Assembly: GCA_025055235.1 (NCBI GenBank)
Contig: JANWYN010000040.1
Span: 1 to 64,000, forward strand
From: Candidatus Roseilinea sp.
GTDB lineage: Bacteria; Chloroflexota; Anaerolineae; J036; Brachytrichaceae
Length of the DNA: 64,000 nt
Direction of reading: 5' to 3'
Shown: positions 1 through 64,000 of the stretch, piece after piece
Layout: each line of letters begins with the position of its first letter
Numbering within the stretch: position 1 is the first letter of the stretch
The notes under the pieces: generated by a model
The model's input: the letters and a program-made list of their open reading frames with translations, nothing else
Told to the model about the DNA's origin: nothing
The model's database searches: none
Made by a program: the position numbers and the translations under genes

Positions 1-320
1 GCCAGGAACGGCACGCCGGCGAAGAGATACGGGTTCCACAGGGGCAGCTCGCCGTCGGCCAGCGACCCGATGATGAAGCGCTTCCAGGGATAGTTCTCCA
101 GGATCAGGTCGGAGAGCAGCTCGTTCTGGGGGACGGTAATGCCGAACGAGGGCGCCGCGGACTTGAACGGTTGCCAGGCGAACAGGTTATCTGCGGGGAG
201 CAGGGTGTAGCCGCCGACGGTGACCGGGAGGAACAGCGCCAGCGGCAAGAGCATGAGCAGCACAATGCACGCCGCAGTGGCCACACGCGGCCGCTTCAGC
301 CATGACAGCAACGATTGCAT
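1..320 (-). CDS. Membrane protein, YfhO-like (5' part only)
   Basis: Leftward open frame from an ATG at 320 that runs off the window edge, so only the first 106 residues are visible. Residues 16-40 form a hydrophobic segment typical of a first transmembrane helix. It is followed by an extracytoplasmic-looking stretch with 'PADNLFAWQPF', 'NELLSDLILENYPWKRF' and 'GELPLWNPYLFAGVPFLA'. This pattern (disposable head, then a 'G-E-L-P-L-W-N-P' block) is characteristic of the large bacterial YfhO-like and related polytopic membrane proteins associated with glycosylation. The remainder lies outside the window, so the family call cannot be completed. No Shine-Dalgarno sequence is obvious before the ATG. 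Confidence 0.6.
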   Translation of the reverse strand, partial: MQSLLSWLKRPRVATAACIVLLMLLPLALFLPVTVGGYTLLPADNLFAWQPFKSAAPSFGITVPQNELLSDLILENYPWKRFIIGSLADGELPLWNPYLFAGVPFL

Positions 321-943
321 TGGCCGAAATGTTACCTTAACGGTTTGGCGCTGAGTTCACGCCTGGGCTCTCCCGCAGCTACATCCGCGCAGCGCGGTGA
401 TGGGTTGTGGTGTGACGAAGAAGATGCGAGCGAGGGGTGAGTAGGATGTCTAAATTTGTGCTGCTCGAGGATGTGCGGCTCGCTCTCACAAAATCGTGTG
501 TGTTGCAGACGACACATCTATCGCGCGACTGACAAGATAGGGAATGCGCGCAGGGCTTCGTCGCGGGTGAGCATCGCGCTCCTTTGCCAAATGAGTGAGC
601 CAGGCGATGACTTCGGATTCCTCCATCCCTGTGGGATGGCGTTTGTGGTGAAAGAGGATGAAGCGGGTGAATCACTAGACGTAAGACTTGTCCGTGCTGT
701 AAGCATCATGGAGGTGGCGCATCGCATCGCAGAGCTGACCAAGTAAGCGAGGTGGCTTCGGAGTATTCGGCGTGGCTTGTTTTGTCTCCGCAGGGCTTTC
801 AATGGTGCTGATTGTCAGTTGTTTGCACGAATTTGCAAGATAAGCCGCAGGATTACACAGAGCCAAGGCTTTTTGACAAATGTGAGGTTATCCCGCAGAA
901 TTGCAGCAGAATACTAAGTCGGGCGGCACATTTCACCACCATA
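321..943. other. Gene-poor gap with possible gene remnant
   Basis: About 620 bases between the leftward membrane protein and the rightward methylase. The only protein-like stretch is 591-746 on the plus strand: 51 residues with 'DDFGFLHPCGMAFVV' and 'LDVRLVRAVSIMEVAH', acidic then amphipathic helical in character. It could be the tail of a decayed gene, but no family is recognised. On the minus strand, an ATG near 570 preceded by a good AGGAG gives only 18 codons before a stop. Base composition becomes AT-rich from about 790 onward, marking the left edge of the accessory island. No convincing attC, attI or tRNA edge was found here. Confidence 0.35.
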
Positions 944-1777
944 ATGACGTTAAATCAAAAGCTCTTGATACGTTATCCCGGCGGGAAGCGCCGCTTACTA
1001 GTTTTTTTACAGCATCGTCTTCCTATCGTTAATAATATTGATGGGAGATATGTAGAACCGTTTGTCGGAAGTGGGGCTGTTTTTTTCTATCTGCAACCCA
1101 CAAGAGCAATACTTTCAGATGTAAACCCAGAGTTAATAGACCTATACCGAGCCATAAGGTATGCTCCAAGAAAAGTTTGGGCAACTTATTGCGGGTTTGG
1201 GAATACGAAATCCGATTATCATTACATTCGAGATGAATATGAGCCTAAGACGCTTATTGAGAGAGCCTCCAGAACACTATATCTCAATCGTACATGCTTC
1301 AAGGGAATGTGGCGTCATAATCGGGAGGGACGTTTCAATGTGGGATACGGTGGACAGGAGCGACGATGGGTAATTACCGAAGAAGATCTTGTTTTTTGTG
1401 CTTCCGTATTACGCAGAGTATCTCTGAGATGTGAAGACTTTCAGCCCATCATTGATCAAACGCAAAAAGGCGATTTCATTTTCCTTGACCCTCCTTACCG
1501 TCCCGGCCACAAAGAATGTTCAAACAGCCATTACGTTTGGCACCAATTTAGATACAGTGATTACGAAAGACTCGCGAATTCCCTTCAATGTGCAAAATCG
1601 CGGGGTGTTAGATGGGCAATGACCATTTCATCTCATGAAGACATATTACAGCTGCTTAAAGGAAGCTATGTATTAAGAATTCCCCGCGGAACAGGCAAGA
1701 TGCCTGGCATTATTACATCTGATTCTGGAGAAGTGCTTGTCACATCCTACTCGATCGAAGGTGGAAAGAGAATATGA
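944..1777 (+). CDS. Dam-type adenine-N6 DNA methyltransferase (D12 class)
   Basis: Predicted S-adenosylmethionine-dependent adenine-N6 methylase of 277 residues. Motifs in order: 'YPGGK' (11-15), the SAM-binding block 'EPFVGSG' (38-44), 'DVNPEL' (59-64), 'LNRTCFKG' (114-121) and the catalytic 'DPPY' (182-185). This order and the length are those of the Dam/D12 family. An upstream in-frame ATG exists at 812, but the extra 44 residues do not resemble a methylase N-terminus, so the start at 944 just before 'LIRYPGGK' is preferred. The stop codon overlaps the ATG of the next gene, so translation is probably coupled. DNA is strikingly AT-rich with A and T runs unlike the flanking chromosome, indicating horizontal acquisition. 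Likely role: self-protection by methylation within the operon. Target sequence unknown. Confidence 0.9.
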   Translation: MTLNQKLLIRYPGGKRRLLVFLQHRLPIVNNIDGRYVEPFVGSGAVFFYLQPTRAILSDVNPELIDLYRAIRYAPRKVWATYCGFGNTKSDYHYIRDEYEPKTLIERASRTLYLNRTCFKGMWRHNREGRFNVGYGGQERRWVITEEDLVFCASVLRRVSLRCEDFQPIIDQTQKGDFIFLDPPYRPGHKECSNSHYVWHQFRYSDYERLANSLQCAKSRGVRWAMTISSHEDILQLLKGSYVLRIPRGTGKMPGIITSDSGEVLVTSYSIEGGKRI

Positions 1778-3780
1778 AAGACTTTTTCAATAGCGCGGCT
1801 CAACAGCGTCATCCTTTACGAGTTCTCAAGGACTTTCTTGACAGAGAACAAGCTAATGAGCTTGCCAAGAAATACGATGAGATGCGATTTGTGGGCTATG
1901 TTCTCGATATAAACTATAACACTGTCACGATAATTACCTCCGACCCTTATAAAGTTGCAGTTGGTGGTATACCGCGCAATTCGTTGCTAATAATGACGCC
2001 TGCGAAACAAGAGAGAATAGCCACTCCCCACTTCACGCTCCTGCGTGTTCTGGACGCGGCTCCTACGCCATTGAGTAAGGAGACACAGCAGACATATTTT
2101 GAGCTACAAAAAAAGTCAATGCCAGAGCTCGACATTTTCACGCAGTCCGAGCTACAGTGGGGAGCATTAAATACGGAAGTGCTTGGAATGTTCTATCCCC
2201 ATCCTGAGAAACAAGATGCAGTAGAGTTCTCGGGGGACATGAACAATTTTGTCAGTGCTCACAAGTATCGCGTCTACGCTCCTGATGCTGCTATCTTGGA
2301 CCTAGTGATAAATTCACTTGTCTCGCAAGACAAGAGATTCAAGATAGGCGCTTTGCGACTGACAGAATGTCGGCTACCGTTGCCAGACAAACCGCTTTTG
2401 CAAGTTCCAGTTTACGTATCCCCAAGGGATTTTCTTGCATCTCGAACAGCGATGTTTGGGAAAACTCGTCTTGGTAAATCCAACGTCGTGAAACTTATCG
2501 CCCAGAGTATTCTTGATGCTACTGTGCAAGACAGCAATGTAGGGCAACTGATTTTTGACATCAATGGTGAATATGCAAACGATAACTCGCAGGACGGCAG
2601 CAAATCTCTGAGAAGCGCCAATCCTGATCGTTGTGTTGTTTATGCACTGACCCCTAAACCCGCTACTCCTTCTCGGCCCTTGAAACTGAATTTTTACGAA
2701 CAGCCTGACACGGCGCAGAATATCTTGGCGAGCCTAATTACTCAAGATAATCGCGCCACATCGGATTATATTCGCCGCTTCATGAGCGTTGAGCTTTTGT
2801 CATTGGAAGAAATCAAAAAAATGAATGCGGGAAGTGAGAAAACGCGAATTTACCGCAAAATACAAATGTTTTGGGCCATACTCCAAAAGGCTGGCTTTCA
2901 GGCGGACGAAAAACGGCTAATAGCCACAGCACCATCAGGTCAACCTCCAAGCGGATTTAATCCTGGTTTCAGGCAAGAGTTGCGAAGTGCAGCATATTCT
3001 GCTACTGGAGTTCAGACTGTGCCACAGCCGCCTCGAACATTAGACGATCTTATGCGTGAGATGGAGATTATAGCCAGGTTTCGACGGGACAATCCGAGTA
3101 ATCCAAGCTTGACCAGCCAGAGTGGCAATGCGCTTTTTGATCCAGATGACATCGCGCTACTAGAGTTTCTTGAGCCGCCTCCTGGCCGAAGTGGCCCAGC
3201 AATAATCCAACCATACCGCATTTATCATCATCCTCAAGCAAGCGATTTCGTAAAAGAGATCCTGAAGCTCTTGGATGATGGCAAGACTGTCATACTCGAC
3301 TTGGGTAATGCTCATCCTGTGCTTTTGGAATACTTCTCAGATTTGTTATCCAAAGCCGTTTTCAGTCACCAAGTTGACAAGTTTAGCAATGACAAGTTGG
3401 GAGATAAATACATTCAACTGTACTTTGAAGAAGCTCATAACCTCTTTCCACGCCAGAAAGAGCCAAAGGACATCTATAGCCGCTTTGCAAAGGAAGGAGC
3501 AAAGTACCATATAGGGATTGTCTATTCAACACAATCCCCGTCCACAATAAGTGGCGATCTTTTGGCTCAAACTGAGAATTTCTTTGTTGCTCATATGTCA
3601 TCGCAAGATGAAGTGAACGTGCTGGCGAAAATGAACGTGGCTTATGAAAGCATGAAGGATGACATATTGCGTGCAAAAACGCCAGGATATATTCGAATGC
3701 TAACCCGTTCGCACAGATTTGTTGTACCGATACAAGCGCTGAAATTTGAGCCGAATGCCAGTCAACCATCACTATTGTGA
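1774..3780 (+). CDS. HerA-type hexameric DNA translocase ATPase
   Basis: A 668-residue ATPase of the HerA/FtsK superfamily. The N-terminal ~200 residues are beta-rich, like the HerA-ATP-synthase barrel. Walker A is 'GKTRLGKS' (229-236), followed by 'NVVKLIAQSI'. A strand ending in 'VILDLGNAH' lies around 506-514. Walker B is 'LYFEEAHNLFP' (around 549-559), with Glu where Asp is more common. 'YSTQSP' (584-589) plus 'TENFFVAHM' match the HerA sensor/arginine-finger region. HerA proteins form hexameric rings that pump DNA and work with NurA nucleases. The ATG overlaps the methylase stop (ATGA), and nine bases separate its stop from the NurA-like gene, so the three form one operon. The AT-rich composition matches its neighbours. 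It has the size of a full-length HerA and no visible damage. Confidence 0.85.
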   Translation: MKDFFNSAAQQRHPLRVLKDFLDREQANELAKKYDEMRFVGYVLDINYNTVTIITSDPYKVAVGGIPRNSLLIMTPAKQERIATPHFTLLRVLDAAPTPLSKETQQTYFELQKKSMPELDIFTQSELQWGALNTEVLGMFYPHPEKQDAVEFSGDMNNFVSAHKYRVYAPDAAILDLVINSLVSQDKRFKIGALRLTECRLPLPDKPLLQVPVYVSPRDFLASRTAMFGKTRLGKSNVVKLIAQSILDATVQDSNVGQLIFDINGEYANDNSQDGSKSLRSANPDRCVVYALTPKPATPSRPLKLNFYEQPDTAQNILASLITQDNRATSDYIRRFMSVELLSLEEIKKMNAGSEKTRIYRKIQMFWAILQKAGFQADEKRLIATAPSGQPPSGFNPGFRQELRSAAYSATGVQTVPQPPRTLDDLMREMEIIARFRRDNPSNPSLTSQSGNALFDPDDIALLEFLEPPPGRSGPAIIQPYRIYHHPQASDFVKEILKLLDDGKTVILDLGNAHPVLLEYFSDLLSKAVFSHQVDKFSNDKLGDKYIQLYFEEAHNLFPRQKEPKDIYSRFAKEGAKYHIGIVYSTQSPSTISGDLLAQTENFFVAHMSSQDEVNVLAKMNVAYESMKDDILRAKTPGYIRMLTRSHRFVVPIQALKFEPNASQPSLL

Positions 3781-3789
3781 GTCAAATAT

Positions 3790-5130
3790 ATGCCATATCA
3801 AGCAGGAAGAAATCTGCCAGGTGAACATGCCAGTAAGCTTGGGCATTTAGAAGTACTTAAGAGTCCACTAGTCCAACAAATTGTTGATAATTTTGAGCAG
3901 CCTGAAGCGGTAGAAACCTCCACTAATATCAAGTGGGAGCCCTTCCCGCATCTTGGCGAACCTCTTGATTTAGTCTTTGCTGTTGACGGTTCGTGGCAAC
4001 CCGTGACAGATGAACGTCCACCGCACAAAAGTATCGCGTTTATCAAGACAGCCTTGATGAAGGTAGATCAAATTGCCTTAAGCCGAATTGATAAAGATGA
4101 ACCGCATCCTTTGGCGCTACGAGACTTGATGGCTGAAGCCGCCTTATATCATGCAACCGCTTTTCCCTTAAAACACGTCTATTCTAAAGGACTCAGTGTC
4201 TACGATGCAATTCGCCAGATTATTTTCGAGTCACTTAAGGACGCTTCTCTTAACGGGGAAGTGATGGAAACATTTAAGTGGCTTGCTTATGAAAAGTGGT
4301 CTAGCTCACCCCGTTCCTCATTACCCCCTTTCCAATGTCCGCACAGTGAAATTGATGGTGTGGCACATGATGCGACTCTGAGTTTTGATGCGGAAGAAGG
4401 AAAATGTGCGACTTGCGGCAAGAAGATTTTTATCACTGACATGCTCGGTTTTCATTTGGAAATGAGCGAAAATGCCGCATCAGAAAGTGTCGCTACGGCG
4501 TACATGAATATTCATGAGACCTTGCTGTTATTCACAGGTGTTCGCTACTTCTGGGAATCTAGTCGTGAAACGCTCAAACGCAGTTTGTTTCTGAAAGATG
4601 GTCCCTTGCAGATTCGCGCTCAATATTCGAAATTGGTCAACCCTATTAGAAATTTCTTGTTGCATGCTTATTCGCAAGGATATCCTATTAGCATAGTGGG
4701 CCAAGAAAAGACGGGCATCTTTGTTGATCACTTAAATTTATTGCTGGGTAAGAATGTACCATCCAATCACTTTTTTATCCCTGACCACATTTATATTTGT
4801 GAACAGATTCAGAGCAGACCTTCCAGTGGTGCTCCCTACGGAAGAGATACAAACTATGGGGCAAAAGTCTTTATAGTAATGAACGAACGCTGCCGCCTAG
4901 TATTGAACATACCTATTTCCGTTAGAATGAGTGAGTTCATTTACAGTCCTGACTCTTCTAAGCTTATCAATCTCGACAGGATACTGGCTACCCTTCCAGG
5001 GATAATAAGCAGCAGGCACGAAAATGCACTGATCCCGATAGAGATGGCAAACTCCATAGCATCTTTGTCAACATATCCTTCAGCTCAAGTTTTGAAGCTT
5101 TTTGCTGAAGCTATTATCAAACACAAATAG
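3790..5130 (+). CDS. NurA-domain nuclease with zinc-ribbon insert
   Basis: A 446-residue protein recognised as NurA-like by 'FAVDGSWQ' around residues 63-70: the 'DGS' triad supplies a metal-binding Asp (D66) in this RNase H-fold nuclease family. A second conserved-looking block, 'LFLKDGPLQIRAQYS' (266-280), offers another acidic ligand (D270). Between them lies a probable zinc ribbon: C183-P-H185, then C206-A-T-C209. Compared with short archaeal NurA, this protein is long because of the insert. HerA-NurA pairs resect DNA ends in archaea. In bacteria, such pairs beside a methylase suggest restriction of unmethylated foreign DNA; that role is inferred. The gene ends two bases before an attC-like element. 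No signal peptide or membrane segment. Confidence 0.72.
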   Translation: MPYQAGRNLPGEHASKLGHLEVLKSPLVQQIVDNFEQPEAVETSTNIKWEPFPHLGEPLDLVFAVDGSWQPVTDERPPHKSIAFIKTALMKVDQIALSRIDKDEPHPLALRDLMAEAALYHATAFPLKHVYSKGLSVYDAIRQIIFESLKDASLNGEVMETFKWLAYEKWSSSPRSSLPPFQCPHSEIDGVAHDATLSFDAEEGKCATCGKKIFITDMLGFHLEMSENAASESVATAYMNIHETLLLFTGVRYFWESSRETLKRSLFLKDGPLQIRAQYSKLVNPIRNFLLHAYSQGYPISIVGQEKTGIFVDHLNLLLGKNVPSNHFFIPDHIYICEQIQSRPSSGAPYGRDTNYGAKVFIVMNERCRLVLNIPISVRMSEFIYSPDSSKLINLDRILATLPGIISSRHENALIPIEMANSIASLSTYPSAQVLKLFAEAIIKHK

Positions 5131-5132
5131 CT

Positions 5133-5202
5133 GCCCAACAAGTGGTTTCAGCCGACCCACTCCGCTTCGCTACGCGGGCGGCTGAAGCGCAGGCCGTTAG
5201 GC
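5133..5202 (+). repeat. attC-like integron recombination site
   Basis: A 70-bp imperfect palindrome bounded by GCCCAAC (5133-5139, fits RYYYAAC) and GTTAGGC (5196-5202, fits GTTRRRY). The inner arms TTCAGCCG (5147-5154) and CGGCTGAA (5179-5186) are perfectly complementary, and the apex is rich in CGCTTCGC, as in many chromosomal-integron attC sites. It starts two bases after the NurA-like stop codon, and the next ATG (5207) lies four bases after the GTTAGGC box. That is the spacing expected of consecutive gene cassettes. No integron integrase gene is in the window. Confidence 0.82.
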
Positions 5203-5206
5203 ACAT

Positions 5207-5806
5207 ATGAGCATGCCTATGCGCGCGATTCGCCATGCTGTGATTGCACTTCTATTTGCCGGCTGGATCGTCGCTTGTTCGACGACTCGATCGAGCGATC
5301 CGTCACCCGCTCCTTCCCCCGTGCCGTCGTACACACCGGCGACGATTCCATCATCCGCACCATCCGCCTCGGCCTTGGTGGGCATCTGGCAAGCCTCGCC
5401 CAGCATGGGCAGCGGCTGGAACGATACCTACCGGTTTTGGAAGGATGGCAGGTTCCGCTTTCACACCAGTCAGATGAATTGCTCGGCCCGAGAGATTGGC
5501 TATGCGGGTTCCTGGCAGATAGAGGGACAGCAACTGATCCTCTACATCGTGGAGCGATCGGTGATCGAGGGTGGCACGTTGGCACCGGCGGGCCCCGCTT
5601 GCGCCACCCAGTACGAAATTGTGGGAGGCAACCTGGCAGTGCAGTCACTCTACGTGCCTGAAAAGAAGACCCTCGCGCTGAGCGAGATCAAGATGGATGA
5701 TTTTGGCTACGACTTGAAGCGTCCGACTGTTTTCATCGCCGATCAGCAATATTGGCAATTCGATACCGACCCCGAGGCTTATCCCGAATCCTCTCCCACC
5801 CGGTAG
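5207..5806 (+). CDS. Secreted lipoprotein, lipocalin-like, probable cassette gene
   Basis: 199 residues with a type II signal peptide. A basic start and hydrophobic core are followed by lipobox 'IVAC' (Cys at 24), then a Ser/Pro/Thr/Ala-rich linker to about residue 55. The globular part begins 'LVGIWQASPSMGSGW' and alternates short beta-like stretches ('YRFWKDGRFRF', 'GYAGSWQIEGQQLILYIV'). This resembles small 'lipocalin-like' proteins that open with a G-x-W motif, but no function can be assigned. Two Cys at about 91 and 129 could form a disulfide. The ATG follows directly on the attC-like site, as in integron cassettes. No intact attC follows the gene; only a weak half-similarity lies around 5824-5860. 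Confidence 0.7.
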   Translation: MSMPMRAIRHAVIALLFAGWIVACSTTRSSDPSPAPSPVPSYTPATIPSSAPSASALVGIWQASPSMGSGWNDTYRFWKDGRFRFHTSQMNCSAREIGYAGSWQIEGQQLILYIVERSVIEGGTLAPAGPACATQYEIVGGNLAVQSLYVPEKKTLALSEIKMDDFGYDLKRPTVFIADQQYWQFDTDPEAYPESSPTR

Positions 5807-5940
5807 CGGTCTTTATTGGTGGTATTCGCTTGATCAGCCGGCTTCTCGCTTCGCTGCCATTGCCTTTTTGCGACCCTACCGATCCGTTTGTGCCCGGAAT
5901 GGCAATCAACATCGCTGACGCTCAGTAGAATCGCTTTCGA

Positions 5941-6465
5941 ATGAACCGGAGAATCCCTAAATTAACCGTTGCCTCCTTCCAACCGGGCGAACAGGTGATC
6001 TGGTGGAAACGCATCCCGGGCGGCGACTACGTTTATCCCGTGCCGGCGGTCGTGATCGGTGCGACGGCAAAGCGTATCAAGATTCAGGCAGACGACGATG
6101 GACAAGCCGTCATCCGCTACGTGCCCCCGGAGAGCCTCCAGAAGCGGCCTGCAACCTATGAAGCGCAGACGCAGGAATACGTCTTGGAATTGCTTCGCCA
6201 GGAGCGCTCCTATCTCACTGCCGAGTACGGCGTCAAACGCATTGGAGTCTTCGGCTCGTATGCCAAAGGCTCGGCGAACGAGACGAGCGATGTGGACATC
6301 ATCGTGGAGTTCGAACGTCCCCTGGGGTTCAAGTTCATCGAGTTCGCTGAGCATCTCGAACGCCTGCTCGGCAGAAAGGTGGATGTGTTGACCCCCGCCG
6401 GGCTTCGAGGAATCAGAATCCCTCACATCGCACGAGACATTGCGGAGAGCATCGTGTATGTCTGA
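5941..6465 (+). CDS. mntA: MntA-type nucleotidyltransferase antitoxin with fused N-terminal SH3-like domain
   Basis: 174 residues in two parts. Residues 1-72 form a small beta-rich module ('FQPGEQVIWWKRIPGG', 'AKRIKIQADDDG', 'IRYVPPESLQ') that resembles SH3-like domains and probably derives from a separate small protein. Residues 75-174 are a minimal nucleotidyltransferase with the family motif 'GSYAKGSANETSDVD' (around 104-118) and a following 'IIVEF'. MntA antitoxins neutralise HepT RNase toxins by AMPylating a Tyr near the HepT active site. The gene overlaps the ATG of the downstream hepT-like frame, the usual order. The fused N-terminal domain is unusual. It sits at the right end of the accessory island, back in GC-rich DNA. 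Confidence 0.85.
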   Translation: MNRRIPKLTVASFQPGEQVIWWKRIPGGDYVYPVPAVVIGATAKRIKIQADDDGQAVIRYVPPESLQKRPATYEAQTQEYVLELLRQERSYLTAEYGVKRIGVFGSYAKGSANETSDVDIIVEFERPLGFKFIEFAEHLERLLGRKVDVLTPAGLRGIRIPHIARDIAESIVYV

Positions 6466-6798
6466 GCGGACAGACAGGGACTTCCTGAGCGACATTCAAG
6501 AAGCGATCCGTCGCATGGCGGAATACACAACAGGCGGGTCTTCTTGGAAGACGCGAAGACGCAGGACGCCGTCATTCGTAACCTTGAGATCATTGGCGAA
6601 GCAACGAAGCACCTGTCGAAGGAATTCAGAGAGCGACACCCCGATATCCCCTGGAAGAGCATGGCTGGCGCGCGAGACCGATTGATACACCACTATTTTG
6701 GCGTCAACCTCGACATCGTATGGCGAATCGTAACGGATGAATTGCTCGAGGTGGCTTCACGACTCACCGAAATTTTGCGCGAAGAAGACAACGCCTGA
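6458..6798 (+). pseudogene. hepT: HepT-type RNase toxin gene, frameshifted
   Basis: Frame one, from the ATG at 6458, reads 'MSERTDRDFLSDIQEAIR' and then 'RMAEYTTGG', a normal HepT N-terminus. Homology then jumps to another frame at 6541: 'FLEDAKTQDAVIRNLEII', then 'GEATKHL', 'RDRLIHHYFGVN' and an end at 6798. Compared with typical HepT proteins, about three residues plus a reading-frame shift are missing around 6536-6540, so a small deletion is likely. The Rx4-6H catalytic motif ('RDRLIHHY') survives in the second half, but no single frame encodes the whole protein. It overlaps mntA by eight bases. The toxin is therefore probably inactive, leaving an orphan antitoxin. A sequencing error would be the alternative. 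Confidence 0.8.
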
Positions 6799-7283
6799 TC
6801 ACCGTCTGTTCAGGGAGAGCGCCTGCCCTCGCATCTCCCCAAGAACCCGGCCCGCACATGCCAGACAGCCGCCGTCAGCCGCGCAGTGCAGCCGTCCACG
6901 TCGTAGGTCGGCTTAGCCTCGGTGAGCTCAACGCCGCGCGTATGCGAACGGGGCTGCACTTGTCACGAAGACACAAATCGCTTCGCACCTTCGTAGTCCT
7001 CCCGAGGACGGAAGAAGCCGCGCGCCGTTTCGGACGCCTGCGCACCAGGCATCCGGAACGGCGCGCGTCCTCTTTCCTGAAGAGCGGGTGCGATGTGCTG
7101 CGATGTCCCCGACCAGATTCACACCAACAACTTCCAACCCTCACTGCTTGAAGCAGGCTGCGATGTGCTGCGATGCGCCCCGCCCATGCTGGAGTCTACC
7201 ACAAACATGATACAAAGTAAATGCAAACATTTGACAAGGCTTGTTTTTGCCGCTTCGAGCCCGGCGCAGTAACATTCCAACCC
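6799..7283. other. Non-coding gap with hairpin and short direct repeat
   Basis: About 485 bases without a credible gene. It holds a 19-bp inverted repeat with two mismatches (7020-7038 against 7048-7066, nine-base loop). A 17-bp direct repeat TGCGATGTGCTGCGATG lies at 7089-7105 and 7159-7175, each copy preceded by GAAG and followed by CCCCG within a few bases. Open frames across this interval on both strands are Arg/Ala-rich and look like composition artefacts. A TTGACA lies at 7231-7236 ahead of the amidohydrolase gene, but no good -10 box was found at the right distance. Confidence 0.6.
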
Positions 7284-8645
7284 ATGCCGCACACGCTCCT
7301 TGTGAAGCACGCCGACCGGCTGGTGACAATGGACGCCGGCCGGCGCGAAATCCCCGACGGTGGGCTCTACGTCGAGGACAACCGCATCGTCGCAGTCGGG
7401 CCGACCGCCGCGCTGCCGCAAACCGCCGACGAGGTGCTCGACCTGCGCGGGCACATCGTCCTGCCCGGCCTGGTCAACACCCATCACCACATGTACCAAA
7501 GCCTGACGCGCGCCATTCCGGCGGCGCAGGACGCCGAGCTGTTCAGCTGGCTGCGCGCGCTCTACCCAATCTGGGCGCGCCTGACGCCGGAGATGATCCG
7601 CGTCTCGACCCAGACGGCGATGGCCGAGCTGCTGCTCTCGGGCTGCACCACCACCAGCGACCACCTCTACATCTTCCCCAACGGCTGCCGGCTGGACGAC
7701 AGCATCGAAGCCGCGCGCGAAGTCGGCATGCGCTTCCACGCCAGCCGCGGCGCGATGAGCGTGGGCGAGAGCAACGGCGGCCTGCCGCCCGACAGCGTGG
7801 TCGAGGACGAGGCCGCCATCCTGAAAGACACCCAGCGCCTGATCGAGACCTACCACGACCCGGCGCGCTACGCCATGCTGCGTATCGTCGTCGCGCCGTG
7901 CTCGCCCTTCTCGGTCAGCCGCGACCTGATGCGCGAGTCGGCCAAGCTGGCGCGCGCCTACGACGTGTCGCTGCACACGCACCTGGCCGAGAACGACAAC
8001 GACGTGAGCTACAGCCGGGCACGCTTCGGCATGACGCCAGCGGAGTACGCCGACGACCTGGCGTGGACCGGCAGCGACGTCTGGCATGCCCACTGCGTCC
8101 GGCTCGACGACCACGGCATCGCCCTGTTCGGGCGCACGGGCACGGGCGTGGCGCATTGCCCGTGCTCGAACATGCGCCTGGCGTCGGGCATCGCGCCGGT
8201 GCGCAAGATGCGCGCGCACGGCGTGCCGGTCGGCCTGGGCGTGGACGGCTCGGCTTCCAACGATGCGGCGCACATGTTGAACGAAGCGCGCACGGCCATG
8301 CTGCTGCAGCGCGTGGGCTTCGGCCCGGACGCGATGACGGCGCGCGAGGCGCTGGAGATCGCCACGCTGGGCGGCGCGCGCGTGCTCAACCGCGACGACA
8401 TCGGCGCGCTGGCTCCCGGCATGGCCGCCGACTTCGTCGCCTTCGACCTGCGGCAGATCGGCTTCGCCGGCGGCTTGCACGATCCGATCGCCGCCCTGGT
8501 GTTCTGCGCATCTGCAAACGTCGCCTACAGCGTGATCAACGGCCGGGTGATCGTCCGCGAGGGCCAGATCACCACGCTCGACCTGCCGCGCCTGCTGGAG
8601 CGGCACAATGCGCTGGCGCGGATGCTGGTCAACGGGGAGGCGTGA
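7284..8645 (+). CDS. 8-oxoguanine deaminase-like amidohydrolase
   Basis: 453-residue metal-dependent amidohydrolase of the TIM-barrel superfamily. Metal-ligand motifs in order: 'VNTHHHMYQ' (64-72, the HxH), 'SLHTHLAEN', 'WHAHCVRLDD' and 'GLGVDGSASND'. The blocks 'PAAQDAELFSWLRALYP' and 'SCTTTSDHLY'-like 'SGCTTTSDHLYIFPNG' are typical of the 8-oxoguanine deaminase / hydroxydechloroatrazine hydrolase subgroup, which converts 8-oxoguanine to urate. An in-frame start at 7221 exists, but the family N-terminus 'MPHTLLVKHADRLVTMD' begins at 7284. The enzyme would act in purine salvage or clean-up of oxidised purines. Its 3' end overlaps the converging glycosyltransferase gene by 17 bases. Substrate assignment by similarity only. 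Confidence 0.85.
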   Translation: MPHTLLVKHADRLVTMDAGRREIPDGGLYVEDNRIVAVGPTAALPQTADEVLDLRGHIVLPGLVNTHHHMYQSLTRAIPAAQDAELFSWLRALYPIWARLTPEMIRVSTQTAMAELLLSGCTTTSDHLYIFPNGCRLDDSIEAAREVGMRFHASRGAMSVGESNGGLPPDSVVEDEAAILKDTQRLIETYHDPARYAMLRIVVAPCSPFSVSRDLMRESAKLARAYDVSLHTHLAENDNDVSYSRARFGMTPAEYADDLAWTGSDVWHAHCVRLDDHGIALFGRTGTGVAHCPCSNMRLASGIAPVRKMRAHGVPVGLGVDGSASNDAAHMLNEARTAMLLQRVGFGPDAMTAREALEIATLGGARVLNRDDIGALAPGMAADFVAFDLRQIGFAGGLHDPIAALVFCASANVAYSVINGRVIVREGQITTLDLPRLLERHNALARMLVNGEA

Positions 8646-9780
8646 CCGGCCGGCACAGCCGATAGACCTCGCGCGTGCGTTTGGCGATCTCCGGCCAGGC
8701 GTAGTCGCGGACGAAGCGTTCGGTGGCCTCCAGCATGCGCCGGCGCTCGCCTGGGTCGCCGATGATGCGCCGGATTTCATTGGCCAGGTGTTCGGCGTCG
8801 CCGCGACGGAACAGCGCCAGCCCAGCGCAGTAGCCGGCGATCTCGCGGTGCGAGTCCACATCTGACGCCAGCGCCGGCGTCGTCCGGTGCGCCAGGCCGG
8901 TCACGACGGAGTAGGAGAAGTCGGCGTGCGTGTTGGGGTAGATCAACAGGTCGCTCGCCGCGATGTGGCGCGCGACGTCAGCTTCGCTCAGGTAGCCGGT
9001 GATCCGCACGCGCGCGCCCAGCCCCAACTGTTCGATCCGGCGGCGCAGCGCGTCCAGATACCAGCGCTGCGATTCCAGGCGCACCCCACCGGCAATCAAC
9101 AGCACGTAGTCGTCCGGCAGGCGCGCCAGCGCCTCCAGCGCCAGCATGTGCCCCTTCGGCGGCGCGATGTAGCCGAACTGGCAAATGACGTGCGCGTCCT
9201 CCCACCCCCACGCTGCGCGCAACGCCTGCGCTGCTTCGGGCGAGGCGGGTTGCACATCGGGCGCGCCGGCGGGGATGACGTGGATCTTGTCCGGCGATAC
9301 GCCGCGTGCGACCAGATGCGCCTTCAGCCGCGCGCTCAGCACGATCACCTGCTGCGCGCGATCGAAGATGTCCTTGTTCAGGTAGCGGGCATACGGACCC
9401 AGCCAGCGGTTGTAGAGCGACCACTTGGCCTGCGCCGCCGCATGGCGCACGCCACGCCCGGGCACATCAAGCGGGCCGTCGAACGAGACGTGCCGGGTGA
9501 TGACCAGCGGCTTGTGGATGCGGCCGGCGAAGGCGTCGAAGTGGTTGCGCCAGGGCAGCAGGTAGCCGAAGAAGCTGTATTCGTGCTGCACGTGGGCGAT
9601 GTCGCCGGCGTTCATCTGCTCGCCCCAGCGCGCGTAATCGCTGCGCGGGTGCGGTCGCCGGTCGAACGGCACGATCGTCACGCGCACGTCGTCCAGCCGG
9701 TTGAGTGCATCGGTCAGGTGCACGGTGTAGTCGGCGATGCCGCAGCGCACCTGCCATGAGGTGAACATGGTGATGTTCAC
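8629..9780 (-). CDS. GT4-type glycosyltransferase (group 1)
   Basis: 383 residues with the two-Rossmann GT-B layout. The N-terminal domain opens 'NITMFTSWQVRCGIADYT', a start seen in glycosyltransferases of surface polysaccharide clusters. 'VQHEYSFFGY' follows around 80, then an interdomain 'VIPAGAPD', a C-terminal 'CQFGYIAPPKGHMLALEA' and 'ASDLLIYPNTHADFSYSV' (the donor-binding E-x7-E region is replaced by D/N-rich residues). An in-frame ATG at 9906 would add 42 residues, but these are encoded by the palindromic repeat at 9826-9932, so the GTG at 9780 is preferred. It is last in the leftward polysaccharide cluster. It probably transfers a sugar to a lipid-linked oligosaccharide in the cytoplasm; donor unknown. 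Confidence 0.82.
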   Translation of the reverse strand: MNITMFTSWQVRCGIADYTVHLTDALNRLDDVRVTIVPFDRRPHPRSDYARWGEQMNAGDIAHVQHEYSFFGYLLPWRNHFDAFAGRIHKPLVITRHVSFDGPLDVPGRGVRHAAAQAKWSLYNRWLGPYARYLNKDIFDRAQQVIVLSARLKAHLVARGVSPDKIHVIPAGAPDVQPASPEAAQALRAAWGWEDAHVICQFGYIAPPKGHMLALEALARLPDDYVLLIAGGVRLESQRWYLDALRRRIEQLGLGARVRITGYLSEADVARHIAASDLLIYPNTHADFSYSVVTGLAHRTTPALASDVDSHREIAGYCAGLALFRRGDAEHLANEIRRIIGDPGERRRMLEATERFVRDYAWPEIAKRTREVYRLCRPVTPPR

Positions 9781-9825
9781 TTTGCAAGCACTTTCCGAGT
9801 TGGCAAAAAGATCACCCGCAATCTG

Positions 9826-9932
9826 CCCGGCGACTAAAGTCACGGGCGACTTGCGGCGAAAGCCGGTACGCGCGCCGGCTTTACTGTGCGTTGGGCGCAG
9901 ATTCATCCGCCGCGCAAATCGCCCGCCGCTCC
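9826..9932 (+). repeat. Dispersed palindromic repeat, copy 1
   Basis: First of three copies in the window (others 10525-10642 and 63571-63691), all in the same orientation. The core runs from CCCGGCGAC through AGTCACGGGCGACTTGCGG, a central palindrome of AAAGCCGG and CCGGCTTT, then GATTCATCCGCCGCGCAAAT. This copy is the most diverged. It lies just upstream of the group 1 glycosyltransferase and artificially extends its reading frame. Confidence 0.8.
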
Positions 9933-9981
9933 TATTACGCGGGAGTGTTGTGACGACTTCCGCGCGCCGGCCGTGGCTGAA

Positions 9982-10371
9982 TCATGCCAGCGAAACACCC
10001 CTCTCGTTGATCTCCCGGTAGAAAGCGCCGCCGCGAAGGCGCGCTTCGTGTTCTTCTGGAGGTTCAATCAGCAGATCGAACGAGAACAACCTGCCACGCT
10101 TCATCAGCGGCGCCCAACGCATGCGGATCGCTACGGCATCCTCATAAGCGCTCTGGATGATGTCCTTGACGATGAGCAAATCTACGTCGCTGTGTTCGTC
10201 GGGATTGCCATAGGCGTAGGAGCCGAACAAGATCACTTGCCGGGGCGCGAACTCGTCCACGAGCACCTGCAAGTACGGCAACAGGTCGTCGGCGATGCGG
10301 CTGACCGGCCGGGACGGGTCACGCAACGCGGCCAGATTCAACGACTTGCGTTGAGCTTCGAGGACGGTCAT
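9982..10371 (-). CDS. MNT-family nucleotidyltransferase domain protein
   Basis: 129 residues from the ATG 'MTVLEAQRKSLNLA'; an in-frame ATG nine codons upstream is possible. The core motif 'GSYAYGNPDEHSDVDLLIV' carries the G-S and D-x-D signature of minimal nucleotidyltransferases. The C-terminal part has 'FDLLIEPPEEHEARLRGG'. Members act as antitoxins of HepT or HEPN toxins or as stand-alone AMP-transferases. No HepT/HEPN partner is encoded next to it. The gene sits inside a leftward glycosyltransferase operon with which it has no functional link, and it is bracketed by two direct copies of the dispersed palindromic repeat, which suggests it arrived as an insertion. Confidence 0.8.
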   Translation of the reverse strand: MTVLEAQRKSLNLAALRDPSRPVSRIADDLLPYLQVLVDEFAPRQVILFGSYAYGNPDEHSDVDLLIVKDIIQSAYEDAVAIRMRWAPLMKRGRLFSFDLLIEPPEEHEARLRGGAFYREINERGVSLA

Positions 10372-10492
10372 ACGCGGATTATAGCGACCGGCGCGCAAGC
10401 GGGGTATATCGGGTGCTTCGCTAGCGGGGGCGGTAGGGCGCGCTCTGAATGGCCCGCATGAGCTGCCGCAGCGCGCCGTTTGCGGCGCACAT

Positions 10493-10516
10493 GGGCACGG
10501 AACGGCGTCCGTGCCC
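10493..10516. repeat. Short hairpin beside repeat copy 2
   Basis: Nine-base arms GGGCACGGA (10493-10501) and TCCGTGCCC (10508-10516) with a six-base loop, immediately upstream of repeat copy 2. It lies between the nucleotidyltransferase gene and the next glycosyltransferase. No T-tract follows on either strand, so it is not a clear terminator. Confidence 0.5.
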
Positions 10517-10524
10517 TACGAATT

Positions 10525-10642
10525 CCCGGCGACCGAAGTCGCGGGCAATTTGCGGCAAAGCCGGCCGCGCGCCGGCTTTGCCATGCGTTGCGCGCGGATT
10601 CATCCGCTGCACAAATCGCGCACTGCCCCCGTTAGAAAATGC
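10525..10642 (+). repeat. Dispersed palindromic repeat, copy 2
   Basis: Very similar to copy 3 (63571-63691). Shared blocks are GAAGTCGCGGGCAA, TTGC(G/A)GCAAAGCCGGC, GCCGGCTTTGCCATG, GTTGCGCGCGGATTCATCCG and TGCCCCCGTTAGAAA. Its right end overlaps the stop codon and last residues of the neighbouring glycosyltransferase gene (stop at 10632), so the repeat contributes the C-terminal end 'KCIF' of that protein. Confidence 0.85.
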
Positions 10643-11534
10643 ACTTCTCCAGCGCGCGGGCCAGCATGCGCCAATGAAGCGCGGCGCGGTCGTGCCGGCC
10701 GCGCACTGCCGAAGCTAACATCAGGCTCGACTCGCGGCCGGCCAGCATGAGTTGCACGGCGGCTTCGGCGACGCGCCCGTGATGCTTGCGAAAGTAGTAG
10801 CGCAGGCTATCCACGCCAGCGCAATAGCTCGCTTCCGACAGGCTGCGGCTGGTGCGCTTCCACAAGTGCATCACCTTCGCATCCGGCACATAGTAGATGG
10901 CGAAGCCGGCCTCGCCGATGCGCTTGCATAGGTCTATGTCCTCGTAATAGGCGAAGAACGCCGGGTCGAAGCCGCCGGTCGCCTCGTAGGCCTCGCGCCG
11001 GAGCATCAGGGCCGCGCCGGAGATTTCGCCGACGCGCGCGACCCGAGCGTAGTCGCGACCGCGCTCCTCGAACACGTTGCGCCGCGCCAGCCGGTAGAGC
11101 TTCGTCATGTCCACGAATACGCTCCAGACGGTCGGCAACGGACGCCCTGAAGGTTGCAGCGACCCATCCTCGTTCAGTAGCATCGGCCCGCACGCACCGG
11201 CATCGGGGTGCGCATCCATGAACGTCGCCAGCGACCGCAGCGCGCCGGGTTGCACGAACGCGTCGGAGTTGAGCAGGAAGCGATAGCGCCCGCGCGCAGC
11301 GGCCAGGCCGAGGTTGTTGCCGCGGGCGAAGCCGAGGTTCTCACCGGCCTCGATCACGCGCACGCCTGCGAAAGCATCGCGGATCGCCTGCGCCGTGCCG
11401 TCGGTCGAAGCGTTGTCCACGACGATCACTTCGGCATCTAGCCCGCTCGTTGCAGCATCGCTCAGCGCGGCGCGCACGCAGTCGCAGGTCAGCTCGCGCG
11501 TGTTGTGGGTGAGGATGATGACGGACACGTCCAT
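10632..11534 (-). CDS. GT2 glycosyltransferase (rhamnosyltransferase-like)
   Basis: 300 residues with the GT-A fold: 'VSVIILTHNTRELT' at the start, 'VVDNASTDGTAQ' around 37-48, 'GENLGFARGNNLGL' and 'LLNSDAFV' (the D-x-D-like metal site as N-S-D), then 'EISGAALMLRREAYEATG' and 'FFAYYEDIDLCKRIGEAG' near 206. This layout is typical of rhamnosyl- or related transferases in surface polysaccharide clusters. It is separated by nine bases from the upstream GT2 gene, so the two are co-transcribed. The last residues and the stop codon come from the right end of repeat copy 2. Donor and acceptor sugars cannot be read from sequence. Confidence 0.85.
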   Translation of the reverse strand: MDVSVIILTHNTRELTCDCVRAALSDAATSGLDAEVIVVDNASTDGTAQAIRDAFAGVRVIEAGENLGFARGNNLGLAAARGRYRFLLNSDAFVQPGALRSLATFMDAHPDAGACGPMLLNEDGSLQPSGRPLPTVWSVFVDMTKLYRLARRNVFEERGRDYARVARVGEISGAALMLRREAYEATGGFDPAFFAYYEDIDLCKRIGEAGFAIYYVPDAKVMHLWKRTSRSLSEASYCAGVDSLRYYFRKHHGRVAEAAVQLMLAGRESSLMLASAVRGRHDRAALHWRMLARALEKCIF

Positions 11535-11543
11535 CGCACGAGG

Positions 11544-12455
11544 TTAGCCTTTGCCGGCTAGCAGCAGGCGCAGGGCGCGGCGATACGTCGCGCGCTCATG
11601 TGCATCGCGCGCGCGCAACCAGCGCAGGAGCACGCCGGCCGAAGCCACCATGCGCACGCCGAACGACCGCGCCGGCGAGCAGCACTTGTCCATGAACTTG
11701 ACGCTGCCCTCGTACATCATGTAAAGCCGGTCCGGCGCGGCGCTCTGGCTCTCGAGGTGGGTGACGACGGCCTGCGGCACGAAGGCGATCCGCCAGCCGG
11801 CGCGCCGGATTCGCCAGCACCACTCGACATCCTCGCCATACATGACGGGAAAGAGCTCGGCGTCGTAGCCGCCAACGCGCGCATAGACCTCGCGGCGCAC
11901 GATGTAGCACGCGCCGCTCAGCCAGTCCGGCTCGGTCACGTCCGTGTGCGGGTCGCACAGCGCCACGTGCTGCGCCATCCAGCGATTGCCCTTGAAGCGC
12001 CGCCACAGCCCGGTCACCTCCATGAACGCCGGCAGGAGCGCAGGGAAGTCGCGGCATGAGGGCTGCAGCCGGCCGTCGGCATACACCAGCTTCGGACCGG
12101 CCAGGCCGACCTGCGGATGCGCATCCATGAACGCGACGAGCGTTTGCAGCGCGCCGGCGTGGACAACGGTGTCCGAGTTGAGCGGCATCAGATAGCGGCC
12201 GGCAGCCCAGCGCAGCATCTGGTTCTGGTTGGCCGCGAAGCCGAGCGGCGCCGGGTTCTGGATGGCGCAGACAGATGGGAACTCGCGCATCAGCGCGCCG
12301 AACGCGCCGTCGGCGTCGGGCGTGTTGTTGACGACGAACACCTCCAGCCTCAATGCGCCGGCCGTCGCGAAGATTGAGCGCAGGCACGCGCGCGTCAACT
12401 CCGGCGTGTCGTGGTTGACGATGCAGACGCTCAGGTCGGGGCGGGGGTCAGTCAT
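11544..12455 (-). CDS. GT2 glycosyltransferase
   Basis: 303 residues with GT-A motifs: 'LSVCIVNHDTPELT' near the start, 'VFVVNNTPDADG', 'NPAPLGFAANQNQML', 'LMPLNSDTVV', 'WLSGACYIVRREVYARVG' and 'FPVMYGEDVEWCWRIRRAG'. It is a paralogue of the preceding GT2 protein with the same domain order and similar length. The C-terminal 40 residues are basic with 'RASVLLRWLRARDAHERAT'-like helical character, perhaps for membrane association. It lies second among three adjacent GT2 genes transcribed leftward. Cytoplasmic sugar transfer onto a lipid-linked glycan is the expected role. Confidence 0.85.
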   Translation of the reverse strand: MTDPRPDLSVCIVNHDTPELTRACLRSIFATAGALRLEVFVVNNTPDADGAFGALMREFPSVCAIQNPAPLGFAANQNQMLRWAAGRYLMPLNSDTVVHAGALQTLVAFMDAHPQVGLAGPKLVYADGRLQPSCRDFPALLPAFMEVTGLWRRFKGNRWMAQHVALCDPHTDVTEPDWLSGACYIVRREVYARVGGYDAELFPVMYGEDVEWCWRIRRAGWRIAFVPQAVVTHLESQSAAPDRLYMMYEGSVKFMDKCCSPARSFGVRMVASAGVLLRWLRARDAHERATYRRALRLLLAGKG

Positions 12456-12463
12456 GGGAGCGT

Positions 12464-12516
12464 CTAATCATCAATCATCAATCATGAATCATGAATTATT
12501 GATGATTGATGATTAG
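12464..12516. repeat. AT-rich perfect 19-bp inverted repeat (TAATCATCAATCATC type)
   Basis: Arms 12464-12482 and 12498-12516 are perfect reverse complements; each is made of iterated ATCATCA/TGATGAT units, with a 15-base loop. The left half lies between two glycosyltransferase genes. The right half encodes the last ten residues ('NHQSSIIHDS') and stop of the GT2 gene ending at 12482. The AT-rich simple sequence is foreign to the surrounding GC-rich coding DNA. It could fold as an mRNA hairpin, but it lacks a T-run, so a terminator function is uncertain. Confidence 0.8.
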
Positions 12517-13552
12517 CATTTGTCTTCCTTTCGCCCAACAGCGACCGCAGATAGTTGCGATAGTAGAACCGGCTGGCGCGGAAGTTCACCTGCATCAGCT
12601 TGTCGTATGGCCGCGTGAGCTTGAAGGCGAGCAGCGCGGCGGCGTTGATGAGCACGCCCGGCGTGTGCGCGATCGCCCACGCCATCCAGCGATCCCGCCC
12701 ACCCACGAGCAGCGGCGCATAGCGCTCGCGATAGATCTGCGGCGAATAGCCATCCACGGCGCGCGAGAGCAACATGACCACCGGGCTGCGCCACGGTTCT
12801 TTGCGCGTGATGCTGCGCTTGGCCGCGTCGGAGAGGTGCGGGAACGACCAGATCAACTTCGGCCACTGCACCATCCAGATCTCGAAGGCGCGCGCCGTCC
12901 ACGAGGCGTTGCCGTAGCGAATGACGATCCACGGCGCGCTGATGAAGCGCGCATCGCCTGGCAACGGCGCCTGGAAGATCACGCCCACGTGGATGAACGC
13001 AGTGCCGTAGTAGCGCTCGCGTTCGCGCGCCAGCCAGAGATCGCGCCGGATCACCACGCAGCCGATGAACGACATGTATTTGGCGGCGTCCACGAACAGC
13101 CGCTCGTGTTCGTGTGGGCCGTAGGTGCGATCTTCCCCGACCGGCAGCACGCGCGCCTGCTGCAACTCAGACAGGTCGGTCGAGCGCGCCTCGGCGTTCA
13201 CGATGAGCAGGCAGTACCCTTGCGCGATCGCGTCCAGCACAGCCCGGATCGCGCCGGGCTTGAGCAGGTCGTCGTCGGAGAACAGCCAGCAGAACCGCCC
13301 GCGCGCCTCCTGCACGGCGCGGTCGTAGTCCCGGTCGAAGCCGCCGTTCCGCTCCAGCCGCAAGTAGCGCAGGTGCGGCATGCGCTGCTCGTAGGCGCGC
13401 ACCACCTGCTCGGTGTCGTCGGTGGACGCGCCATCCACGACGACGATCTCAACCTCGTCCGTCATTTGGCCGATGAGGCTATCGAGCGTCTGGCCAATGA
13501 ACGCCGCCCGGTTGCGTGTGGCGATGCAGATGGAGAGGATGGGTTCGCTCAT
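12482..13552 (-). CDS. GT2 glycosyltransferase (abequosyltransferase-like)
   Basis: 356 residues starting 'MSEPILSICIATRNRAAF'. GT-A motifs include 'VVDGASTDDTEQVV', 'RNGGFDRDYDRAV' and 'WLFSDDDLLKPGA' (D-D-D metal site). The C-terminal half, with 'SFIGCVVIRRDLW' and 'FIHVGVIFQAPLPGD', resembles transferases of the RfbV/abequosyltransferase type. The ATG overlaps the stop of the upstream methyltransferase (ATGA at 13552-13549), implying coupled translation; a longer frame running further upstream is only read-through inside that gene. The C-terminal tail is supplied by the AT-rich inverted repeat, so the original end of the protein may have been lost. Confidence 0.82.
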   Translation of the reverse strand: MSEPILSICIATRNRAAFIGQTLDSLIGQMTDEVEIVVVDGASTDDTEQVVRAYEQRMPHLRYLRLERNGGFDRDYDRAVQEARGRFCWLFSDDDLLKPGAIRAVLDAIAQGYCLLIVNAEARSTDLSELQQARVLPVGEDRTYGPHEHERLFVDAAKYMSFIGCVVIRRDLWLARERERYYGTAFIHVGVIFQAPLPGDARFISAPWIVIRYGNASWTARAFEIWMVQWPKLIWSFPHLSDAAKRSITRKEPWRSPVVMLLSRAVDGYSPQIYRERYAPLLVGGRDRWMAWAIAHTPGVLINAAALLAFKLTRPYDKLMQVNFRASRFYYRNYLRSLLGERKTNANHQSSIIHDS

Positions 13553-14562
13553 GGCTTCACGAAGACCAGGCCGATCACGCCCTCGCCGGGCAACTGCGCG
13601 ATTGCCTCGAAGCGCCGGAAGTTGCGCCCCATCCAGACCGGCTCGCGCCAGAAGCGCCAATATTCGCCCGACCAGCGCCTCAGCAACTCCGCGCGCAGGA
13701 TGCCGTCGCGCTTTTCGCCGTAGAGCGCGCAATGTGCCGGCCGGCCGGTCACGCTGTAGATGTGCTCGTCCAACATCGGCTCGTCGTAGAGATACTCGAG
13801 GAAGGTGTAGCCCTGCTCATCGCTGCCCAGCAGGCCGTAGTGATCCACGTTCGTATATAGCGCATAGCCGCGCGCGGCGCACGGCACGGTGATGATCATG
13901 CGGCCGCCCGGCTTGAGCAAGGCCCACATCTTGCCGATCGCTTCACGGTCGCGCGGGATGTGTTCGACTACCGAGATGCTGGTGATCAAGTCGAAAGTCT
14001 CGTCGGCGAAGGGCGCGTCCTCGATCAAACAGCCGTGCGCAGCGCAGCGCGCGCTCAGCCCGCACGCGGCGATGTGCTGCTCGATCAACGCCAGGTCGTG
14101 CTTGTCCGGGTTGATCAGGTCGGCGCGCGCGGCGCGACCTTCGCTCATCAGCACGATGGGGAAAGTGAACGGCGACGACACATCGAGGTAGCGCGCGACC
14201 TGCCCCTCCGGCAAATGCCGCCAGGCGAACTCGAACTCAAAATAGCGCGTGAGCACCATCGGCGAGAACAGCATGTGCAGCAGCCAGCGCGCCTCCAGCC
14301 GCGACTCGTTCATCCCGAACAAGGTCTTCAACCCGACTCGGGTGCAAATCGGATGGAACCACAGGCCGGGCGTGCCCAGGCCATGCGCGACCAGCCAAGT
14401 CAGCGGGACGAGTGCGCTGCCGAACAGCCGGTAGGCCAGCCGCACGGCGCGCGGCGGCCGCGGCGCAGCAGGGGGAATGCGTGCATAGACGCGTTCCAAG
14501 GCTGTGGATTGCCCTCCTCGAGTCGCGGCGCGATTGTACACACAGGTAGCCCGCGTGGGCAT
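13549..14562 (-). CDS. SAM-dependent class I methyltransferase
   Basis: About 337 residues. The Rossmann-type methyltransferase core shows 'YLDVSSPFTFPIVLM', 'DLINPDKHDLALIEQHI', 'FADETFDLITSISVVEHI' (motif around the SAM-binding acidic loop) and 'LLKPGGRMIITVPCAARG'. An amphipathic stretch near 'FELFGSALVPLTWLVAHG'-like residues could contact the membrane. It is encoded between the flippase and three glycosyltransferases, so it probably methylates a sugar or capping residue of the surface polysaccharide. The start is uncertain: open reading continues to 14703, but that part is Cys/Arg-rich and overlaps small palindromic repeats. ATGs at 14574 and 14562 are reasonable starts. Confidence 0.75.
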   Translation of the reverse strand: MPTRATCVYNRAATRGGQSTALERVYARIPPAAPRPPRAVRLAYRLFGSALVPLTWLVAHGLGTPGLWFHPICTRVGLKTLFGMNESRLEARWLLHMLFSPMVLTRYFEFEFAWRHLPEGQVARYLDVSSPFTFPIVLMSEGRAARADLINPDKHDLALIEQHIAACGLSARCAAHGCLIEDAPFADETFDLITSISVVEHIPRDREAIGKMWALLKPGGRMIITVPCAARGYALYTNVDHYGLLGSDEQGYTFLEYLYDEPMLDEHIYSVTGRPAHCALYGEKRDGILRAELLRRWSGEYWRFWREPVWMGRNFRRFEAIAQLPGEGVIGLVFVKP

Positions 14563-14971
14563 GAAGAGGCGCATTCGCCAACAGGGGCAGACGCATGCGT
14601 TAGGGCGCTCTGCCATGTGCGGGGCGCAGAATATAGGACGCCACACGCAATATGACACCCGTGGGCGTGGGATGTAGGGCGCTCTACCCCATTCGGGGCA
14701 CAAAAACCCGCCCGGGCGTAAACGCCCGGGCTGAAAGGGATAGGCTACGCGCAGCTCTTGCCCGTTCGCTCAGCGCCGGGATTTATCCCGGCGCGATCGA
14801 GGCGAATAACGCCGCCGGTCAGTCCGTGTTCACCCACCTGGCACAAACCGCGACGCCCCCAACAAAAAAAGCACCCGCATCAAGCCCGCGCCTACCGGGC
14901 CACCCACACCACTCAGTAGCCGTGCCCTTCACGGACGCGGTAGCAGGCCGCACGGGCGTGAAAGGCCTCGG
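14563..14971. other. Intergenic region with nested GC-rich hairpins
   Basis: Roughly 400 bases between the methyltransferase and the flippase. Two very regular palindromes are visible: GCCCGGGCG-TAAA-CGCCCGGGC at 14710-14731, and GCGCCGGGAT-TT-ATCCCGGCGC at 14773-14794. A short motif TAGGGCGCTCT recurs at about 14602 and 14676, and a related one lies near 10431. No credible open frame. The palindromes look like small dispersed repetitive elements rather than terminators, since no T-tract follows. Confidence 0.55.
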
Positions 14972-16447
14972 CTACCTTCCGATTGAGTAGATAAGCCGCC
15001 CGGCGCGCTCACGCACGAACGCGCCGGCCTGACGCAGCTCGGCCGGCGTGATCATGCCGACCAGGATGAAGCCGACCGGCAGCAGCGCGAAGATGCCGAG
15101 CTTGATCGCGACGCGCACAGGGAAGGCAATCGCCGGCACGAACAACCCGGCGATCAGCAGCGCGAATTGCACGGCCAACGCCGCCAGCATGCGGCCCACC
15201 GGGTACGGCAGCGGATAGCGCCGCTGCACCAGCACATACAGGACGAGCGGGGTGACGCCGAAGCCGGCCATCGTCGCCGCCGTCGCGCCCCACAGCCCAA
15301 ATTGCGGGATGAGCACGGCGTTCAACGCGATGTTGACCAGTGCGCCGAGCAGCACGCCGGCGCTCACCTGGCGAAGCTGTTTGCCCATCATCGCGCCGAC
15401 CGTGAAGACCGTGCCGAACGCGCTGAAGACGTGCATGTAGGCCAGAAAGCCGACGTAGGGCGCCGCCGGGAAGTAGGCCGGCCGCGTCAGCACGATCAAA
15501 ATTTCGATGGCGAACAGGCCGAGGAACAGGCCGATGGCGAGCACGCCCGCGACCAGATAGCGCGCCATGCGCACGTAGCGCACGTGAGCCAGGGGTTGAT
15601 GTTGCATGGCCAGCGCCAGCGGCGTCCACGCCGTGTAGATCGGCGCCATGGCCACGTAGGTCAGGCCGGCGATTTTGTTGGCGATGTCGTAGTAGCCCAG
15701 CTCGGCTGCGCTCACCCACTGGCCGAGGAACAACCGGTCGGCCAGCGTCAGCGACCACACCGAAAGCGTCGTCGGCAGCAGCACCGCCCCGGAGCGCAGC
15801 AGCAATCCGATCGCCTCGCGTGACGGCCGGCCGATGAAGCCGCGCATCAGCACCAGCGCGACGACCAGCACGCACGCGTTCACCGCCAGCGGCGCGAGCA
15901 GCATGCCCGTCACGCCCAACCGCAAGACGACGATGAACAGCAGGTTGAAGATCACCGTGCCGGCCAGCGAAGTCAAGCTGAGGATCATGCCCCAGCGCAC
16001 GCGCAGCGCATCCTGTGCTGCGTTGACCAGCACGGTCGCCGCCAGGCCGATGCACAGCGTCAGGCCGAGAAATTGGACGAGCGACACGTGCGCCCCGACG
16101 ATCGGCGCGAACCCGCCCAGGGTCGGCGCGGCGACGGCCAGGGCGAGTCCGAGCGCCAGACCGTTGGCGATGACGATGGCCAGCGCGCTGCCGGTGATTT
16201 GGCCTTGCCAGCGTGCTTCGCCCGGCCGGTCGTTGAAGTGCGTCGCCAGCGCCTGCGGCAGCGCGAACATCGCCACCGTGCTCACTGCCGCGACGACCGT
16301 TTGCAGGTACCCCGATGCGCCGTAGTCATCCACCGTCAAGATGCGGGTGATGATCGGCGTGAAGATCAACGACAGCAGCGGGCCGGCCCATTGCACGGCG
16401 CCGTAGCCGGCCACCATCTTCGCCAGGCGTTGGAACAGGTCGCGCAA
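14972..16447 (-). CDS. Polysaccharide flippase (Wzx/MATE-like, 12-14 TM)
   Basis: 491 residues, almost entirely hydrophobic helices separated by short polar loops. The N-terminal 'VAGYGAVQWAGPLLSLIF' and 'TPIITRILTVDDYGASGY' match the start of Wzx/O-antigen flippases ('F-x-x-P-x-x-T-R-x-L-x-x-x-x-Y-G'). 'LTLADRLFLGQWVSAAELGY' lies near 250, also characteristic. Such proteins move lipid-linked oligosaccharide units across the cytoplasmic membrane. It is first in the leftward cluster of methyltransferase and glycosyltransferases and probably exports their product. The start ATG follows the methionine/folate gene end by 21 bases. Length is normal for the family. Confidence 0.88.
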   Translation of the reverse strand: MRDLFQRLAKMVAGYGAVQWAGPLLSLIFTPIITRILTVDDYGASGYLQTVVAAVSTVAMFALPQALATHFNDRPGEARWQGQITGSALAIVIANGLALGLALAVAAPTLGGFAPIVGAHVSLVQFLGLTLCIGLAATVLVNAAQDALRVRWGMILSLTSLAGTVIFNLLFIVVLRLGVTGMLLAPLAVNACVLVVALVLMRGFIGRPSREAIGLLLRSGAVLLPTTLSVWSLTLADRLFLGQWVSAAELGYYDIANKIAGLTYVAMAPIYTAWTPLALAMQHQPLAHVRYVRMARYLVAGVLAIGLFLGLFAIEILIVLTRPAYFPAAPYVGFLAYMHVFSAFGTVFTVGAMMGKQLRQVSAGVLLGALVNIALNAVLIPQFGLWGATAATMAGFGVTPLVLYVLVQRRYPLPYPVGRMLAALAVQFALLIAGLFVPAIAFPVRVAIKLGIFALLPVGFILVGMITPAELRQAGAFVRERAGRLIYSIGR

Positions 16448-16468
16448 GGTCGAAAGCGGCGCCCGCGC

Positions 16469-18379
16469 TCAGGACGACGAAGGCTGGAGCTGGCCGGTCG
16501 TCTGCTGGATCAGCTTGGCTACGATGTCGTAGCGGCCGAAGGCGGGGATGAAGTACGCGCCCTGCACCAGGTCACGGATGCCGTTTAAGATCTCCATGGC
16601 GATGATCGCGCCCTCGGTGCGGGTCTTGTTGCCGGCGGCTTCCAGGCGCCGGATGATCGCTTCCGGCATCACTACGCCCGGCACCTCGTTGCGCAGGAAC
16701 TGGGCGTGGCGCACGCTCGCCAGGGGCAGGATGCCGGCCAGGATCGGCAGCGTGAGCTTGCCGAACATCTGCTCGTAGTAGGCGATGAACCGGCGCGCCA
16801 TCTCGGCATCGAACACCGGCTGCGTTAGCGCGAAGTCCGCGCCGCACTCGATCTTCTTGCGCAGCAGCTTGGCTTCCTTCTCGAAGTCGGTCGGGGTGAG
16901 GTTGGCAGCCACGCCGACGAAGAACGAACACGGCTTGCCGATGGACGCGCCCAACCCATCCTGGCCGGTGTTGAACCGCTCTTTGATCATCTGCACCAGG
17001 CCGGTGGGCACGATGTCGTGGTTGTCGTTGGCCTGCGGGTAGTCGCCGATGCGCGTCGGATCGCCCATGGTGACGAAGATGTTGCGGATGCCCAGCGCAT
17101 GGGCCGCCAGCAGATCGCCCTGCACGCGCAGCAAGTTGCGCCCGCGCACGGGGAAGTGCAGCACCGTCTCGATCTCTGCGCCGGCCTGCACGCGATGCGC
17201 AGCGGCCAAGCCGGTCATGCGCATGCGCGCCATCGGGATGTCGGAGATGTCGAGCACCGTCGCGCCGGCTTCCTTCAGCATGCGCGCCGTCTCTTCGATG
17301 GCCGACGTGTCGGCGCTCTTGGGCGGCTCGACCTCGACCGTGGTCACGAAGCGCCCTTCGGCCAGCGCTTGGGCCAGCGTGGTGGGGATGCCGGCGTCGC
17401 CATACGGGTGCGCGTGCCCCTCGGCAGGATGATGAATTTCAATCTTGGCAACCGCTGTAGACGCATGCGCACTCGGCGTCAGCGCGTCGAACGCAGCGCG
17501 CATGGCGCGCACGTGCGCCGGCGTGGTGCCGCAGCACCCGCCCACCAATCGCACGCCGGCCTCGATGAAGCGCCGCGCGTAGTCGGCGAAGTATTCAGGC
17601 GTGGCCGGGTAGAACACCCGCGAACCGCGCGCCTCAGGGAAGCCAGCGTTGGGCATGGCGGACAGGCCCGGCACATGGCCGGGCATGGTCTTCGCGGCTG
17701 CCGCCATCTGGCGCATCACCTCGAGCACGCCGCGCGGACCGGTGGAGCAGTTCGCGCCGATCAGTGCCGGCTGCCACTTGGCCAGTGTCTGAGCCGCCTG
17801 GAGGGGTGTCACGCCCATCACGGTGCGCTGTTCACGGTTGAAGGTCATCTGGGCGACCACCGGCAAGTTGCACGCCGCCCTGGCTGCCCGCAAGGCTTCT
17901 TCGAGTTCGGCCAGATCGGAGAACGTTTCGAGGATCAACAGATCGGCGCCAGCTTCGGCCAACGCGACGATCTGCTCGTAGAACGCGCGGTAGGCTTCGT
18001 CGCGACTGACGCTGCCCAGCGGAGCGAGGTTTGCGCCCAGCGGCCCGACTGCGCCGGCGATGAGGATGTCTGGGCGCACGTCGCGCGCGGCCTGGCGCGC
18101 CAGTTCCACGCCGCGCGCGTTGATCTCCGCTGCCGCGCCTTCCAGATTCCACCCGGCCAGCCGGAGCGCGTTCGCGCCGAAGGTGTTCGTCTCTAGGATG
18201 TCTGCGCCGGCGGCGGCGTATTGGCGATGGATGTCCAGCACGACTTCGGGGTGCGTCAGGTTGAGCGCGTCGTAGCATTCGTCGAAGTCGAAGCCGCGGG
18301 CATACAACATCGTGCCCATCGCGCCATCGGCGAGCAAGGGGCGTTCGGCCAAGCGTTCGAGGAAGTTCAAGTGAGACAT
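16469..18379 (-). CDS. Bifunctional homocysteine S-methyltransferase / 5,10-methylene-THF reductase
   Basis: 636-residue fusion. Residues 1-300 are a Pfam-type homocysteine S-methyltransferase with 'LADGAMGTMLYARGF' (17-30) and zinc ligands C211 in 'GANCSTGP' and C282/C283 in 'GGCCGTTPAH'. Residues ~335-625 are a MetF-like TIM barrel with 'TTVEVEPPKSADTS', 'NIFVTMGDPTRIGDYP' and 'GADFALTQPVFDAEM', which binds FAD and reduces methylene-THF. Such fusions (as in Bacillus YitJ) couple methyl-THF formation to methionine synthesis. The gene is complete, with the ATG at 18379 and no SAM riboswitch visible in the 65-base gap upstream. It lies between the flippase and the pro-region-like gene and is probably cytoplasmic housekeeping. 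Confidence 0.93.
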   Translation of the reverse strand: MSHLNFLERLAERPLLADGAMGTMLYARGFDFDECYDALNLTHPEVVLDIHRQYAAAGADILETNTFGANALRLAGWNLEGAAAEINARGVELARQAARDVRPDILIAGAVGPLGANLAPLGSVSRDEAYRAFYEQIVALAEAGADLLILETFSDLAELEEALRAARAACNLPVVAQMTFNREQRTVMGVTPLQAAQTLAKWQPALIGANCSTGPRGVLEVMRQMAAAAKTMPGHVPGLSAMPNAGFPEARGSRVFYPATPEYFADYARRFIEAGVRLVGGCCGTTPAHVRAMRAAFDALTPSAHASTAVAKIEIHHPAEGHAHPYGDAGIPTTLAQALAEGRFVTTVEVEPPKSADTSAIEETARMLKEAGATVLDISDIPMARMRMTGLAAAHRVQAGAEIETVLHFPVRGRNLLRVQGDLLAAHALGIRNIFVTMGDPTRIGDYPQANDNHDIVPTGLVQMIKERFNTGQDGLGASIGKPCSFFVGVAANLTPTDFEKEAKLLRKKIECGADFALTQPVFDAEMARRFIAYYEQMFGKLTLPILAGILPLASVRHAQFLRNEVPGVVMPEAIIRRLEAAGNKTRTEGAIIAMEILNGIRDLVQGAYFIPAFGRYDIVAKLIQQTTGQLQPSSS

Positions 18380-18444
18380 CGTTCGTTCGAATCTTCTTCA
18401 GGACCGAGGCGGCGCTACGTTTCGCGCTGTTGCAGGCGCGGAGA

Positions 18445-18924
18445 TCAGCGCAACGCGCGCGCCGTGAGCAATTGGGGTTCGACGTTGCAAACGTGCGGCA
18501 ACTGCTCCAGCGCGCCGATGCTGTGGAGCGCGGCGGCGACATCGCCATCTTCGCGCTCTAACCAGGCCGCATGAGGTGCGTAGGGCAACGTTTGGGCGAT
18601 GATGAAGCCGAGCTTGCGGAATGCATCTGCGTGCGCTTCAGCGCGTGCGCCTTCGTCGAGGCGGATGAACACCCGTCCGGTCGGCACGTATAGCGCGCCG
18701 CCGGTGCTGCGGTAGACGGCGCTGACGTCGTCGCTCAGCGTCTTCGGTTCTCCCTCCAGAATCAGGTAGGTGCCGTCGTCGTCTTCCAGCGCCAACATGG
18801 CTCGCTTGGCCTGGGCACGAGGCGCATTCTTGACGGCGTGGTAGCCCTTGGCGCGCGTGTAGATCACCTCGGGATGCTCCGTGCTGGCGCGCAGGCGCGT
18901 CGGGTAATCCGACAGGTTGCTCAT
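18445..18924 (-). CDS. Stand-alone subtilase pro-region-like protein
   Basis: 159 residues starting 'MSNLSDYPTRLRAS'. Family not recognised by itself, but it parallels the first ~190 residues of the divergent subtilase. 'EVIYTRAKGYHAVK' matches 'LIAVRTRSHNPVF'. 'YVPTGRVFIRLDEGARAEA' matches 'LYTENLFVKFDDEAKAA'. 'LGFIIAQTLPYAPHAAWL' matches 'YGLVVKSRVHYVRNGYFL', and 'HVCNVEPQLL' matches 'ELCHPELIRRR'. No protease domain, signal peptide or membrane segment. A propeptide-like protein made separately could fold, inhibit or target the neighbouring enzyme; that is inference. Another in-frame ATG lies 30 codons upstream, but the sequence there is not protein-like. Promoter region shared with the subtilase gene. 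Confidence 0.7.
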   Translation of the reverse strand: MSNLSDYPTRLRASTEHPEVIYTRAKGYHAVKNAPRAQAKRAMLALEDDDGTYLILEGEPKTLSDDVSAVYRSTGGALYVPTGRVFIRLDEGARAEAHADAFRKLGFIIAQTLPYAPHAAWLEREDGDVAAALHSIGALEQLPHVCNVEPQLLTARALR

Positions 18925-18971
18925 GGCTGATGCCGCATGTATATGCGGGGTGATAGATGTTCGACGACTGT

Positions 18972-18999
18972 TTGACAGGATTATATCGGTCGTTATCAT
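18972..18999 (+). promoter_or_regulatory. Overlapping divergent promoters of subtilase and pro-region-like gene
   Basis: Plus strand: TTGACA (18972-18977), 16-bp spacer, TATCAT (18994-18999), 105 bases before the subtilase ATG. Minus strand: a perfect TATAAT (complement of 18980-18985) lies inside the spacer of the plus promoter and is placed for the leftward gene, though its -35 is poor. The overlap suggests competitive or shared control. Confidence 0.6.
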
Positions 19000-19104
19000 C
19001 AGCGCACATCCCAAGTGACGGCGCCGCGCGTTTGCCCTCCAGCCCCGCGCCTATTCTGAGGGTCGCAGCCATGCGCCGCTTCCGCAAGGGAAAGGAGTAT
19101 TTCC

Positions 19105-21102
19105 ATGAGCACATACACCGTCCAATATGGAGGCAAAGGGGGACAGACGTACAAGCTGGAAGAGAGCAACGACCTCATCGCCGTGCGCACCCGCAGCCAC
19201 AATCCGGTCTTCGTGACCACGCCGGGCGAAGGCGCGGCCCTCTCCGACGACGCCTTGGCGATCCTCGGTCACTTCGAACTCGAAGAGCAGTATTTCAACG
19301 CCGGCGTGGCCGTGTTGCGGACGCGCACGACGCGCCAGGCCAAGTCCATCCGTGATCAGGCGCGCGCCGTGCTCAAGGGCGAGCCGGATGTGCGTTTCGC
19401 CGGCCGCGTGCTGGTGGATCCGCAGTCGAAGGCGCCGGTGCTCTACACCGAGAACCTGTTCGTCAAATTCGACGACGAGGCGAAGGCCGCAACCTGCCGC
19501 CAGCTCATCAAGAAGTATGGCTTGGTCGTCAAGTCACGCGTGCACTACGTGCGCAACGGCTACTTCCTCGCCGCGCCGGAAGGCATCGGGCTCGAAGTGT
19601 TCGACGTCGCCCAGCGGTTGCTCCGAGAAGATGCCGTGGAACTCTGCCATCCCGAGCTGATCCGTCGCCGGCGCGACCGCGCGGCGTTTCCTAACCAGTG
19701 GCATCTGCGCAAGACCACCATCGGCGGCCGGCTGATAGACCAGAGCGCTAACGTCGAGGCAGCCTGGGCGCTCTCGCAAGGCGAAGGCGTGACGATTGCA
19801 ATCATTGACGACGGCGTGGATATTGACCACGAGGAATTCCGCTCGGCGGGCAAGATCGTCGCCCCGCGTGACGTGACGCGCCGGACGAACGACCCCCGGC
19901 CGGGGAACTTCGACAACCACGGCACGGCTTGCGCCGGCGTGGCCTGCGCCAACGGTGCGTTCGGCGCGTCGGGCGTGGCGCCCAAGGCGCGGCTAATGCC
20001 GATCCGGCTGGCCTCCGGCCTTGGCTCACAGAGCGAGGCCGACGCCTTTGTGTGGGCGGCGCAGAACGGCGCCGACGTGATCTCGTGTAGTTGGGGGCCG
20101 GCCGACGGCGAATGGTGGAACCCCGACGATCCGCTGCACAAGCAAGTCGTGCCGCTGCCCGACTCCACGCGCCTGGCAATGGACTATGCCGTGCGCAACG
20201 GGCGCAACGGCAAGGGCTGCGTGATCTTGTTCGCCGCCGGCAACGGCAACGAAAGTGTGGACAACGACGGCTACGCCAGCTACGAGAAGGTGATCGCGGT
20301 GGCGGCGTGCAACGACATGGGGACGCGCGCGGCCTACAGCGACTACGGCAAGGCGATCTGGTGTGCCTTCCCCAGCAACAACGGCCGGCCGTCGCTTACG
20401 CCCGGCATCTGGACGACGGACCGCACCGGCACACCCGGCTACAACCCCGGTCAGACCAGCCGCGGCGACGCGCAGGGCAACTACACCAACAGCTTCGGTG
20501 GCACGTCGAGCGCATGTCCCGGCGTGGCCGGCGTTGCAGCGCTCATCCTGGCGCGCAACCCCGACCTACGCTGGGACGAGGTGCGCGAGATCATCAAGAA
20601 TTCGTGCGACAAGATAGACCCGGCCAACGGCAACTACGACGCCAACGGCCGGAGCGCCTGGTATGGCTTTGGGCGGGTGAACGCGCGCAAGGCAGTCGAG
20701 CTGGCCGCGCCACCGCAGCCGCAGCCGGTGGTGATCGTGTCGGTCAAGCAGGATGTGCCGATCCCCGACCTGAAGTCGGCGAAGCTGAGCGCGACCGTTG
20801 CCGAGACGCGCCCGCTCAAGGCGCTTAAGGTCTGGGTGGACATCGAGCACACCTATCGCGGCGATCTGGTCGTCACGCTCAAGCCGCCGGCGGCGTCCGG
20901 CATCGGCGACATCGTGCTGCACAACCGGCAGGGCGGCAGCGCCGACCACATCAAGCAGACCTACGACGCGGCCAACACGCCGGCGCTTGCGTCGGTTGCC
21001 GGCAAGTCGCCCAGCGGCGAATGGACGCTGCTGGTCGCAGACAAAGCGCGCTACGACACCGGCAAGATCCGTGAGTTCAAGCTGGAGATGATTTTCGCGT
21101 AG
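19105..21102 (+). CDS. Subtilisin-like serine protease with P-domain
   Basis: 665 residues. N-terminal ~200 residues form a two-part pro-region ('YTVQYGGKGGQTYKL', 'LYTENLFVKFDDEAKAA'). The S8 catalytic domain carries D235 in 'IAIIDDGVD', H272 in 'DNHGTACAGVACANG' and S468 in 'FGGTSSACPGVAG'. A jelly-roll P (proprotein convertase) domain fills about 545-665 ('LKVWVDIEHTYRGDLVVTL', 'SPSGEWTLLVAD'). No classical signal peptide is seen, so the protein is cytoplasmic or exported by an unknown route. AGGAG lies ten bases before the ATG at 19105. Function inferred: a kexin-like processing or degradative protease. The divergent gene encodes a free copy of its pro-region type. Confidence 0.92.
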   Translation: MSTYTVQYGGKGGQTYKLEESNDLIAVRTRSHNPVFVTTPGEGAALSDDALAILGHFELEEQYFNAGVAVLRTRTTRQAKSIRDQARAVLKGEPDVRFAGRVLVDPQSKAPVLYTENLFVKFDDEAKAATCRQLIKKYGLVVKSRVHYVRNGYFLAAPEGIGLEVFDVAQRLLREDAVELCHPELIRRRRDRAAFPNQWHLRKTTIGGRLIDQSANVEAAWALSQGEGVTIAIIDDGVDIDHEEFRSAGKIVAPRDVTRRTNDPRPGNFDNHGTACAGVACANGAFGASGVAPKARLMPIRLASGLGSQSEADAFVWAAQNGADVISCSWGPADGEWWNPDDPLHKQVVPLPDSTRLAMDYAVRNGRNGKGCVILFAAGNGNESVDNDGYASYEKVIAVAACNDMGTRAAYSDYGKAIWCAFPSNNGRPSLTPGIWTTDRTGTPGYNPGQTSRGDAQGNYTNSFGGTSSACPGVAGVAALILARNPDLRWDEVREIIKNSCDKIDPANGNYDANGRSAWYGFGRVNARKAVELAAPPQPQPVVIVSVKQDVPIPDLKSAKLSATVAETRPLKALKVWVDIEHTYRGDLVVTLKPPAASGIGDIVLHNRQGGSADHIKQTYDAANTPALASVAGKSPSGEWTLLVADKARYDTGKIREFKLEMIFA

Positions 21103-21150
21103 GTTGCCGGCGCCGCGGGTGGGTAGCCGACGGCAGTGCCATCGGCTACC

Positions 21151-21355
21151 CGCGGCGCATGATCTTGTCCGAACGGGTCTCAGGCAACTTGGCCACGAAT
21201 CCGACCTTCTCCGGTCGCGCGATCGGGCCCATCACCTTGCCAACATGCTGGCGCAGCTCCTCGGCCAGCTCCGGCGTGCCTTCGTAGCCGGCGCGCAGGA
21301 TGACGTAGGTGTAGATGGCGTTGCCGCGCACCTCGTGCAGCAGGTTATTTTGCAC
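21151..21355 (-). pseudogene. Duplicated 3' fragment of acetyl-CoA synthetase gene
   Basis: Positions 21151-21344 align without gaps to 28747-28940, the 3' end of the intact acs gene, with about ten mismatches counted by eye. The translation keeps 'HEVRGNAIYTYVILRAG' and 'EEHLRQHVGKVMGP'-type residues ('EELRQHVGKVMGPIARPEK') up to 'IMRR', but Gly of the catalytic 'SGKI' is Asp ('SDKI'). It lacks everything upstream and ends at a new junction near 21345. It is not functional. It is a direct repeat of the intact copy, and the two enclose the sugar-uptake island. The rest of the interval 21103-21444 is the LacI promoter region. Confidence 0.9.
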
Positions 21356-21374
21356 TTTTCGCTCGTTGAGGTGA

Positions 21375-21403
21375 TTGACAAGGGTGCGCCTACTAGATAT
21401 AAA
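21375..21403 (+). promoter_or_regulatory. Sigma-70 type promoter of lacI-like gene
   Basis: TTGACA at 21375-21380 and TATAAA at 21398-21403 with an ideal 17-bp spacer, 41 bases before the ATG of the LacI-family regulator. It begins right next to the junction of the acs fragment, so it was either brought in with the island or formed at the junction. Confidence 0.75.
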
Positions 21404-21420
21404 TTGCGCAAGCGCTTACG
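21404..21420 (+). promoter_or_regulatory. LacI-family operator
   Basis: TTGCGCAAGCGCTTACG, centred on the palindrome AAGCGCTT (21410-21417) with a central CG, the hallmark of LacI/GalR operators. It abuts the -10 box, so bound repressor would block its own transcription and, by read-through, the downstream sugar importer. Confidence 0.7.
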
Positions 21421-21444
21421 TAGCCTTTTCTCACCAGTGTTTGC

Positions 21445-22467
21445 ATGACACTTTCTGAATTAGCGAAGGAGCTCGGCGTCTCTACTGCGACCGTGTCACG
21501 CGTGCTCAACGATCAGCCCGGCGTCGGCGCGGACACGCGCCAACGCGTGCTGGAGGCGGTCGCTAAACGGGGATTCACGCGCAACAACGGCGCGCGTGCC
21601 CTCGCTACCGCGCGCACAGAGAACATCGGCTTCGTGCTCTACGCCAAGGCTATCACGTCCGACCCGTTCTACTCCTACATTGTGCAGGGCGTGGAACACG
21701 AATGCGCCCGGCGCGGCTACCATCTCTTTGTCAGCACCTTGCAGCCCAGACAGGCAGCTCAGCCAAACAACTTCCCGCTCGTGCAGAGCAAACGCGTGGA
21801 CGGTTTGATCCTGGCCGGCCCGGACGTCCCCCCGCGGTTCATCCTGGCGCTGCGCGCTCGCAAATTGCCGATTGTGCTCGTGGATAACGCGCTGAACGAG
21901 TCGGCCTGCGATGCCGTCCTAAGCGACGACGAGGTCGGCGCACATACGGCAACACGTCACCTGCTCAGCCTCGGCCGTCGCTCAATTGTGTGCCTGAGCG
22001 GGCCGCGCCAATGGGTCAGCAATCATCAGCGGCAAATGGGCTATATGCGAGCCATGAACGAGGCGAATCTGAAGCCGCACATCATCGAGATGAATGAAAC
22101 GACAACATCGAGTGGGCGTGAGGCCATGCGTCGCGCGTGGTCATCCATGCCGCGCCTTGACGCCATCTTCGCTATCAACGATGCGATGGCGCTGGGTGCA
22201 ATGCAGGAGATTCGGGCTCGCAACTTGACGATAGGCAAAGATATCGCCGTCGTCGGCTTCGACGACTTAGCGTGGGCTGAGGTGCATACGCCACCCCTTA
22301 CCACCGTGCGCATCCACAAGGAGCAGATGGGGCGCGTGGCAGCGTCTCGGCTGCTTGATTTGCTCAATGATCCCACCAGCCAGCCGATGCGCTTGCTGGT
22401 CAGCACGCAGTTGGTGGTTCGCCAATCGTGCGGTGCGCCAGCCGGATATGTACCCGCACAAACCTGA
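21445..22467 (+). CDS. LacI-family transcriptional regulator
   Basis: 340 residues. The N-terminal helix-turn-helix 'TLSELAKELGVSTATVSRVL' (2-21) and hinge helix region 'NNGARALATARTENIGFVL' are typical, followed by a periplasmic-binding-protein-like effector domain ('DPFYSYIVQGVEHECARRGY', 'DGLILAGPDVPP', 'DAIFAINDAMALGAMQEIR', 'VVGFDDLAWAEVHTPPLTTV'). It should bind the operator at 21404-21420 and respond to a sugar or sugar phosphate. It is the first gene of the rightward sugar island and controls the ABC importer that follows. Start ATG chosen because the HTH begins at once; no strong ribosome site precedes it. Confidence 0.93.
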   Translation: MTLSELAKELGVSTATVSRVLNDQPGVGADTRQRVLEAVAKRGFTRNNGARALATARTENIGFVLYAKAITSDPFYSYIVQGVEHECARRGYHLFVSTLQPRQAAQPNNFPLVQSKRVDGLILAGPDVPPRFILALRARKLPIVLVDNALNESACDAVLSDDEVGAHTATRHLLSLGRRSIVCLSGPRQWVSNHQRQMGYMRAMNEANLKPHIIEMNETTTSSGREAMRRAWSSMPRLDAIFAINDAMALGAMQEIRARNLTIGKDIAVVGFDDLAWAEVHTPPLTTVRIHKEQMGRVAASRLLDLLNDPTSQPMRLLVSTQLVVRQSCGAPAGYVPAQT

Positions 22468-22594
22468 TCAGCCGATGTGCTCGATGTGCAAGGAGGTGAT
22501 GACGCACCAGAAGGTAGTTCTGCTTTGCAACCCATATACAGATCGAAACCCATGAAATGGGAGCTTTCCCGACTCGAAAAGGAGGCGTGAGATC

Positions 22595-23920
22595 ATGAAT
22601 AACTTCCGATTGATTATTCCGTTCGTCATTGCTGGCATGGCAATCGCTGCGTGCGCCGCTCCACCAGTCGCTCCTGCGCCGCGCGCACAGCAACCGGCCG
22701 AACAAGCCACACCGGCGCCTGCTGCGGTGGCTGAGAAAGTGAAGATCCGCTTGGCTACGTGGGCCGGCGTGGAAGAGGCCAAGGAACTGCAAGCTGTCAT
22801 TGACAAGGTCAATGCGGCCGCCACCACCTACGAGATCGTCCATGAACCGCAACCCGCCGACTACTACACCAAGATCCAGACCAATCTGGCTGGCGGCACC
22901 GCGGCTGACCTGCTGTGGTTGTCGCAGGAATTCATCGCCGGTTACGCTGACAAGGGCGTGTTGCTCGACATCAGCGACTACTTGAAGAACGACACGCGTC
23001 CCGCAGCCCAGCTGGACGATTACTTCCCCGACGTGCTGCAAACAGCCCAATTCAACGGCAGGACATACGGGTTGCCGTGGATCGCCCAACCGGTCGTGCT
23101 GTATTACAACCCCAAGATGTTCGCCGATGCCGGCGTCGAACCGCCCAACGAGAACTGGACGTGGGACGACTTCAAAGCCGCGGCCGAAAAGCTGACCAGA
23201 GACACCGACGGCGATGGCAAACCCGACCAGTGGGGCACGGTCTTCAACGGCTGGCCGCCCATCCACATGTTCATCTGGCAGGCAGGCGGCGAAGTGATCA
23301 GCGAGGACAAGACGAAATCGCCGATTGACACACCTGAGGCGCTGGCCGGTGCCCAGTTCTACAAAGACATCATTTACAACCCCAAATACGCTGCACCGCA
23401 AGAGGTGATCAAGGAACAGGGCTTCAGCGAACTGGCCAAGAACGGCAAGGTGGCCATGTTCTTCGGCGGCGCTGCCGACGACCTGGACTACGCACACACC
23501 AAGGATCCCCGCTTCGCCGAGATGCAGGTAGCCCTAGTGCCCAAAGGGCCGAAGAACCGCGCGACCTTCGCCTGGACAGCCTCGACCGTCATCAACGCTG
23601 CGACGAAGAACCCGCAAGCCGCCTACGATGCGCTGGTTGATCTCACCGAGGGCATTCACCGCTGGAAGATTGTTGCGCCGCGCAAGTCGTTGGCAAACGC
23701 CGAGGTGATCGCCGCAAGCGTGCCTCAGAAGAAAGCATCCGCCGAAGTGATCCTGAAAGCGCTGCCCGATGCGCGCTCGTTCCGCATCGTGCCGCGCCAA
23801 AGCGAGTGGGATAGCATCTTCTGGGAGAAATTCCAGGATCCGCTGTTCCAAGGCAAGGGCACGGCCGCCGAACTGGCCAAGCAAGCCCGGCCGGAGCTTG
23901 AGGCGACGTTGTCGCAGTAA
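22595..23920 (+). CDS. ABC sugar transporter, extracellular binding lipoprotein
   Basis: 441 residues. Signal peptide with lipobox 'AIAAC' (Cys20), then an Ala/Pro-rich linker to about residue 46. The cluster-1-type solute-binding fold has '[16 protein letters not shown]', '[18 protein letters not shown]', '[17 protein letters not shown]' and '[20 protein letters not shown]'. Such proteins bind oligosaccharides outside the cell and deliver them to the two permeases encoded downstream. A strong AAAGGAGG lies eight bases before the ATG. The 127-base gap from the regulator gene holds no clear second promoter. No ATPase gene is in the operon, so a shared MsmK-type ATPase elsewhere is expected. 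Confidence 0.93.
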
Positions 23921-23926
23921 CCACAC

Positions 23927-23965
23927 ACGACCCCAAGGTGCATGTTGTCACCTTGGGGTCGTTTC
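23927..23965 (+). terminator. Intercistronic hairpin between binding protein and permease
   Basis: Perfect 14-bp arms (23927-23940 and 23949-23962) with an eight-base loop, followed by only TTC. It lies seven bases after the binding-protein stop. Such hairpins often stabilise the upstream mRNA or cause partial termination so that binding protein is made in excess over permease. Confidence 0.6.
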
Positions 23966-23980
23966 AAAAGGCATACCGCG

Positions 23981-24973
23981 ATGGACTTCTATGCGCGTAC
24001 GCTGATTGACTACGCCGTCGTTGCTTTGGGCATGGCGATAGCCATGTTCGTCGTCTTCCAAGTGCTGGTGCGTCTGGGCATGAAGCGCGAAGCAGCTACG
24101 GGATATGCGTTGATCTTGCCATGGCTGCTCGGTTTCATCATCTGGACGGCTTATCCGATCCTTGCATCGCTTTACTACAGCTTCACTAACTACAATGTCT
24201 TCCAGCCGCCCAAGTGGGTGGGGCTGGACAACTACATCAAGTGGCTTACCAACGACCGCAGCTTCTGGCCTTCGCTGCGCCTAACGCTGCTGTATGGCTT
24301 GATTAGCCTGCCGATCGGTCTCGCGCTATCCCTGGGCGTAGCCATGCTGCTGGCGCGCAACGTGCGTGGCGTGGGCGTCTGGCGCACCCTCTACTACCTC
24401 CCAGCCGTCATCCCTGCCGTCGCTACCATCCTGTTGTGGCGCTGGTTGCTAGGTAGCGAAGGGCTGGTCAACCAAATCCTGTCGCCGGTCTACAACCTGA
24501 TCGGTATGGACAAGCCGAGTTGGTTCGTTGACGAGCGCTATGCACTACCCGGCTTGATCATCATGAGCTTGTGGGGCGTGTTCGGTGCGAATACCGTCAT
24601 CTTGCTGGCAGGGCTGAAGAACATTCCTACGCACCTATATGAGGCCGTCGAGCTGGATGGCGGCGGCGCATGGGCCAAGTTCCGTCACATCACCCTCCCC
24701 ATGGTTAGCCCGACGCTGTTCTACACACTGGTCCTCGGCATGATCGCAGCCGTCAAGACGTTCGAGCCGGGTATTTTCATCAAGCTCAACAGCTTGACCA
24801 CCGGCACTTTTCTGCAGGTGCTGGTCTATGGCAATGCTTTCGCCGGCGGCAACTCGCGCATGGGCTACGCTTCGGCGCTGGGCTGGATCATGCTCGTCAT
24901 CATCATGGTGCTGACGTTGCTCGTGTTTCGTAGTTCGGCGCTGTGGGTGTATTACGAAGGAGAGCGCAAGTAA
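23981..24973 (+). CDS. ABC sugar transporter permease (MalF-type)
   Basis: 330 residues with about seven hydrophobic helices. The first ('YAVVALGMAIAMFVVFQVLV') precedes the conserved 'GYALILPWLLGFIIWTAYP' and 'WVGLDNYIKW' blocks of MalF/UgpA-type permeases. The EAA loop that contacts the ATPase is 'EAVELDGGGAWAKFRHITLP'. An earlier in-frame start at 23942 lies inside the hairpin and adds a polar tail, so the ATG at 23981 is chosen. The stop codon overlaps the ATG of the partner permease (TAATG). Its extra N-terminal helix before the usual first segment is a feature of this subgroup. Confidence 0.92.
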   Translation: MDFYARTLIDYAVVALGMAIAMFVVFQVLVRLGMKREAATGYALILPWLLGFIIWTAYPILASLYYSFTNYNVFQPPKWVGLDNYIKWLTNDRSFWPSLRLTLLYGLISLPIGLALSLGVAMLLARNVRGVGVWRTLYYLPAVIPAVATILLWRWLLGSEGLVNQILSPVYNLIGMDKPSWFVDERYALPGLIIMSLWGVFGANTVILLAGLKNIPTHLYEAVELDGGGAWAKFRHITLPMVSPTLFYTLVLGMIAAVKTFEPGIFIKLNSLTTGTFLQVLVYGNAFAGGNSRMGYASALGWIMLVIIMVLTLLVFRSSALWVYYEGERK

Positions 24974-25878
24974 TGGCAACTGTATCTACCCCGGCTCCAC
25001 CTAAGACTGCCCTGCGCACGAGTGGCATAGGCAGCATGAAGGTGCGCCGCATGGTCAGCGACGTCATCACATATATTCTGCTCGTCCTCGGCGCGCTGGT
25101 GGTGCTCATCCCGCTGCTCTGGATGATTTCCACGTCGCTCAAGACCGAAAGCGAGTTATTCCTTCTACCGCTGAGGCTGTTCCCCGAAGTGCCGCAATGG
25201 CACAACTACATTGACGTGTGGCGCATCCAGCCGTTTACGCAGTTCTTTATGAATACGATCTTCATCACCGTGCTGGCGATGGGCGGCGAGATTCTGACGT
25301 GCGCGCTGGTAGCCTATGGCTTCGCGCGCTTTCGATTTCCAGGCCGCGACATCCTCTTCATCATCATGCTCGGCACGATGATGTTGCCCGGCATCATCAC
25401 CCTGATTCCGACATTTCTGATCTGGCGCGGTTTCGAGCGAATTGATACGTTCACGCCGCTCACCGTCGGCGCGCTGTTTGCTTGGGGGCCGGCCTACATC
25501 TTCCTGCTGCGCCAATTCTTCCTCACCATCCCGCACGAGATGGAAGAGGCCGCGACGATAGACGGGGCGAACACGCTGCAGACGTTCTTCTACGTCATGC
25601 TGCCACTGGTCAAACCCGCGCTGCTGGCCATCGCCGTGCTCAGCTTCACAGGCAACTGGAACAACTTTCAGGCCCCGTTGATCTACATCAACACTCTACA
25701 GAAATATCCAGTTATCCTCGCGCTATATGCGTTCTCGGAGTCGCTGTCGAAGGAGGCGCCCAAGTGGCATTACATGATGGCGATGACGGTGATCATGTCG
25801 CTGCCGATCATTGCGCTCTATTTCGCTGCGCAACGCTATTTCATCGAAGGCCTGACTGTGGGCGCGGTGAAAGGTTAG
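24973..25878 (+). CDS. ABC sugar transporter permease (MalG-type)
   Basis: 301 residues, six predicted helices. The N-terminal 'DVITYILLVLGALVVLIPL' segment is followed by 'WMISTSLKTESEL', the hallmark start of MalG/UgpE permeases. 'RFPGRDILFIIMLGTMMLPG' lies near 125. The EAA loop is 'EEAATIDGANTLQTFFYVML'. It partners the MalF-type protein to form the transmembrane channel. It overlaps the upstream gene by one base and is followed six bases later by the glycosidase-like lipoprotein gene, consistent with one operon. Confidence 0.93.
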   Translation: MATVSTPAPPKTALRTSGIGSMKVRRMVSDVITYILLVLGALVVLIPLLWMISTSLKTESELFLLPLRLFPEVPQWHNYIDVWRIQPFTQFFMNTIFITVLAMGGEILTCALVAYGFARFRFPGRDILFIIMLGTMMLPGIITLIPTFLIWRGFERIDTFTPLTVGALFAWGPAYIFLLRQFFLTIPHEMEEAATIDGANTLQTFFYVMLPLVKPALLAIAVLSFTGNWNNFQAPLIYINTLQKYPVILALYAFSESLSKEAPKWHYMMAMTVIMSLPIIALYFAAQRYFIEGLTVGAVKG

Positions 25879-25884
25879 CCTGAA

Positions 25885-28512
25885 ATGCGAGCGCACATTA
25901 GGCGATCGAGACTCCAGCCGGTTACGAGCTCAGGCACACACTCGAGCCGCAGCCGACCGTGTCGCCGGCTCAAGCCTGAAATCCTGTTGCGCCAGGCCCG
26001 TGCGTGGGCCACGCTGCTCGTCACTGTCCTCATCAGCTGTGCATGCCTCCCGGCGCCGCCTGCTGCTCCACGAATGACGCCTCAAATACCCGAGACGCCT
26101 GCTGCTGCGCCGCAAACGACGCCGGTGACTCTCTCGACATCACCGACGCCGGCAACATCAGCGATGCAAACCTTGATTAACCTCGCCCACCTGGACTTCC
26201 TCTCCGAAGAGGTCGAGATCAATGGCGTGCCGATGATCCTGACGCACATCTACTCGGAATATCCACGCTACGAGTGGGTAGATGCGTCGGGCGAGGGCGT
26301 TGCCTGTGTGGATGACGTGGCGCGCGCCGCGCTTGTGTATCTCAATCACTACGCTGTCACGCGGGATCGGCGTGCGCTGGATAAGGCACGTCGTGCGTTG
26401 AACTTCGTGCGTTACATGCAGGCAGACGACGGCGAGTTCTACAACTTCGTCACCGATCGCGCAGGGACGATCAACCGCACCGGCATCACCAGCTACAAGA
26501 GCCTAGACTGGTGGGCGATGCGCGGCCTGTGGGCGCTGGCACGTGGCTATGCAATTTTCAAACAGGCCGACCCCGTATATGCGGCTGAACTGCGCGAGGC
26601 GTATCTGCGCACCGAGCGCGCGTTGAGGAACTCGATTCCCGAATCAGACATCGGTAAAAAGATCAAGGTGCATGGCTTCGACGTACCGGCGTGGTTGCCC
26701 GGCGGCGCGGCCGATCGCACATCCATTGCCGTGATGGCGCTGGCCGAGTATTACCGGGCCGAGCCTAACGAAGACACGGCTGCATTGCTGACGACGCTCG
26801 CCGATGGCATCGCCGCCTTTCAGCTCGGCGGTCCGGGCGACTATCCATTTGCGATGCATCCCGACACGATCAACGCCCCGGGCTTCTGGCACGCCTGGGG
26901 CAGCCACCAAGCACAGGCGCTTGCGCTGGCCGGGCGCGTGATGCAGCGGCAAGACTGGATTGACTCCGCTGCGCGGGAAGCGCGCACGTTCTTCGCTTGG
27001 CAGCTTGCAGCCGGGCTGATCAAAGAGATCGGCGTGATGCCCGTGCGCGAGGGGCAGATTGCTTACGGCGTGAACACGCTGGTCCAGGCGTTCATGAACC
27101 TGTATCATGCGACGAACGATCCGGCCTACGCGCGCATGGCCGGACTGGCCGCATCCTGGTTCTTCGGCAACAACTTCGCCCAGGCGCCGATGTACGACCC
27201 ACAGACCGGCCGTGGTCACGATGGCATTGACGCCGCGCTACGGGTCAATCTCAACGCCGGCGCGGAATCCACCGTAGAAGCGTTAATGGCGCTGCAATCG
27301 GTGACCGCTGTGCCAGAGGCAGCGCGCTATTTGAATTACAAGGCCAAAAGCCATGCAACCGGCTGGCAGATCATCGAAGCCGAGTCCGGCACAGAAGTCG
27401 CGGGCAAGCCGATCTATGGGCGACGCGGTTGGACCGGCGAGGCCAACATGAGCAACGGTCGCTACTATGAGTTGCGCAGCGGCGACGCTATCGAAATCGC
27501 TTTTGATGCACCGGCCGATGGCGAATACTGGCTCTACACCTCGCATATGCGGCGCGCTCCGCTCAAACCGGAGTTGCGCATCGAAGCGACGCCCGCCCAA
27601 AATGTGACGGTGGATGCTCGGTTCGACGAACCGTCGTGGTCGAGTGCCCCGCGCGTCTCTGTCAACCGGCCCGACCAGATTCTGCGCGGGGCACAGTTCT
27701 GGCAAGGGCCCGACAAAGACAGCTTCGACGTGCGCGCCATGTGGGATGCGGACAAGTTGTATCTCGCAATCGAGGTGCGCGATTCGCTGCCCGGCTTGGA
27801 TGGCTCGGTTGGCCCGTCGGGTGAAGACGCCGTGTGGGTATACCTCGATGGACGAGGCGACGGTAATCGCCTGAGCGCGAAGTTCACCCTCGGCCACACC
27901 GACAAAGGCGCCATAGCTTGGGACTGGCGCACCGGCTTCTGGCTGCCCAAAGCTGAGTTGGCCTGGCGCAGCACCACGGGCGGATACGTTTATGAAGCAG
28001 CCATTCCTTGGGCGAGCCTTGGTGTGCGCGAGGCGAAACCCGGCCAGCGCATGGGCATCGAGGTGGGACGCGGCGTGGGCGGCAATTCGTTCATGGACTT
28101 GAGCGGGCGCGACCCTGATTCTGCGAGTAACCTCGTGCCGCTGGTGCTCGTCGTCCGCGCCGGACAGGCCGAATTGCCTCGAGCCAACCCACGGCTCGAA
28201 ACGCCGGCGCCTCATGCGGTCGCGTTCAGCGTCGTGATCAACGGCGATGCGGCGTTCACGGTCGCGCAAGCCATTTCTCCGGATCGCGATTACCTTTGGC
28301 TAGACCGCGTGAACTCCGAGCCCTTGAAGTTGAAGCGAGGCCCAAACACGTTACGCGTGAGCTACGCCGGGAGTGACCCGAATCGTGCCGCGCTAGTGGA
28401 CGCGTTTTTGCTCTCGCCGGTCATCATTAGGCGCGAATTCATCGGGCCGAACGATGAGCAGTTGACGCTGCGCTACGATATGCGCGCCGGAACGCTAGCG
28501 TGGGATGAATAG
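25885..28512 (+). CDS. Surface lipoprotein: alpha/alpha-barrel glycosidase-like domain plus CBM9-like domain
   Basis: 875 residues. The N-terminal 'LLVTVLISCAC' has a lipobox Cys (52), preceded by a long basic start; a Pro/Thr/Ala linker runs to about 90. Residues ~95-480 look like an alpha-helical toroid with repeated 'ARAALVYLNHYAVTRD', 'YKSLDWWAMRGLWALARGY', 'PGFWHAWGSHQAQALALAG' and 'NAGAESTVEALMAL', as in (alpha/alpha)6 glycosidases or lyases. Residues ~572-765 resemble a CBM9/DOMON sandwich ('DARFDEPSWSSAP', 'DADKLYLAIEVRDS', 'AAIPWASLGV'). It is last in the sugar operon and probably trims polysaccharide at the cell surface for the importer. Catalytic residues cannot be assigned, so enzyme class is unproven. 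Confidence 0.75.
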   Translation: MRAHIRRSRLQPVTSSGTHSSRSRPCRRLKPEILLRQARAWATLLVTVLISCACLPAPPAAPRMTPQIPETPAAAPQTTPVTLSTSPTPATSAMQTLINLAHLDFLSEEVEINGVPMILTHIYSEYPRYEWVDASGEGVACVDDVARAALVYLNHYAVTRDRRALDKARRALNFVRYMQADDGEFYNFVTDRAGTINRTGITSYKSLDWWAMRGLWALARGYAIFKQADPVYAAELREAYLRTERALRNSIPESDIGKKIKVHGFDVPAWLPGGAADRTSIAVMALAEYYRAEPNEDTAALLTTLADGIAAFQLGGPGDYPFAMHPDTINAPGFWHAWGSHQAQALALAGRVMQRQDWIDSAAREARTFFAWQLAAGLIKEIGVMPVREGQIAYGVNTLVQAFMNLYHATNDPAYARMAGLAASWFFGNNFAQAPMYDPQTGRGHDGIDAALRVNLNAGAESTVEALMALQSVTAVPEAARYLNYKAKSHATGWQIIEAESGTEVAGKPIYGRRGWTGEANMSNGRYYELRSGDAIEIAFDAPADGEYWLYTSHMRRAPLKPELRIEATPAQNVTVDARFDEPSWSSAPRVSVNRPDQILRGAQFWQGPDKDSFDVRAMWDADKLYLAIEVRDSLPGLDGSVGPSGEDAVWVYLDGRGDGNRLSAKFTLGHTDKGAIAWDWRTGFWLPKAELAWRSTTGGYVYEAAIPWASLGVREAKPGQRMGIEVGRGVGGNSFMDLSGRDPDSASNLVPLVLVVRAGQAELPRANPRLETPAPHAVAFSVVINGDAAFTVAQAISPDRDYLWLDRVNSEPLKLKRGPNTLRVSYAGSDPNRAALVDAFLLSPVIIRREFIGPNDEQLTLRYDMRAGTLAWDE

Positions 28513-28646
28513 GGCCTCGAGTCTCGAGCTCCTCGACTTCAAACACGAACTAATCTATTGAACAAGCCATTTGCCGGAAGCGCCGGCGGAGCAAGGAGGG
28601 CCTTGCAGCGCCTCTGTAGTTTCACATTTGGCCGGCGAGTTTTTGT

Positions 28647-28678
28647 CGCCGACGACGCGGGCCTCGACGTCGTCGGCG
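28647..28678. terminator. Hairpin downstream of acs
   Basis: Ten-base perfect arms CGCCGACGAC (28647-28656) and GTCGTCGGCG (28669-28678) lie 10 bases beyond the stop of the leftward acs gene. On the minus strand the hairpin is followed by ACAAAAAC rather than U residues, so it may be a transcript 3'-end stabiliser or a weak terminator. Confidence 0.45.
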
Positions 28679-28687
28679 ATTCGAGCG

Positions 28688-30607
28688 TTACTCCTCCAGC
28701 GTCGTCAAGTCGCCCTCCGGCAAGCCCTGGGCACGCGCTTTCAACACGCGGCGCATGATCTTGCCCGAACGGGTCTTGGGCAACTTTGCTACGAACTCGA
28801 CCTTCTCCGGTCGCGCGATCGGGCCCATCACCTTGCCGACGTGCTGGCGCAGCTCCTCGGCCAGCTCCGGCGTGCCTTCGTAGCCGGCGCGCAGGATGAC
28901 GTAGGTGTAGATGGCGTTGCCGCGCACCTCGTGCGGCAGGCCGATGGCCGCTGCTTCGGCCACGGCCGGGTGCGACACCAGCGCGCTCTCCACCTCGGCT
29001 GTGCCCAGGCGATAGCCACTCACCTTGAGCACGTCGTCCACGCGACCGATGATCCAGAAGTAGCCGTCTTGATCCACGCGCGCCGAGTCGCCGGTGAAGT
29101 AGCGACCGGGATAGCGCGACCAGTAGGTCTGCACGTAGCGATCCGGATCGCCATAGATGGTGCGCGCCATGCCGGGCCAAGGGGTCAGGATGGTGAGATA
29201 GCCTTCCTCATCGGGCTTGACCGGGTTGCCGCTGTCGTCCACCACCTCGGCCTTGATGCTGAAGAAGGGCTTGGTGGCGCTGCCGGGCTTGAGCGGCGTG
29301 ACCGGCAGCGGTGTGATCATGAAGCCGCCGGTCTCCGTCTGCCACCAGGTGTCCATGATCGGGCAACGCGAGCCGCCCACGTAGGTGTAATACCAGCGCC
29401 AGGCTTCGGGGTTGATCGGCTCGCCCACCGAGCCGAGCAAGCGCAATGATGATAGATCGTGCTTCTTGGGCCACTCCTCGCCGAAGCGCATCAGGCCACG
29501 GATGCCGGTCGGCGCGCAATAGAGGATCGTCACGCCGTACTGTTCGACGATGCTCCACCAGCGATCCGGCGCGGGATAGGCCGGCCCGCCTTCGTACATG
29601 ATGCTGGTCGCGCCATTCATCAGCGGCGAGTACACGATGTAGGAATGGCCGGTGATCCAGCCGGGGTCGGCGGCGCACCAGTAGCGGTCTTCGTCCTGGA
29701 TGTCGAAGACGTAGCGCATGGTGGTGTAGGTGTAGACGGCATAGCCGCCGTGCGTATGCAGCAGCGCCTTGGGCTTGCCGGTCGAGCCGGAGGTGTAGAG
29801 GATGAACAGCGGATCCTCGGCGTCCATCACCTCGGTCTCGCAGACTGGGCTGGCGTCCTTCATCAGGTCGTGCCACCAGTGGTCGCGGCCCTCCACCCAG
29901 CCGACCTCACGGCCGGTGCGCTTGTAGACCACGACCTTCTCAATGATCGGCGCTTCCTTGATCGCGTCATCGGCGATCTGCTTCAGCTCGACAACTTTGC
30001 CGTTGACGTAGGCGCCGTCGCAGGTGACCAGCACTTTGCTCTGCGAGTCGAGGATGCGGCCGGCCAGCGCCTGCACCGAGAAGCCGCCGTAGACGACGGA
30101 ATGCACCGCGCCGATCTTGGCACAGGCCAGCATGGCCACCGGCAGCTCGATCACGCGGCCCATATAGATCGTCACGCGGTCGCCCTTCTTCACGCCGAGC
30201 GACTTGAGCACGTTGGCGAACTTGCACACCTCGCGGTTGAGTTCGGCATACGAAATCTGCCGCTCGGAGAAGTCCTCGCCCTGCCAGATATAAGCGACCT
30301 TGTTCTTGCGCCAGGTCTTCATGTGCCGGTCGAGCGCGTTGTGGACGATGTTGAACTTGCCGCCGACGAACCACTTGAAGAAGGGCTTGTTCGAATCGTC
30401 GAGCACCTTCTCCCACTTGCCGTACCACTCGAGTTCCTCGGCGCGCTCGGCCCAGAATTGCTCGGGGTGCTCCGAGGCGAACTTGCTCATGGCGTCCCAA
30501 TCTTTGATGCGCGCGCGCGCGACGACCTCAGGCGACGGGTAATAGATCGTTTTGTGATCAATCGAGATTTCCGCTGCTTGCGCCTGCACTTGAGATTGAT
30601 CGGACAT
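28688..30607 (-). CDS. acs: Acetyl-CoA synthetase (AMP-forming)
   Basis: 639 residues, full length for the family. It activates acetate to acetyl-AMP and then acetyl-CoA. Motifs: 'YTSGSTGKPKALLHTHGG' (ATP-binding P-loop), 'WCAADPGWITGHSYIVY', 'DTWWQTETGGFMI', 'YFTGDSARVDQDGYFWIIGR' and the acetylatable Lys in 'TRSGKIMRR' near the C-terminus. An in-frame start nine codons upstream exists, but the ATG at 30607 has GGAGG seven bases before it. A partial duplicate of the 3' end lies at 21151-21344. The enzyme allows growth on acetate or re-assimilates overflow acetate. Divergent from the toxin-antitoxin pair. Confidence 0.96.
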   Translation of the reverse strand: MSDQSQVQAQAAEISIDHKTIYYPSPEVVARARIKDWDAMSKFASEHPEQFWAERAEELEWYGKWEKVLDDSNKPFFKWFVGGKFNIVHNALDRHMKTWRKNKVAYIWQGEDFSERQISYAELNREVCKFANVLKSLGVKKGDRVTIYMGRVIELPVAMLACAKIGAVHSVVYGGFSVQALAGRILDSQSKVLVTCDGAYVNGKVVELKQIADDAIKEAPIIEKVVVYKRTGREVGWVEGRDHWWHDLMKDASPVCETEVMDAEDPLFILYTSGSTGKPKALLHTHGGYAVYTYTTMRYVFDIQDEDRYWCAADPGWITGHSYIVYSPLMNGATSIMYEGGPAYPAPDRWWSIVEQYGVTILYCAPTGIRGLMRFGEEWPKKHDLSSLRLLGSVGEPINPEAWRWYYTYVGGSRCPIMDTWWQTETGGFMITPLPVTPLKPGSATKPFFSIKAEVVDDSGNPVKPDEEGYLTILTPWPGMARTIYGDPDRYVQTYWSRYPGRYFTGDSARVDQDGYFWIIGRVDDVLKVSGYRLGTAEVESALVSHPAVAEAAAIGLPHEVRGNAIYTYVILRAGYEGTPELAEELRQHVGKVMGPIARPEKVEFVAKLPKTRSGKIMRRVLKARAQGLPEGDLTTLEE

Positions 30608-30635
30608 GGTGGCCTCCAGCTTGAGAATTGGCATG

Positions 30636-30665
30636 ATTTTAATTTCGCGATGTGATGATGGTCAA
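30636..30665 (-). promoter_or_regulatory. Promoter of acs
   Basis: On the minus strand, TTGACC (complement of 30660-30665), an 18-bp spacer and TAAAAT (complement of 30636-30641), 29 bases before the ATG at 30607. Good match to sigma-70-type boxes in otherwise GC-rich DNA. Confidence 0.65.
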
Positions 30666-30728
30666 GCCAAGCACTCAGGCTCACGCTATGAACTGTGATA
30701 CGAGCCAGATCAAAAGTTAGTGCACCGC

Positions 30729-30756
30729 TTGACATCCCTTCCTACGCTGATGTAAA
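30729..30756 (+). promoter_or_regulatory. Promoter of abrB/vapC module with A-rich repeats
   Basis: TTGACA (30729-30734), 16-bp spacer, TGTAAA (30751-30756). The following bases contain iterated AAGTAA units (30754-30781), a plausible binding site for the AbrB-fold antitoxin in autoregulation. Confidence 0.6.
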
Positions 30757-30803
30757 GTAAATCACAAGTAAAAAGTAAGTCATCAGTTCAACAGGAGAAC
30801 TCT

Positions 30804-31037
30804 GTGCTAGAAACTTACGCAACGGTCAAAGGGCAGATCGTCATCCCGTCGTCCGTGCGGCGGAAGTTAGGCATCACCGAAGGCACGCGCATCCAGATCG
30901 AGGTGGATGAGAAAGAGCATCGGATCATTCTGACGCCGGTGACGCGCGCGCGGATGCAGAAGCTCTTCGGCCTATACAAAGACACCGACTTGCTCGGCGC
31001 CCTGGCCGAAGACAAGGCGCGTGAGAAGGAGCGATAA
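30804..31037 (+). CDS. AbrB/SpoVT-type antitoxin
   Basis: 77 residues from a GTG at 30804 with AGGAG six bases upstream. The swapped-hairpin DNA-binding fold is shown by 'YATVKGQIVIPSSVRRKLGI' (5-24) and 'GTRIQIEVDEKEHRIILTPV'. The C-terminal charged tail 'LGALAEDKAREKER' would wrap the toxin. Such antitoxins bind their own promoter and neutralise a PIN-domain RNase; the cognate toxin starts two bases downstream. Normal length for the family. Confidence 0.9.
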   Translation: MLETYATVKGQIVIPSSVRRKLGITEGTRIQIEVDEKEHRIILTPVTRARMQKLFGLYKDTDLLGALAEDKAREKER

Positions 31038-31039
31038 AC

Positions 31040-31450
31040 ATGGCCGGGCGGACAACCAAGCGCGTGCTCGACGCGTGGTCGGTGCTCGCTATCCTCCAAG
31101 GTGAGCCGGTCGGTCAAAAAGCGCTCAATCTCATCGCCGACTGCTTGGAAGGCGGCGGTGACGTGTTGATGACGACCGTCAACGCAGGAGAAGTCTGGTA
31201 CAACGTGGCGCGCCGGCGCTCCGAAGCCGACGCCGACCGGGTGATCGAAGAACTACGCGCCTGGGGCATCGAATTCGTTGCCGCCGACTGGGAACTCGCC
31301 CGGCAGGCAGCCCAGCTCAAAGCGAAAGGCAAGTTGTCGTTCGCAGATGCGTTTGCGGCCGCGCTGGCAAAACAGTCGAAGTGTGAACTGGTCACCGGCG
31401 ACAGAGAGTTCAGAGGCGTCGAGTCGGAAGTGAAGATTCGATGGTTGTAG
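31040..31450 (+). CDS. vapC: VapC-type PIN-domain RNase toxin
   Basis: 136 residues. PIN-domain acidic residues are present: D11 in 'VLDAWSVLA', E51 in 'NAGEVWYN', D103 in 'LSFADAFAAALA' and D121 in 'VTGDREF'. These bind Mg or Mn for single-strand RNA cleavage, classically of tRNA or rRNA. The position directly after an AbrB-type antitoxin, with only two bases between stop and ATG, is the standard toxin-antitoxin arrangement. The gene appears intact. The 3' end runs straight into a region that carries one arm of a large inverted repeat. Confidence 0.92.
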   Translation: MAGRTTKRVLDAWSVLAILQGEPVGQKALNLIADCLEGGGDVLMTTVNAGEVWYNVARRRSEADADRVIEELRAWGIEFVAADWELARQAAQLKAKGKLSFADAFAAALAKQSKCELVTGDREFRGVESEVKIRWL

Positions 31451-31513
31451 GAATGTATTGCATTGCTCCAATCATGCATGCTCTAAGAGAGCGTTTTAAA
31501 CTCCGCTGCAATC

Positions 31514-31727
31514 AGCAGCGCGGCCATGAATGGTCCGCGCTGAAGGAGGCGGGCAGTGCGCAAATCCGTGCGGTAGCCGCAGGCTTCACGCCTGCGGCCG
31601 GTAGGATGACCATCGCGCGGGCTGAGGCGCAGGCTGAGCTTGCCGAAGCCCGCGGAAGCCCGCCTGCCCTTTAGCCCGGTGGTTTAGCGCCGGGCTTCCT
31701 GTGCAACGATCAGCGCGCAAGTGGGAA
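31514..31727 (+). repeat. Long inverted repeat, left arm
   Basis: Matches the reverse complement of 34358-34617. Shared stretches include GCAGCGCGGCCATGAATGG, TCCGCGCTGAAGGAGGCGGG, GCCGCAGGCTTCACGCCTGC, GGGCTGAGGCGC and, at the far end, CAGCGCGCAAG. This arm is shorter than the right one by an internal deletion near 31605-31620 and another near 31695. It contains the small palindrome GCCGCAGGC-TTCAC-GCCTGCGGC. One frame is conserved between arms ('RGHEWSALKEAG'), but no start or ribosome site supports a gene. It fills most of the 375-base gap between vapC and the amidohydrolase gene. Confidence 0.85.
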
Positions 31728-31825
31728 TCCAGCCATGCACGGTATCTGGATGCCCGCCTCCGCGAGCATGACGAGCTCTTGGTCTAGGCCTTGGCGATTC
31801 TTAAGACCTCTCTAAACTCACCACC

Positions 31826-33070
31826 ATGACACTCAGCACACTGCAACCTCCCTACGACCTCCTGCTCAAAGGTGGGCACGTCATTGACCCGAAGAACGGG
31901 CTGGACGGCAAGCGCGACGTAGCGATCGCGAACGGCCGGATCGCCGCCGTTGAGCCAGACATCGCCCCGGCGCTGGCCGCGAAGGTGATTGACGTCTCCG
32001 GCCACTACGTCACGCCCGGCATCCTCGACATCCACATGCACGCCTACCACACGCGTGCGCCGGAGGGCGAGCCAGAAGGCTTGAGCGTGGTGGCCGACGC
32101 GCACACCTTTCGCAGCGGCGTGACGACCGTGGTGGACACCGGCACTGCCGGCGCGAACCACATCCGGCACTTCAAGGAAACAGTGATTGACCGCGCCAAG
32201 ACGCGCATCTTCGCCTACGTCAACATCAGCGACAACGGCATGCTTGGCGACTGGGAGCAAGACCCGCGCACGTTCGACGCCGAACGTGCCGCCGAGGCCG
32301 TGCTCACCTACCCCGATATTTGCATCGGCATCAAGACTGCGCACTACTGGACGCGCCTGCCGTGGGACGAGCTGCATACACCTTGGGCGGCCGTGGATCA
32401 GGCCATCAGGGCCGCCGAGCTATGCGGCCGGCACGTGATGTACGACTTCTGGCCACGCCCGCCGGAACGCAGCTACGAGGAGCTGATCCTGAAGAGGGCG
32501 CGGCCGGGCGACATCCACACCCACGTTTATGCCCAGCAGTTCCCGATCATCAACGAAGCCGGCAAGGTCAACGACTTCATGTTCGAGGCGCGGGCGCGCG
32601 GGGTGATCTTCGACGTCGGCCACGGGGCAGCCAGCTTCTGGTTTCGCAATGCCGTGCGCGCCATCCAAAACGGCTTCCCGCCGGATTCGATCAGCACCGA
32701 CCTACACACCGGCAACGTGCATGGCGTGGTGGTGGACATGCAGACCACGATGAACAAAATCTTGAACGCCGGCATGTCGCTCTACGATGTGATCAAGCTG
32801 AGCACGATCAACCCGGCCAACCAGATCGGCCATCCAGAGCTCGGTCACCTGAGCGCCGGCGCGTGCGCCGACGTGGCCGTCTTCGAGCTACATACTGGCC
32901 GGTTCAGCTTCGTGGATTGCGGGCGCGCCAAGCTCACCGGCGACAAGAAGCTGGAGTGCGTCCTGACGATCCGCGCCGGCGAGATCGTCTTCGACATCGG
33001 CGGGCTGAGCGCGCCGGAATGGACCGAAGCACCGCCGGAGTATTGGGTCATCCCCACCCTACAGCAGTAA
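31826..33070 (+). CDS. Amidohydrolase/deacetylase-family metalloenzyme (dihydroorotase-like)
   Basis: 414 residues, TIM-barrel amidohydrolase. Metal-binding residues: 'ILDIHMHAYHTRAPEG' (HxH), the carbamylated-lysine candidate in 'CIGIKTAHYW', 'DIHTHVYAQQFPI' and 'GHGAAS', and the catalytic Asp in 'ISTDLHTGNVHG'. The N-terminus 'YDLLLKGGHVIDPKNGLDG' is typical. This subfamily is regularly encoded with a SelA-like PLP enzyme, as here (next gene, 96 bases on), and is thought to deacylate or hydrolyse an amino-sugar or amino-acid derivative. The exact substrate is unknown. Located between the two arms of the long inverted repeat. Start ATG chosen at the first Met before the conserved strand. Confidence 0.85.
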   Translation: MTLSTLQPPYDLLLKGGHVIDPKNGLDGKRDVAIANGRIAAVEPDIAPALAAKVIDVSGHYVTPGILDIHMHAYHTRAPEGEPEGLSVVADAHTFRSGVTTVVDTGTAGANHIRHFKETVIDRAKTRIFAYVNISDNGMLGDWEQDPRTFDAERAAEAVLTYPDICIGIKTAHYWTRLPWDELHTPWAAVDQAIRAAELCGRHVMYDFWPRPPERSYEELILKRARPGDIHTHVYAQQFPIINEAGKVNDFMFEARARGVIFDVGHGAASFWFRNAVRAIQNGFPPDSISTDLHTGNVHGVVVDMQTTMNKILNAGMSLYDVIKLSTINPANQIGHPELGHLSAGACADVAVFELHTGRFSFVDCGRAKLTGDKKLECVLTIRAGEIVFDIGGLSAPEWTEAPPEYWVIPTLQQ

Positions 33071-33166
33071 CCGAGGTTCGAGGCAGAATGAACAGAATGG
33101 ACAAACTATCCTGTTCATCCTGTCAATCCTGCCACTCCTCTCTACTACTTGCCGACATTCCTCACT

Positions 33167-34291
33167 ATGAGCATCTACGATGACTTGGGCATTCGACCTG
33201 TGATCAACGCCAACGCCACACTGACGAAGCTGGGTGGCAGCGTGATGCCGCCGGAGGTGATCGCCGCGATGGAAGATGCAGCGCGCTTTCACGTGGACCT
33301 CGAGGAATTGCACGACCGCGTGGGCGAAAGGCTCGCCGAGCTGACCGGCAACGAAGCGGCGATGGTCGCCACCGGCGCCGCCGCGGGCATCGTGCTCGCC
33401 GTCGCGGCATGCGTCTCGGGCGGCGACCAAGCACTGGCCCGGCGACTGCCACACACCGAGGCGCTCGACAAGAACGAGGTCATCATGTTCACCTCGCACC
33501 GCAACGGCTACGACTTCGCCGTGCGCCAGACCGGCGTGAAGGTGATCGAGATCGGCAGCGAGATACACACCGAACCGGCCGAGCTGGAGGCGGCGTTTAG
33601 CCCGCGCACGGCGGCGTTCGTCTGGTTCCAGGGTTACTTCACCGGCAAAGGCGACCTGCCCATTGAGCGCGTCATCGCGGTGTGCCGCGCGCGCGATGTG
33701 CCGGTAATCGTGGACGGCGCGGCGCAGTTGCCGCCGGTGGAGAACCTCTGGCGCTTCACGCAGATGGGCGCGGCATGCGCCATCTTCAGCGGCGGCAAAG
33801 ACCTGCGCGGTCCGCAAACCACCGGCCTGGTCGTCGGCCGGCGGTGGCTGATCCAAGCCATGCGCAAGTTGAGCAGCCCCAACCACGGCATCGGCCGGCC
33901 GATGAAGGTGAGCAAAGAAGACATGGCCGGGCTGCTGGCGGCAGTGAAGCGCTACATCGCGATGGACCACGAGGAACGCCGCGAACGCGACGAGCGCGTG
34001 GTGGCTGATTGGTGCGCGACCTTCAACGCGCTGCCCGGCGTGCGTGCCGCGCGCTCCTTCCCCAACGAAGCCGGCCAACCCTTGCCGCGCTGCGAAGTGT
34101 TCATTGACCCGCGCCGGGCCGGGATCACGCGCGACGAGCTGATCGCCCGGCTGTGGGATGGCAACCCACGCATCAGCGTCGGCGAATCCGAAGCTGCCGA
34201 CGGCATCCTGCTGAATCCAATGACGCTGACGGATGAAGAGGTTCGCGTCGTCACCGAACGCATCGTACACTTGCTCCATCGTGGGACTTAG
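33167..34291 (+). CDS. SelA-like PLP-dependent lyase (D-glucosaminate-6-phosphate ammonia-lyase family)
   Basis: 374 residues from 'MSIYDDLGIRPVINANATL'; an ATG six codons upstream is less likely. PLP fold type I: 'AMVATGAAAGIVLAVAACVS', the Asp that contacts the cofactor in 'VPVIVDGAAQLPP', and the Schiff-base Lys in 'IFSGGKDLRGPQTTGLVVG'. This is the DgaE/SelA-like group, shorter than true selenocysteine synthase and lacking its tRNA-binding context. It probably eliminates ammonia from an aminated sugar acid or a related amino acid. Pairs with the amidohydrolase upstream, and its 3' end lies 66 bases before the right arm of the long inverted repeat. Confidence 0.8.
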   Translation: MSIYDDLGIRPVINANATLTKLGGSVMPPEVIAAMEDAARFHVDLEELHDRVGERLAELTGNEAAMVATGAAAGIVLAVAACVSGGDQALARRLPHTEALDKNEVIMFTSHRNGYDFAVRQTGVKVIEIGSEIHTEPAELEAAFSPRTAAFVWFQGYFTGKGDLPIERVIAVCRARDVPVIVDGAAQLPPVENLWRFTQMGAACAIFSGGKDLRGPQTTGLVVGRRWLIQAMRKLSSPNHGIGRPMKVSKEDMAGLLAAVKRYIAMDHEERRERDERVVADWCATFNALPGVRAARSFPNEAGQPLPRCEVFIDPRRAGITRDELIARLWDGNPRISVGESEAADGILLNPMTLTDEEVRVVTERIVHLLHRGT

Positions 34292-34357
34292 AGCGGATTC
34301 CGAATTCAAGTGCGGTTGCTCAAGTTGCCTCAGGGCTTCGAATCCTCTAAACCGTCA

Positions 34358-34617
34358 TGCCCGCTTGCGCGCTGACCGTTGCACAGCACTTCTGTGCTCG
34401 GAAGGAAGCCCGGCCCCAAACCACTGGGCTAAGGGGACGGGCGGGCTTCGACAAGCTCAGCCCGCGCCTCAGCCCGCGGGCTGAGCCTGCCGAACCCGCG
34501 CGACGGTAACTTCTCAGCGTCCAGAGCCGCAGGCGTGAAGCCTGCGGCTGCCGCACGGATTTGCGCACCGCCCGCCTCCTTCAGCGCGGACCATTCATGG
34601 CCGCGCTGCTTGCCGGT
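34358..34617 (-). repeat. Long inverted repeat, right arm
   Basis: Reverse-complement partner of 31514-31727, about 260 bp long and the fuller copy. Read on the minus strand it runs from AGCAGCGCGGCCATGAATGG to CAGCGCGCAAGCGGGCATGA. It has internal small palindromes around the GCCGCAGGC motif and a CGGGCTGAGGC series. The pair encloses exactly the amidohydrolase and SelA-like genes. No transposase or coding evidence lies inside the arms. Together with the promoter of the deoR-like gene it accounts for the 444-base gap 34292-34735. Confidence 0.85.
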
Positions 34618-34658
34618 CATCAAATCACTCAATTCGCGCTCAAAATATCAATGGCCAA

Positions 34659-34687
34659 TTGACAATCGCTCAAATCTAGCGTAGTCT
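34659..34687 (+). promoter_or_regulatory. Promoter of deoR-like gene with direct repeats
   Basis: TTGACA (34659-34664), 17-bp spacer, TAGTCT (34682-34687), 48 bases before the ATG. CGCTCAAA occurs twice (34636-34643 as GCGCTCAAAA and 34667-34674 as TCGCTCAAAT) flanking the -35 box. Direct repeats are the usual form of DeoR-family operators. Confidence 0.55.
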
Positions 34688-34735
34688 GGTGCACGTAGTT
34701 GATCCAAAGCCGATCAATCTACGCGAACGCGCATT

Positions 34736-35521
34736 ATGGCGGCTTCTACGCTTGAGCGACATCGCCGCGTAGCCCAGTTCGTCCGGCAGCGGCAGCAGGT
34801 GAGCGTTCACGAGCTGTGCGACGCATTCTCGGTGAGCCTAGCGACTGCGCGGCGCGACCTGGACGCGCTGGCTAAGCAGGGCAAGATCAAGCGTGTGCAC
34901 GGCGGCGCGATGGCGCTTTCGCAAGACGGACACCCAGGCGACGAGCTTCACTGGCTACCTACCCTGCCCCGCTCCGCCGAGCGAGCCGGCGAGAAAGCGC
35001 GCATCGGCGCGGCAGCGGCGGCATTGGTCAACGAGGGTGAGACGATCTTCCTAAGCAGCGGCAGCACGGTGCTCGAAGTTGCGCTGCATTTGCGTTCGGC
35101 CAGGCGGTTGAACGTCATCACCAACTCCCTGCCGGTGCTCAACGTGCTGGCCGGCGCTCCGGGCATCAACCTGGTTGCGCTGGGCGGCGTGCTCAACCGC
35201 AACGAGATGTCGCTCATCGGCCACATCACCCAGCAGGCGCTGTCCGAAGTGCGCGCCGACAAGGTCTTCATCGGCATCTACGGCGTGGATCTGCAGCACG
35301 GCCTGACGAACACCGACCTGCAAGAGACGCTGACCGACCGCGCCATCCTGAAGATCGGGCGCGAGGTGATCCTGCTCGCCGACCACACCAAGTGCGGGCG
35401 CGCTGCTGCTGCGTTCGTCGCGCCGCTCTCGGCAATCCACACCCTGATTACCGACGCCGGCGCGCCTGCGCACTTTGTCGAGGGCGTGCGTGCGCTTGGC
35501 ATCCGCGCCATCGTCGTATGA
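34736..35521 (+). CDS. DeoR-family transcriptional regulator
   Basis: 261 residues. N-terminal winged helix: 'ERHRRVAQFVRQRQQVSVHE' then 'FSVSLATARRDLDALAKQG' and 'IKRVHGGAM', the classic DeoR signature. C-terminal sugar-phosphate-binding domain with 'KARIGAAAAALVNEGETIFL', 'SSGSTVLEVA' and 'LLADHTKCGR'. It likely senses a phosphorylated sugar or sugar-acid and controls the flanking amidohydrolase/SelA-like pair and the oligopeptide-type importer downstream. Candidate operator repeats lie in its own promoter. No clear ribosome site before the ATG at 34736. Confidence 0.92.
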   Translation: MAASTLERHRRVAQFVRQRQQVSVHELCDAFSVSLATARRDLDALAKQGKIKRVHGGAMALSQDGHPGDELHWLPTLPRSAERAGEKARIGAAAAALVNEGETIFLSSGSTVLEVALHLRSARRLNVITNSLPVLNVLAGAPGINLVALGGVLNRNEMSLIGHITQQALSEVRADKVFIGIYGVDLQHGLTNTDLQETLTDRAILKIGREVILLADHTKCGRAAAAFVAPLSAIHTLITDAGAPAHFVEGVRALGIRAIVV

Positions 35522-35652
35522 GCGTTTGTCGGAGGAGGATCCGCATGCTAATATCGCGCTGGCATCGCCGACCGATTCATCTGCTGAGCGCATGGCGCGG
35601 GCAAGGCAAGCAGCGCTGCGCCCGCGACAATTGCTGCATGAAAGTGTGACGC

Positions 35653-36744
35653 ATGGCCGTTCAAACCGCTCCGATTCCCGTCAGTTTGTCGGAGGAACAG
35701 ACGCGCCCCGGCCTGCTGCAGCGCGTCTTTCGCAGCTACGTCTTCCGCCGCCTGCTCAAGGCTTTCGCTACGATCTTCGCCGTCGTGACGGCGACCTTCT
35801 TCCTGATCCGCCTGATGCCGAGCAACCCCGTCGAAATCTTCATCCAGGAACAGATCATGATGTACGGCATGTCGTATCAGGAGGCACGCGATCAGGCCTC
35901 GGCGCTGTTTGCGATTGACCTTGACGCGCCGCTGAGCCGGCAGTACCTGGAGTATTTGGGCAACTTGCTGCGTGGTGATTTGGGGCAGTCGTATCGCTCG
36001 AAGGGCACCTACGTCGCGGACATCATTCGCCAATTCCTGCCGTGGACGTTGTTCAGCGTCGGCACATCGCTGCTGATCAGCTTCATCCTCGGCGTGGTGC
36101 TGGGCATGCTGATGGCCTACCGGCGCGAGACGCCGATTGACTACGCGCTCTCTACTTTCGCTTCGCTGGTCAGCTCGGTGCCAAACTACCTGATCGCCAT
36201 CATCCTGCTGGTGGTGCTGGGGCCGCAGCTGAAGCTCATCAACATCGCCAGCATGCGCGGCTCGCTCTCGCCGGGCGTGCAACCGGGGTTCACGCTGCAC
36301 TTCTTCTTGGACGTGCTCTATCACGCCGCGCTGCCCATCTTCGTCTATGTGCTCACCACCATCGGCGGCTGGATGCTGGCGATGAAGAGCAGCACGATCG
36401 CCACGCTGGAGGAAGACTACGTGACCGTGGCACGGGCGCGCGGCTTAAAAGACGGGCGCATCATGACCTCGTATGTCGGGCGCAACGCCTCGCTGCCGTT
36501 GTTCACCCAGCTCGCCATCAGCATCGGCTTCGTCTTCGGCGGCTCGGTGCTGATCGAGGCCATCTTCGTCTATCAAGGCATCGGCCAACAACTGATCAAG
36601 GCCATCAACCAGCGCGACTACCCGGTGATGCAGGGCATCTTCCTCATCATCACCATCTCGGTGATCATGGCCAACTTGATCGCCGACCTGCTCTACAGCC
36701 GGCTCGACCCGCGCATCCGCCTGGGTCAAGGAGAGACGAAATGA
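35653..36744 (+). CDS. Oligopeptide-type ABC transporter permease (DppB-like)
   Basis: 363 residues. N-terminal helix 'LKAFATIFAVVTATFFLIRL' followed by 'MPSNPVEIF', as in DppB/OppB permeases. A periplasmic loop of about 60 residues, then helices with 'LFSVGTSLLISFILGVVLGM' and the EAA-type loop 'DYVTVARARGLKDGRIMTSY'. The final helix ends near 'ADLLYSRLDPRIRLGQGE'. It forms half of the channel with the next gene product. The gene overlaps the following ATG (ATGA). 132 bases separate it from the regulator gene. The loop is longer than in E. coli DppB, as in other members of the Chloroflexota-type set. Confidence 0.93.
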   Translation: MAVQTAPIPVSLSEEQTRPGLLQRVFRSYVFRRLLKAFATIFAVVTATFFLIRLMPSNPVEIFIQEQIMMYGMSYQEARDQASALFAIDLDAPLSRQYLEYLGNLLRGDLGQSYRSKGTYVADIIRQFLPWTLFSVGTSLLISFILGVVLGMLMAYRRETPIDYALSTFASLVSSVPNYLIAIILLVVLGPQLKLINIASMRGSLSPGVQPGFTLHFFLDVLYHAALPIFVYVLTTIGGWMLAMKSSTIATLEEDYVTVARARGLKDGRIMTSYVGRNASLPLFTQLAISIGFVFGGSVLIEAIFVYQGIGQQLIKAINQRDYPVMQGIFLIITISVIMANLIADLLYSRLDPRIRLGQGETK

Positions 36745-37619
36745 CGTTCGTGAGAGGCATCGCAAACTGGTTCGGCCAGACGCTGCGCCTGATTGCCCGT
36801 AACAAGGCCGGCTTCCTGGGCTTCATCGGGCTGCTGTTCTTCATCTTCTTGGCCTTCGTCATGCCGCTGTTCGTGCCGCTGGATAAGACCTCGCGCGTGG
36901 ACAAGATCTACAATCCGCCTTCCGCGGAGCACATCCTCGGCACCGACTTTCAAGGCCGCGACATTTTCTCGTTGGTGGTGCACGGCGGGCGCGACGTGAT
37001 CGTCATCGCCTTCCTCACCGGCGCAATCAGCACATTCATCGCGGTCGTGCTCGGCTCGATCAGCGCGCTGCTAGGCGGCGCCGTGGATTCGGCGATCATG
37101 GCGGCGACCGACTTCTGGCTCGCCATCCCCACCTTCCCGCTGCTGGCCGTGCTGGCCACGCAGATCAAGCTGAACGACGTGTGGCTGCTGTCGCTCATCC
37201 TCGCGCTGCTGTCGTGGGCGACGCTCACGCGCGCCATCCGCTCGCAGGTGCTCTCGCTACGCCAGCGCGATTACGTGGAAGCGGCGCGATCGCTCGGCAT
37301 GAGCCACCGGCACATCATCTTTAAAGAGATCCTGCCCAACATGATGAGCTATATCGCCATCAGCCTGGTGTTCGCCATGACCGCCGCCGTATACGCACAG
37401 GGCGGCCTGGTGTTCCTCGGCTTACTGTCGTTCTCCGACAACAACAGTTGGGCGGTGACGATCCAACTGGCCTGGACGCGCGGCGCGATCTTCTTCAAGG
37501 ATAGCTTCCTAAACATCATGGCGCCGGTGGCGGCCATCGCCTTGTTTCAGCTTTCGCTGGTGCTGTTCACCCGCTCGCTGGAGGAGATCTTCAATCCGCG
37601 GTTGAGGGTGGGAGTGTAG
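36741..37619 (+). CDS. Oligopeptide-type ABC transporter permease (DppC-like)
   Basis: 292 residues. First helix 'GFLGFIGLLFFIFLAFVMPL', then the hallmark 'HILGTDFQGRDIFSLVVHGG' of DppC/OppC ('G-T-D-x-x-G-R-D'), and the EAA loop 'DYVEAARSLGMSHRHIIFKE', 'ILPNMM'. Six helices in total. Translationally coupled to the upstream permease through a four-base overlap. A 97-base gap filled by G-rich microsatellite-like DNA (37620-37705) separates it from the ATPase genes. Confidence 0.94.
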   Translation: MTFVRGIANWFGQTLRLIARNKAGFLGFIGLLFFIFLAFVMPLFVPLDKTSRVDKIYNPPSAEHILGTDFQGRDIFSLVVHGGRDVIVIAFLTGAISTFIAVVLGSISALLGGAVDSAIMAATDFWLAIPTFPLLAVLATQIKLNDVWLLSLILALLSWATLTRAIRSQVLSLRQRDYVEAARSLGMSHRHIIFKEILPNMMSYIAISLVFAMTAAVYAQGGLVFLGLLSFSDNNSWAVTIQLAWTRGAIFFKDSFLNIMAPVAAIALFQLSLVLFTRSLEEIFNPRLRVGV

Positions 37620-37705
37620 GTCAGGGGCCGGGAGTCAGGGGTCAGGAGCCAGGGATCAGGGATCAGAGGGGAGAGATTGGAAGTCGGGAGTAGGGAGTCG
37701 GGAGT
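37620..37705 (+). repeat. G-rich microsatellite-like repeat (GGGAGTC/GGGATCA units)
   Basis: Degenerate tandem units of the type GTCAGGGG, GGATCAGGGATCAG and GGGAGTCGGGAG fill the gap between the permease and ATPase genes. The same sequence family, on the opposite strand, lies inside dnaG (52460-52545). Several runs of three or four G could form a quadruplex in the transcript or in single-stranded DNA. Confidence 0.75.
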
Positions 37706-37716
37706 TGAAGGTGACG

Positions 37717-38724
37717 ATGAGCGAGAATGCGAAGACGGCAGGTGAGCCGGCGCTCCTGGTCGAAGACCTGTGGGTGGAATATCCGGCGCGGCGCGGCGTG
37801 GTCAAGGCCGTGCGCGGCGTGAGCTTCGAGCTGCGGCGCGGCGAAACGCTTGCGCTCATCGGCGAGAGCGGCTCCGGCAAGACCACGCTCGGGCTGGCGC
37901 TGGTGCGTCTGCTGCCCAAGGCCGCGCGCATCAAGCAAGGCCGGATCATGTACTACCGCAACGGCACCTCGCAAGACGTGCTCGCGTTGAATGCCGAACA
38001 ACTGCGCCGCTTCCGATGGCAAGAGTGCGCCATGGTCTTCCAGGGCGCGCAAAATGCGCTCAATCCGGTGCTGCGCATCGAGGCGCAGTTCCTCGACACC
38101 GCCCGCGCCCACGGCATGACCGATGCCAAGGCGGTGCGCGAGCGCGCCATCGAGCTGCTGAAGATGGTGCAGCTCGACCCGCAACGGGTGATGCACTCCT
38201 TCCCGCACGAACTGAGCGGCGGCATGCGCCAGCGCGTGCTGATCGCGCTGGGATTGTTGTTGCAGCCACAAGTCATCATCCTCGACGAGCCGACCACGGC
38301 GCTCGACATCCTCACCCAGCGCTCGGTGATCGAGGTGCTGCGCCGGCTGCGGACGCAGTTGGATTTCTCGCTCATCTTCATCTCGCACGACCTGTCGCTG
38401 GCCGCCGAGCTGGCCGACCGCGTCGCGACGGTGTATGCCGGCGCCATCGTCGAGATCGGCAGCGTATACGACATCTTCGAGCGACCGCGACATCCGTACA
38501 CCCTGGCGCTCACCCGCTCCGTGCCCACCGTCACCGGCGAGATGCACCCGCTGGCATCCATTCCCGGCTCGCCACCTGACCTAATCAACCCGCCGCTTGG
38601 CTGCGCCTTCCATCCGCGTTGCCCCTATGCCACCGACCAATGTCGCAGCCAGGAGCCACGGCTGGAGCGCGTGGGCGATGACCAATTCGCCGCCTGCTGG
38701 CATTGGCAAGAGGTGAAACCGTGA
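37717..38724 (+). CDS. Oligopeptide-type ABC transporter ATPase (DppD-like)
   Basis: 335 residues. Walker A 'GESGSGKTTLG', Q-loop region 'CAMVFQGAQNALNPVLRI', signature 'HELSGGMRQR', Walker B 'VIILDEPTTALD' and switch His in 'IFISHDLSL'. The C-terminal 'GCAFHPRCPYATDQC' is the Fe-S/metal-type Cys motif typical of Dpp/OppD proteins. TTG at 37705 and GTG at 37711 are in frame, but the ATG at 37717 with GGAG upstream is preferred. Its stop overlaps the GTG start of the partner ATPase. It powers peptide or small-oligomer uptake. Confidence 0.94.
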   Translation: MSENAKTAGEPALLVEDLWVEYPARRGVVKAVRGVSFELRRGETLALIGESGSGKTTLGLALVRLLPKAARIKQGRIMYYRNGTSQDVLALNAEQLRRFRWQECAMVFQGAQNALNPVLRIEAQFLDTARAHGMTDAKAVRERAIELLKMVQLDPQRVMHSFPHELSGGMRQRVLIALGLLLQPQVIILDEPTTALDILTQRSVIEVLRRLRTQLDFSLIFISHDLSLAAELADRVATVYAGAIVEIGSVYDIFERPRHPYTLALTRSVPTVTGEMHPLASIPGSPPDLINPPLGCAFHPRCPYATDQCRSQEPRLERVGDDQFAACWHWQEVKP

Positions 38725-39731
38725 CGGTGAACGCAACACCGATCATCGAGCTTGATCGCGTCTCGCGCGTGTTCGAGCAACGCCGCAGGCAGGTGAAAGC
38801 GGTGGATGCCGTGTCGCTTGCCGTGCAAGAGGGCGAAGTGGTGTGCCTGGTCGGCGAGAGCGGCTGCGGCAAGACCACCACCGGCAAGATGATCGCCGGG
38901 CTGATCCATCCATCCGGCGGCGAAGTGCGCTACGCCGGCAAGAACATCTGGGCGATGAGCAAAGACGAATTCCGGCGCTATCGCCTGGCCGTCCAGCTCA
39001 TCCATCAGGATCCCTACGCGTCGCTCAACCCGGCGCACACGGTGTACGGCATCATGAGCGCGCCGCTGCTGCAACACGGCATTGTTGCTAACCACAAGCA
39101 GGCGCGCGAGCGCGTGCGCGACCTGCTGCGCACGGTGGACCTGACGCCGCCGGACGACTTCTTGGACAAATATCCTCACCAGCTCAGTGGCGGCCAGCGC
39201 CAGCGCGTGTCGGTGGCCCGCGCGCTCACCGTGTCGCCAAAAGTCATCGTCGCCGACGAAGCAGTCTCGATGGTGGACGTCTCGATCCGCGTCAGCCTGC
39301 TGAACATGCTCAGCCGGCTGAAGCGCGACCTGGGCGTGACGTTCATCTTCATCACGCATGACCTGGCGGTGGCCAAGCACTTCGCCTGGGAGGGTCGCAT
39401 CGCGGTGATGTATCTGGGGCGCATGATCGAGATCGGCCGCACGCCACAGATCATCAATCACCCGCAACATCCCTACACCCGTGCCCTGCTCTCGGCCATT
39501 CCGGAAGCCGACCCGCGCATCACGCGGACGAAGGAGCGCTTGCAACTGCGCAGCCTGGACATCCCCAGCCTGCTCAACATCCCGAGCGGGTGCTCGTTCC
39601 ACCCGCGCTGCCCGTTGTTCGAAGCGGGGTTGTGCGAGGTGAGCGTCCCGCCGCTGGCAGACGTGGGCGACGGGACGCGCGTGGCCTGCCACGTCGTCGC
39701 GCGTGAGCGGGCCAAGGAGGTCGTCGCATGA
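38721..39731 (+). CDS. Oligopeptide-type ABC transporter ATPase (DppF-like)
   Basis: 336 residues from a GTG at 38721 that overlaps the upstream stop (GTGA). Walker A 'GESGCGKTTTGKM', 'LIHQDPYASLNPAHTV', signature 'HQLSGGQRQRVSVA', Walker B 'VIVADEAVSMVD' (the usual Pro after DE is Ala) and 'FITHDLAVA'. The C-terminal Cys motif 'GCSFHPRCPLFEAGLC' is present. It forms the heterodimeric motor with the DppD-like protein. Its last bases overlap the ATG of the small membrane protein. Confidence 0.94.
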   Translation: MTVNATPIIELDRVSRVFEQRRRQVKAVDAVSLAVQEGEVVCLVGESGCGKTTTGKMIAGLIHPSGGEVRYAGKNIWAMSKDEFRRYRLAVQLIHQDPYASLNPAHTVYGIMSAPLLQHGIVANHKQARERVRDLLRTVDLTPPDDFLDKYPHQLSGGQRQRVSVARALTVSPKVIVADEAVSMVDVSIRVSLLNMLSRLKRDLGVTFIFITHDLAVAKHFAWEGRIAVMYLGRMIEIGRTPQIINHPQHPYTRALLSAIPEADPRITRTKERLQLRSLDIPSLLNIPSGCSFHPRCPLFEAGLCEVSVPPLADVGDGTRVACHVVARERAKEVVA

Positions 39732-39910
39732 GTGAGGGGATGACCCGAACGGCGCTGTCGCTTGCGCTGTTCATCGTCATCGCATCAGCAGCCGTGCTGA
39801 TCGGACAAACGCCGGGCACGGCGGAGTTCGTCGTATCGGTCATGAGCCTCGCCGTCGGGTTGATCTTCGCGGCTCTGGTGGTGCTGGTCGCCCGGCGAGG
39901 CATGAAGTGA
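39728..39910 (+). CDS. Small two-helix membrane protein in transporter operon
   Basis: 60 residues. Two hydrophobic helices ('ALSLALFIVIASAAVLIG' and 'FVVSVMSLAVGLIFAALVVL') joined by a short loop and ending in a basic 'ARRGMK', which places both ends in the cytoplasm. The ATG overlaps the stop of the DppF-like gene (ATGA), and the strict coupling argues that it is a real gene. No family recognised. It may stabilise or tune the importer, as other small membrane subunits do; that is inference. Confidence 0.75.
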   Translation: MSEGMTRTALSLALFIVIASAAVLIGQTPGTAEFVVSVMSLAVGLIFAALVVLVARRGMK

Positions 39911-40029
39911 CGACAAGGAGGTGGTGCATCGAACCGAGGCGTGTTCATCCGAGTCCCAACGCACATCAGTTTTCGAAAGAACGAACCCCAATCCAATGAG
40001 CAGTTAGAAAACCAGGAGGAAGAGTAACT

Positions 40030-41880
<1,851 letters not shown>

Positions 41881-41901
41881 GCAGTATCGCATCGTGCAAG
41901 C

Positions 41902-41940
41902 AGAAACCAGGTTTCCCCGAGAAACCTGGTTTCTCTTTTC
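41902..41940 (+). terminator. Rho-independent terminator after binding-protein gene
   Basis: Perfect 13-bp stem (41902-41914 with 41922-41934), seven-base loop, followed by CTTTTC. It lies 21 bases after the importer operon's last stop codon and seven bases before the next ATG. Confidence 0.85.
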
Positions 41941-41946
41941 TCCTGG

Positions 41947-43149
41947 ATGGCCTACGACTTCTCCGCACTCGATGCGCTGATGGCATCGGCGCTCGACCGG
42001 GTCTTCCCCGCAGCACAGGTGCAGGTGCGCGTCGGCGGGGAGATCGTCTACGACGCCAGCGTCGGTTTCCTCGACCCGGAGACGCGGGCGCGCCCGACCA
42101 CGCCCGCGACGCGCTTCGACTTGGCCTCAGTCTCCAAACTCTTCACCGTCGTCGCGTTCATGACCCTGGTCGAGGAAGGCCGCGTCCGGCTGGATCAGCC
42201 CGTCGCCGAGGTGCTGCCCGAATTTTGCGGCCGCCGGCCCATCGCACCCTACCCCGACCCGCTGCGCCCAGGCAGCATCGTCGAGGTCGCGCCGCGCGCC
42301 GAGGGCGAAGTTGACGCCGGCGCGGTCACCTTCCGGCAGCTCCTATCGCACAGCGCCGGGCTGCCGGCCTGGCTGCCGCTGTGGAGGATGGCCGCCGAAT
42401 GGCAGCGCACGCTTGCGCCGGACGAGGTGCAGCGTCGCCTGCGCGGGGCCGTCTTCGCCACGTCGTTCGCCTATCCGCCCGGCGCGCACGTGGTCTACAG
42501 CGACATTGGCTTGCTGCTGGTCGGCTTCGCCATCGAACGCCTGACCGGCGTGACGCTGCGCGAGGCTGTGCACAGCCACGTCACGGCGCCGCTGGGCCTG
42601 GATTCCATCACCTATGGCCCGATCCCGTGCGACCTGGCCGCGCCGACCGAGTTCTACTCACATCAGGGCCGCCGGATGTGCGGTGAAGTGCATGACGAGA
42701 ACGCCTTCGCCTTCGGCGGCGTCGCCGGGCATGCCGGCTTGTTCGGCACGGCGCATGATGTGGCTACCTTCGGCGAGGCGTTGCGCTGCGCGTTGGCCGG
42801 CACGCGCGAGACGGTACTACGCCAGGCGACGCTGGCCGAGATGGTGCGCCTGCAAGCGCAGGATGGCGACACCTCGACAGGCTCGGGACAGGTCGTGCGA
42901 CGCGGGTTAGGGTTTGCCTTGCGGTCGCCCAACCCACAAGCGATGAGCTACCCGTTGGGCGAAAGTGCTTTTGGTCACCTCGGCTTCACCGGCACCGCGC
43001 TGTGGGTGGACCCATCGCGCGCGCTGGTCTTGGCCTGCCTGACCAACCACATCTACTATGGACGCGAGGGCGAGGACACGATCACGCCTTTCCGTGCGGC
43101 GCTGGCGCGAACGGTCGTCGAATGCATACAATCGGCGCATGACGACTGA
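41947..43149 (+). CDS. Serine hydrolase of the beta-lactamase/penicillin-binding (class C-like) family
   Basis: 400 residues. Nucleophile motif 'LASVSKLFT' (S-x-x-K), second motif 'VVYSDIGL' (Y-S-D in place of Y-x-N) and third motif 'FGHLGFTGT' (H-x-G). This set is typical of esterase or D-aminopeptidase relatives of AmpC rather than true beta-lactamases. No signal peptide is seen, so it may be cytoplasmic and act on imported material. The ATG follows the terminator by seven bases. A short insertion-like segment 'DTSTGSGQVVRRG' sits near 318. It overlaps the dioxygenase gene by 11 bases. Confidence 0.88.
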   Translation: MAYDFSALDALMASALDRVFPAAQVQVRVGGEIVYDASVGFLDPETRARPTTPATRFDLASVSKLFTVVAFMTLVEEGRVRLDQPVAEVLPEFCGRRPIAPYPDPLRPGSIVEVAPRAEGEVDAGAVTFRQLLSHSAGLPAWLPLWRMAAEWQRTLAPDEVQRRLRGAVFATSFAYPPGAHVVYSDIGLLLVGFAIERLTGVTLREAVHSHVTAPLGLDSITYGPIPCDLAAPTEFYSHQGRRMCGEVHDENAFAFGGVAGHAGLFGTAHDVATFGEALRCALAGTRETVLRQATLAEMVRLQAQDGDTSTGSGQVVRRGLGFALRSPNPQAMSYPLGESAFGHLGFTGTALWVDPSRALVLACLTNHIYYGREGEDTITPFRAALARTVVECIQSAHDD

Positions 43150-44050
43150 CCCGCTCACCCCCGAACAAGTCGAGCAGTTCCTCACCCGTGGCTTCGTCGT
43201 GCTGCGCGATTGCTTCAGCCGCGAAGCTGCCGCGCAACTCACCGACCAGATTTGGCCGCGGCTGGGCTACGACCGCAACGATCGCAGCACGTGGAAGCAA
43301 TCGCGCGTGCACATGCCGGCCCGCCAGCGATTCGAGGTCAAGACCTTTGCGCCGAAGGCCTGGGAGGCGATGTGCTTCCTGTGCGGCGGCGAGGAGCGCA
43401 TCGCCCAGCCGGCGCGTTGGTCGGATGCCTTCATCGTCAACTTCAACGATGGCGCCGACCAGGCGTGGCTTCCGCCGTCACCGGCAGCCCCGGGCTGGCA
43501 CAAGGACGGCGACTTCTTCCTGCACTTTTTGGATAGCCCGGAGCAGGCGCTGCTGGCCATCGTGCTGTGGAGCGACGTCGAGCCAAGAGGCGGCGGCACC
43601 TTCCTGGCCTGCGACTCTGTGCCGCACGTCGCACGCTACCTGGCCGACCACCCGGAAGGCGTGCATCCCTTCAAGTTCCCGAACGAATCGTTCGTCGCCC
43701 AATGCAGCGACTTTGTGGAGGCGACCGGGCGCGTGGGCGACGTCTATCTCATGCACCCATATATGATCCACGCCGCGTCGTTCAACCATTCCGACCGGGT
43801 GCGCATCATCACCAACCCGCCCATCGCGCTGAAGGCGCCGATGTGCTTCAAGCGCGACAACCCAGCCGACTACTCGCCGGTGGAGCTGGCCGTGCTGCGC
43901 GGGCTGGGCGTCAGCCCAGAGCAAGGCTACGACTTCCGGCCAACCGCCCCGCGCGAGAAGATCGTGCCGGAGCGCGTGCACATCCAGCAGCAGATGCTGG
44001 AGGAAGAGTCGAGGCGATTAGGCGAGACGCCGGCAGTGCAGAACTTCTGA
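43139..44050 (+). CDS. Phytanoyl-CoA dioxygenase (PhyH)-family oxygenase
   Basis: 303 residues from 'MTTDPLTPEQVEQFLTRG', a start seen across the family; the frame is open further upstream inside the previous gene. Fe(II)/2-oxoglutarate jelly-roll: 'GWHKDGDFFLHFLD' provides the H-x-D pair, and 'HPYMIHAASFNHSDRVRII' the distal His and the 2-oxoglutarate-binding Arg. Substrate unknown; relatives oxidise small hydrophobic acids, phosphonates or natural products. The start overlaps the serine hydrolase stop, so the two are co-transcribed. Confidence 0.85.
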   Translation: MTTDPLTPEQVEQFLTRGFVVLRDCFSREAAAQLTDQIWPRLGYDRNDRSTWKQSRVHMPARQRFEVKTFAPKAWEAMCFLCGGEERIAQPARWSDAFIVNFNDGADQAWLPPSPAAPGWHKDGDFFLHFLDSPEQALLAIVLWSDVEPRGGGTFLACDSVPHVARYLADHPEGVHPFKFPNESFVAQCSDFVEATGRVGDVYLMHPYMIHAASFNHSDRVRIITNPPIALKAPMCFKRDNPADYSPVELAVLRGLGVSPEQGYDFRPTAPREKIVPERVHIQQQMLEEESRRLGETPAVQNF

Positions 44051-44078
44051 ACCGGCGTGACGCGCGGTTGAGGACCAG

Positions 44079-44152
44079 CGCCCGCGGCAGGACTCGAACC
44101 CACAACACGCGCCTTAGGACGGCGCTGTTCTATCCGGTTGAACTACGCGGGC
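44079..44152 (-). tRNA. tRNA-Arg (anticodon CCT)
   Basis: 74-nt cloverleaf on the minus strand. The acceptor stem GCCCGCG pairs with CGCGGGC (44146-44152 with 44080-44086). D-arm region TAGTTCAACCGGATAGAACA, anticodon stem GCGCC/GGCGC with loop GTCCTAA (anticodon CCT, 44116-44118), and T-loop TTCGAGT closed by a stem with two wobble pairs. CCA is not encoded. It decodes AGG. Confidence 0.93.
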
Positions 44153-44263
44153 TTTCGCGCATTCTAGCGCATCTCGCGCGCAGCCGGGTGCATTCGCCGG
44201 CTAGGGGCAAACGGCACGAAACGGCGTACGCGCCGTACCCGCATAATCCTTTGATCCTTTGCC

Positions 44264-45043
44264 CTATGCGCGAATGTACTCCGCCAGCCGATCCAGAAAC
44301 GCTGCTGTGCGCGGCCGGCGCTCCAAGATGGTGCTGATGTAGAGCTGCAGCGCGCGCTCGACGTGCTCGTGCAGCTCGCGCGAAACGTCGAGCGTCCGCA
44401 CGGCCTCGAACGGCTGCGTCTGCAGCGCGCGCAGCAGCGCCAGGCCACTGCGGCTCAAGCGAAACACGTCGCGCGTCAACAGCGCCACCTCCTCGGAGAG
44501 CACACCACCTTCCGACGGGGAGAACGCCACCGGCGCGCCGCGCCCATCGTCCGCCAACGGCAATTGCGTGCGCGCACAGCGGAACAGCTCCGGCCGATAC
44601 CCCTCCAGCGTGAGCAAGCGCAACTCGAAGTAGCGCGTCGCGAGCCGCGGATCAGGCGACTCGCACAGCCAGCCCAACCCCTCGGCCAACAGATCGTATA
44701 GCGGCGCGGCATCGCTGCCCTCGGGCGCGAACCGGTCGGCCAGCTCGCACAGGTAATGCGCCAGCGCGCCACGTCGCATCTCTTCGCGCAACGGGCGATG
44801 CGCCTCCACCAACTCGGCCTGTGTGATCAGGTCGAAGGTGCGCCCCTTGGCCAGCAGCAGCCGCGTGCGCGTGAACAGCTCGATGTGGCCGGCCTTGCGC
44901 GATGTCGGTTTGCGCGCGCCCTTGGCGAGGACGCGCAGCTTGCCGTAATCCGGCGTCAGCAGCGTGACGAGCCGGTCGGCTTCGCCGTAGTCGTCCCGGC
45001 GCATCACGATCGCCTCGGTGGCATAGGCGCGCGTCCTGTGCAT
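44264..45043 (-). CDS. recO: DNA repair protein RecO
   Basis: 259 residues. N-terminal OB-fold signature 'YATEAIVMRRDDYGEADRLV' and 'GKLRVLAKGARKPTSRKAGH', typical of RecO. The helical C-terminal part has 'YFELRLLTLEGYRPEL'. The zinc-finger Cys of many RecO proteins are reduced here to one Cys ('FRCARTQLPLADDGRG'), so the zinc site is probably absent. RecO anneals SSB-coated single strands and loads RecA with RecR. Start ATG at 45043. It is followed downstream by the tRNA-Arg gene. Confidence 0.92.
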   Translation of the reverse strand: MHRTRAYATEAIVMRRDDYGEADRLVTLLTPDYGKLRVLAKGARKPTSRKAGHIELFTRTRLLLAKGRTFDLITQAELVEAHRPLREEMRRGALAHYLCELADRFAPEGSDAAPLYDLLAEGLGWLCESPDPRLATRYFELRLLTLEGYRPELFRCARTQLPLADDGRGAPVAFSPSEGGVLSEEVALLTRDVFRLSRSGLALLRALQTQPFEAVRTLDVSRELHEHVERALQLYISTILERRPRTAAFLDRLAEYIRA

Positions 45044-45060
45044 GGCACACAGTGTACTCG

Positions 45061-45480
45061 CTATCGAAGCTGGTAGCGCAAGAAAGCGAACGAGCGCATC
45101 TCTTCCCGCGAATGCAGCCCGAAAAGACCCATGGAGGTGAACTCAACGATGTAACCGCGCACCCGCCGGTTGCCACGGTATCGCCACATCATGTGCCGTG
45201 CGATCTCGCGCGCCTTGGCGTGCTGGCGGGATGCGCTCAGCGTGAGGTAATCGGCATCGGTGAAGGTCACGCGCAAGACGGGGCCGGGGTCTTCGAGCGT
45301 GAGCTCAACGGGTGAGCCGAAGGTTGCCTCGATCTCGGCTTTCAGCGCCCACACCGCTTCGCCTTCTTCTCGCTTGGCCGAATGATCGGTTACTTGAAGC
45401 CAGGTGAGCGGCGCGATGAACAACGCGGCAACGCAGGCCGCGAAGGCGACTTGCGCGACTCCCCGACTCCACAAGCGCAT
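45061..45480 (-). CDS. Hypothetical protein with N-terminal membrane anchor
   Basis: 139 residues. One hydrophobic helix near the start ('VAQVAFAACVAALFIAPLTW') followed by a soluble part with 'EAVWALKAEIEATFGSPVEL' and 'VLRVTFTDADYLTLSASRQH'. Not recognised. It resembles small anchored proteins that carry a compact alpha/beta domain outside the membrane. It ends 17 bases before the recO start and is transcribed with it; divergent from serA with a 46-base gap. Confidence 0.65.
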   Translation of the reverse strand: MRLWSRGVAQVAFAACVAALFIAPLTWLQVTDHSAKREEGEAVWALKAEIEATFGSPVELTLEDPGPVLRVTFTDADYLTLSASRQHAKAREIARHMMWRYRGNRRVRGYIVEFTSMGLFGLHSREEMRSFAFLRYQLR

Positions 45481-45511
45481 CCCGGCTTACTTTACTACAA
45501 CGGCGACCACC

Positions 45512-45517
45512 TATAAT
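45512..45517 (+). promoter_or_regulatory. -10 box giving a nearly leaderless serA transcript
   Basis: Perfect TATAAT, ending ten bases before the serA ATG (45527). A usual initiation site seven bases downstream would leave only a few untranslated bases. Candidate -35 sequences (TTTACT, TTACTT) are weak. Confidence 0.55.
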
Positions 45518-45526
45518 CGCGCCGCC

Positions 45527-47116
45527 ATGTTCAACATCCTGATCCCAGACGATCTCTCCCCGGCCGGTCTGGAATTGCTGCACAGCGATCCTTCTGTGCG
45601 CGTGGATGTGGTGAAGAAGATGCCGCGCGCCGAACTGCTCGAACGGATCCCCGAATACCATGCGCTGATCGTGCGCAGCGAAACTAAGGTGGATGCCGAG
45701 GTCATCGCGCGGGGCAGCAAGCTGCGCGTGATCGGGCGAGCCGGCATCGGCGTGGATACGATTGACGTGGAAGCGGCAACCCATCGCGGCATCATCGTCA
45801 TGAACACGCCGCAGGCCAATACCATAGCGACTTGCGAACACACGATTGCCATGATGCTGGCGTTAGCCCGCAACATCCCGCAGGCCGATGCATCGCTGCG
45901 CCGCGGCGAATGGACGCGCAGCAAGTTCATGGGCGTGCAATTGCAAGGCAAGACGCTGGGCGTGATCGGCCTGGGCCGGATCGGCACGCAGGTCGCCAAG
46001 CGCGCGCAGTGCTTCGGCATGGAGGTCATCGCCTACGACCCCTACGTCAGCGAAGAAGCGGCGCGCGCCAACAAGGTGATCCTGGTCTCGCTCGACGAGC
46101 TACTGGCGCAGAGCGATTTCGTCACGCTGCACTCGTCGCTCACCCAGGGCAGCCGCGGCTTGCTCGATGCCGCAGCTATCGCCAAGATGAAAACCGGCGC
46201 GCGCGTGATCAACGTCGCCCGCGGCGCGCTGGTGGATTCGCATGCACTCTACGACGCGCTGGTCAGCGGCAAGCTGGCCGGCGCGGCGCTGGATGTGTTC
46301 GAAGAAGAACCGCTGCCCGCCGACTCGCCGCTGCTCAAACTGCCGAACGTCGTCCTGACGCCCCACCTGGGCGCGAGCACCGCCGAAGCCCAGCGCGACG
46401 TCTCGATCCAGATCGCGGAGCAAGTGCTGGACGCCCTGCACGAGCGCGATGTGCGCAACGCAGTGAACTTCCCACCAATTGACCCGGCAGCCTGGCCGAT
46501 CATCCGCCCATACCTGAAGCTGGCGGAGAAGCTGGGCCGGTTACAGGCCGGGCTGATGGAAGGCCGGCTCGCGCGCATCGAGGTCGAGTATCGCGGCGCC
46601 GACGTCGCGCCGCACGTCAAACCGCTGACCGTCGCGCTGCTGCGCGGCATCTTGGAGCCGATCCTGGGCGGCGAAAAGGTGAACTACGTCAACGCGCCGG
46701 TCATCGCCAACGAGCGCGGCATCGTCGTGACCCAGGCCTTGAATTTGACCAGCAGCGATTACACAAACCTGGTCTCCTGCCGCATCACGACCGATCAAGA
46801 AGAGCGCACCATCGCCGGCACGTTGTTCGACGGCACCGAGCCGCACATCGTGCAGATAGATCAATTCCGCATTGACGCTGTGCCGGAGGGGCTGGTGCTG
46901 GTGATCTCCTCGCGCGATGTGCCGGGCGTGATCGGGCGCGTCGGCACCATCCTCGGCGCGAACTACGTGAACATCGCCGAATACCGGTTGGGCCGCACCA
47001 AGCCCGGCGACCGCGCCTTGTCGTTCATCAACCTGGACAACCCTGTTCCAGACTATGCGCTCAAGGCGTTGCGCGATTTGCCGGAGGTGGTGTGGGTGAA
47101 GCAGATGACGTTGTAA
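45527..47116 (+). CDS. serA: D-3-phosphoglycerate dehydrogenase (long form, ACT domain)
   Basis: 529 residues. It oxidises 3-phosphoglycerate in the first step of serine synthesis. N-terminal '[18 protein letters not shown]', NAD-binding '[17 protein letters not shown]' with the following acidic 'AYDPYV', active-site Arg and Glu in '[18 protein letters not shown]' and 'VFEEEP', and catalytic His in '[13 protein letters not shown]'. The allosteric substrate-binding domain is at ~325-450 and a C-terminal ACT domain at ~455-529 ('[20 protein letters not shown]'). This is the long bacterial form. The frame is open upstream to 45404, but the family N-terminus starts at 45527. Promoter TATAAT just before. 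Confidence 0.96.
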
Positions 47117-47289
47117 GCAGCGAGTTCAGGGATCGCTACGGAGAGCGATCCCTACACCAATCGCAGAGAGCGATCCCTACATCAAATTCGGAATCTACAG
47201 ATCGTGTATCACGCCCACTCAGCCTGCTCTTCAAAACACAGACGAGAATGCAAAGCAGTCAGTTTGAGGCAAAAAGGGTTGGTAAAGCA
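47117..47289 (+). repeat. Small hairpin and direct repeat after serA
   Basis: AGGGATCGCT (47128-47137) pairs with AGCGATCCCT (47144-47153). The segment GAGAGCGATCCCTACA is repeated at 47141-47156 and 47166-47181. It could act as an inefficient terminator between serA and the desaturase gene. Confidence 0.55.
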
Positions 47290-48897
47290 ATGGCAAATCG
47301 AAAGGCAATCATCATCGGTTCGGGAATCGGCGGCCTTGCGCTCGGCATCCGCCTGCAAAGCCTGGGATTCGACACCACGATCGTCGAGAAGCTGGATGGG
47401 CCGGGCGGCCGGGCCTATGTGCGCCGGGCGCAAGGGTTCACGTTCGACATGGGGCCGACGGTCATCACCGTGCCCCACTTCATCGAAGAGCTATTCGCAC
47501 TGGAACGCGGCGTACACAACCTGGATCAGCCGGACTTTCCGCCGCACGTGCTGGCGCCGGAGAACGGCAGCAATCAGGAACTCGCCCACACATCGCGCTA
47601 CGTCCGGATCATCCCGATCAAGCCCTTCTACCGGATTTACTTCGACGACGGCTCGTACTTCGACTACGACGGCGACCGGGATCACACCCGCGAGCAGATC
47701 AAAGCCATCGCGCCGGACGACCTGGAAGGCTACGAACGCTTTCACGCCGCGGCGAAGGCGATCTTCGAGCGCGGCTTCCTGCAGCTCGGCTACACCTACT
47801 TCGACAGCCTCGGCTCGATGCTGGCCGTCATGCCGGACTTGCTCAGACTCGACGCCGTGCGCACGCTATTCTCGTTCACCAGCAAGTATTTCAAGAACGA
47901 CAAGCTGCGCCAGATCTTCAGCTTCGAGCCGCTGCTGATCGGCGGCAACCCGCTGGCCGTGCCGGCGATTTACGCCATGATCCACTTCGTAGAGAAGACG
48001 TGGGGCATCCATTTCGCCATGGGTGGCACAGGGGCGCTGGTGCGCGGTTTCGTCCAGAAGTTCGAAGAACTCGGCGGGACGATCCGCTACAACAGCGAGG
48101 TGAAGCGCATTTTGGTCTCCGGCCCGAACGGCGCACCGCCGCGCGGGCGCTTCGACCGCCGCATCGCGCGCGGCGTGGAGTTGGCCGACGGCACGCAGTT
48201 GCACGCCGACATCGTCGTCTCGAACGGCGACTACGCGCATACCTACATGCATCTGATCGAGCCGCGCTATCGCCTGTTCAACACCGACGCGCGCGCCAAG
48301 CGCATGCGCCAGTCCATGTCACTGGTCGTGATCTACTTCGGCTTCCGCGCCGACAACCTCGACCTGCACTTGCGCCACCACAACATCATCCTCAGCCCGC
48401 GCTACGAAGAATTGCTGCGCGACATCTTCGACCGCCGGGTGCTCGCGCCGGATATGTCGCACTACCTGCACGTCCCAACGTTGACCGACCCCAGCCTGGC
48501 GCCGCCCGGCCATCACGCCGCCTATACGCTCGTGCCCGTGCCCAATAACCTAAGCGGCCTGAACTGGTCGAAGATCGGCGACGCCTTCGTGGACAAGGCG
48601 CTGCGCTTCCTCGACGAAGCCGGCTACATCCCCGGCCTGTGTGAGCGCCTGGTCTACCGGAGTTACATCACGCCGGATTACTTCGAGCACGGCCTGAACA
48701 GCTATCTGGGCAACGCCTTTGGGCCGGAGCCGACCTTGCTGCAAACGGCCTACTTCCGCCCGCACAACAAGAGCGAGGACATCGAGAACCTCTATCTGGT
48801 GGGCGCAAGCACGCAGCCGGGCGGCGGCACACCCAGCGTAATGATGAGCGCCAAGATGACCGCGCGCATCATTGCCAAAGACTTCGGCTTGATGTGA
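47290..48897 (+). CDS. Phytoene desaturase-type FAD oxidoreductase (CrtI-like)
   Basis: 535 residues. Rossmann start '[20 protein letters not shown]' (FAD pyrophosphate binding), '[17 protein letters not shown]', '[18 protein letters not shown]', and the CrtI signature near the C-terminus '[20 protein letters not shown]'. CrtI enzymes introduce conjugated double bases into phytoene; relatives include carotenoid oxygenases and isomerases, so the exact step is open. The ATG at 47290 is chosen because the FAD motif starts ten residues later; no strong ribosome site is visible. No other carotenoid gene lies nearby. Confidence 0.87.
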
Positions 48898-48968
48898 ACC
48901 ACGACGGCCTCGAAGGCACATCGTGTTGTGCTTCTTGCTCTTCGCGCCTGTTCGTGGATCGGCATCGC

Positions 48969-49310
48969 GTGAAATTCGAAGACGTGTATCGCGTGGTCAG
49001 GCTCATCCCGAAGGGCATGGTGATGAGCTACAGCGGCGTAGCGCGCCAGTGCGGCAGCCCGCGCTCGGCGCGCTACGTCGGCTTTGCGCTGCATGCTCTA
49101 CCGGCCAATACGCGCGTGCCGTGGTGGCGCGTGATCAACGCGCAGGGGCGCATCTCGAACCAGTACGCGCCGGATGAGCAAAAGCGTCGTCTGGAAGCCG
49201 AAGGCGTCGTGGTCAACGATCATCTGCGCGTGGACATGCGCCTGTTCGACGCCGAGGCGATCGTCTATCGAAAGCTGAAGCGAGCGCGCGAGCGCAGATC
49301 AATCACTTAG
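48969..49310 (+). CDS. Alkyltransferase-like protein (MGMT-related, no active Cys)
   Basis: 113 residues from a GTG ('VKFEDVYRVVRLIPKGMVMS'); the frame is open to 48894 but that part is not family-like. It matches the DNA-binding domain of O6-alkylguanine transferases ('GVARQCGSPRSARYVGFAL' with the Arg finger), but the P-C-H-R active site is 'VPWWRVINAQG', so no alkyl transfer is possible. Such alkyltransferase-like proteins flag O6-alkylguanine lesions for nucleotide excision repair. It is downstream of the desaturase gene and converges on the nucleotidyltransferase gene. Confidence 0.87.
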   Translation: MKFEDVYRVVRLIPKGMVMSYSGVARQCGSPRSARYVGFALHALPANTRVPWWRVINAQGRISNQYAPDEQKRRLEAEGVVVNDHLRVDMRLFDAEAIVYRKLKRARERRSIT

Positions 49311-49323
49311 CGATACCACTGCC

Positions 49324-49935
49324 TCACTCAGCGCGCGCACTCGAACGTGCCTTCGTGACTAAATCCTCCCACAACCGGCTTGCTTCATCGCCGATCTCCC
49401 GAGCGCTTTCGGCTACGTAGTCGAGATCAACGTGCATATCGCTTAAGCCGGCGAAGTCGAACTGCAACATCGCTAGGATATCCGCTGGATGTTTCTTTGA
49501 GCGTCCCTCGTTCCAGGCGACGAGCTTACCGACGATGATGTCCTCAGGACGAGCACACCAGGCTTCGAACGTTGCGCCTTGCTCATCCTGAAATGAACGG
49601 CGAACGCGCCTGTTGAAGGCTCGCACATACTCCGGCTCGCGCGACAACGGCACAAGATCAGCTTTCGTTCCGCGTTCCGAATCAATTAGATTGAACATGA
49701 TGCCCAATGCCGTGCCTTCCCGCATCTGATCTGGATCGGCATAGTAGCGCGGCGGCGGAAAGCGCTCGGCTAATGCAGTGAAGTGCGCCTCGTGTAGGTC
49801 AACGATGATGTCCACATCGAACGTAGCACGGGCGAGTCCGTAGCTCGACGCGCCAAATGCGCCGACGATCATGTAAGGCGCACCGATGGCGTCTAGGGCC
49901 TTGATGACATCAACGTAGAATCCGATCAATCCCAT
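49324..49935 (-). CDS. Nucleotidyltransferase of the AbiEii/DUF6036-like group
   Basis: 203 residues from '[18 protein letters not shown]'. The nucleotidyltransferase motif is 'VGAFGASSYGLARATFDVDI' (G-x-x-A-x-x-x-x-G-x-x-R-x-T-x-D-x-D), followed by 'SERGTKADLVPLS' and 'CARPEDIIVGKLVAWNEG' with 'SKKHPADILAML' (K-x2-D), the order seen in AbiEii toxins and relatives. It is co-transcribed downstream of rpoD through an 80-residue protein whose stop it overlaps by ten bases. It could be a toxin of a type IV pair with that small protein, or a stand-alone RNA-modifying enzyme. Longer in-frame start at 50139 overlaps the small gene and is rejected. Confidence 0.8.
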   Translation of the reverse strand: MGLIGFYVDVIKALDAIGAPYMIVGAFGASSYGLARATFDVDIIVDLHEAHFTALAERFPPPRYYADPDQMREGTALGIMFNLIDSERGTKADLVPLSREPEYVRAFNRRVRRSFQDEQGATFEAWCARPEDIIVGKLVAWNEGRSKKHPADILAMLQFDFAGLSDMHVDLDYVAESAREIGDEASRLWEDLVTKARSSARAE

Positions 49936-50168
49936 CGGCTCAGCAGCTCTTCGACGGTGACCCCGCGCAGAGGTGTGACGTAGGCGAGCACGCGCAGGTT
50001 CAGCTCGCGCTGAGACCACCCGGGATGGCGTTTGTGCATCGCGCCGCGTAATCCGGCCATCACCCACTCCGCGGCTTCGGCCATGACCAGCGGGCGCTTC
50101 TCGGGGGGGACTTGTGCAATCAAGTAGAGCTGTTGCCACTCTACCAGATCGGGAAGCGGGTCAGACAT
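49926..50168 (-). CDS. Small protein paired with nucleotidyltransferase
   Basis: 80 residues: '[18 protein letters not shown]', '[18 protein letters not shown]', '[19 protein letters not shown]' and an end '[11 protein letters not shown]'. Helical and soluble, no family name recalled. The ATG overlaps the rpoD stop by eight bases and its own stop overlaps the nucleotidyltransferase ATG by ten. This continuous coupling is typical of a two-gene module, possibly antitoxin plus toxin. Confidence 0.72.
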
Positions 50169-51894
50169 CGCTCAGATAGTCGCGCAGCCGGCGGCTGTGA
50201 TGGGGGTGGCGCAGCTTGCGCAGGGCCTTCGCCTCGATCTGCCGCACCCGCTCGCGTGTCACGTTGAACGTCCGGCCGACTTCTTCCAGGGTGTGCGTCT
50301 TGCCGTCGCGGAAGCCGAAGCGCATCTCCAACACTTCGCGTTCGCGATCGCTCAGGCTGTTGAGCACGCTGCGCACTTGTTGTTTGAGCATCTGCAGCGA
50401 GGCCGAGTCGGAAGGCGAAAGCTCGCTTTCGTCTGGGATGAACTCGCCCAGCAGGCTGTTCTGCTCCGAGCCGACCGGCGATTCGAGGGAGATCGGCTCA
50501 AGCGACACGCGCATGATCTGTTGAATGCGTTTGACTGCCTGATCGAGCTTGCGCTCCAGCGCCGGATCAATCGGCTTGCCGCTGGCGTGGGCTTCCATGA
50601 TCGCCGCAAGTTCGCGCTCGTCGAGTAGATCCATCTCCATCGCCAGATCCTCGGTGGTCGGCTCCTGGCCCAGCTCTTGCGTCATGCGGCGCTGCAGCCG
50701 GGTGAGCTTGTTGATCGTCTCCACCAGGTGCACCGGAATGCGGATGGTGCGCGCCTGGTCGGCGATCGAACGGCTGATCGCCTGCCGGATCCACCAGGTG
50801 GCGTAGGTGCTGAACTTGAAGCCGCGCCAGGCGTTGAATTTCTCAATGGCGCGCAGCAAGCCCATGTTGCCTTCCTGGATCAAGTCCATGAACGAGATGC
50901 CCCGCCCGATGTAGCGCTTGGCGATGCTGACCACCAAGCGCAAGTTGGCGCGGGTGAGCGAGCTTTTGGCTTCTTCCGCGCGCAGCTCGACCTCGCGCAG
51001 GTGATCTTCGCAGTCGGCCGGAGATGGCATCCAAGCTTTCGCCTCGTCCCATTCGGGCAACGCCGGTGCATACTCGACGTGCTGCTCGAGCTGCTCGACG
51101 AACGCAGTCGGGAAGATGATCGTCGCCAGGACGAATTCGAACAACGGCTTGCTGATCTTCTCTACGGTCTGGTCCTGCCCCCAACCGAGCGAGCGCAGAT
51201 ATAGTTGCACGTCTGAGGGGAGCGGGTCGGTGTAGTGCCACGGCATGTTGCGCGCATCGCGCAGAATCACAGGCAACGCAGGCGGGGCAACTTTGCGCGC
51301 CGCGCATTCGTCGCGCACAGTTTGCCAGGAACGCACAAGATGCTCGTATACGACCGGCCAGAACGCCGCGCCGCGATCGTGCGCTTCGGCGCGGATCTGC
51401 CGCGCCAGTTGCTCGGCGCCGAAGGTCGCACAGGTGCGCAGCTCCTGGTCGGCAGTGAGCAGCGGCGTCGAACCGATCTCGCGCAGGTACATCCGCACAG
51501 GGTCTGCGCCCTCCAGGTCATCAATCTCGGCCAGCCGGCGCGAGTCGAGGCCGGAGAGGTCATCCAGACCGTCCTCATCATCTATTTCTGCTAAGGCGTA
51601 CGCCGCAGCCTCTGCCTCGGCATCCACGCTCTTTGCGGAATCGAGCGGATCCGAGTCGGCGGCCGATGCGTCTAGGACGAGGTCGCCGGATTCGGAAGCG
51701 AGCGAGTCAGGCACATCCGCGCTGTCATCGCTGACGAGCGCGGCGGCTTCGAGTTCTTCCGCATCATCCCGGCTCAACGCGCCGTTTTTCGTCGGGCGGT
51801 TGTGCTTCCGCAGAGCCGATTTCTTGGCCGGCTTGACCCTTCGCGAGGATTTGGCGGAGGCGCTAGAGCGCGTCGGTCTAGTCACTGGCGTCAT
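50161..51894 (-). CDS. rpoD: Principal RNA polymerase sigma factor
   Basis: 577 residues. Acidic, Ala/Ser-rich N-terminal ~110 residues (region 1.1-like), region 1.2 '[17 protein letters not shown]', a non-conserved insertion of about 130 residues, region 2 '[17 protein letters not shown]', '[19 protein letters not shown]' and '[17 protein letters not shown]', region 3 '[13 protein letters not shown]', and region 4 '[18 protein letters not shown]' plus HTH '[20 protein letters not shown]'. It directs transcription from most promoters. Located directly after dnaG, as in the classical macromolecular synthesis operon, but without rpsU. Its stop overlaps the next ATG. Confidence 0.97.
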
Positions 51895-51919
51895 TCCTCT
51901 TGAGCACGATCAACACCGT

Positions 51920-53896
51920 TCAGGTCACGTTGAGCGCACTGCGTAACTGCAGCGCTTTTTGTGCTCGCAGATGTTGCGTCAGCACACGATGCAGTTCAAG
52001 ATTATACCGTGCGGCCACGTCAGCCTCGTTGGCGCGCTTTGCCTCTTCGATCATCAAGCTGATGCCGATCCGATCGCGCACCAGGTTGCGTTCGCGCAAA
52101 CGCAGCGCCGTGCGCACCACCTCCTCGCGCAGCAGCGCTTCATCGGCTGACAGCGGCTCGAGCGCGTCGTAATCGGCGATGATGTTCAGCCAATCTTCCG
52201 GTTCTTCGCCCTCGCCTTGCGGCAGCGACGCGCCCATGGCCACGCGGCTGAGCTGGCGAAACCCTTCGCGCATCGCCGGATTCGTGAAGTCGCGCTCATC
52301 CAGCACGTCCAGGTTGGCGCGGGTCAAGGCGACGTTGGCGTCCAGCAACAACTGCGGTTGCCGCCACAACCCCGCGATCAAATGTACTTCTAGGTCAGTT
52401 CTATCCACCCCACGAAGCTCAGCGCCCACACGATGCACCCTAATATCCGAATCCCGCCTCTGGTCACTTGTCACCTGCCCCCTGGTCCCTGATCCCTGGC
52501 CCCCGACCCCTGGCCCCTGACCCCCGATCCCCGCCCCCTGACTTCCAGCTCGCCTCTCGCGCGCGACTTCGTTAATCACCGCCAGCACGGCCCGCGGGCC
52601 GATCTGCAGGCGGCGCGCCAGGTATTGCACGTAGAAATCCCGCTGCACCGGATCGGATGTGTCAAGCAGGATGGGAGCGACGGCCCGCGCTGCCTGCGAC
52701 TTGGCATGTGGATCGGCTATGTCCCGGCTGCGCAGGATGACGTCTATCACGTGTTCGACCACCGGCCGGGCGTTTGCCACGATCTCGCGCCAGCGCTGGG
52801 GCGATTCCAGCACCAACTCGTCTGGATCCTTGCCCTCCGGCAAGACGGCCACCCGGATGTCCGCTTTCAGCTTTGACTCGTAACGAATCGCGCCGCGCGG
52901 ATCGAAGATCGGCTGCACCTCACGATCCATGGCATCGCGCGCGACTTCCATGCCGCGCAAGACGGCACGGTCGCCTGCCGCGTCGGCGTCCAGCGCTAAC
53001 ACGATGCGCGCGGCCAGCCGCTTCAGCGTGCGGAACTGATCCTCGCTGAGCGACGTGCCCATGCCGGCCACGACGTTGGCGAAGCCGGCCTGGTGGCAAC
53101 CGATCACGTCCATGTAGCCTTCGACCAACACGGCGACTTGCTCATTGCGGATGGTGCTGCGGGCGCGATGCAGGCCGAACAGCAAGCGGCCTTTGTCGAA
53201 GACAGCCGTCTGCGGCGAGTTCATGTACTTCGGCTCGCTGCCGTCGAGCGAGCGCGACCCGAAACCGACCACCTGCCCCTTCGCATCATGGATGGGGATC
53301 ATCAGCCGGCCGCGAAAGCGATCGTAGCGCCGGCCCTCCTCGTTCTCGATCACCAGGCCGGCGTCAATCAGCTCCTGCATGCTGAAGCCGCGCGCAGTGA
53401 GGTAGTTCGACAAGGCATGATAGTCGGCCAAGCTATAGCCGAGTTGCCAAACTACGATCGTCTCGTCGGCGAGGCGACGCCTCTCGCGCAGATAGGTGCG
53501 ACAGGCCGTTGCCTGGGGCGCGGTGAGCAGCAAGTGGTGGAAGTATGCTGCTGCCTGGGCCAGTGCATCGCGCAGGCGCGCCTCGTAGTCGGCGGACTTC
53601 TGCTGCTCCGGCGTACGCTCCTCGAGCTGCACGCCGGCGCGGCGGGCCAGTTCGCGCAATGCTTCGCCGAACGTCCATCCCTCCTTCTTCATCAGGAAGG
53701 AGAACACGTCGCCCTGCTCGCCGCTGGAGAAGTCTTTGAAGGTTTGTGTATCGGGGAAGACGAAGAAGGACGGCGTGCGCTCGCTCTGGAACGGCGACAA
53801 GCCTTTGTAGTTCCGGCCGCTGCGCGAGAGTTTCACGTAGCTGCCGATTACCTCGACGATATCTACGCGACGCTTCACCTCTTCGATCACGGACAT
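51920..53896 (-). CDS. dnaG: DNA primase with degenerate zinc-binding domain
   Basis: 658 residues. It makes RNA primers for replication. N-terminal domain 'IGSYVKLSRSGRNYKGLSPF' then 'QSERTPSFFVFPDTQTFKDF' and 'SSGEQGDVFSFL': at the four positions normally C-H-C-C the residues are Ser, Gln and non-Cys (see findings). Catalytic TOPRIM core 'VLVEGYMDVIGCHQAG' and 'RIVLALDADAAGD', with upstream 'FRGRLMIPIHDAKGQVVGFG' and 'KYMNSPQT'. A low-complexity Gly/Gln insert (around 453-475) encoded by microsatellite-like DNA precedes the helicase-binding C-terminal region. It lies 25 bases upstream of rpoD. Confidence 0.95.
   Translation of the reverse strand: MSVIEEVKRRVDIVEVIGSYVKLSRSGRNYKGLSPFQSERTPSFFVFPDTQTFKDFSSGEQGDVFSFLMKKEGWTFGEALRELARRAGVQLEERTPEQQKSADYEARLRDALAQAAAYFHHLLLTAPQATACRTYLRERRRLADETIVVWQLGYSLADYHALSNYLTARGFSMQELIDAGLVIENEEGRRYDRFRGRLMIPIHDAKGQVVGFGSRSLDGSEPKYMNSPQTAVFDKGRLLFGLHRARSTIRNEQVAVLVEGYMDVIGCHQAGFANVVAGMGTSLSEDQFRTLKRLAARIVLALDADAAGDRAVLRGMEVARDAMDREVQPIFDPRGAIRYESKLKADIRVAVLPEGKDPDELVLESPQRWREIVANARPVVEHVIDVILRSRDIADPHAKSQAARAVAPILLDTSDPVQRDFYVQYLARRLQIGPRAVLAVINEVARERRAGSQGAGIGGQGPGVGGQGSGTRGQVTSDQRRDSDIRVHRVGAELRGVDRTDLEVHLIAGLWRQPQLLLDANVALTRANLDVLDERDFTNPAMREGFRQLSRVAMGASLPQGEGEEPEDWLNIIADYDALEPLSADEALLREEVVRTALRLRERNLVRDRIGISLMIEEAKRANEADVAARYNLELHRVLTQHLRAQKALQLRSALNVT
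52460..52545 (-). repeat. G-rich microsatellite-like insert inside dnaG
   Basis: On the coding strand, iterated GGGGTCAGGGG/GGGATCAGGG units, the same family as 37620-37705. The insert stays in frame and encodes 'GAGIGGQGPGVGGQGSG' between the catalytic core and the C-terminal domain. At least eight runs of three or more G are present. Confidence 0.8.
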
Positions 53897-53923
53897 GCGT
53901 TGGATTGTAACTGCGCGAAAAGC

Positions 53924-53955
53924 AAGGCGGGCCTCCCCTGAGCGAAGCCCGCCTT
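53924..53955 (-). terminator. Bidirectional-looking terminator between dnaG and the secreted-protein gene
   Basis: Stem AAGGCGGGC (53924-53932) with GCCCGCCTT (53947-53955), 14-base loop. It is followed on the plus strand by TATTT and on the minus strand by GCTTTTCG. It ends the leftward secreted-protein gene 28 bases after its stop. Confidence 0.75.
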
Positions 53956-53982
53956 TATTTGCGCTTGATCCTCGAACCTGGT

Positions 53983-55839
53983 TTACGGATGCGGCTCGAC
54001 GTCAGGTTGTTCGGACGTCGGCAGCACCTCCGGCAAGACCAGATCGGGCGGCTGCAGTGGCTCGTCCAGCTTATCTTCCGGCACGCTGAGCTTGGGATGC
54101 TCCATCGCGCTTAGGTATTCGCGAGCCGTCATCAGCGTGCCACAGCTCACCTTCAGCGGCTTTGCATCGAAGAAGCGCTGTGTGCCGCTTTGCAACACGC
54201 GGAATTCGATGTTGTAGCCGCCCGCCGCGTTGAACTGGATGCTGATCGAGCCGCGCGGCGCCGTCGTGCCTACCGACGCCCAGTTGTTGGCGAAGGTGTT
54301 GGGGTTGGTTCGCGTCGGGTCTCCCAGGCCGCAACCCACCAGGTTGGTCACGCCGATTATCCTCACCTGAATCGAGTCGTAAACGCCAAGCGCCTGCATG
54401 CCCGACCAGTAGTAGGTGGCCGTCTGGCCCGCGTTGATGTTGAACAGGATATCGCCGTTGTAGGGCGGGTTGAACGGCTGGTTCGGATTTGAGGTGAACA
54501 ACGGATCGCGCGTGTCCGGGACGGTGCCGCCTCCGGCTCCTCTGTAGTTCCACGAGATTCGATAGGGCTGGCTGTTGCCGGTGGCGGACGGCAAGCTGAC
54601 GCGGATGTAATATAAGCCGGGGCCGGGGATGTTGACCGTCAACAGCACATCGCCGCCGCCCGCCGGCACGACGCCAAACGGGTCAATGCGATCGGTGCTT
54701 GCGACCGGATCAGCGCCGTTGCCCGGACATGTGAAGCCGGCCTTCAGCGGTGTGCGCACCTGCACCTGCGTCGAACCGATCGTATGGCCTTGCACCAGCA
54801 CCTGAATCTGCGCGGTGCCGGTAATGTTCATGGCGAAGAAGTCGTATTGGTCGTCGCTCAAAGTGGTGTATTGGATGCCGGGTTGCGTCGGCGTCGCTTG
54901 GCACGGGTTGTTGTTCGGCTCGAACGAGCCGCTGGTACTGGTCGCGTAAGCCCAGCTAATGTTGTAAGGTGGCGGCGCCGGTTGACCCGCGCTGCTGACC
55001 ACGCGAAAGAAGAGTCGTGCTGCAGGCACCCCGTAGAGCGTTACTGAGGGGTTCGGATTGGTTCCATAGCCGAGCAACTGTGCCGGCGCGGCGCACCCTG
55101 CTTGTTCGAGGTAGATTTGCAATTGCCCTGCCACCGCTGTGTAGTTCGTCAGTGATACGACGATGGTGGCGTTAGGCACAGGGTTGATGATGAAGAACCA
55201 ACTATCCGTGCTAGTGTTCTGCACCGTGTAGTTCACGAATGCCCCAAGTGGCCCACCTCTGCCGTTGTTGACGGCATCGCAGGCATTTGCCCCCGTAGAC
55301 GTGATGACCGTTGGAATGGTCGAGACGCCTGTTCCGACGATGGCTATGGGCAGATAAGCTCTCGTTCCGCGCGCCAGGTTGTAGAGCGGACTCGTGGTCG
55401 TGACCGTGCCATCCTGGGATGAGATGCGGAACAAGATCCTCGAACCCGGCTTGACGATGCCCGGGTTGATCGTCACGGACATCTCGGCGCGCCGATTGAA
55501 ACTCGATAGGGTCGCCGGCACAGACGTCTCCGGCCCAAAGCCTGTATCCGGATCGAACAGTTGATACAGGCCAGATGCCGCCAAGGCATACGGCGCGTCC
55601 ACCCGGACGGATACCGTGGGATTCAGTAATACATCGAAGGTTGCGCCGGCGCCCGGCGTCCAAATCTCGCCGGCATCGGCCTGATTCGGTTGAACTGCAG
55701 CATCCGGCGTTGCCGTCTCGGCGGCCGGCGGCTCATCCTGCGCGCGCGCCACCGGCGCGCTGCCAATCGCAGACGCCGAAATAGTCGCTAAAGCAGCGAC
55801 CATCGCAAGACTCATTCGAAGCGATTGCGTTCGTTTCAT
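53983..55839 (-). CDS. Secreted protein with PPC-like beta domains
   Basis: 618 residues. Signal peptide 'RMSLAMVAALATISASAIG' with a probable cleavage after 'VARAQ'. Extracellular part rich in Thr, Asn and Gly with beta-strand pattern. 'SFEPNNNPCQATPTQPG' followed by 'YTTLSDDQYDFFAM', and similar stretches near 235, 380 and 450, resemble bacterial pre-peptidase C-terminal (PPC) domains, where 'E-P-N-N-x-x' and 'D-x-D-x-F/Y' motifs mark the repeats. Three or four Cys pairs. The C-terminal 50 residues are acidic and Pro-rich without an anchor. No enzymatic domain. A structural or adhesive surface role is plausible but unproven. Confidence 0.65.
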   Translation of the reverse strand: MKRTQSLRMSLAMVAALATISASAIGSAPVARAQDEPPAAETATPDAAVQPNQADAGEIWTPGAGATFDVLLNPTVSVRVDAPYALAASGLYQLFDPDTGFGPETSVPATLSSFNRRAEMSVTINPGIVKPGSRILFRISSQDGTVTTTSPLYNLARGTRAYLPIAIVGTGVSTIPTVITSTGANACDAVNNGRGGPLGAFVNYTVQNTSTDSWFFIINPVPNATIVVSLTNYTAVAGQLQIYLEQAGCAAPAQLLGYGTNPNPSVTLYGVPAARLFFRVVSSAGQPAPPPYNISWAYATSTSGSFEPNNNPCQATPTQPGIQYTTLSDDQYDFFAMNITGTAQIQVLVQGHTIGSTQVQVRTPLKAGFTCPGNGADPVASTDRIDPFGVVPAGGGDVLLTVNIPGPGLYYIRVSLPSATGNSQPYRISWNYRGAGGGTVPDTRDPLFTSNPNQPFNPPYNGDILFNINAGQTATYYWSGMQALGVYDSIQVRIIGVTNLVGCGLGDPTRTNPNTFANNWASVGTTAPRGSISIQFNAAGGYNIEFRVLQSGTQRFFDAKPLKVSCGTLMTAREYLSAMEHPKLSVPEDKLDEPLQPPDLVLPEVLPTSEQPDVEPHP

Positions 55840-55973
55840 GCAACTCCTGTTTCAAGCAGACGGTGAGGTCAGCCCCAACTCGTACTTGGGCGCTGACCTT
55901 ATCAGCATTTAGGGTCGCTTGCGTCGCAGCAAGGTTACTCCTTGAACGCCGAGGTGGGGACTGCGATCGGTGG

Positions 55974-57659
55974 TCACGGCATCGGCGTGGGAACCGGGGC
56001 GCCACCGCCACCACCGCCGCCTCCGCCGCCGCCGCCACCACCACCGCCGCCGCTCCCGACGCCGATGCAGAGGATCTTCTCGCCGAAATCGGTGCGGTCG
56101 CCGGCGTTGGTATCAATGCGCAGCGTGATCCGGTAGCAGCCGTTATCGAAGTCACTGATCTTGAACGACTGCGGGCCGGTGCCGGTGGTCGGGATGGACT
56201 TGCCGTTGGGCGCAGCCGGGCCGCGCGAGCTATTCGGCTCGAACACCAGGTAGATCGCCCGGATGCCATAGATATCCCAGGCCATGGTGTATACCTTGTC
56301 GCTGCGATCCACGTAAGCGATGTTGCCGCCCGGCGGTGCTTCGCCGACATACTCAAGGTCCTTGCGCTTGCAGAATGTCCAGTTCGCCGGATTGCCGCTC
56401 TTCCCGGCTTGCCAGTCGGGATTGCTCGGGTTGCATTCGGGATTGACCGCCGGCGGCGGGGCGACGGCCTGTCCTACGACGTTGATGGTGATCGCGTCCT
56501 CGAACACCTGATTGTTCAGATCCACCCAGCGCAGGCGAATGGTGCGCGGGCCGGTAATGCCGGGCACATCTACCTGCATCACTTGAGCCACCGGGCCCTT
56601 AAAGCCTTGGCCATCGCCGCGGTCGAATTCGCCGCTCTTGAAGTTCGGGATGTTCCAACTCGCAAAGACGGTGCTTCCGGCCGGCACCGGGTTGGCGTTG
56701 ACGCGCAGCACGCCGCGCTCGCCGACCAATTGGCCCTGCGGCGGCGCAGTCGGCTGAATCTGCGGCGGCGGCAACGTTACGATCGGCACCAGCACCGGCG
56801 GCGCAGCCGTTGGCTGGACGACGACCGGCGGCGACGTCGGTCGCGGCGGCGCCGCAGCGACAGGCACGTTGGCCGCAGCGCTGTTGGCCTGCACGTAGTC
56901 GTTGATGACCCAGCCGACCCCGCCTGGGCCGGACGGGTAAGAGATCTGCCACCAACGGCCGTCCGCGCTCTTGCCCCGCACGGGCACCACTTCGCCCTGC
57001 TTCAACTCGCCGATCTTGGTGTAGGCCACGTCTGGGCCGGTGCGCACGTTCACGAACTCGTTGGTCACTGTCAAACTAGGCGCGCTAGCGTCGCCTGTGC
57101 TACCTGGCGCGGGCTGCTGGCCGGTCGCGGCGCCGGGGTCGCGCGTCGGCTGCGGCTGGGGCGGCGCGGTCGTCGGCTGCGGCGGCGCTTGGGTCGGCAC
57201 CGCTACCGGCTGAGTCGGCTCAGGCGCTGCCGTGGGCTCGGGCACCGCCGCTGCCTGCGCAACCAACACGAGCGGCTCGGACTGGGTGAGCAGCCTGTCG
57301 TCCGGCGGGCCATATGCCTTGAGTTGGATGGCGTGCGTGCCGGCCGAGAGCGGCGTCCACGGCACGTTGATCGGGAAACTGGGCACGCCCTTGGACTTGT
57401 CGGGTGCGTTGAGCGTGGCATAGGTTGTGCCGTCAATGATCACGTCTACGCGCGAGATAGCATCACCGGTCGCCGTTCCGACGATGGCGATGCTCTGCCC
57501 TACAAGCAATTGCGTGTTCGGTTCGGGGGACGTGATCTTGATCTCGGGCGTCTTGGCTGCGCCGCCCAGACAAGCCGTCAGCGTGAGCAGGCCGATCAGG
57601 CCGACGGCAGCCCAACGCCGGGGGAGGCCCGGCGGGTTGCCACAGGTCGTCTTCTTCAT
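55974..57659 (-). CDS. SH3-domain surface lipoprotein with poly-Gly tail
   Basis: 561 residues from an ATG with AGGAAGAAAAGG just upstream. Lipobox 'LTLTAC' (Cys about 30). An Ig-like domain follows ('IKITSPEPNTQLLVGQSIAI'), then a Pro/Thr/Gln-rich linker and a bacterial SH3 domain ('TVTNEFVNVRTGPDVAYTKI', 'GWVINDYVQANS'). A second Pro-rich linker leads to an Ig-like or NPCBM-associated domain and a module with paired Cys ('PECNPSNPDWQ', 'FCKRKDLEYVGEAPPGG'). Just before the end stands a run of about 17-18 Gly encoded by a GGC/GGT microsatellite. It probably binds cell-wall or sheath polymers. It is transcribed with the S9 peptidase upstream (12-base gap). Confidence 0.75.
   Translation of the reverse strand: MKKTTCGNPPGLPRRWAAVGLIGLLTLTACLGGAAKTPEIKITSPEPNTQLLVGQSIAIVGTATGDAISRVDVIIDGTTYATLNAPDKSKGVPSFPINVPWTPLSAGTHAIQLKAYGPPDDRLLTQSEPLVLVAQAAAVPEPTAAPEPTQPVAVPTQAPPQPTTAPPQPQPTRDPGAATGQQPAPGSTGDASAPSLTVTNEFVNVRTGPDVAYTKIGELKQGEVVPVRGKSADGRWWQISYPSGPGGVGWVINDYVQANSAAANVPVAAAPPRPTSPPVVVQPTAAPPVLVPIVTLPPPQIQPTAPPQGQLVGERGVLRVNANPVPAGSTVFASWNIPNFKSGEFDRGDGQGFKGPVAQVMQVDVPGITGPRTIRLRWVDLNNQVFEDAITINVVGQAVAPPPAVNPECNPSNPDWQAGKSGNPANWTFCKRKDLEYVGEAPPGGNIAYVDRSDKVYTMAWDIYGIRAIYLVFEPNSSRGPAAPNGKSIPTTGTGPQSFKISDFDNGCYRITLRIDTNAGDRTDFGEKILCIGVGSGGGGGGGGGGGGGGGGGAPVPTPMP
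55998..56055 (-). repeat. GCC/ACC trinucleotide microsatellite (poly-Gly coding)
   Basis: About 18 tandem CC-G/CC-A triplets in the plus strand, giving the Gly tail of the SH3 lipoprotein on the minus strand. Mixed GGC and GGT codons show it is not a pure repeat, so slippage is partly damped, but length variation between strains is likely. Confidence 0.85.
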
Positions 57660-57670
57660 CCTTTTCTTCC

Positions 57671-59548
57671 TCACATCAGATGCCAATCCAGGAACCGCTC
57701 GATGCGCCGCAGGGCGTCGAGCGCATTTGCTGAATTGGCGAAACCGTGACCCTCATCGGGATATGTTTTGTATTCGAATGTTTTGCCTTCGCGCTTGAGC
57801 GCGGCGACGAGTTGAGCCGACTCGTTGAGATGCACCCGTGCGTCGCGTTCGCCGTGAATGATGAGCACGGGAGCGCGAATGTTCTTGACATAGTTCAGCG
57901 GAGAACCAATCTCATACTCGTGCGCATGATCGCTCGGCAATCCCATTTGCCATTCCAGGTCTTGCCGCCCTGAATGATCGCCCAGCGCCCAAGACGTCTT
58001 CAGGTGGCTATCACCATACAAGGATACACCGCATTTGAAACGGTATTGCGGATCCTTCGTCAACGCCAGCAAGGTCAGATAGCCACCATAGCTCTGTCCC
58101 CAGATCGCCAACCGCTTCGGGTCAACGCCCGGGGTGCGCATCAGCACATCGGCCGCCGCTAAACAATCCTGCAAGTCACCCACGCCCCAGTTGAATAGAT
58201 TGCCTTCCTTAAAGTGCCTACCATAACCGGTCGAGCCCCGATAGTTGGGGCACAGAATAACATAGCCTTTGGCGACGAAGTATTGGCGAATAGGATCCCA
58301 GGCCAAATCGTATTGCGCATTTGGTCCGCCGTGCGGATAGACGATCCCCGGCAGGCCGCGCCCACGTTTTTGGGTTTCAGCCAGCGCGCCGGGCAGATAG
58401 AGAAAGCCCGGAATCAACCAGCCATCGTGGCTGGTGTACTCGATGTGCGACGGCGTGACGAACGGGTAGTTCCTCAGCGCCGGCGGCGCGCTATTGGTCA
58501 GCGCGCGATCCTCGCCTGTTCCCGGCGTTCCAGCGCATAGATACAGATCGGGCGGCTGGCTGGGGCTGTCGAAACCGACGACGAACACATCCCTGCCGGG
58601 CACCCATCGCGGCGTGCTGTGATTCCCCGCCGGCCTCCGCAACCTTGTCGTCTTGCAATCGTCAATGGTAACGACGTAAAGCGGATCGCTGCCTTGCTCG
58701 CTGCCGATGAGCACTATACGCTTGCCGTCCGTCGCCCACGCAAAGTCCTCGACGTCCTGGCCGATGTGCGTGAGCTGGGTCAGGCGCGAGCCGTCGGCGG
58801 CCATCAGCCACACTTCATCGTTGCCGCTGCGGTTGCATAGCATGGCGATACACGACCCATCCGGCGAAACGCTGGGCGCCCAGTATTGCGCGCCGTCGCC
58901 CGGCGTCAGCCGAACCGGCGTGCCGCCCTGCGGCGAAATCGCGTAAATGTCAGTCTGCTTGATCTGGTGCTTCGGCGAGGCCTGATAGATGATGCGCGAG
59001 CCGTCCGGCATCCAGACCGGCGAGCTGCACTCGTCGCTGCCGTGCGTCAACCCGGTCACCCATCCGCCTTCGAACGGCACGGCGGCGATCTGCGATGCAC
59101 CGTCTTTGTAGGTGCTGAAGACCACCAGCCGGCCGTCGGGCGACACCGCCGGCTCCGATGCGTCGTAATACAGCTCGGTCAACTGACGCGGCTGGCCGCC
59201 ATCGGCAGGCACGACGTAGAGATTGCTCACGTCGTCATCGTAGGCGCCGTAGATGATGAAGCGGCTGTCGGGCGTCCAGGCTGGCGGCTCGTCCTCCCAC
59301 CAGTTGACGTAGGTGCGCTCGAATGTCAGCCGGCTCGGCCAGTTGGGCGCGCCGTTCGAATCCAGCTCGATGGTGAACAAGTCGCTCTGCGCGTTGCGGT
59401 CACGATAGAAGGCGACGCGCCGGCCATCGGGCGACACCGCGTGGTTGTGGATGCGCTCGACGCCGTTGATGACCAGCTCTGGCCATAGGCCTTCGGGCGG
59501 GCAGGCGTCGGGGCGCGGCAACGACGGCATCCCGTAGTGTTCTTCCAT
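57671..59548 (-). CDS. S9-family prolyl oligopeptidase-type peptidase
   Basis: 625 residues from 'MEEHYGMPSLPRPDACPP'; an in-frame ATG five codons upstream is possible. The N-terminal ~370 residues are a WD40-like beta-propeller with repeated 'SPDGRRVAFYRD', 'TPDSRFIIYGAYDDDVSNLY', 'SPDGRLVVFSTYKDG' blades. The C-terminal alpha/beta hydrolase has nucleophile S486 in 'WGQSYGGYLTLLA', the catalytic Asp in 'HGERDARVHLNES' and H601 in 'DEGHGFANS'. No signal peptide, so probably cytoplasmic cleavage of short peptides or acyl-peptides. It sits among surface-protein genes, only 18 bases after the next upstream gene. Confidence 0.93.
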   Translation of the reverse strand: MEEHYGMPSLPRPDACPPEGLWPELVINGVERIHNHAVSPDGRRVAFYRDRNAQSDLFTIELDSNGAPNWPSRLTFERTYVNWWEDEPPAWTPDSRFIIYGAYDDDVSNLYVVPADGGQPRQLTELYYDASEPAVSPDGRLVVFSTYKDGASQIAAVPFEGGWVTGLTHGSDECSSPVWMPDGSRIIYQASPKHQIKQTDIYAISPQGGTPVRLTPGDGAQYWAPSVSPDGSCIAMLCNRSGNDEVWLMAADGSRLTQLTHIGQDVEDFAWATDGKRIVLIGSEQGSDPLYVVTIDDCKTTRLRRPAGNHSTPRWVPGRDVFVVGFDSPSQPPDLYLCAGTPGTGEDRALTNSAPPALRNYPFVTPSHIEYTSHDGWLIPGFLYLPGALAETQKRGRGLPGIVYPHGGPNAQYDLAWDPIRQYFVAKGYVILCPNYRGSTGYGRHFKEGNLFNWGVGDLQDCLAAADVLMRTPGVDPKRLAIWGQSYGGYLTLLALTKDPQYRFKCGVSLYGDSHLKTSWALGDHSGRQDLEWQMGLPSDHAHEYEIGSPLNYVKNIRAPVLIIHGERDARVHLNESAQLVAALKREGKTFEYKTYPDEGHGFANSANALDALRRIERFLDWHLM

Positions 59549-59566
59549 GATGCGACGCTCCAACTA

Positions 59567-61546
59567 TTATCGCCGGTTGCGAAGAAAGCCTACAACGACG
59601 ATGCCCAGTGCAATCAATGTGAGTAGCGCGGCGAGCCAGGTGAGCCATCGGTGGCTCGCTGCGGTCGCCATACTTCGAGCAGCGCCGTCGAAGCCCAGCC
59701 AGTTCGTGTGTGCCTCGCTGCGTTGCTCGCGCGCGCCGACGATGGCTTCCGGCTCCGGCATGGCAACCTTGCGCCAAATCACATCGTCGAACTGGGCGCT
59801 GCCGGCAACCCACAGCGCACTGCGGCCGGAAGCGAAGCGCGCCTCTGGATCTACGGCCACGAACTCATCTTGGTCGTTCAGCGCGATCCGCATTTCGTTG
59901 CCGCGGATCGCCACGCTGAGCTTGAGCCAGACCAGCGGATCGAGTGCGAGGTTCGATGCACCGGCCAGGTCGGCCTCGCGCACGCCGTTCACGACGCGAT
60001 AGACGCGCAGGTACGCGCCGCCGTTCACAAAGCGCTCGATCTCGACCCGGTAGTGGTTGTCGGCATCCTGCACACGCACGGCCAGGCCCCATTTGCCGGC
60101 GGCGTCTTGCAGGCGGCCACGCGCTTCGAAGACGTAGTCGCTGCCCGGCAGCGCGGTCATCAACAAGCCGTCGCCGGTCGCGCTGAGCACGATGCGCACA
60201 CCGAGCGCCTCGCCCACTTCAGCCGGCGTCCACGCACCGCTCAGCGCCGTCCACACGCCGGGATCGAGCTGCCGGCGGGCGCTGCGCCCGGCGGACAGGT
60301 CGGCGCTGCGATAGTTCAACACCCAGCCGGCGCCGGTGTCTTTGCAGATGTAGCCGTGCAGCGTGGTCGTGAAGACGTGCTGGAACAAACAGGCTTGGTT
60401 GTCGCTGAGCTGCGGTGCGTCGGGCAGCGGCGTGAACGGGCCGGCCGGCGATGGGCCGGCATAGATCTTCGTCTTCCAGGCGTTTTCGTTCACCTCGGTG
60501 GAGAGGAAGTACACGCCGTCGTGGAACATCATGTTGGGTGCAGCCAGCTCGTAGGGCACGTCAATCAAGACCCGCTCGGACGCCGGATCGGCCAGACCTT
60601 CCACGCTCCAGGCACGACGCATCCGGATTTGCCAGAAGCCGGCGTCGCTGCCGCCGCGGAACCAATACAGGTAGAACATGCCGCTCTGCGGGTCACGGAA
60701 CAAGGCCGGATTTTGGTTGCGCACGCCCGGCTCCTGCGGCACGATCACGCGATACTCCGGGTCGAAGTGGACGCCATCCGTGCTGGTGCGCATCACCACG
60801 TGGCTCACCCCGCAGTGATCGCGGTCGTAGATCATGTAGATCCGGTCGCCCACGCGCTGCACCGACGGCCAGCGCTCACCGTCGCGGTTTAGCAGCGGCG
60901 CCGGCCACTTGATCCAGTTGACCAGGTCGTTGCTGCGTGCCAGCCCGATGCCGCCGCAGTCGGCCAGGCCGTAATAGCCCCAGTAGCGATAGCCATCGCG
61001 GTTGAGTTCGACCACGCTCAGGGTGTGCGGCGCTTCGGTCTCCCAGGCTTCCGTGCGGGTCATCACCGTGACCGGCGGGCCGAAGGTGTAGTAACCCAGG
61101 CCGGGTCGGCCGAAGTCGTCGAACATCTCGAAGGTGCGCCCGCCGCCGGAAAGGTCATCTGCCATCGGGCTGCCGTAGTAAAGGTAAATCGTCCGTTGAC
61201 CGGCCGCCGGAATATGGGGCGTCTTCACCCAGACGGTCGCCTGCTGTGCGCCGGCATCGTAGCGCTCCACCCAGTGGGGCAGGTAGCGCCGGCCGTCCTC
61301 GTCGGCGAAGCGCAGGTCGCCGCCATCCGGTTGCGCCAGGTCGAAGTCGAAGTTTCGCGCGTCGAGCGTAAGCCGCACCTGAAAGTCACGCAGGTCGGCC
61401 CGGCTTGCGTTGGTGATAGTGATCGGGCGACGATAGCGCCATTCGGGCGATGCCGGTGCGGGTTGCGACGCTTGTGAAGGAACAGTGACCAGCGCGATCG
61501 AAGCAGCAACGAGCGCGGCGAGCAAGACGAAGGTTCTGCGCGACAT
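59567..61546 (-). CDS. Surface-anchored DUF2341/GH43-like protein
   Basis: 659 residues. Signal peptide 'FVLLAALVAASIALVTVPS', a DUF2341-like N-terminal module ('WRYRRPITITNASRADLRDF', 'YYGSPMADDLS'). Next comes a five-bladed beta-propeller of the GH43/GH32 type ('GIGLARSNDLVNWIKWPAP', 'SVQRVGDRIYMIYDRD', 'QNPALFRDPQSGMFYLYWF') and a concanavalin-like jelly roll ('WGLAVRVQDADNHYRVEIE', 'ALNDQDEFVAVDP'). A C-terminal helix 'WLTWLAALLTLIALGIVVVG' ends in 'FLRNRR', anchoring it. A role in sensing or degrading glycans at the cell surface is inferred from the domains; catalytic acids are not assignable by eye. Confidence 0.75.
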   Translation of the reverse strand: MSRRTFVLLAALVAASIALVTVPSQASQPAPASPEWRYRRPITITNASRADLRDFQVRLTLDARNFDFDLAQPDGGDLRFADEDGRRYLPHWVERYDAGAQQATVWVKTPHIPAAGQRTIYLYYGSPMADDLSGGGRTFEMFDDFGRPGLGYYTFGPPVTVMTRTEAWETEAPHTLSVVELNRDGYRYWGYYGLADCGGIGLARSNDLVNWIKWPAPLLNRDGERWPSVQRVGDRIYMIYDRDHCGVSHVVMRTSTDGVHFDPEYRVIVPQEPGVRNQNPALFRDPQSGMFYLYWFRGGSDAGFWQIRMRRAWSVEGLADPASERVLIDVPYELAAPNMMFHDGVYFLSTEVNENAWKTKIYAGPSPAGPFTPLPDAPQLSDNQACLFQHVFTTTLHGYICKDTGAGWVLNYRSADLSAGRSARRQLDPGVWTALSGAWTPAEVGEALGVRIVLSATGDGLLMTALPGSDYVFEARGRLQDAAGKWGLAVRVQDADNHYRVEIERFVNGGAYLRVYRVVNGVREADLAGASNLALDPLVWLKLSVAIRGNEMRIALNDQDEFVAVDPEARFASGRSALWVAGSAQFDDVIWRKVAMPEPEAIVGAREQRSEAHTNWLGFDGAARSMATAASHRWLTWLAALLTLIALGIVVVGFLRNRR

Positions 61547-61583
61547 GGATGCGAACGGGGGCAATATAGCAGGCGGCCGGCGC

Positions 61584-63707
61584 TCAGCGCGGCAGGATGG
61601 TGATGCGCTCGACGACGTGTTCGGTCGCCTCTCCGCCGTCAATCGTCAGGCGCTCGAATGTGGGATACGAATACCAGCCGATCACGACGTTGTATTCGCC
61701 CGGCGGCGCGTCCGCAGGGATCGGCACGGCGCGCGTGTCGGTGATGATCGCGCCGGGCGTCCAGCGCGAAGTCGGCGCAGCGCCGTTCACTGGCGGGCTG
61801 TCGAATGCAGCAATCTGGCTGCCGTCGTCGGCGCGGCGCAGGTGCATGAACACGGTGTAGTCGGCGCGCGGCGTCCGGTCGGCGCGCCAGATCAGGTCGA
61901 GCGTGACGGCATCGCCGGGGTAATACGGCTGCGCGCGCCCGCGCACGCCCACCAACGTGATCTGCTCGCCGAATTGGACGTGCTGGGGCTGCACCGGCGT
62001 ATCGCCTGTGGCGACGCGCAAATCGTAAAGCGCGAGCGACGCATCTTGGAAGCCTTGCGCGTAGGTGCGCGCGCCGCGCCGGTTGAGGGCCTGCTCGACG
62101 ACCGAAGGCGGCTGTAGCGCCATCGCCCAGCCGTAGTTCACGAGCCACACGCGCGATTTGTCGCCGGCGAATCGTGACAACTCTGCCTCGACCGCAGCCG
62201 GGTCACGGCTGAGCACGTCGTTGCCGACGATCCACACCGGCACGTCGAGCGGGCCGTAGTATTCCAGCAGCGGGAACTGATCGCTGTTGACCAGCACCAC
62301 GCCGTCGCCCTGCCGGGCGCGCTCGCGGATGGCGCCGATCATCGCGTCGTAGCGGCTCTTCTGCCAACTCAAATCGAACAGTTGCAGGGTGCCGATGAGG
62401 GCCGGCGCAAGGGCGATGAGTGTGACGAGGGCGAGGGGGAGGTAGGAAGGGAGATTAGAGATTGGAGATTGGAGATTGGGGAGTGGGGAGTGGGTGGCGC
62501 GCCGGCGGGCATCCTCGATGAGCACGACCCAACCGGCGGCGGCCAAGGCCAGCGGCAATAGCGCGAACAGATAGTAGCGCGGGCTGAAGTCGTTCACGAT
62601 GCCGGAGCGCCCCGCCGTCACCGCCACAACGCCGAGCGAAGCGGCGATCCAGCCGAGGATGAGCAAGGCGTCGCCGCGCTGTCCGCGCCGCCAGTAACCG
62701 ATCACGCCGATCAACCCCAGGGCGAACAGGACGAGCGCAACCGCCGTCAAGCTGCCATCCGCGCGCATCCCGAACAGCAGGCCGTTGACGCCCACGCCGA
62801 AGTTGGCCACGATGTCTTCGAAGACCGGCACGACGCGCGTGCGTGAAGCGACCGCGCGCGACGCATAGCGCGATTGCAACCCCAAGAACCATGCGCCGAA
62901 GATCAGCGCGATGGCGAGATGGGCGACCAGCCAAGCAACGAGGCGCCGAGCATCGCGCGAACGCAACGCCGACAGCCCCAACGCCAGCGCGTTTACGAGC
63001 AGCACGCCGGCGGCATAGTAATGTGTGAACAGCGCACCGAGCGAGAGCAGGGTGTATTGCGCATTGCGTGTTGCGTGTTGCGTCCTGCGTCTTGCGTCTT
63101 GCGTCGCGCATTTCAGCATCGCCGTGGCTAACGCCATCGCGCCACCGGCCAGCAGCGCGGCCAGTGCATACATGCGCGCCTCCTGCGCGTAGTAGAGCAG
63201 GATGGGCGATGTCGCGAGCAACAGCGCGGTAAACGCCGCGGCGCTCGACCCGCCGATCAGCCGGCCCAGCCGCGCGCCGACAGCCACCAGCAACACGCCG
63301 CAGCACACCGACAAGTAGCGCAGCGCGAAGACCGACTCGCCCCACAGTGTGCGGCTCGCGCCGAGCAGCAGGTGATACAGCGGCGGTTGGGCGTCGAGTC
63401 CGGCGACGAGCGACGCGACCGGCTGTTTGCTCGCCCATACCGAGAACGCTTCGTCGCCCCACAAGCCGCGCGCGTCCAGCGCCCATATCGCCAGCAGAAA
63501 TGCCAGAGCGCAGCACGCCAATGCTGCAATGCGCGCCTGCCAATGGGGTGTATGTCCCGCCGGCAAAATGCCCGGCAATTGAAGTCGCGGGCAACTTGCA
63601 GCAAAGCCGGCCGTGCGCCGGCTTTGCCATGTGTTGCGCGCGGATTCATCCGCTGCGCAGATCCGCGCAGTGCCCCCGTTAGAAAGTGCACCCCGCCGAT
63701 GTGTCAT
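61584..63707 (-). CDS. Polytopic membrane glycosyltransferase (GT39/ArnT-like)
   Basis: About 707 residues from the ATG at 63707. 'WGDEAFSVWASKQPVASLV' followed by 'PPLYHLLLGASRTLWG' is the classic first-loop motif (D-E) of GT39/GT83-type lipid-phosphate-sugar transferases. About ten helices follow, and a C-terminal soluble beta domain of 200 residues. The first ~45 residues ('THRRGALSNGG...') are encoded by repeat copy 3 and do not resemble family N-termini, so the native start may have been replaced, or the true start is further inside (a TTG near 'LACCALAFLL'). Two microsatellite-like patches lie within the gene (62449-62495, 63056-63110). It probably transfers mannose or another sugar to protein or lipid outside the membrane. 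Confidence 0.78.
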   Translation of the reverse strand: MTHRRGALSNGGTARICAADESARNTWQSRRTAGFAASCPRLQLPGILPAGHTPHWQARIAALACCALAFLLAIWALDARGLWGDEAFSVWASKQPVASLVAGLDAQPPLYHLLLGASRTLWGESVFALRYLSVCCGVLLVAVGARLGRLIGGSSAAAFTALLLATSPILLYYAQEARMYALAALLAGGAMALATAMLKCATQDARRRTQHATRNAQYTLLSLGALFTHYYAAGVLLVNALALGLSALRSRDARRLVAWLVAHLAIALIFGAWFLGLQSRYASRAVASRTRVVPVFEDIVANFGVGVNGLLFGMRADGSLTAVALVLFALGLIGVIGYWRRGQRGDALLILGWIAASLGVVAVTAGRSGIVNDFSPRYYLFALLPLALAAAGWVVLIEDARRRATHSPLPNLQSPISNLPSYLPLALVTLIALAPALIGTLQLFDLSWQKSRYDAMIGAIRERARQGDGVVLVNSDQFPLLEYYGPLDVPVWIVGNDVLSRDPAAVEAELSRFAGDKSRVWLVNYGWAMALQPPSVVEQALNRRGARTYAQGFQDASLALYDLRVATGDTPVQPQHVQFGEQITLVGVRGRAQPYYPGDAVTLDLIWRADRTPRADYTVFMHLRRADDGSQIAAFDSPPVNGAAPTSRWTPGAIITDTRAVPIPADAPPGEYNVVIGWYSYPTFERLTIDGGEATEHVVERITILPR
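62449..62495. repeat. GATTGGA/GGGAGTG microsatellite-like patch in coding DNA
   Basis: GATTAGAGATTGGAGATTGG and GGGGAGTGGGGAGTGGG units inside the membrane glycosyltransferase gene, encoding 'HSPLPNLQSPISNLPSYL' between two helices. Base pattern resembles the other simple-sequence inserts in the window. Confidence 0.7.
63056..63110. repeat. TTGCGTG/TTGCGTC microsatellite-like patch in coding DNA
   Basis: Seven-base units TTGCGTG and variants (TTGCGCA, CTGCGTC, TTGCGTC) repeated about seven times. On the coding strand it gives the Arg/Thr/Gln-rich loop 'TQDARRRTQHATRNAQ' of the membrane glycosyltransferase. Confidence 0.75.
63571..63691 (+). repeat. Dispersed palindromic repeat, copy 3
   Basis: 121 bp, closely matching copy 2 at 10525-10642 from CCCGGC(A/G)A through GTTAGAAA(A/G)TGCAC. 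The central palindrome AAAGCCGGC...GCCGGCTTT is intact. It overlaps the 5' end of the membrane glycosyltransferase gene and supplies part of its apparent N-terminus. Confidence 0.88.
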
Positions 63708-63786
63708 CACGCGCGCGATGATAGCATTCGCGGTGCTAGAATTTGCGGCGGCGAGCCGGCTGCGCGCTTCGCCGCAACGAACCTTC

Positions 63787-64000
63787 GTGATCTTCATCGT
63801 CCTGCCCGCTTACAACGAGGCCGAAGCGCTTCCTCGGTTGCTCGCTCGCATCGCTGCTGTCTCCGACGCACACTTCGGTGGTAGCTTGCGCGTCATCCTC
63901 GCCAACGATGGCAGCACCGATGGCACGCCGGACCTGGCACGCGCGGCGGCGGATGCGCACCGGTTGCACCTCGACATCCTCACACACGAGGTGAACCGCG
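63787..64000 (+). CDS. GT2 glycosyltransferase (dolichyl-phosphate-mannose-synthase-like), 5' part
   Basis: Starts at a GTG (63787) and runs off the window; 71 residues visible. 'VIFIVLPAYNEAEALPRLLA' is the classic GT2 start, followed by 'RVILANDGSTDGTPDLA' with the nucleotide-binding D-G-S-T-D. A further GTG at 63733 is in frame. Its polyprenol-phosphate-sugar product would be the natural donor for the divergent membrane glycosyltransferase at 61584-63707. An extended -10-like TGCTAGAAT at 63734-63742 could be its promoter. Confidence 0.82.
   Translation, partial: MIFIVLPAYNEAEALPRLLARIAAVSDAHFGGSLRVILANDGSTDGTPDLARAAADAHRLHLDILTHEVNR

Follow-up and report, generated by a model that had tools for sequence, protein, structure and literature searches.

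At positions 944–5130 of the window (the whole 64-kb stretch of DNA analysed), we identified three adjacent genes, coding for a Dam-type adenine methylase, a HerA ATPase and a NurA-type nuclease, which probably form a restriction-like defence system, in which adenine methylation would mark self DNA and HerA–NurA would destroy the DNA that is left unmarked. This self-marking defence is favoured by the methylase-first gene order, by the near-obligate pairing of the methylase with HerA–NurA and by the kinship of the latter with TdpA–TdpB, and also by the fact that deeper HerA–NurA relatives sit with methylases or with PvuII-like or Type III restriction–modification (R-M) genes. TdpA and TdpB together are the degrading part of TdpABC, a defence system in which DNA is marked by phosphorothioation. 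If our reading is correct, a common operon (at least 511 HerA relatives), unnamed in the libraries searched, is a defence system, and a shared degrading motor links R-M based on base methylation with the phosphorothioate-based TdpABC.

The operon, its proteins and its genomic setting

The features of the operon and of its immediate surroundings are the following:

570–743, minus strand: decayed N-terminal fragment of an integron-type integrase (TIGR02249, E 3.9e-9), with two internal stops, divergent from the operon
918–924, plus strand: GTCGGGC, probable 5′ cassette boundary (GTTGGGC in L028 and L029, the two nearest relatives)
944–1777, plus strand: methylase gene (ATG at 944, stop at 1777, 277 aa)
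1774–3780, plus strand: HerA gene (ATG at 1774, stop at 3780, 668 aa)
3790–5130, plus strand: nuclease gene (ATG at 3790, stop at 5130, 446 aa)
4336–4416, plus strand: zinc-ribbon insert of the nuclease (from alignment, motif count and profile–profile alignment)
5133–5202, plus strand: attC-like site GCCCAAC...GTTAGGC, directly 3′ of the operon (from a motif scan)

A first-pass annotation of this DNA had described three tightly coupled genes with intact catalytic motifs in an AT-rich island, and all of this was recovered: the methylase/HerA junction is an ATGA overlap and the HerA/nuclease junction a gap of 9 nt (3781–3789), both at the predicted coordinates, the motifs expected of the methylase, HerA and the nuclease are all intact, and the GC fraction of 944–5130 is 0.443, versus 0.640 (sd 0.020, minimum 0.589) in segments of equal length from the rest of the 64 kb, which makes the operon far more AT-rich than its surroundings (44.3% vs 64.0% GC). 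An earlier methylase start, TTG at 812, is possible but has little support, as the homology of the relatives begins only at 943/944.

The first gene encodes a D12/Dam-family adenine methyltransferase (Pfam PF02086, 5.5e-38; TIGR00571 dam, 1.2e-54, above its cut-off), in which the FxGxG plus DPPY arrangement of D12 enzymes is represented by the SAM motif FVGSGAVF (1061–1084) and the catalytic DPPY (1487–1498). Its closest solved structure is that of the DpnII methylase (2dpm, 4.1e-32), and it is predicted to methylate adenine in host DNA. GATC should not be assumed as its target, since its recognition loop (FKGMWRHN..FNVGYGG) is unlike that of Dam and DpnM (NGLxRxN..FNVPxG).

HerA matches Pfam DUF87/HerA (PF01935, 6.2e-13) and belongs to the FtsK–HerA superfamily by its DUF87 domain, its HerA fold and its Walker motifs, namely Walker A GKTRLGKS (2458–2481) and Walker B YFEEAH (E552/E553, from 3427). 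TdpA (8wet) is its top sequence match in the PDB (1.3e-25, the runner-up being at 1.9e-10) and the trio HerA proteins align to Thermus TdpA-like proteins with E 1.8e-38 in profile–profile comparison. The AlphaFold model (pLDDT 85.9) superimposes on TdpA with Z 31.6 (526 residues, 24% identity), whereas the other fold matches reach at most Z 29.8, 467 residues and 20% identity, with Z 28.2 for SsoHerA (4d2i). The protein is thus a putative hexameric DNA translocase ATPase of TdpA-like type.

The nuclease alone (3790–5130) gave no match in Pfam, PADLOC or NCBIfam scans, and its sequence profile returned zinc-ribbon noise and nothing else from the PDB. We placed it in the NurA superfamily because members of its family match Pfam NurA (PF09376; 8 of 14 members, best 1.5e-29, the window copy not among them) and because its AlphaFold model (pLDDT 81.6) matches the folds of TdpB (8wfd_G, Z 20.7, the best match) and, next, of Sulfolobus NurA (SsoNurA, 2ygk, Z 15.4). 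The RNase H-like NurA fold is accompanied by the DGS and DG(P/S) acidic motifs of that superfamily, in the form of VDGS (D66, 3985) and KDGPL (D270, 4597), with D66, E243 and D270 invariant across the family. Profile–profile comparison of this family with Thermus TdpB-like proteins gave E 1.1e-7 over 337 columns, and plasmid relatives carry a NurA annotation. Comparison by profile and fold, chosen beforehand as the one on which the NurA assignment should stand or fall, came out in its favour, and the protein is predicted to be a TdpB-like nuclease. As to the zinc ribbon also attributed to it, the insert is present, but the ribbon is degenerate in the window copy: C183, C206 and C209 are retained, whereas the first knuckle has lost its second Cys (CPHS). 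One zinc-ribbon Cys is also missing in its nearest relatives, and a C4-like motif is present in 66 of the 74 nuclease homologues.

Judging from its flanks, the operon appears to be a 4.3-kb three-gene integron-type cassette beside a dead integrase, which would explain the AT-rich island. DNA homology extends from 943 to 5199/5203 in Meiothermus hypogaeus (L028, 89%) and in a Chloroflexi MAG (L029, 87%). An attC site follows the pattern RYYYAAC...GTTRRRY with an inner stem; the motif scan of the 64 kb gave 5133–5202 plus one long palindrome and nothing else, and the site's own DNA fold is mildly stable at most (z −1.5). The integrase fragment (RFILFHHKRHP...EVIAWLTHLAKE) matches an IntI-like protein in L108; its TIGR02249 match lies below the curated cut-off, and the same model gives sub-cut-off matches in 14 of 14 control genomes. 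Among 69 loci tested, the strict attC pattern was found downstream only in L029, with a near-match (one extra base) in L028. Since the pattern is almost absent elsewhere, the cassette would be a recent local event and not a part of the system. Farther along the window, at 5941–6798 and 9982–10398 (−), an MNT nucleotidyltransferase gene precedes a small HEPN-like ORF, with which it probably forms a toxin–antitoxin pair, and another MNT-like ORF lies near 10 kb.

Recurrence of the trio and its deeper relatives

Scanning genomes with an alignment of HerA, used because the nuclease alignment had no segment of sufficient conservation, gave at least 511 confirmed relatives, of which we examined the best 80 loci, selected by HerA alone and not by their neighbours. 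Methylase, HerA and NurA occur in the same order and on the same strand in 69 of the 80 (69/72 of those uninterrupted by contig ends), with median gaps of 3 and 2 nt, so that recurrence of the trio, on which the first-pass proposal depended, is borne out among the best 80 of at least 511 HerA relatives. In the remaining 11 loci, eight are interrupted by contig ends, one operon is disrupted (L104) and two, from Heimdallarchaeota, have no methylase; where present in these 80 loci, the methylase is always upstream of HerA–NurA. The 69 complete trios (63 bacterial, five archaeal and one unassigned) are spread over no fewer than 18 named phyla.

The three genes also share their history. Mapped onto a tree built from 87 HerA proteins, the type of methylase switches 6 times, compared with a mean of 34.7 after shuffling, and the FNVP methylase type forms one supported clade, while the phyla are scrambled; the tree is a FastTree draft with a long-branch warning among deep relatives, and for this reason deep placements were not used. 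Pairwise distances correlate between HerA and NurA (r 0.89) and between HerA and the methylase (r 0.73). Among the matches listed, the closest HerA proteins are those of a Chloroflexi MAG and of Meiothermus (96% identical each), followed by Gloeomargarita (90%). On sequence evidence, the methylase–HerA–NurA unit is one that moves across phyla as a whole. Its distribution is patchy: in the window's phylum, relatives of the family were found in 10 of 400 genomes, and each of the nine other than the window's own has a methylase nearby (several genes off in L023), the plasmid and phage collections gave only distant relatives, and a DNA-level search with a Pseudomonas HerA gene gave zero matches in E. 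coli genomes.

Outside the clade of the D12 trio, HerA–NurA pairs adjoin N6_N4 methylases (L011, L012, L018, L019, L020, L024 and L025) or other D12 methylases (L016, L021 and L022). HerA–NurA without an adjacent methylase was found in two archaeal loci (L083 and L100) and in the cyanobacterial plasmids L013–L015, where a small helix-turn-helix gene lies near HerA–NurA and a methylase is absent nearby. A search of Thermaceae with the family profile retrieved three kinds of locus: the trio itself, TdpA-like genes, and a single HerA adjoining an N6_N4 methylase.

Some of these neighbourhoods deserve mention in their own right. In L018 (4928–10516), a PvuII-type restriction endonuclease fused to a helix-turn-helix domain and a divergent N6_N4 methylase lie beside HerA–NurA, and in L023 (7027–18786) HerA–NurA is followed by a UvrD helicase, a PD-(D/E)XK nuclease and Type III Mod and Res, an arrangement that is possibly a composite defence operon. 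L016 (1309–5751), a Vibrio phage-type element, has a HerA gene split between two frames, together with NurA and a D12 methylase, adjoining its integrase. In Halomonas stenophila (L057, 5664–12301), two extra genes, one of them DndB-like (PF14072), are inserted between the methylase and HerA.

Proposed function and alternative explanations

In the mechanism that we propose, the methylase would put a mark on adenine in host DNA wherever its recognition site occurs. HerA, as a hexameric ring, would load onto double-stranded DNA and pump it into an attached NurA dimer, which would degrade the DNA fed to it. The mark would block loading, translocation or cutting, so that host DNA is spared, and unmarked incoming phage or plasmid DNA would be consumed. 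The ring, the pumping, the nuclease activity and the formation of a complex are predicted by homology, and the protection of self DNA by the mark is suggested by analogy with TdpABC. Phosphorothioate lies on the backbone, which is gripped by the ring motor, while m6A lies in the major groove, and for this reason sensing by TdpAB is not simply transferable to the trio. A backbone sulfur can come into direct contact with the ring motor, but a methyl in the major groove may require a separate reader. The question is then whether a base methyl stalls a ring translocase as a backbone sulfur might, or whether the mark is read elsewhere; candidate readers of m6A may be the methylase subunit itself, the zinc-ribbon insert of the nuclease and the part of HerA in which it exceeds TdpA in length.

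Some observations limit this reading. HerA–NurA would not always be dangerous to an unmarked host, as the archaeal loci and the cyanobacterial plasmids mentioned above have no adjacent methylase. The recognition loop of the methylase is conserved across phyla inside each of its two subtypes, which counts against self-marking defence because many R-M specificities vary fast. Known defence genes flanking the trio in 20 isolates amount to a modest load only.

Alternatively, HerA–NurA could be a nuclease of abortive or RecBCD-like type that is triggered by infection or by DNA ends, like SIR2-HerA and DUF4297-HerA; the methylase would then not define the target but regulate expression or give a side benefit. 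The HerA proteins of these two systems are the next structural matches of our model (Z up to 29.8), host and phage DNA are both degraded by DUF4297-HerA (PMC11291478), and archaeal HerA–NurA acts from DNA ends and was suggested to be antiviral (PMC12977600). However, a marker-blind nuclease would not need the DNA-modifying partners of other types that the deeper relatives retain, and the methylase of the trio, missing from so few uninterrupted loci, tracks the HerA tree; we consider a triggered nuclease unlikely. The archaeal and Deinococcus NurA and HerA proteins, whose folds are similar, suggest instead a repair pair for end resection that travels with an orphan Dam-like methylase, but this is extremely improbable in view of the patchy horizontal spread, with phyla scrambled on the tree, the near-obligate methylase, the cassette-like mobility and the better match to TdpA/TdpB.

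The trio could also be a DNA donation machine, cutting DNA and pushing it to other cells, as does the ICETh1 secretion system of Thermus thermophilus. ICETh1, also mobile and low in GC, combines a NurA-like nuclease, the HerA/FtsK-family ATPase TdtA and an N4/N6 methylase with a Type IIG enzyme (PMC5365140, PMC7767461), and efficient transjugation depends on both TdtA and the NurA-like protein (PMC5365140). That a similar gene set works in DNA donation counts against self-marking defence. The core trio, however, has no site-cutting enzyme and no self-transfer genes; TdtA (568 aa) resembles HepA, a canonical HerA homologue (31% identity, PMC5365140), whereas the HerA of the trio is closest to TdpA, ICETh1 being compared here by its description; and the search of Thermaceae gave only the three kinds of locus listed above. 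A role in donation is, in our view, very unlikely.

Self-marking defence is thus the explanation that we prefer. The recurrence of the trio across phyla, the agreement of methylase subtype with the HerA tree, the Vibrio phage-type element and the Thermus loci with their different marker likewise speak for it. The first-pass proposal that methylation marks self DNA and HerA–NurA degrades the rest is strengthened by the closeness to TdpA–TdpB and weakened by the existence of an ICETh1-like set that can serve donation. Going further, one HerA–NurA-type motor might be combined with interchangeable markers (Dam-like m6A, N4/N6 methylases and phosphorothioation), the mark being read while the DNA is threaded through the ring; this would be a general class of prokaryotic immunity, of which the trio, present in bacteria and archaea, would be the most widespread branch seen so far. 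We hold this wider scheme as tentative, somewhat short of an even chance.

Relation to TdpABC and other known systems

The first-pass annotation named no system of exactly this composition, while allowing that one might exist, and this agrees with what was found in PADLOC and in the literature searched; it had missed the nearest relative, TdpABC, and the integron-cassette setting that would explain the AT-rich island. PADLOC-DB 2.0.0 (2023) has no single system that covers the trio, as the methylase and HerA match generic or partial models and the nuclease matches none, and we found no published name or description of it in the open-access literature on HerA/NurA with methylase or defence.

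Like the Type II R-M systems of the DpnII and Dam family, the trio has a DPPY-bearing D12 adenine methylase adjoining a degrading activity, but a sequence-specific restriction endonuclease is absent: the NurA-type protein is the sole endonuclease, and an ATP-driven ring motor accompanies it instead. SIR2-HerA and DUF4297-HerA likewise place an effector enzyme on the platform of a HerA hexamer ring, but that effector is a NADase or a Cap4-type nuclease and neither system has a DNA-marking enzyme. The archaeal and Deinococcus HerA–NurA pairs (4d2i, 2ygk, 7f6d and 9x1l) are composed of the same two superfamilies working as a complex, but they are usually described for end resection in repair, without a methylase link, and lie farther from the trio than TdpAB does, both by sequence and by fold. 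ICETh1 shares the three kinds of genes in a mobile low-GC operon, and the trio is set apart from it, on the basis of its published description, by lacking a Type IIG gene, by the PF01555-type methylase and canonical HerA-like ATPase of ICETh1, and by the role of the latter in DNA donation.

The closest comparison is with TdpABC (An et al. 2025, Nat Chem Biol 21:1160; solved structures 8wet, 8wfd and 8y1k). TdpAB reportedly degrades DNA that carries no phosphorothioate, while the modified DNA inhibits it. Both systems are compact sets of three genes, in which one DNA-marking enzyme accompanies a degrading pair of HerA/NurA type, and the HerA and nuclease of the trio are closest to TdpA and TdpB by sequence, by profile and by fold. 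In Thermaceae, three of the six loci examined (L126, L128 and L131) have TdpA-like genes together with TdpB-like and PAPS-reductase-family genes, the Thermus TdpB-like proteins beginning with MPY and carrying VDGG and IKDG motifs. By homology, these loci are predicted to be TdpABC, and, as the three kinds of genes occur together there, the same degrading pair seems to be guarded by a different marker in Thermus. In L131 (703–9589), the TdpC–TdpB–TdpA-like genes directly adjoin a Type ISP R-M gene.

The differences are also clear. The marker of the trio is a SAM-dependent D12 adenine methylase and not a sulfur-inserting enzyme, a TdpC-type PAPS reductase being absent from the trio and a PAPS-reductase-like partner being seen only in the Thermus loci; the gene order is methylase–HerA–NurA, versus TdpC–TdpB–TdpA in Thermus; the nuclease has a zinc-ribbon insert, which the TdpB-like proteins do not have; and HerA has 668 aa, versus 586 aa in TdpA. 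Because its marker gene is a D12 methylase, the trio is not a TdpABC system, yet its mechanism is probably TdpABC-like, and this apparently unnamed operon looks like a new combination, in which base methylation serves as the mark with TdpABC-like parts.

Follow-up and report, generated by a model that had tools for sequence, protein, structure and literature searches.

The window analysed in this work is the whole stretch of 64,000 nucleotides (64 kb) taken from a contig of Candidatus Roseilinea sp.; the lineage label of an earlier note on this DNA, which spoke of GC-rich filamentous lineages, was corrected to Anaerolineae (Chloroflexota). Three genes lie on the forward strand near its start, within a segment (919-5196) described below as a gene cassette. 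The first (944-1777, + strand) encodes a Dam-family N6-adenine DNA methyltransferase of 277 aa, with a DPPY motif and matches to PF02086 (5.5e-38), to TIGR00571 (185.8 bits, cut-off 114.85) and to the PADLOC model MTase_II (2.8e-58). The second (1774-3780, + strand) encodes a HerA/TdpA-like ATPase of the hexameric type (668 aa), with the Walker A motif GKTRLGKS and a match to PF01935 (6.2e-13); its best sequence match in the PDB was TdpA (8wet_A, 1.3e-25), and it matched the PADLOC HerA models but fell well short of the cut-offs that NCBIfam sets for anti-phage HerA. The third (3790-5130, + strand) encodes a NurA/TdpB-like nuclease of 446 aa with a VDGS motif, assigned from its predicted fold and the matches of its distant relatives to NurA. 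No direct Pfam match and no PADLOC match were obtained for this protein, and PDB sequence searches with it returned nothing relevant and no match to TdpB. Four of six distant relatives from the class reached or exceeded the 21-bit cut-off of PF09376 (NurA), the best of them with 58.6 bits. Structure prediction from seven sequences was poor (pLDDT 40.7), and the prediction obtained with 18 sequences (pLDDT 86.4) was used. In fold comparisons the predicted structure came nearest to chain G of TdpAB, which has 358 aa (Z 20.8, rmsd 4.0, 309 aligned), at a sequence identity of about 14%, and next to NurA (Z 14.7); judging from the title of the structure entry, chain G would be TdpB.

All three genes are open in the window. 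The dN/dS values with respect to the same genes of G006, a genome of the same genus, were 0.099 for the methyltransferase, 0.047 for the ATPase and 0.040 for the nuclease; such low values (0.04-0.10), together with the open frames, indicated that the unit has been kept working. In the list of open reading frames the cassette had no fourth gene in the direction of the operon, and no known type II restriction endonuclease was found in it, the partners of the methyltransferase being the HerA-like and NurA-like proteins.

An attC site (5133-5202, + strand) directly follows the nuclease gene. Its boxes, GCCCAAC (5133-5139) and GTTAGGC (5196-5202), agree with the R''/R' consensus (RYYYAAC, GTTRRRY) and enclose paired inner arms of eight bases each (TTCAGCCG/CGGCTGAA); the site starts 2 bases past the stop codon of nurA (5128-5130), and an ATG follows 4 bases on, at 5207. 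The earlier note had proposed an attC-like site from these boxes, arms and spacings, all of which were verified. In a scan of the 64-kb window this was the sole place where the boxes and a strong inner stem occurred together, and when the window was simulated as a first-order Markov chain, such sites averaged 0.01 per run, with any site at all in one of 100 runs. Folding of the single strand was weakly better than that of shuffled sequences (z of -1.41 and -1.51), so that energy by itself would have missed the site. An Rfam search of the window at gathering thresholds returned a tRNA as the sole match.

The site was scored with a covariance model (R1) whose training set was 16 attC sites from genomes of the same genus and the same family; R1 thus represents relatives' sites and is not the IntegronFinder model. 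A box scan of six stretches with plasmid attC references gave few clear sites, for which reason these were excluded and relatives were used. The 16 sites were picked by eye among 30 profile rows, one duplicate as well as partial and weak rows being dropped. The training set omits the attC of the window and its orthologue in G006; both were among the seven seeds of the nhmmer profile behind those rows, so that R1 is not fully independent of the site. In the 16 sites, 89.1% of cells were paired vs. 80.2% in shuffles, and covariation was 0.285 vs. 0.142. Over the 64-kb window R1 gave 63.9 bits at 5133-5202 (E 7e-14 in the window) vs. 15.7 bits for the runner-up, and the covariance scoring for which the earlier note had called therefore places the site far above background. 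A chance hairpin or terminator at this position was ruled out by the R1 score and the Markov simulation, and 5133-5202 is confirmed as a real attC site. Over the whole genome, R1 returned five places at E <= 0.01, with the attC of the window at the top; the other attC-like sites (C75:40861, C38:19359, C63:16531, and C26:1894) scored from 49.1 to 31.9 bits.

To the left of the three genes lie the remains of a chromosomal integron. The N-terminal part of an intI gene (about 544-743, - strand), interrupted by two stops and with the rest deleted, was recognised by a TIGR02249 match and by identity to G002, of the same genus. The match covers 570-743 (- strand; model positions 2-59, 37.4 bits), with TAG and TGA inside, and the remnant translates as KPPRLLGQLCDAMRHLHDAYSTDKSYV, two stops and FTRFILFHHKRHPTGMEESEVIAWLTHLAKERDA, a sequence similar to that of the intact IntI in G002. 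Compared with the full-length intI/attI of G002, DNA identity was 82% over 574-848 and 94% over 544-573. The attI region (744-918, + strand) is homologous to that of G002 up to 913, the crossover G being at 918, and the first cassette of G002 begins at the same offset from attI as the cassette of the window. The hallmark of integrons, an intI beside attI and divergent from the cassettes, is present in the window in the form of this stop-containing remnant. The earlier note had described a lone attC beside a defence operon; the attC is real, but it is not lone, given the intI/attI remains at 544-918.

The chromosomal flanks place this integron. On the left, the start of a YfhO/polysaccharide-synthase gene (1-336, - strand) is 87% identical to genes of G002 and G006, and the G006 homologue carries YfhO and Polysacc_synt domains. 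This gene adjoins the urocanate hydratase gene (hutU) and intI in G002, and adjoins hutU in G006. The order in G002 is YfhO-like gene, hutU, intI, attI, cassette and attC; in the window the YfhO-like gene is followed by 207 bp and then by the intI remnant, which indicates that a deletion took hutU and most of intI. On the right lies what is left of an arginase-family (hutG-like) gene, a piece of its 3' end (6837-6941, - strand) that is 82% identical to the 3' end of a G006 gene with an Arginase domain. Since in G006 hutU directly adjoins this arginase-family gene, with no integron in between, the integron of the window sits between hutU and the hutG-like gene.

No integron integrase exceeded the TIGR02249 cut-off in the genome that contains the window (G000, estimated 91.6% complete), as its intI is a ruin. 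The earlier note had asked for an intI search and had counted the lack of an integrase in the genome against the integron reading; the search recovered the remnant at 570-743 and no integrase at the family cut-off (0/1), so that this objection is borne out by half. Integrons are frequent in this group, with IntI over the cut-off in 20 of the 60 genomes searched, including four of the eight other genomes of the genus. A second intI remnant, missing a large internal part (model positions 1-96 and then 278-314), occurs in the genome of the window on contig C73 (L031; 256-751); the gene immediately downstream of it resembles FtsY by eye. In G006, a single contig, one intI gene is intact and at least three more are broken or partial, at separate places near C1 469669, 1486233, 1643538, and 2030748.

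The cassette extends over 4278 bp (919-5196, + strand) and comprises the three genes; the homology to the cassettes of G006 and of Meiothermus hypogaeus ends at the attC end. Its 5' junction, GTCGGGC (918-924, + strand), corresponds to GTTRRRY with one T>C change and aligns to GTTGGGCGGCATATTCAC, the start of the G006 cassette, and a deletion ahead of the ATG sets the leaders of the window and of G006 apart. The GC content was 44% in the cassette before attC and 64% in positions 7201-64000 of the window. Directly 3' of attC lies a lipoprotein-like ORF (5207-5806, + strand) with a weak DUF5640 match below the cut-off, which is possibly the next cassette; a search of 5203-7200 for an attC 3' of it found none, also when the filters were disabled (best 8.4 bits). 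Between the attC and the arginase-family remnant lies a nucleotidyltransferase/HepT-like pair (5941-6798) of the MNT-HEPN toxin-antitoxin type. Counterpoints to the cassette reading are the lack of a functional integrase in the genome, the 5' junction GTCGGGC and the differing leader, the relatives of the operon that have no neighbouring attC (see below) and the unremarkable hairpin energy. Even so, the dam, HerA/TdpA-like and NurA/TdpB-like genes almost certainly form one cassette in the remains of a chromosomal integron. The attC closes, on its 3' side, a cassette that holds the whole operon, which supports the suggestion of cassette-borne defence genes made in the earlier note.

The same three genes are found in G006, 89% identical over window positions 943-5202, where they lie between two attC sites in an array beside a full-length IntI (435 bits, cut-off 265). 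A scan for close relatives of the nuclease in one genome per species (84,980 species) led to seven loci: M. hypogaeus (95% identity), Chloroflexi Tumba.bins.16 (93%), Anaerolineae A05DMB-I-30 (91%, partial), Gloeomargarita (86%), Blastocatellia (75%), Anaerolineaceae X2 (67%), and Metabacillus (44%). An attC directly follows nurA in five genomes (window, G006, M. hypogaeus, Tumba.bins.16, and A05DMB-I-30), and in Tumba.bins.16 an additional attC precedes dam. No attC adjoins the nuclease gene in Gloeomargarita, Blastocatellia, Anaerolineaceae X2 or Metabacillus. Within the class, the nuclease profile matched 15 of 396 genomes, with an adjoining attC in four of the 15 (window, G006, G121, which is the Tumba genome, and G028); with the other 11 lacking a neighbouring attC, the operon family is for the most part not cassette-borne. 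The context of the operon varies among relatives, and the fixed chromosomal arrangement that the earlier note had named as evidence against its proposal was not found. In the Gloeomargarita copy (L129 1-340), GTTGGGT occurs shortly before dam, as at the start of a cassette, with no attC behind the nuclease gene; this operon is possibly a cassette after loss of its attC.

One pair of cassettes comes from different phyla. Those of G006 and M. hypogaeus (Deinococcota) are 4312 bp each and show no differences (0/4312). Identity runs from the TT of the 5' core to the G of the attC R' box, stopping at G|TT at both ends, and beyond these points the flanks are unrelated on both sides; the pair thus presents one unit, from TT to the G of the R' box, at different places, as required of a gene cassette. 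In M. hypogaeus the cassette is flanked by an HlyD-family gene on one side and a gene for outer-membrane efflux on the other. In the closest relative, a sister Meiothermus (G065, flank 97% identical), the same two points enclose another cassette of 778 bp (L143:3110-3921), which has its own attC, a 223-aa membrane ORF and the same junctions as in M. hypogaeus, and no integron was found near it in the stretch read. The HlyD-family and efflux genes are adjacent in G073. M. hypogaeus itself has an intI remnant elsewhere (L137, G060 C107), with an attC about 2 kb away and no integrase over the cut-off. From these alignments, the Meiothermus point is, in all appearance, a recurrent cassette-swapping site with no neighbouring integron in the stretch read, and the pattern is the one that a cassette leaves when site-specific recombination inserts it at a G|TT of the chromosome, as at attG sites. 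As far as DNA identity can tell, the pair shows that complete systems of several genes can cross from one phylum to another in the form of integron cassettes. As side observations, the 223-aa membrane ORF of G065 resembles by eye a CPBP protease, and in the intI remnant of M. hypogaeus the N-terminus is joined to the last 26 positions, a deletion much like that on contig C73.

These data bear on several other readings. The attC could be a solitary one with no integrase, derived from a decayed small cassette, with the three genes forming an ordinary chromosomal or island operon that adjoins it by chance, a reading in line with the lack of attC in most relatives of the operon (11 of 15 in the class, and loci L129, L131, L132, and L135) and with the four other attC-like sites scattered in the genome at E <= 0.01. 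However, the transferred unit, as delimited by G006 and M. hypogaeus, begins some 50 bp ahead of dam and ends within the R' box of attC, which puts all three genes inside the cassette, and in Tumba an attC also lies ahead of dam; we consider an adjoining operon highly improbable. It is equally hard to credit that another element (a transposon, a phage, or natural transformation with homologous recombination) moved the unit with attC as a passenger. Entry of DNA into the cell needs another vehicle regardless, and an integrase over the cut-off was found in none of four genomes (M. hypogaeus, Tumba.bins.16, Gloeomargarita, and Blastocatellia). Nevertheless, the G006/M. hypogaeus identity breaks off on either side precisely at the G|TT crossover, the flanks having nothing in common, the same Meiothermus point exchanged a different cassette in the sister species, and the cassette genes had no match in phages and a single 3% HerA match in plasmids. 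Cross-contamination between assemblies would also account for identity over 4312 bp between a Chloroflexota and a Meiothermus genome. This is very improbable in view of the different chromosomal flanks of the two copies on both sides and of the other cassette held by the same site in the 97%-identical relative, which marks it as a genuine cassette-accepting site.

The intI remnant, the attI, the ends of the cassette, the intact sister array, the identical copy in another phylum and the exact junctions can all be read in the DNA. We propose that the cassette 919-5196 entered, at the attI, a chromosomal integron located between hutU and the hutG-like gene, and that a later deletion of hutU and most of intI left it stranded in first position. 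IntI, acting in trans, would fold the attC and recombine it with a G|TT, whether in attI, in a further attC or at a secondary site in the chromosome, and is presumed to have been the agent of each recombination event. As the genes stand first after attI, they may be transcribed from the promoter of the integron.

As regards function, adenine methylation would mark self DNA, and the HerA/TdpA-like motor would feed unmarked DNA to the NurA/TdpB-like nuclease. The cassette suggests a system of HerA/NurA type for which adenine methylation is the guard, and a restriction-like, putatively defensive role is probable. The three genes might instead serve DNA repair, since HerA-NurA has classically been proposed for end resection (PMC12977600), although antiviral defence is favoured there by the same source. 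Repair is unlikely for this set of genes: the pair is coupled here to a methyltransferase, is mobile and has a patchy distribution (15 of 396 genomes of the class), and the ATPase is closest to TdpA by sequence and the nuclease, in its fold, to chain G of TdpAB.

In TdpABC defence, phosphorothioation serves as the self mark, a motor-nuclease destroys unmarked DNA, and TdpC is the phosphorothioation enzyme. The cassette resembles this system in that its ATPase is nearest to TdpA by sequence and its nuclease nearest to TdpAB chain G by fold (8wet, 8wfd), and differs from it in having a Dam-type methyltransferase in the place of TdpC. Sir2-HerA and DUF4297-HerA share with the cassette a HerA-type ATPase with a partner enzyme, whereas the partners in the window are a NurA/TdpB-type nuclease and a methyltransferase. 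Type II restriction-modification likewise includes a methyltransferase, but no known type II endonuclease accompanies that of the cassette.

Integrons are shufflers of small, mostly single-gene cassettes and have been studied chiefly in Pseudomonadota. Decayed forms are known, intI pseudogenes amounting to about a third of those surveyed (PMC2426708). Such pseudo-integrons and the window share an intI pseudogene, attI, a first cassette and attC in canonical order; the window differs in having one recognisable attC left and a cassette of 4.3 kb with three genes. Integron cassettes with anti-phage defence genes have also been reported (Darracq 2025, Kieffer 2025, and Getz 2025, as relayed in PMC12409362 and PMC12444791) and, like the window, carry putative defence genes as cassettes. 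According to section 5 of PMC12409362, which relays Darracq et al., these cassettes are compact and streamlined, and no system exceeding two genes occurs among them; the cassette of the window, with three genes over 4.3 kb and from Anaerolineae, would be an exception. If so, the supposed limit on the size and gene number of cassette-borne defence would be broken. The secondary chromosomal sites termed attG (Loot 2024, as relayed in PMC12901181 and PMC12444791) resemble the M. hypogaeus insertion in being a chromosomal G|TT with no neighbouring integron; in E. coli a broad scatter is reported in those accounts, whereas in Meiothermus one point received two cassettes in sister species, in a natural inter-phylum case. 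No report of this cassette was found in the mostly open-access literature on integrons or HerA-NurA that was covered. Defence cassettes and decayed integrons were thus already known, and the new element is the three-gene cassette of 4.3 kb that is under strong purifying selection and occurs in identical form across phyla. It would offer a direct case of a multi-gene putative defence unit crossing phyla by site-specific recombination, both at attI and at a site outside integrons. We lean, by a little, towards regarding it as a new mobile immune unit, in which a methylation-guarded TdpAB/HerA-NurA restriction system is carried whole as a cassette and circulates between phyla of shared habitats via integrons and, where no integron is resident, via cassette-swapping chromosomal G|TT sites.

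An integrase on plasmid pB of Kovacikia minuta (L100) was 64% identical to an IntI of this genus, far more than the 49% for class 1; this similarity suggests that integrons have been exchanged between Chloroflexota and cyanobacteria.
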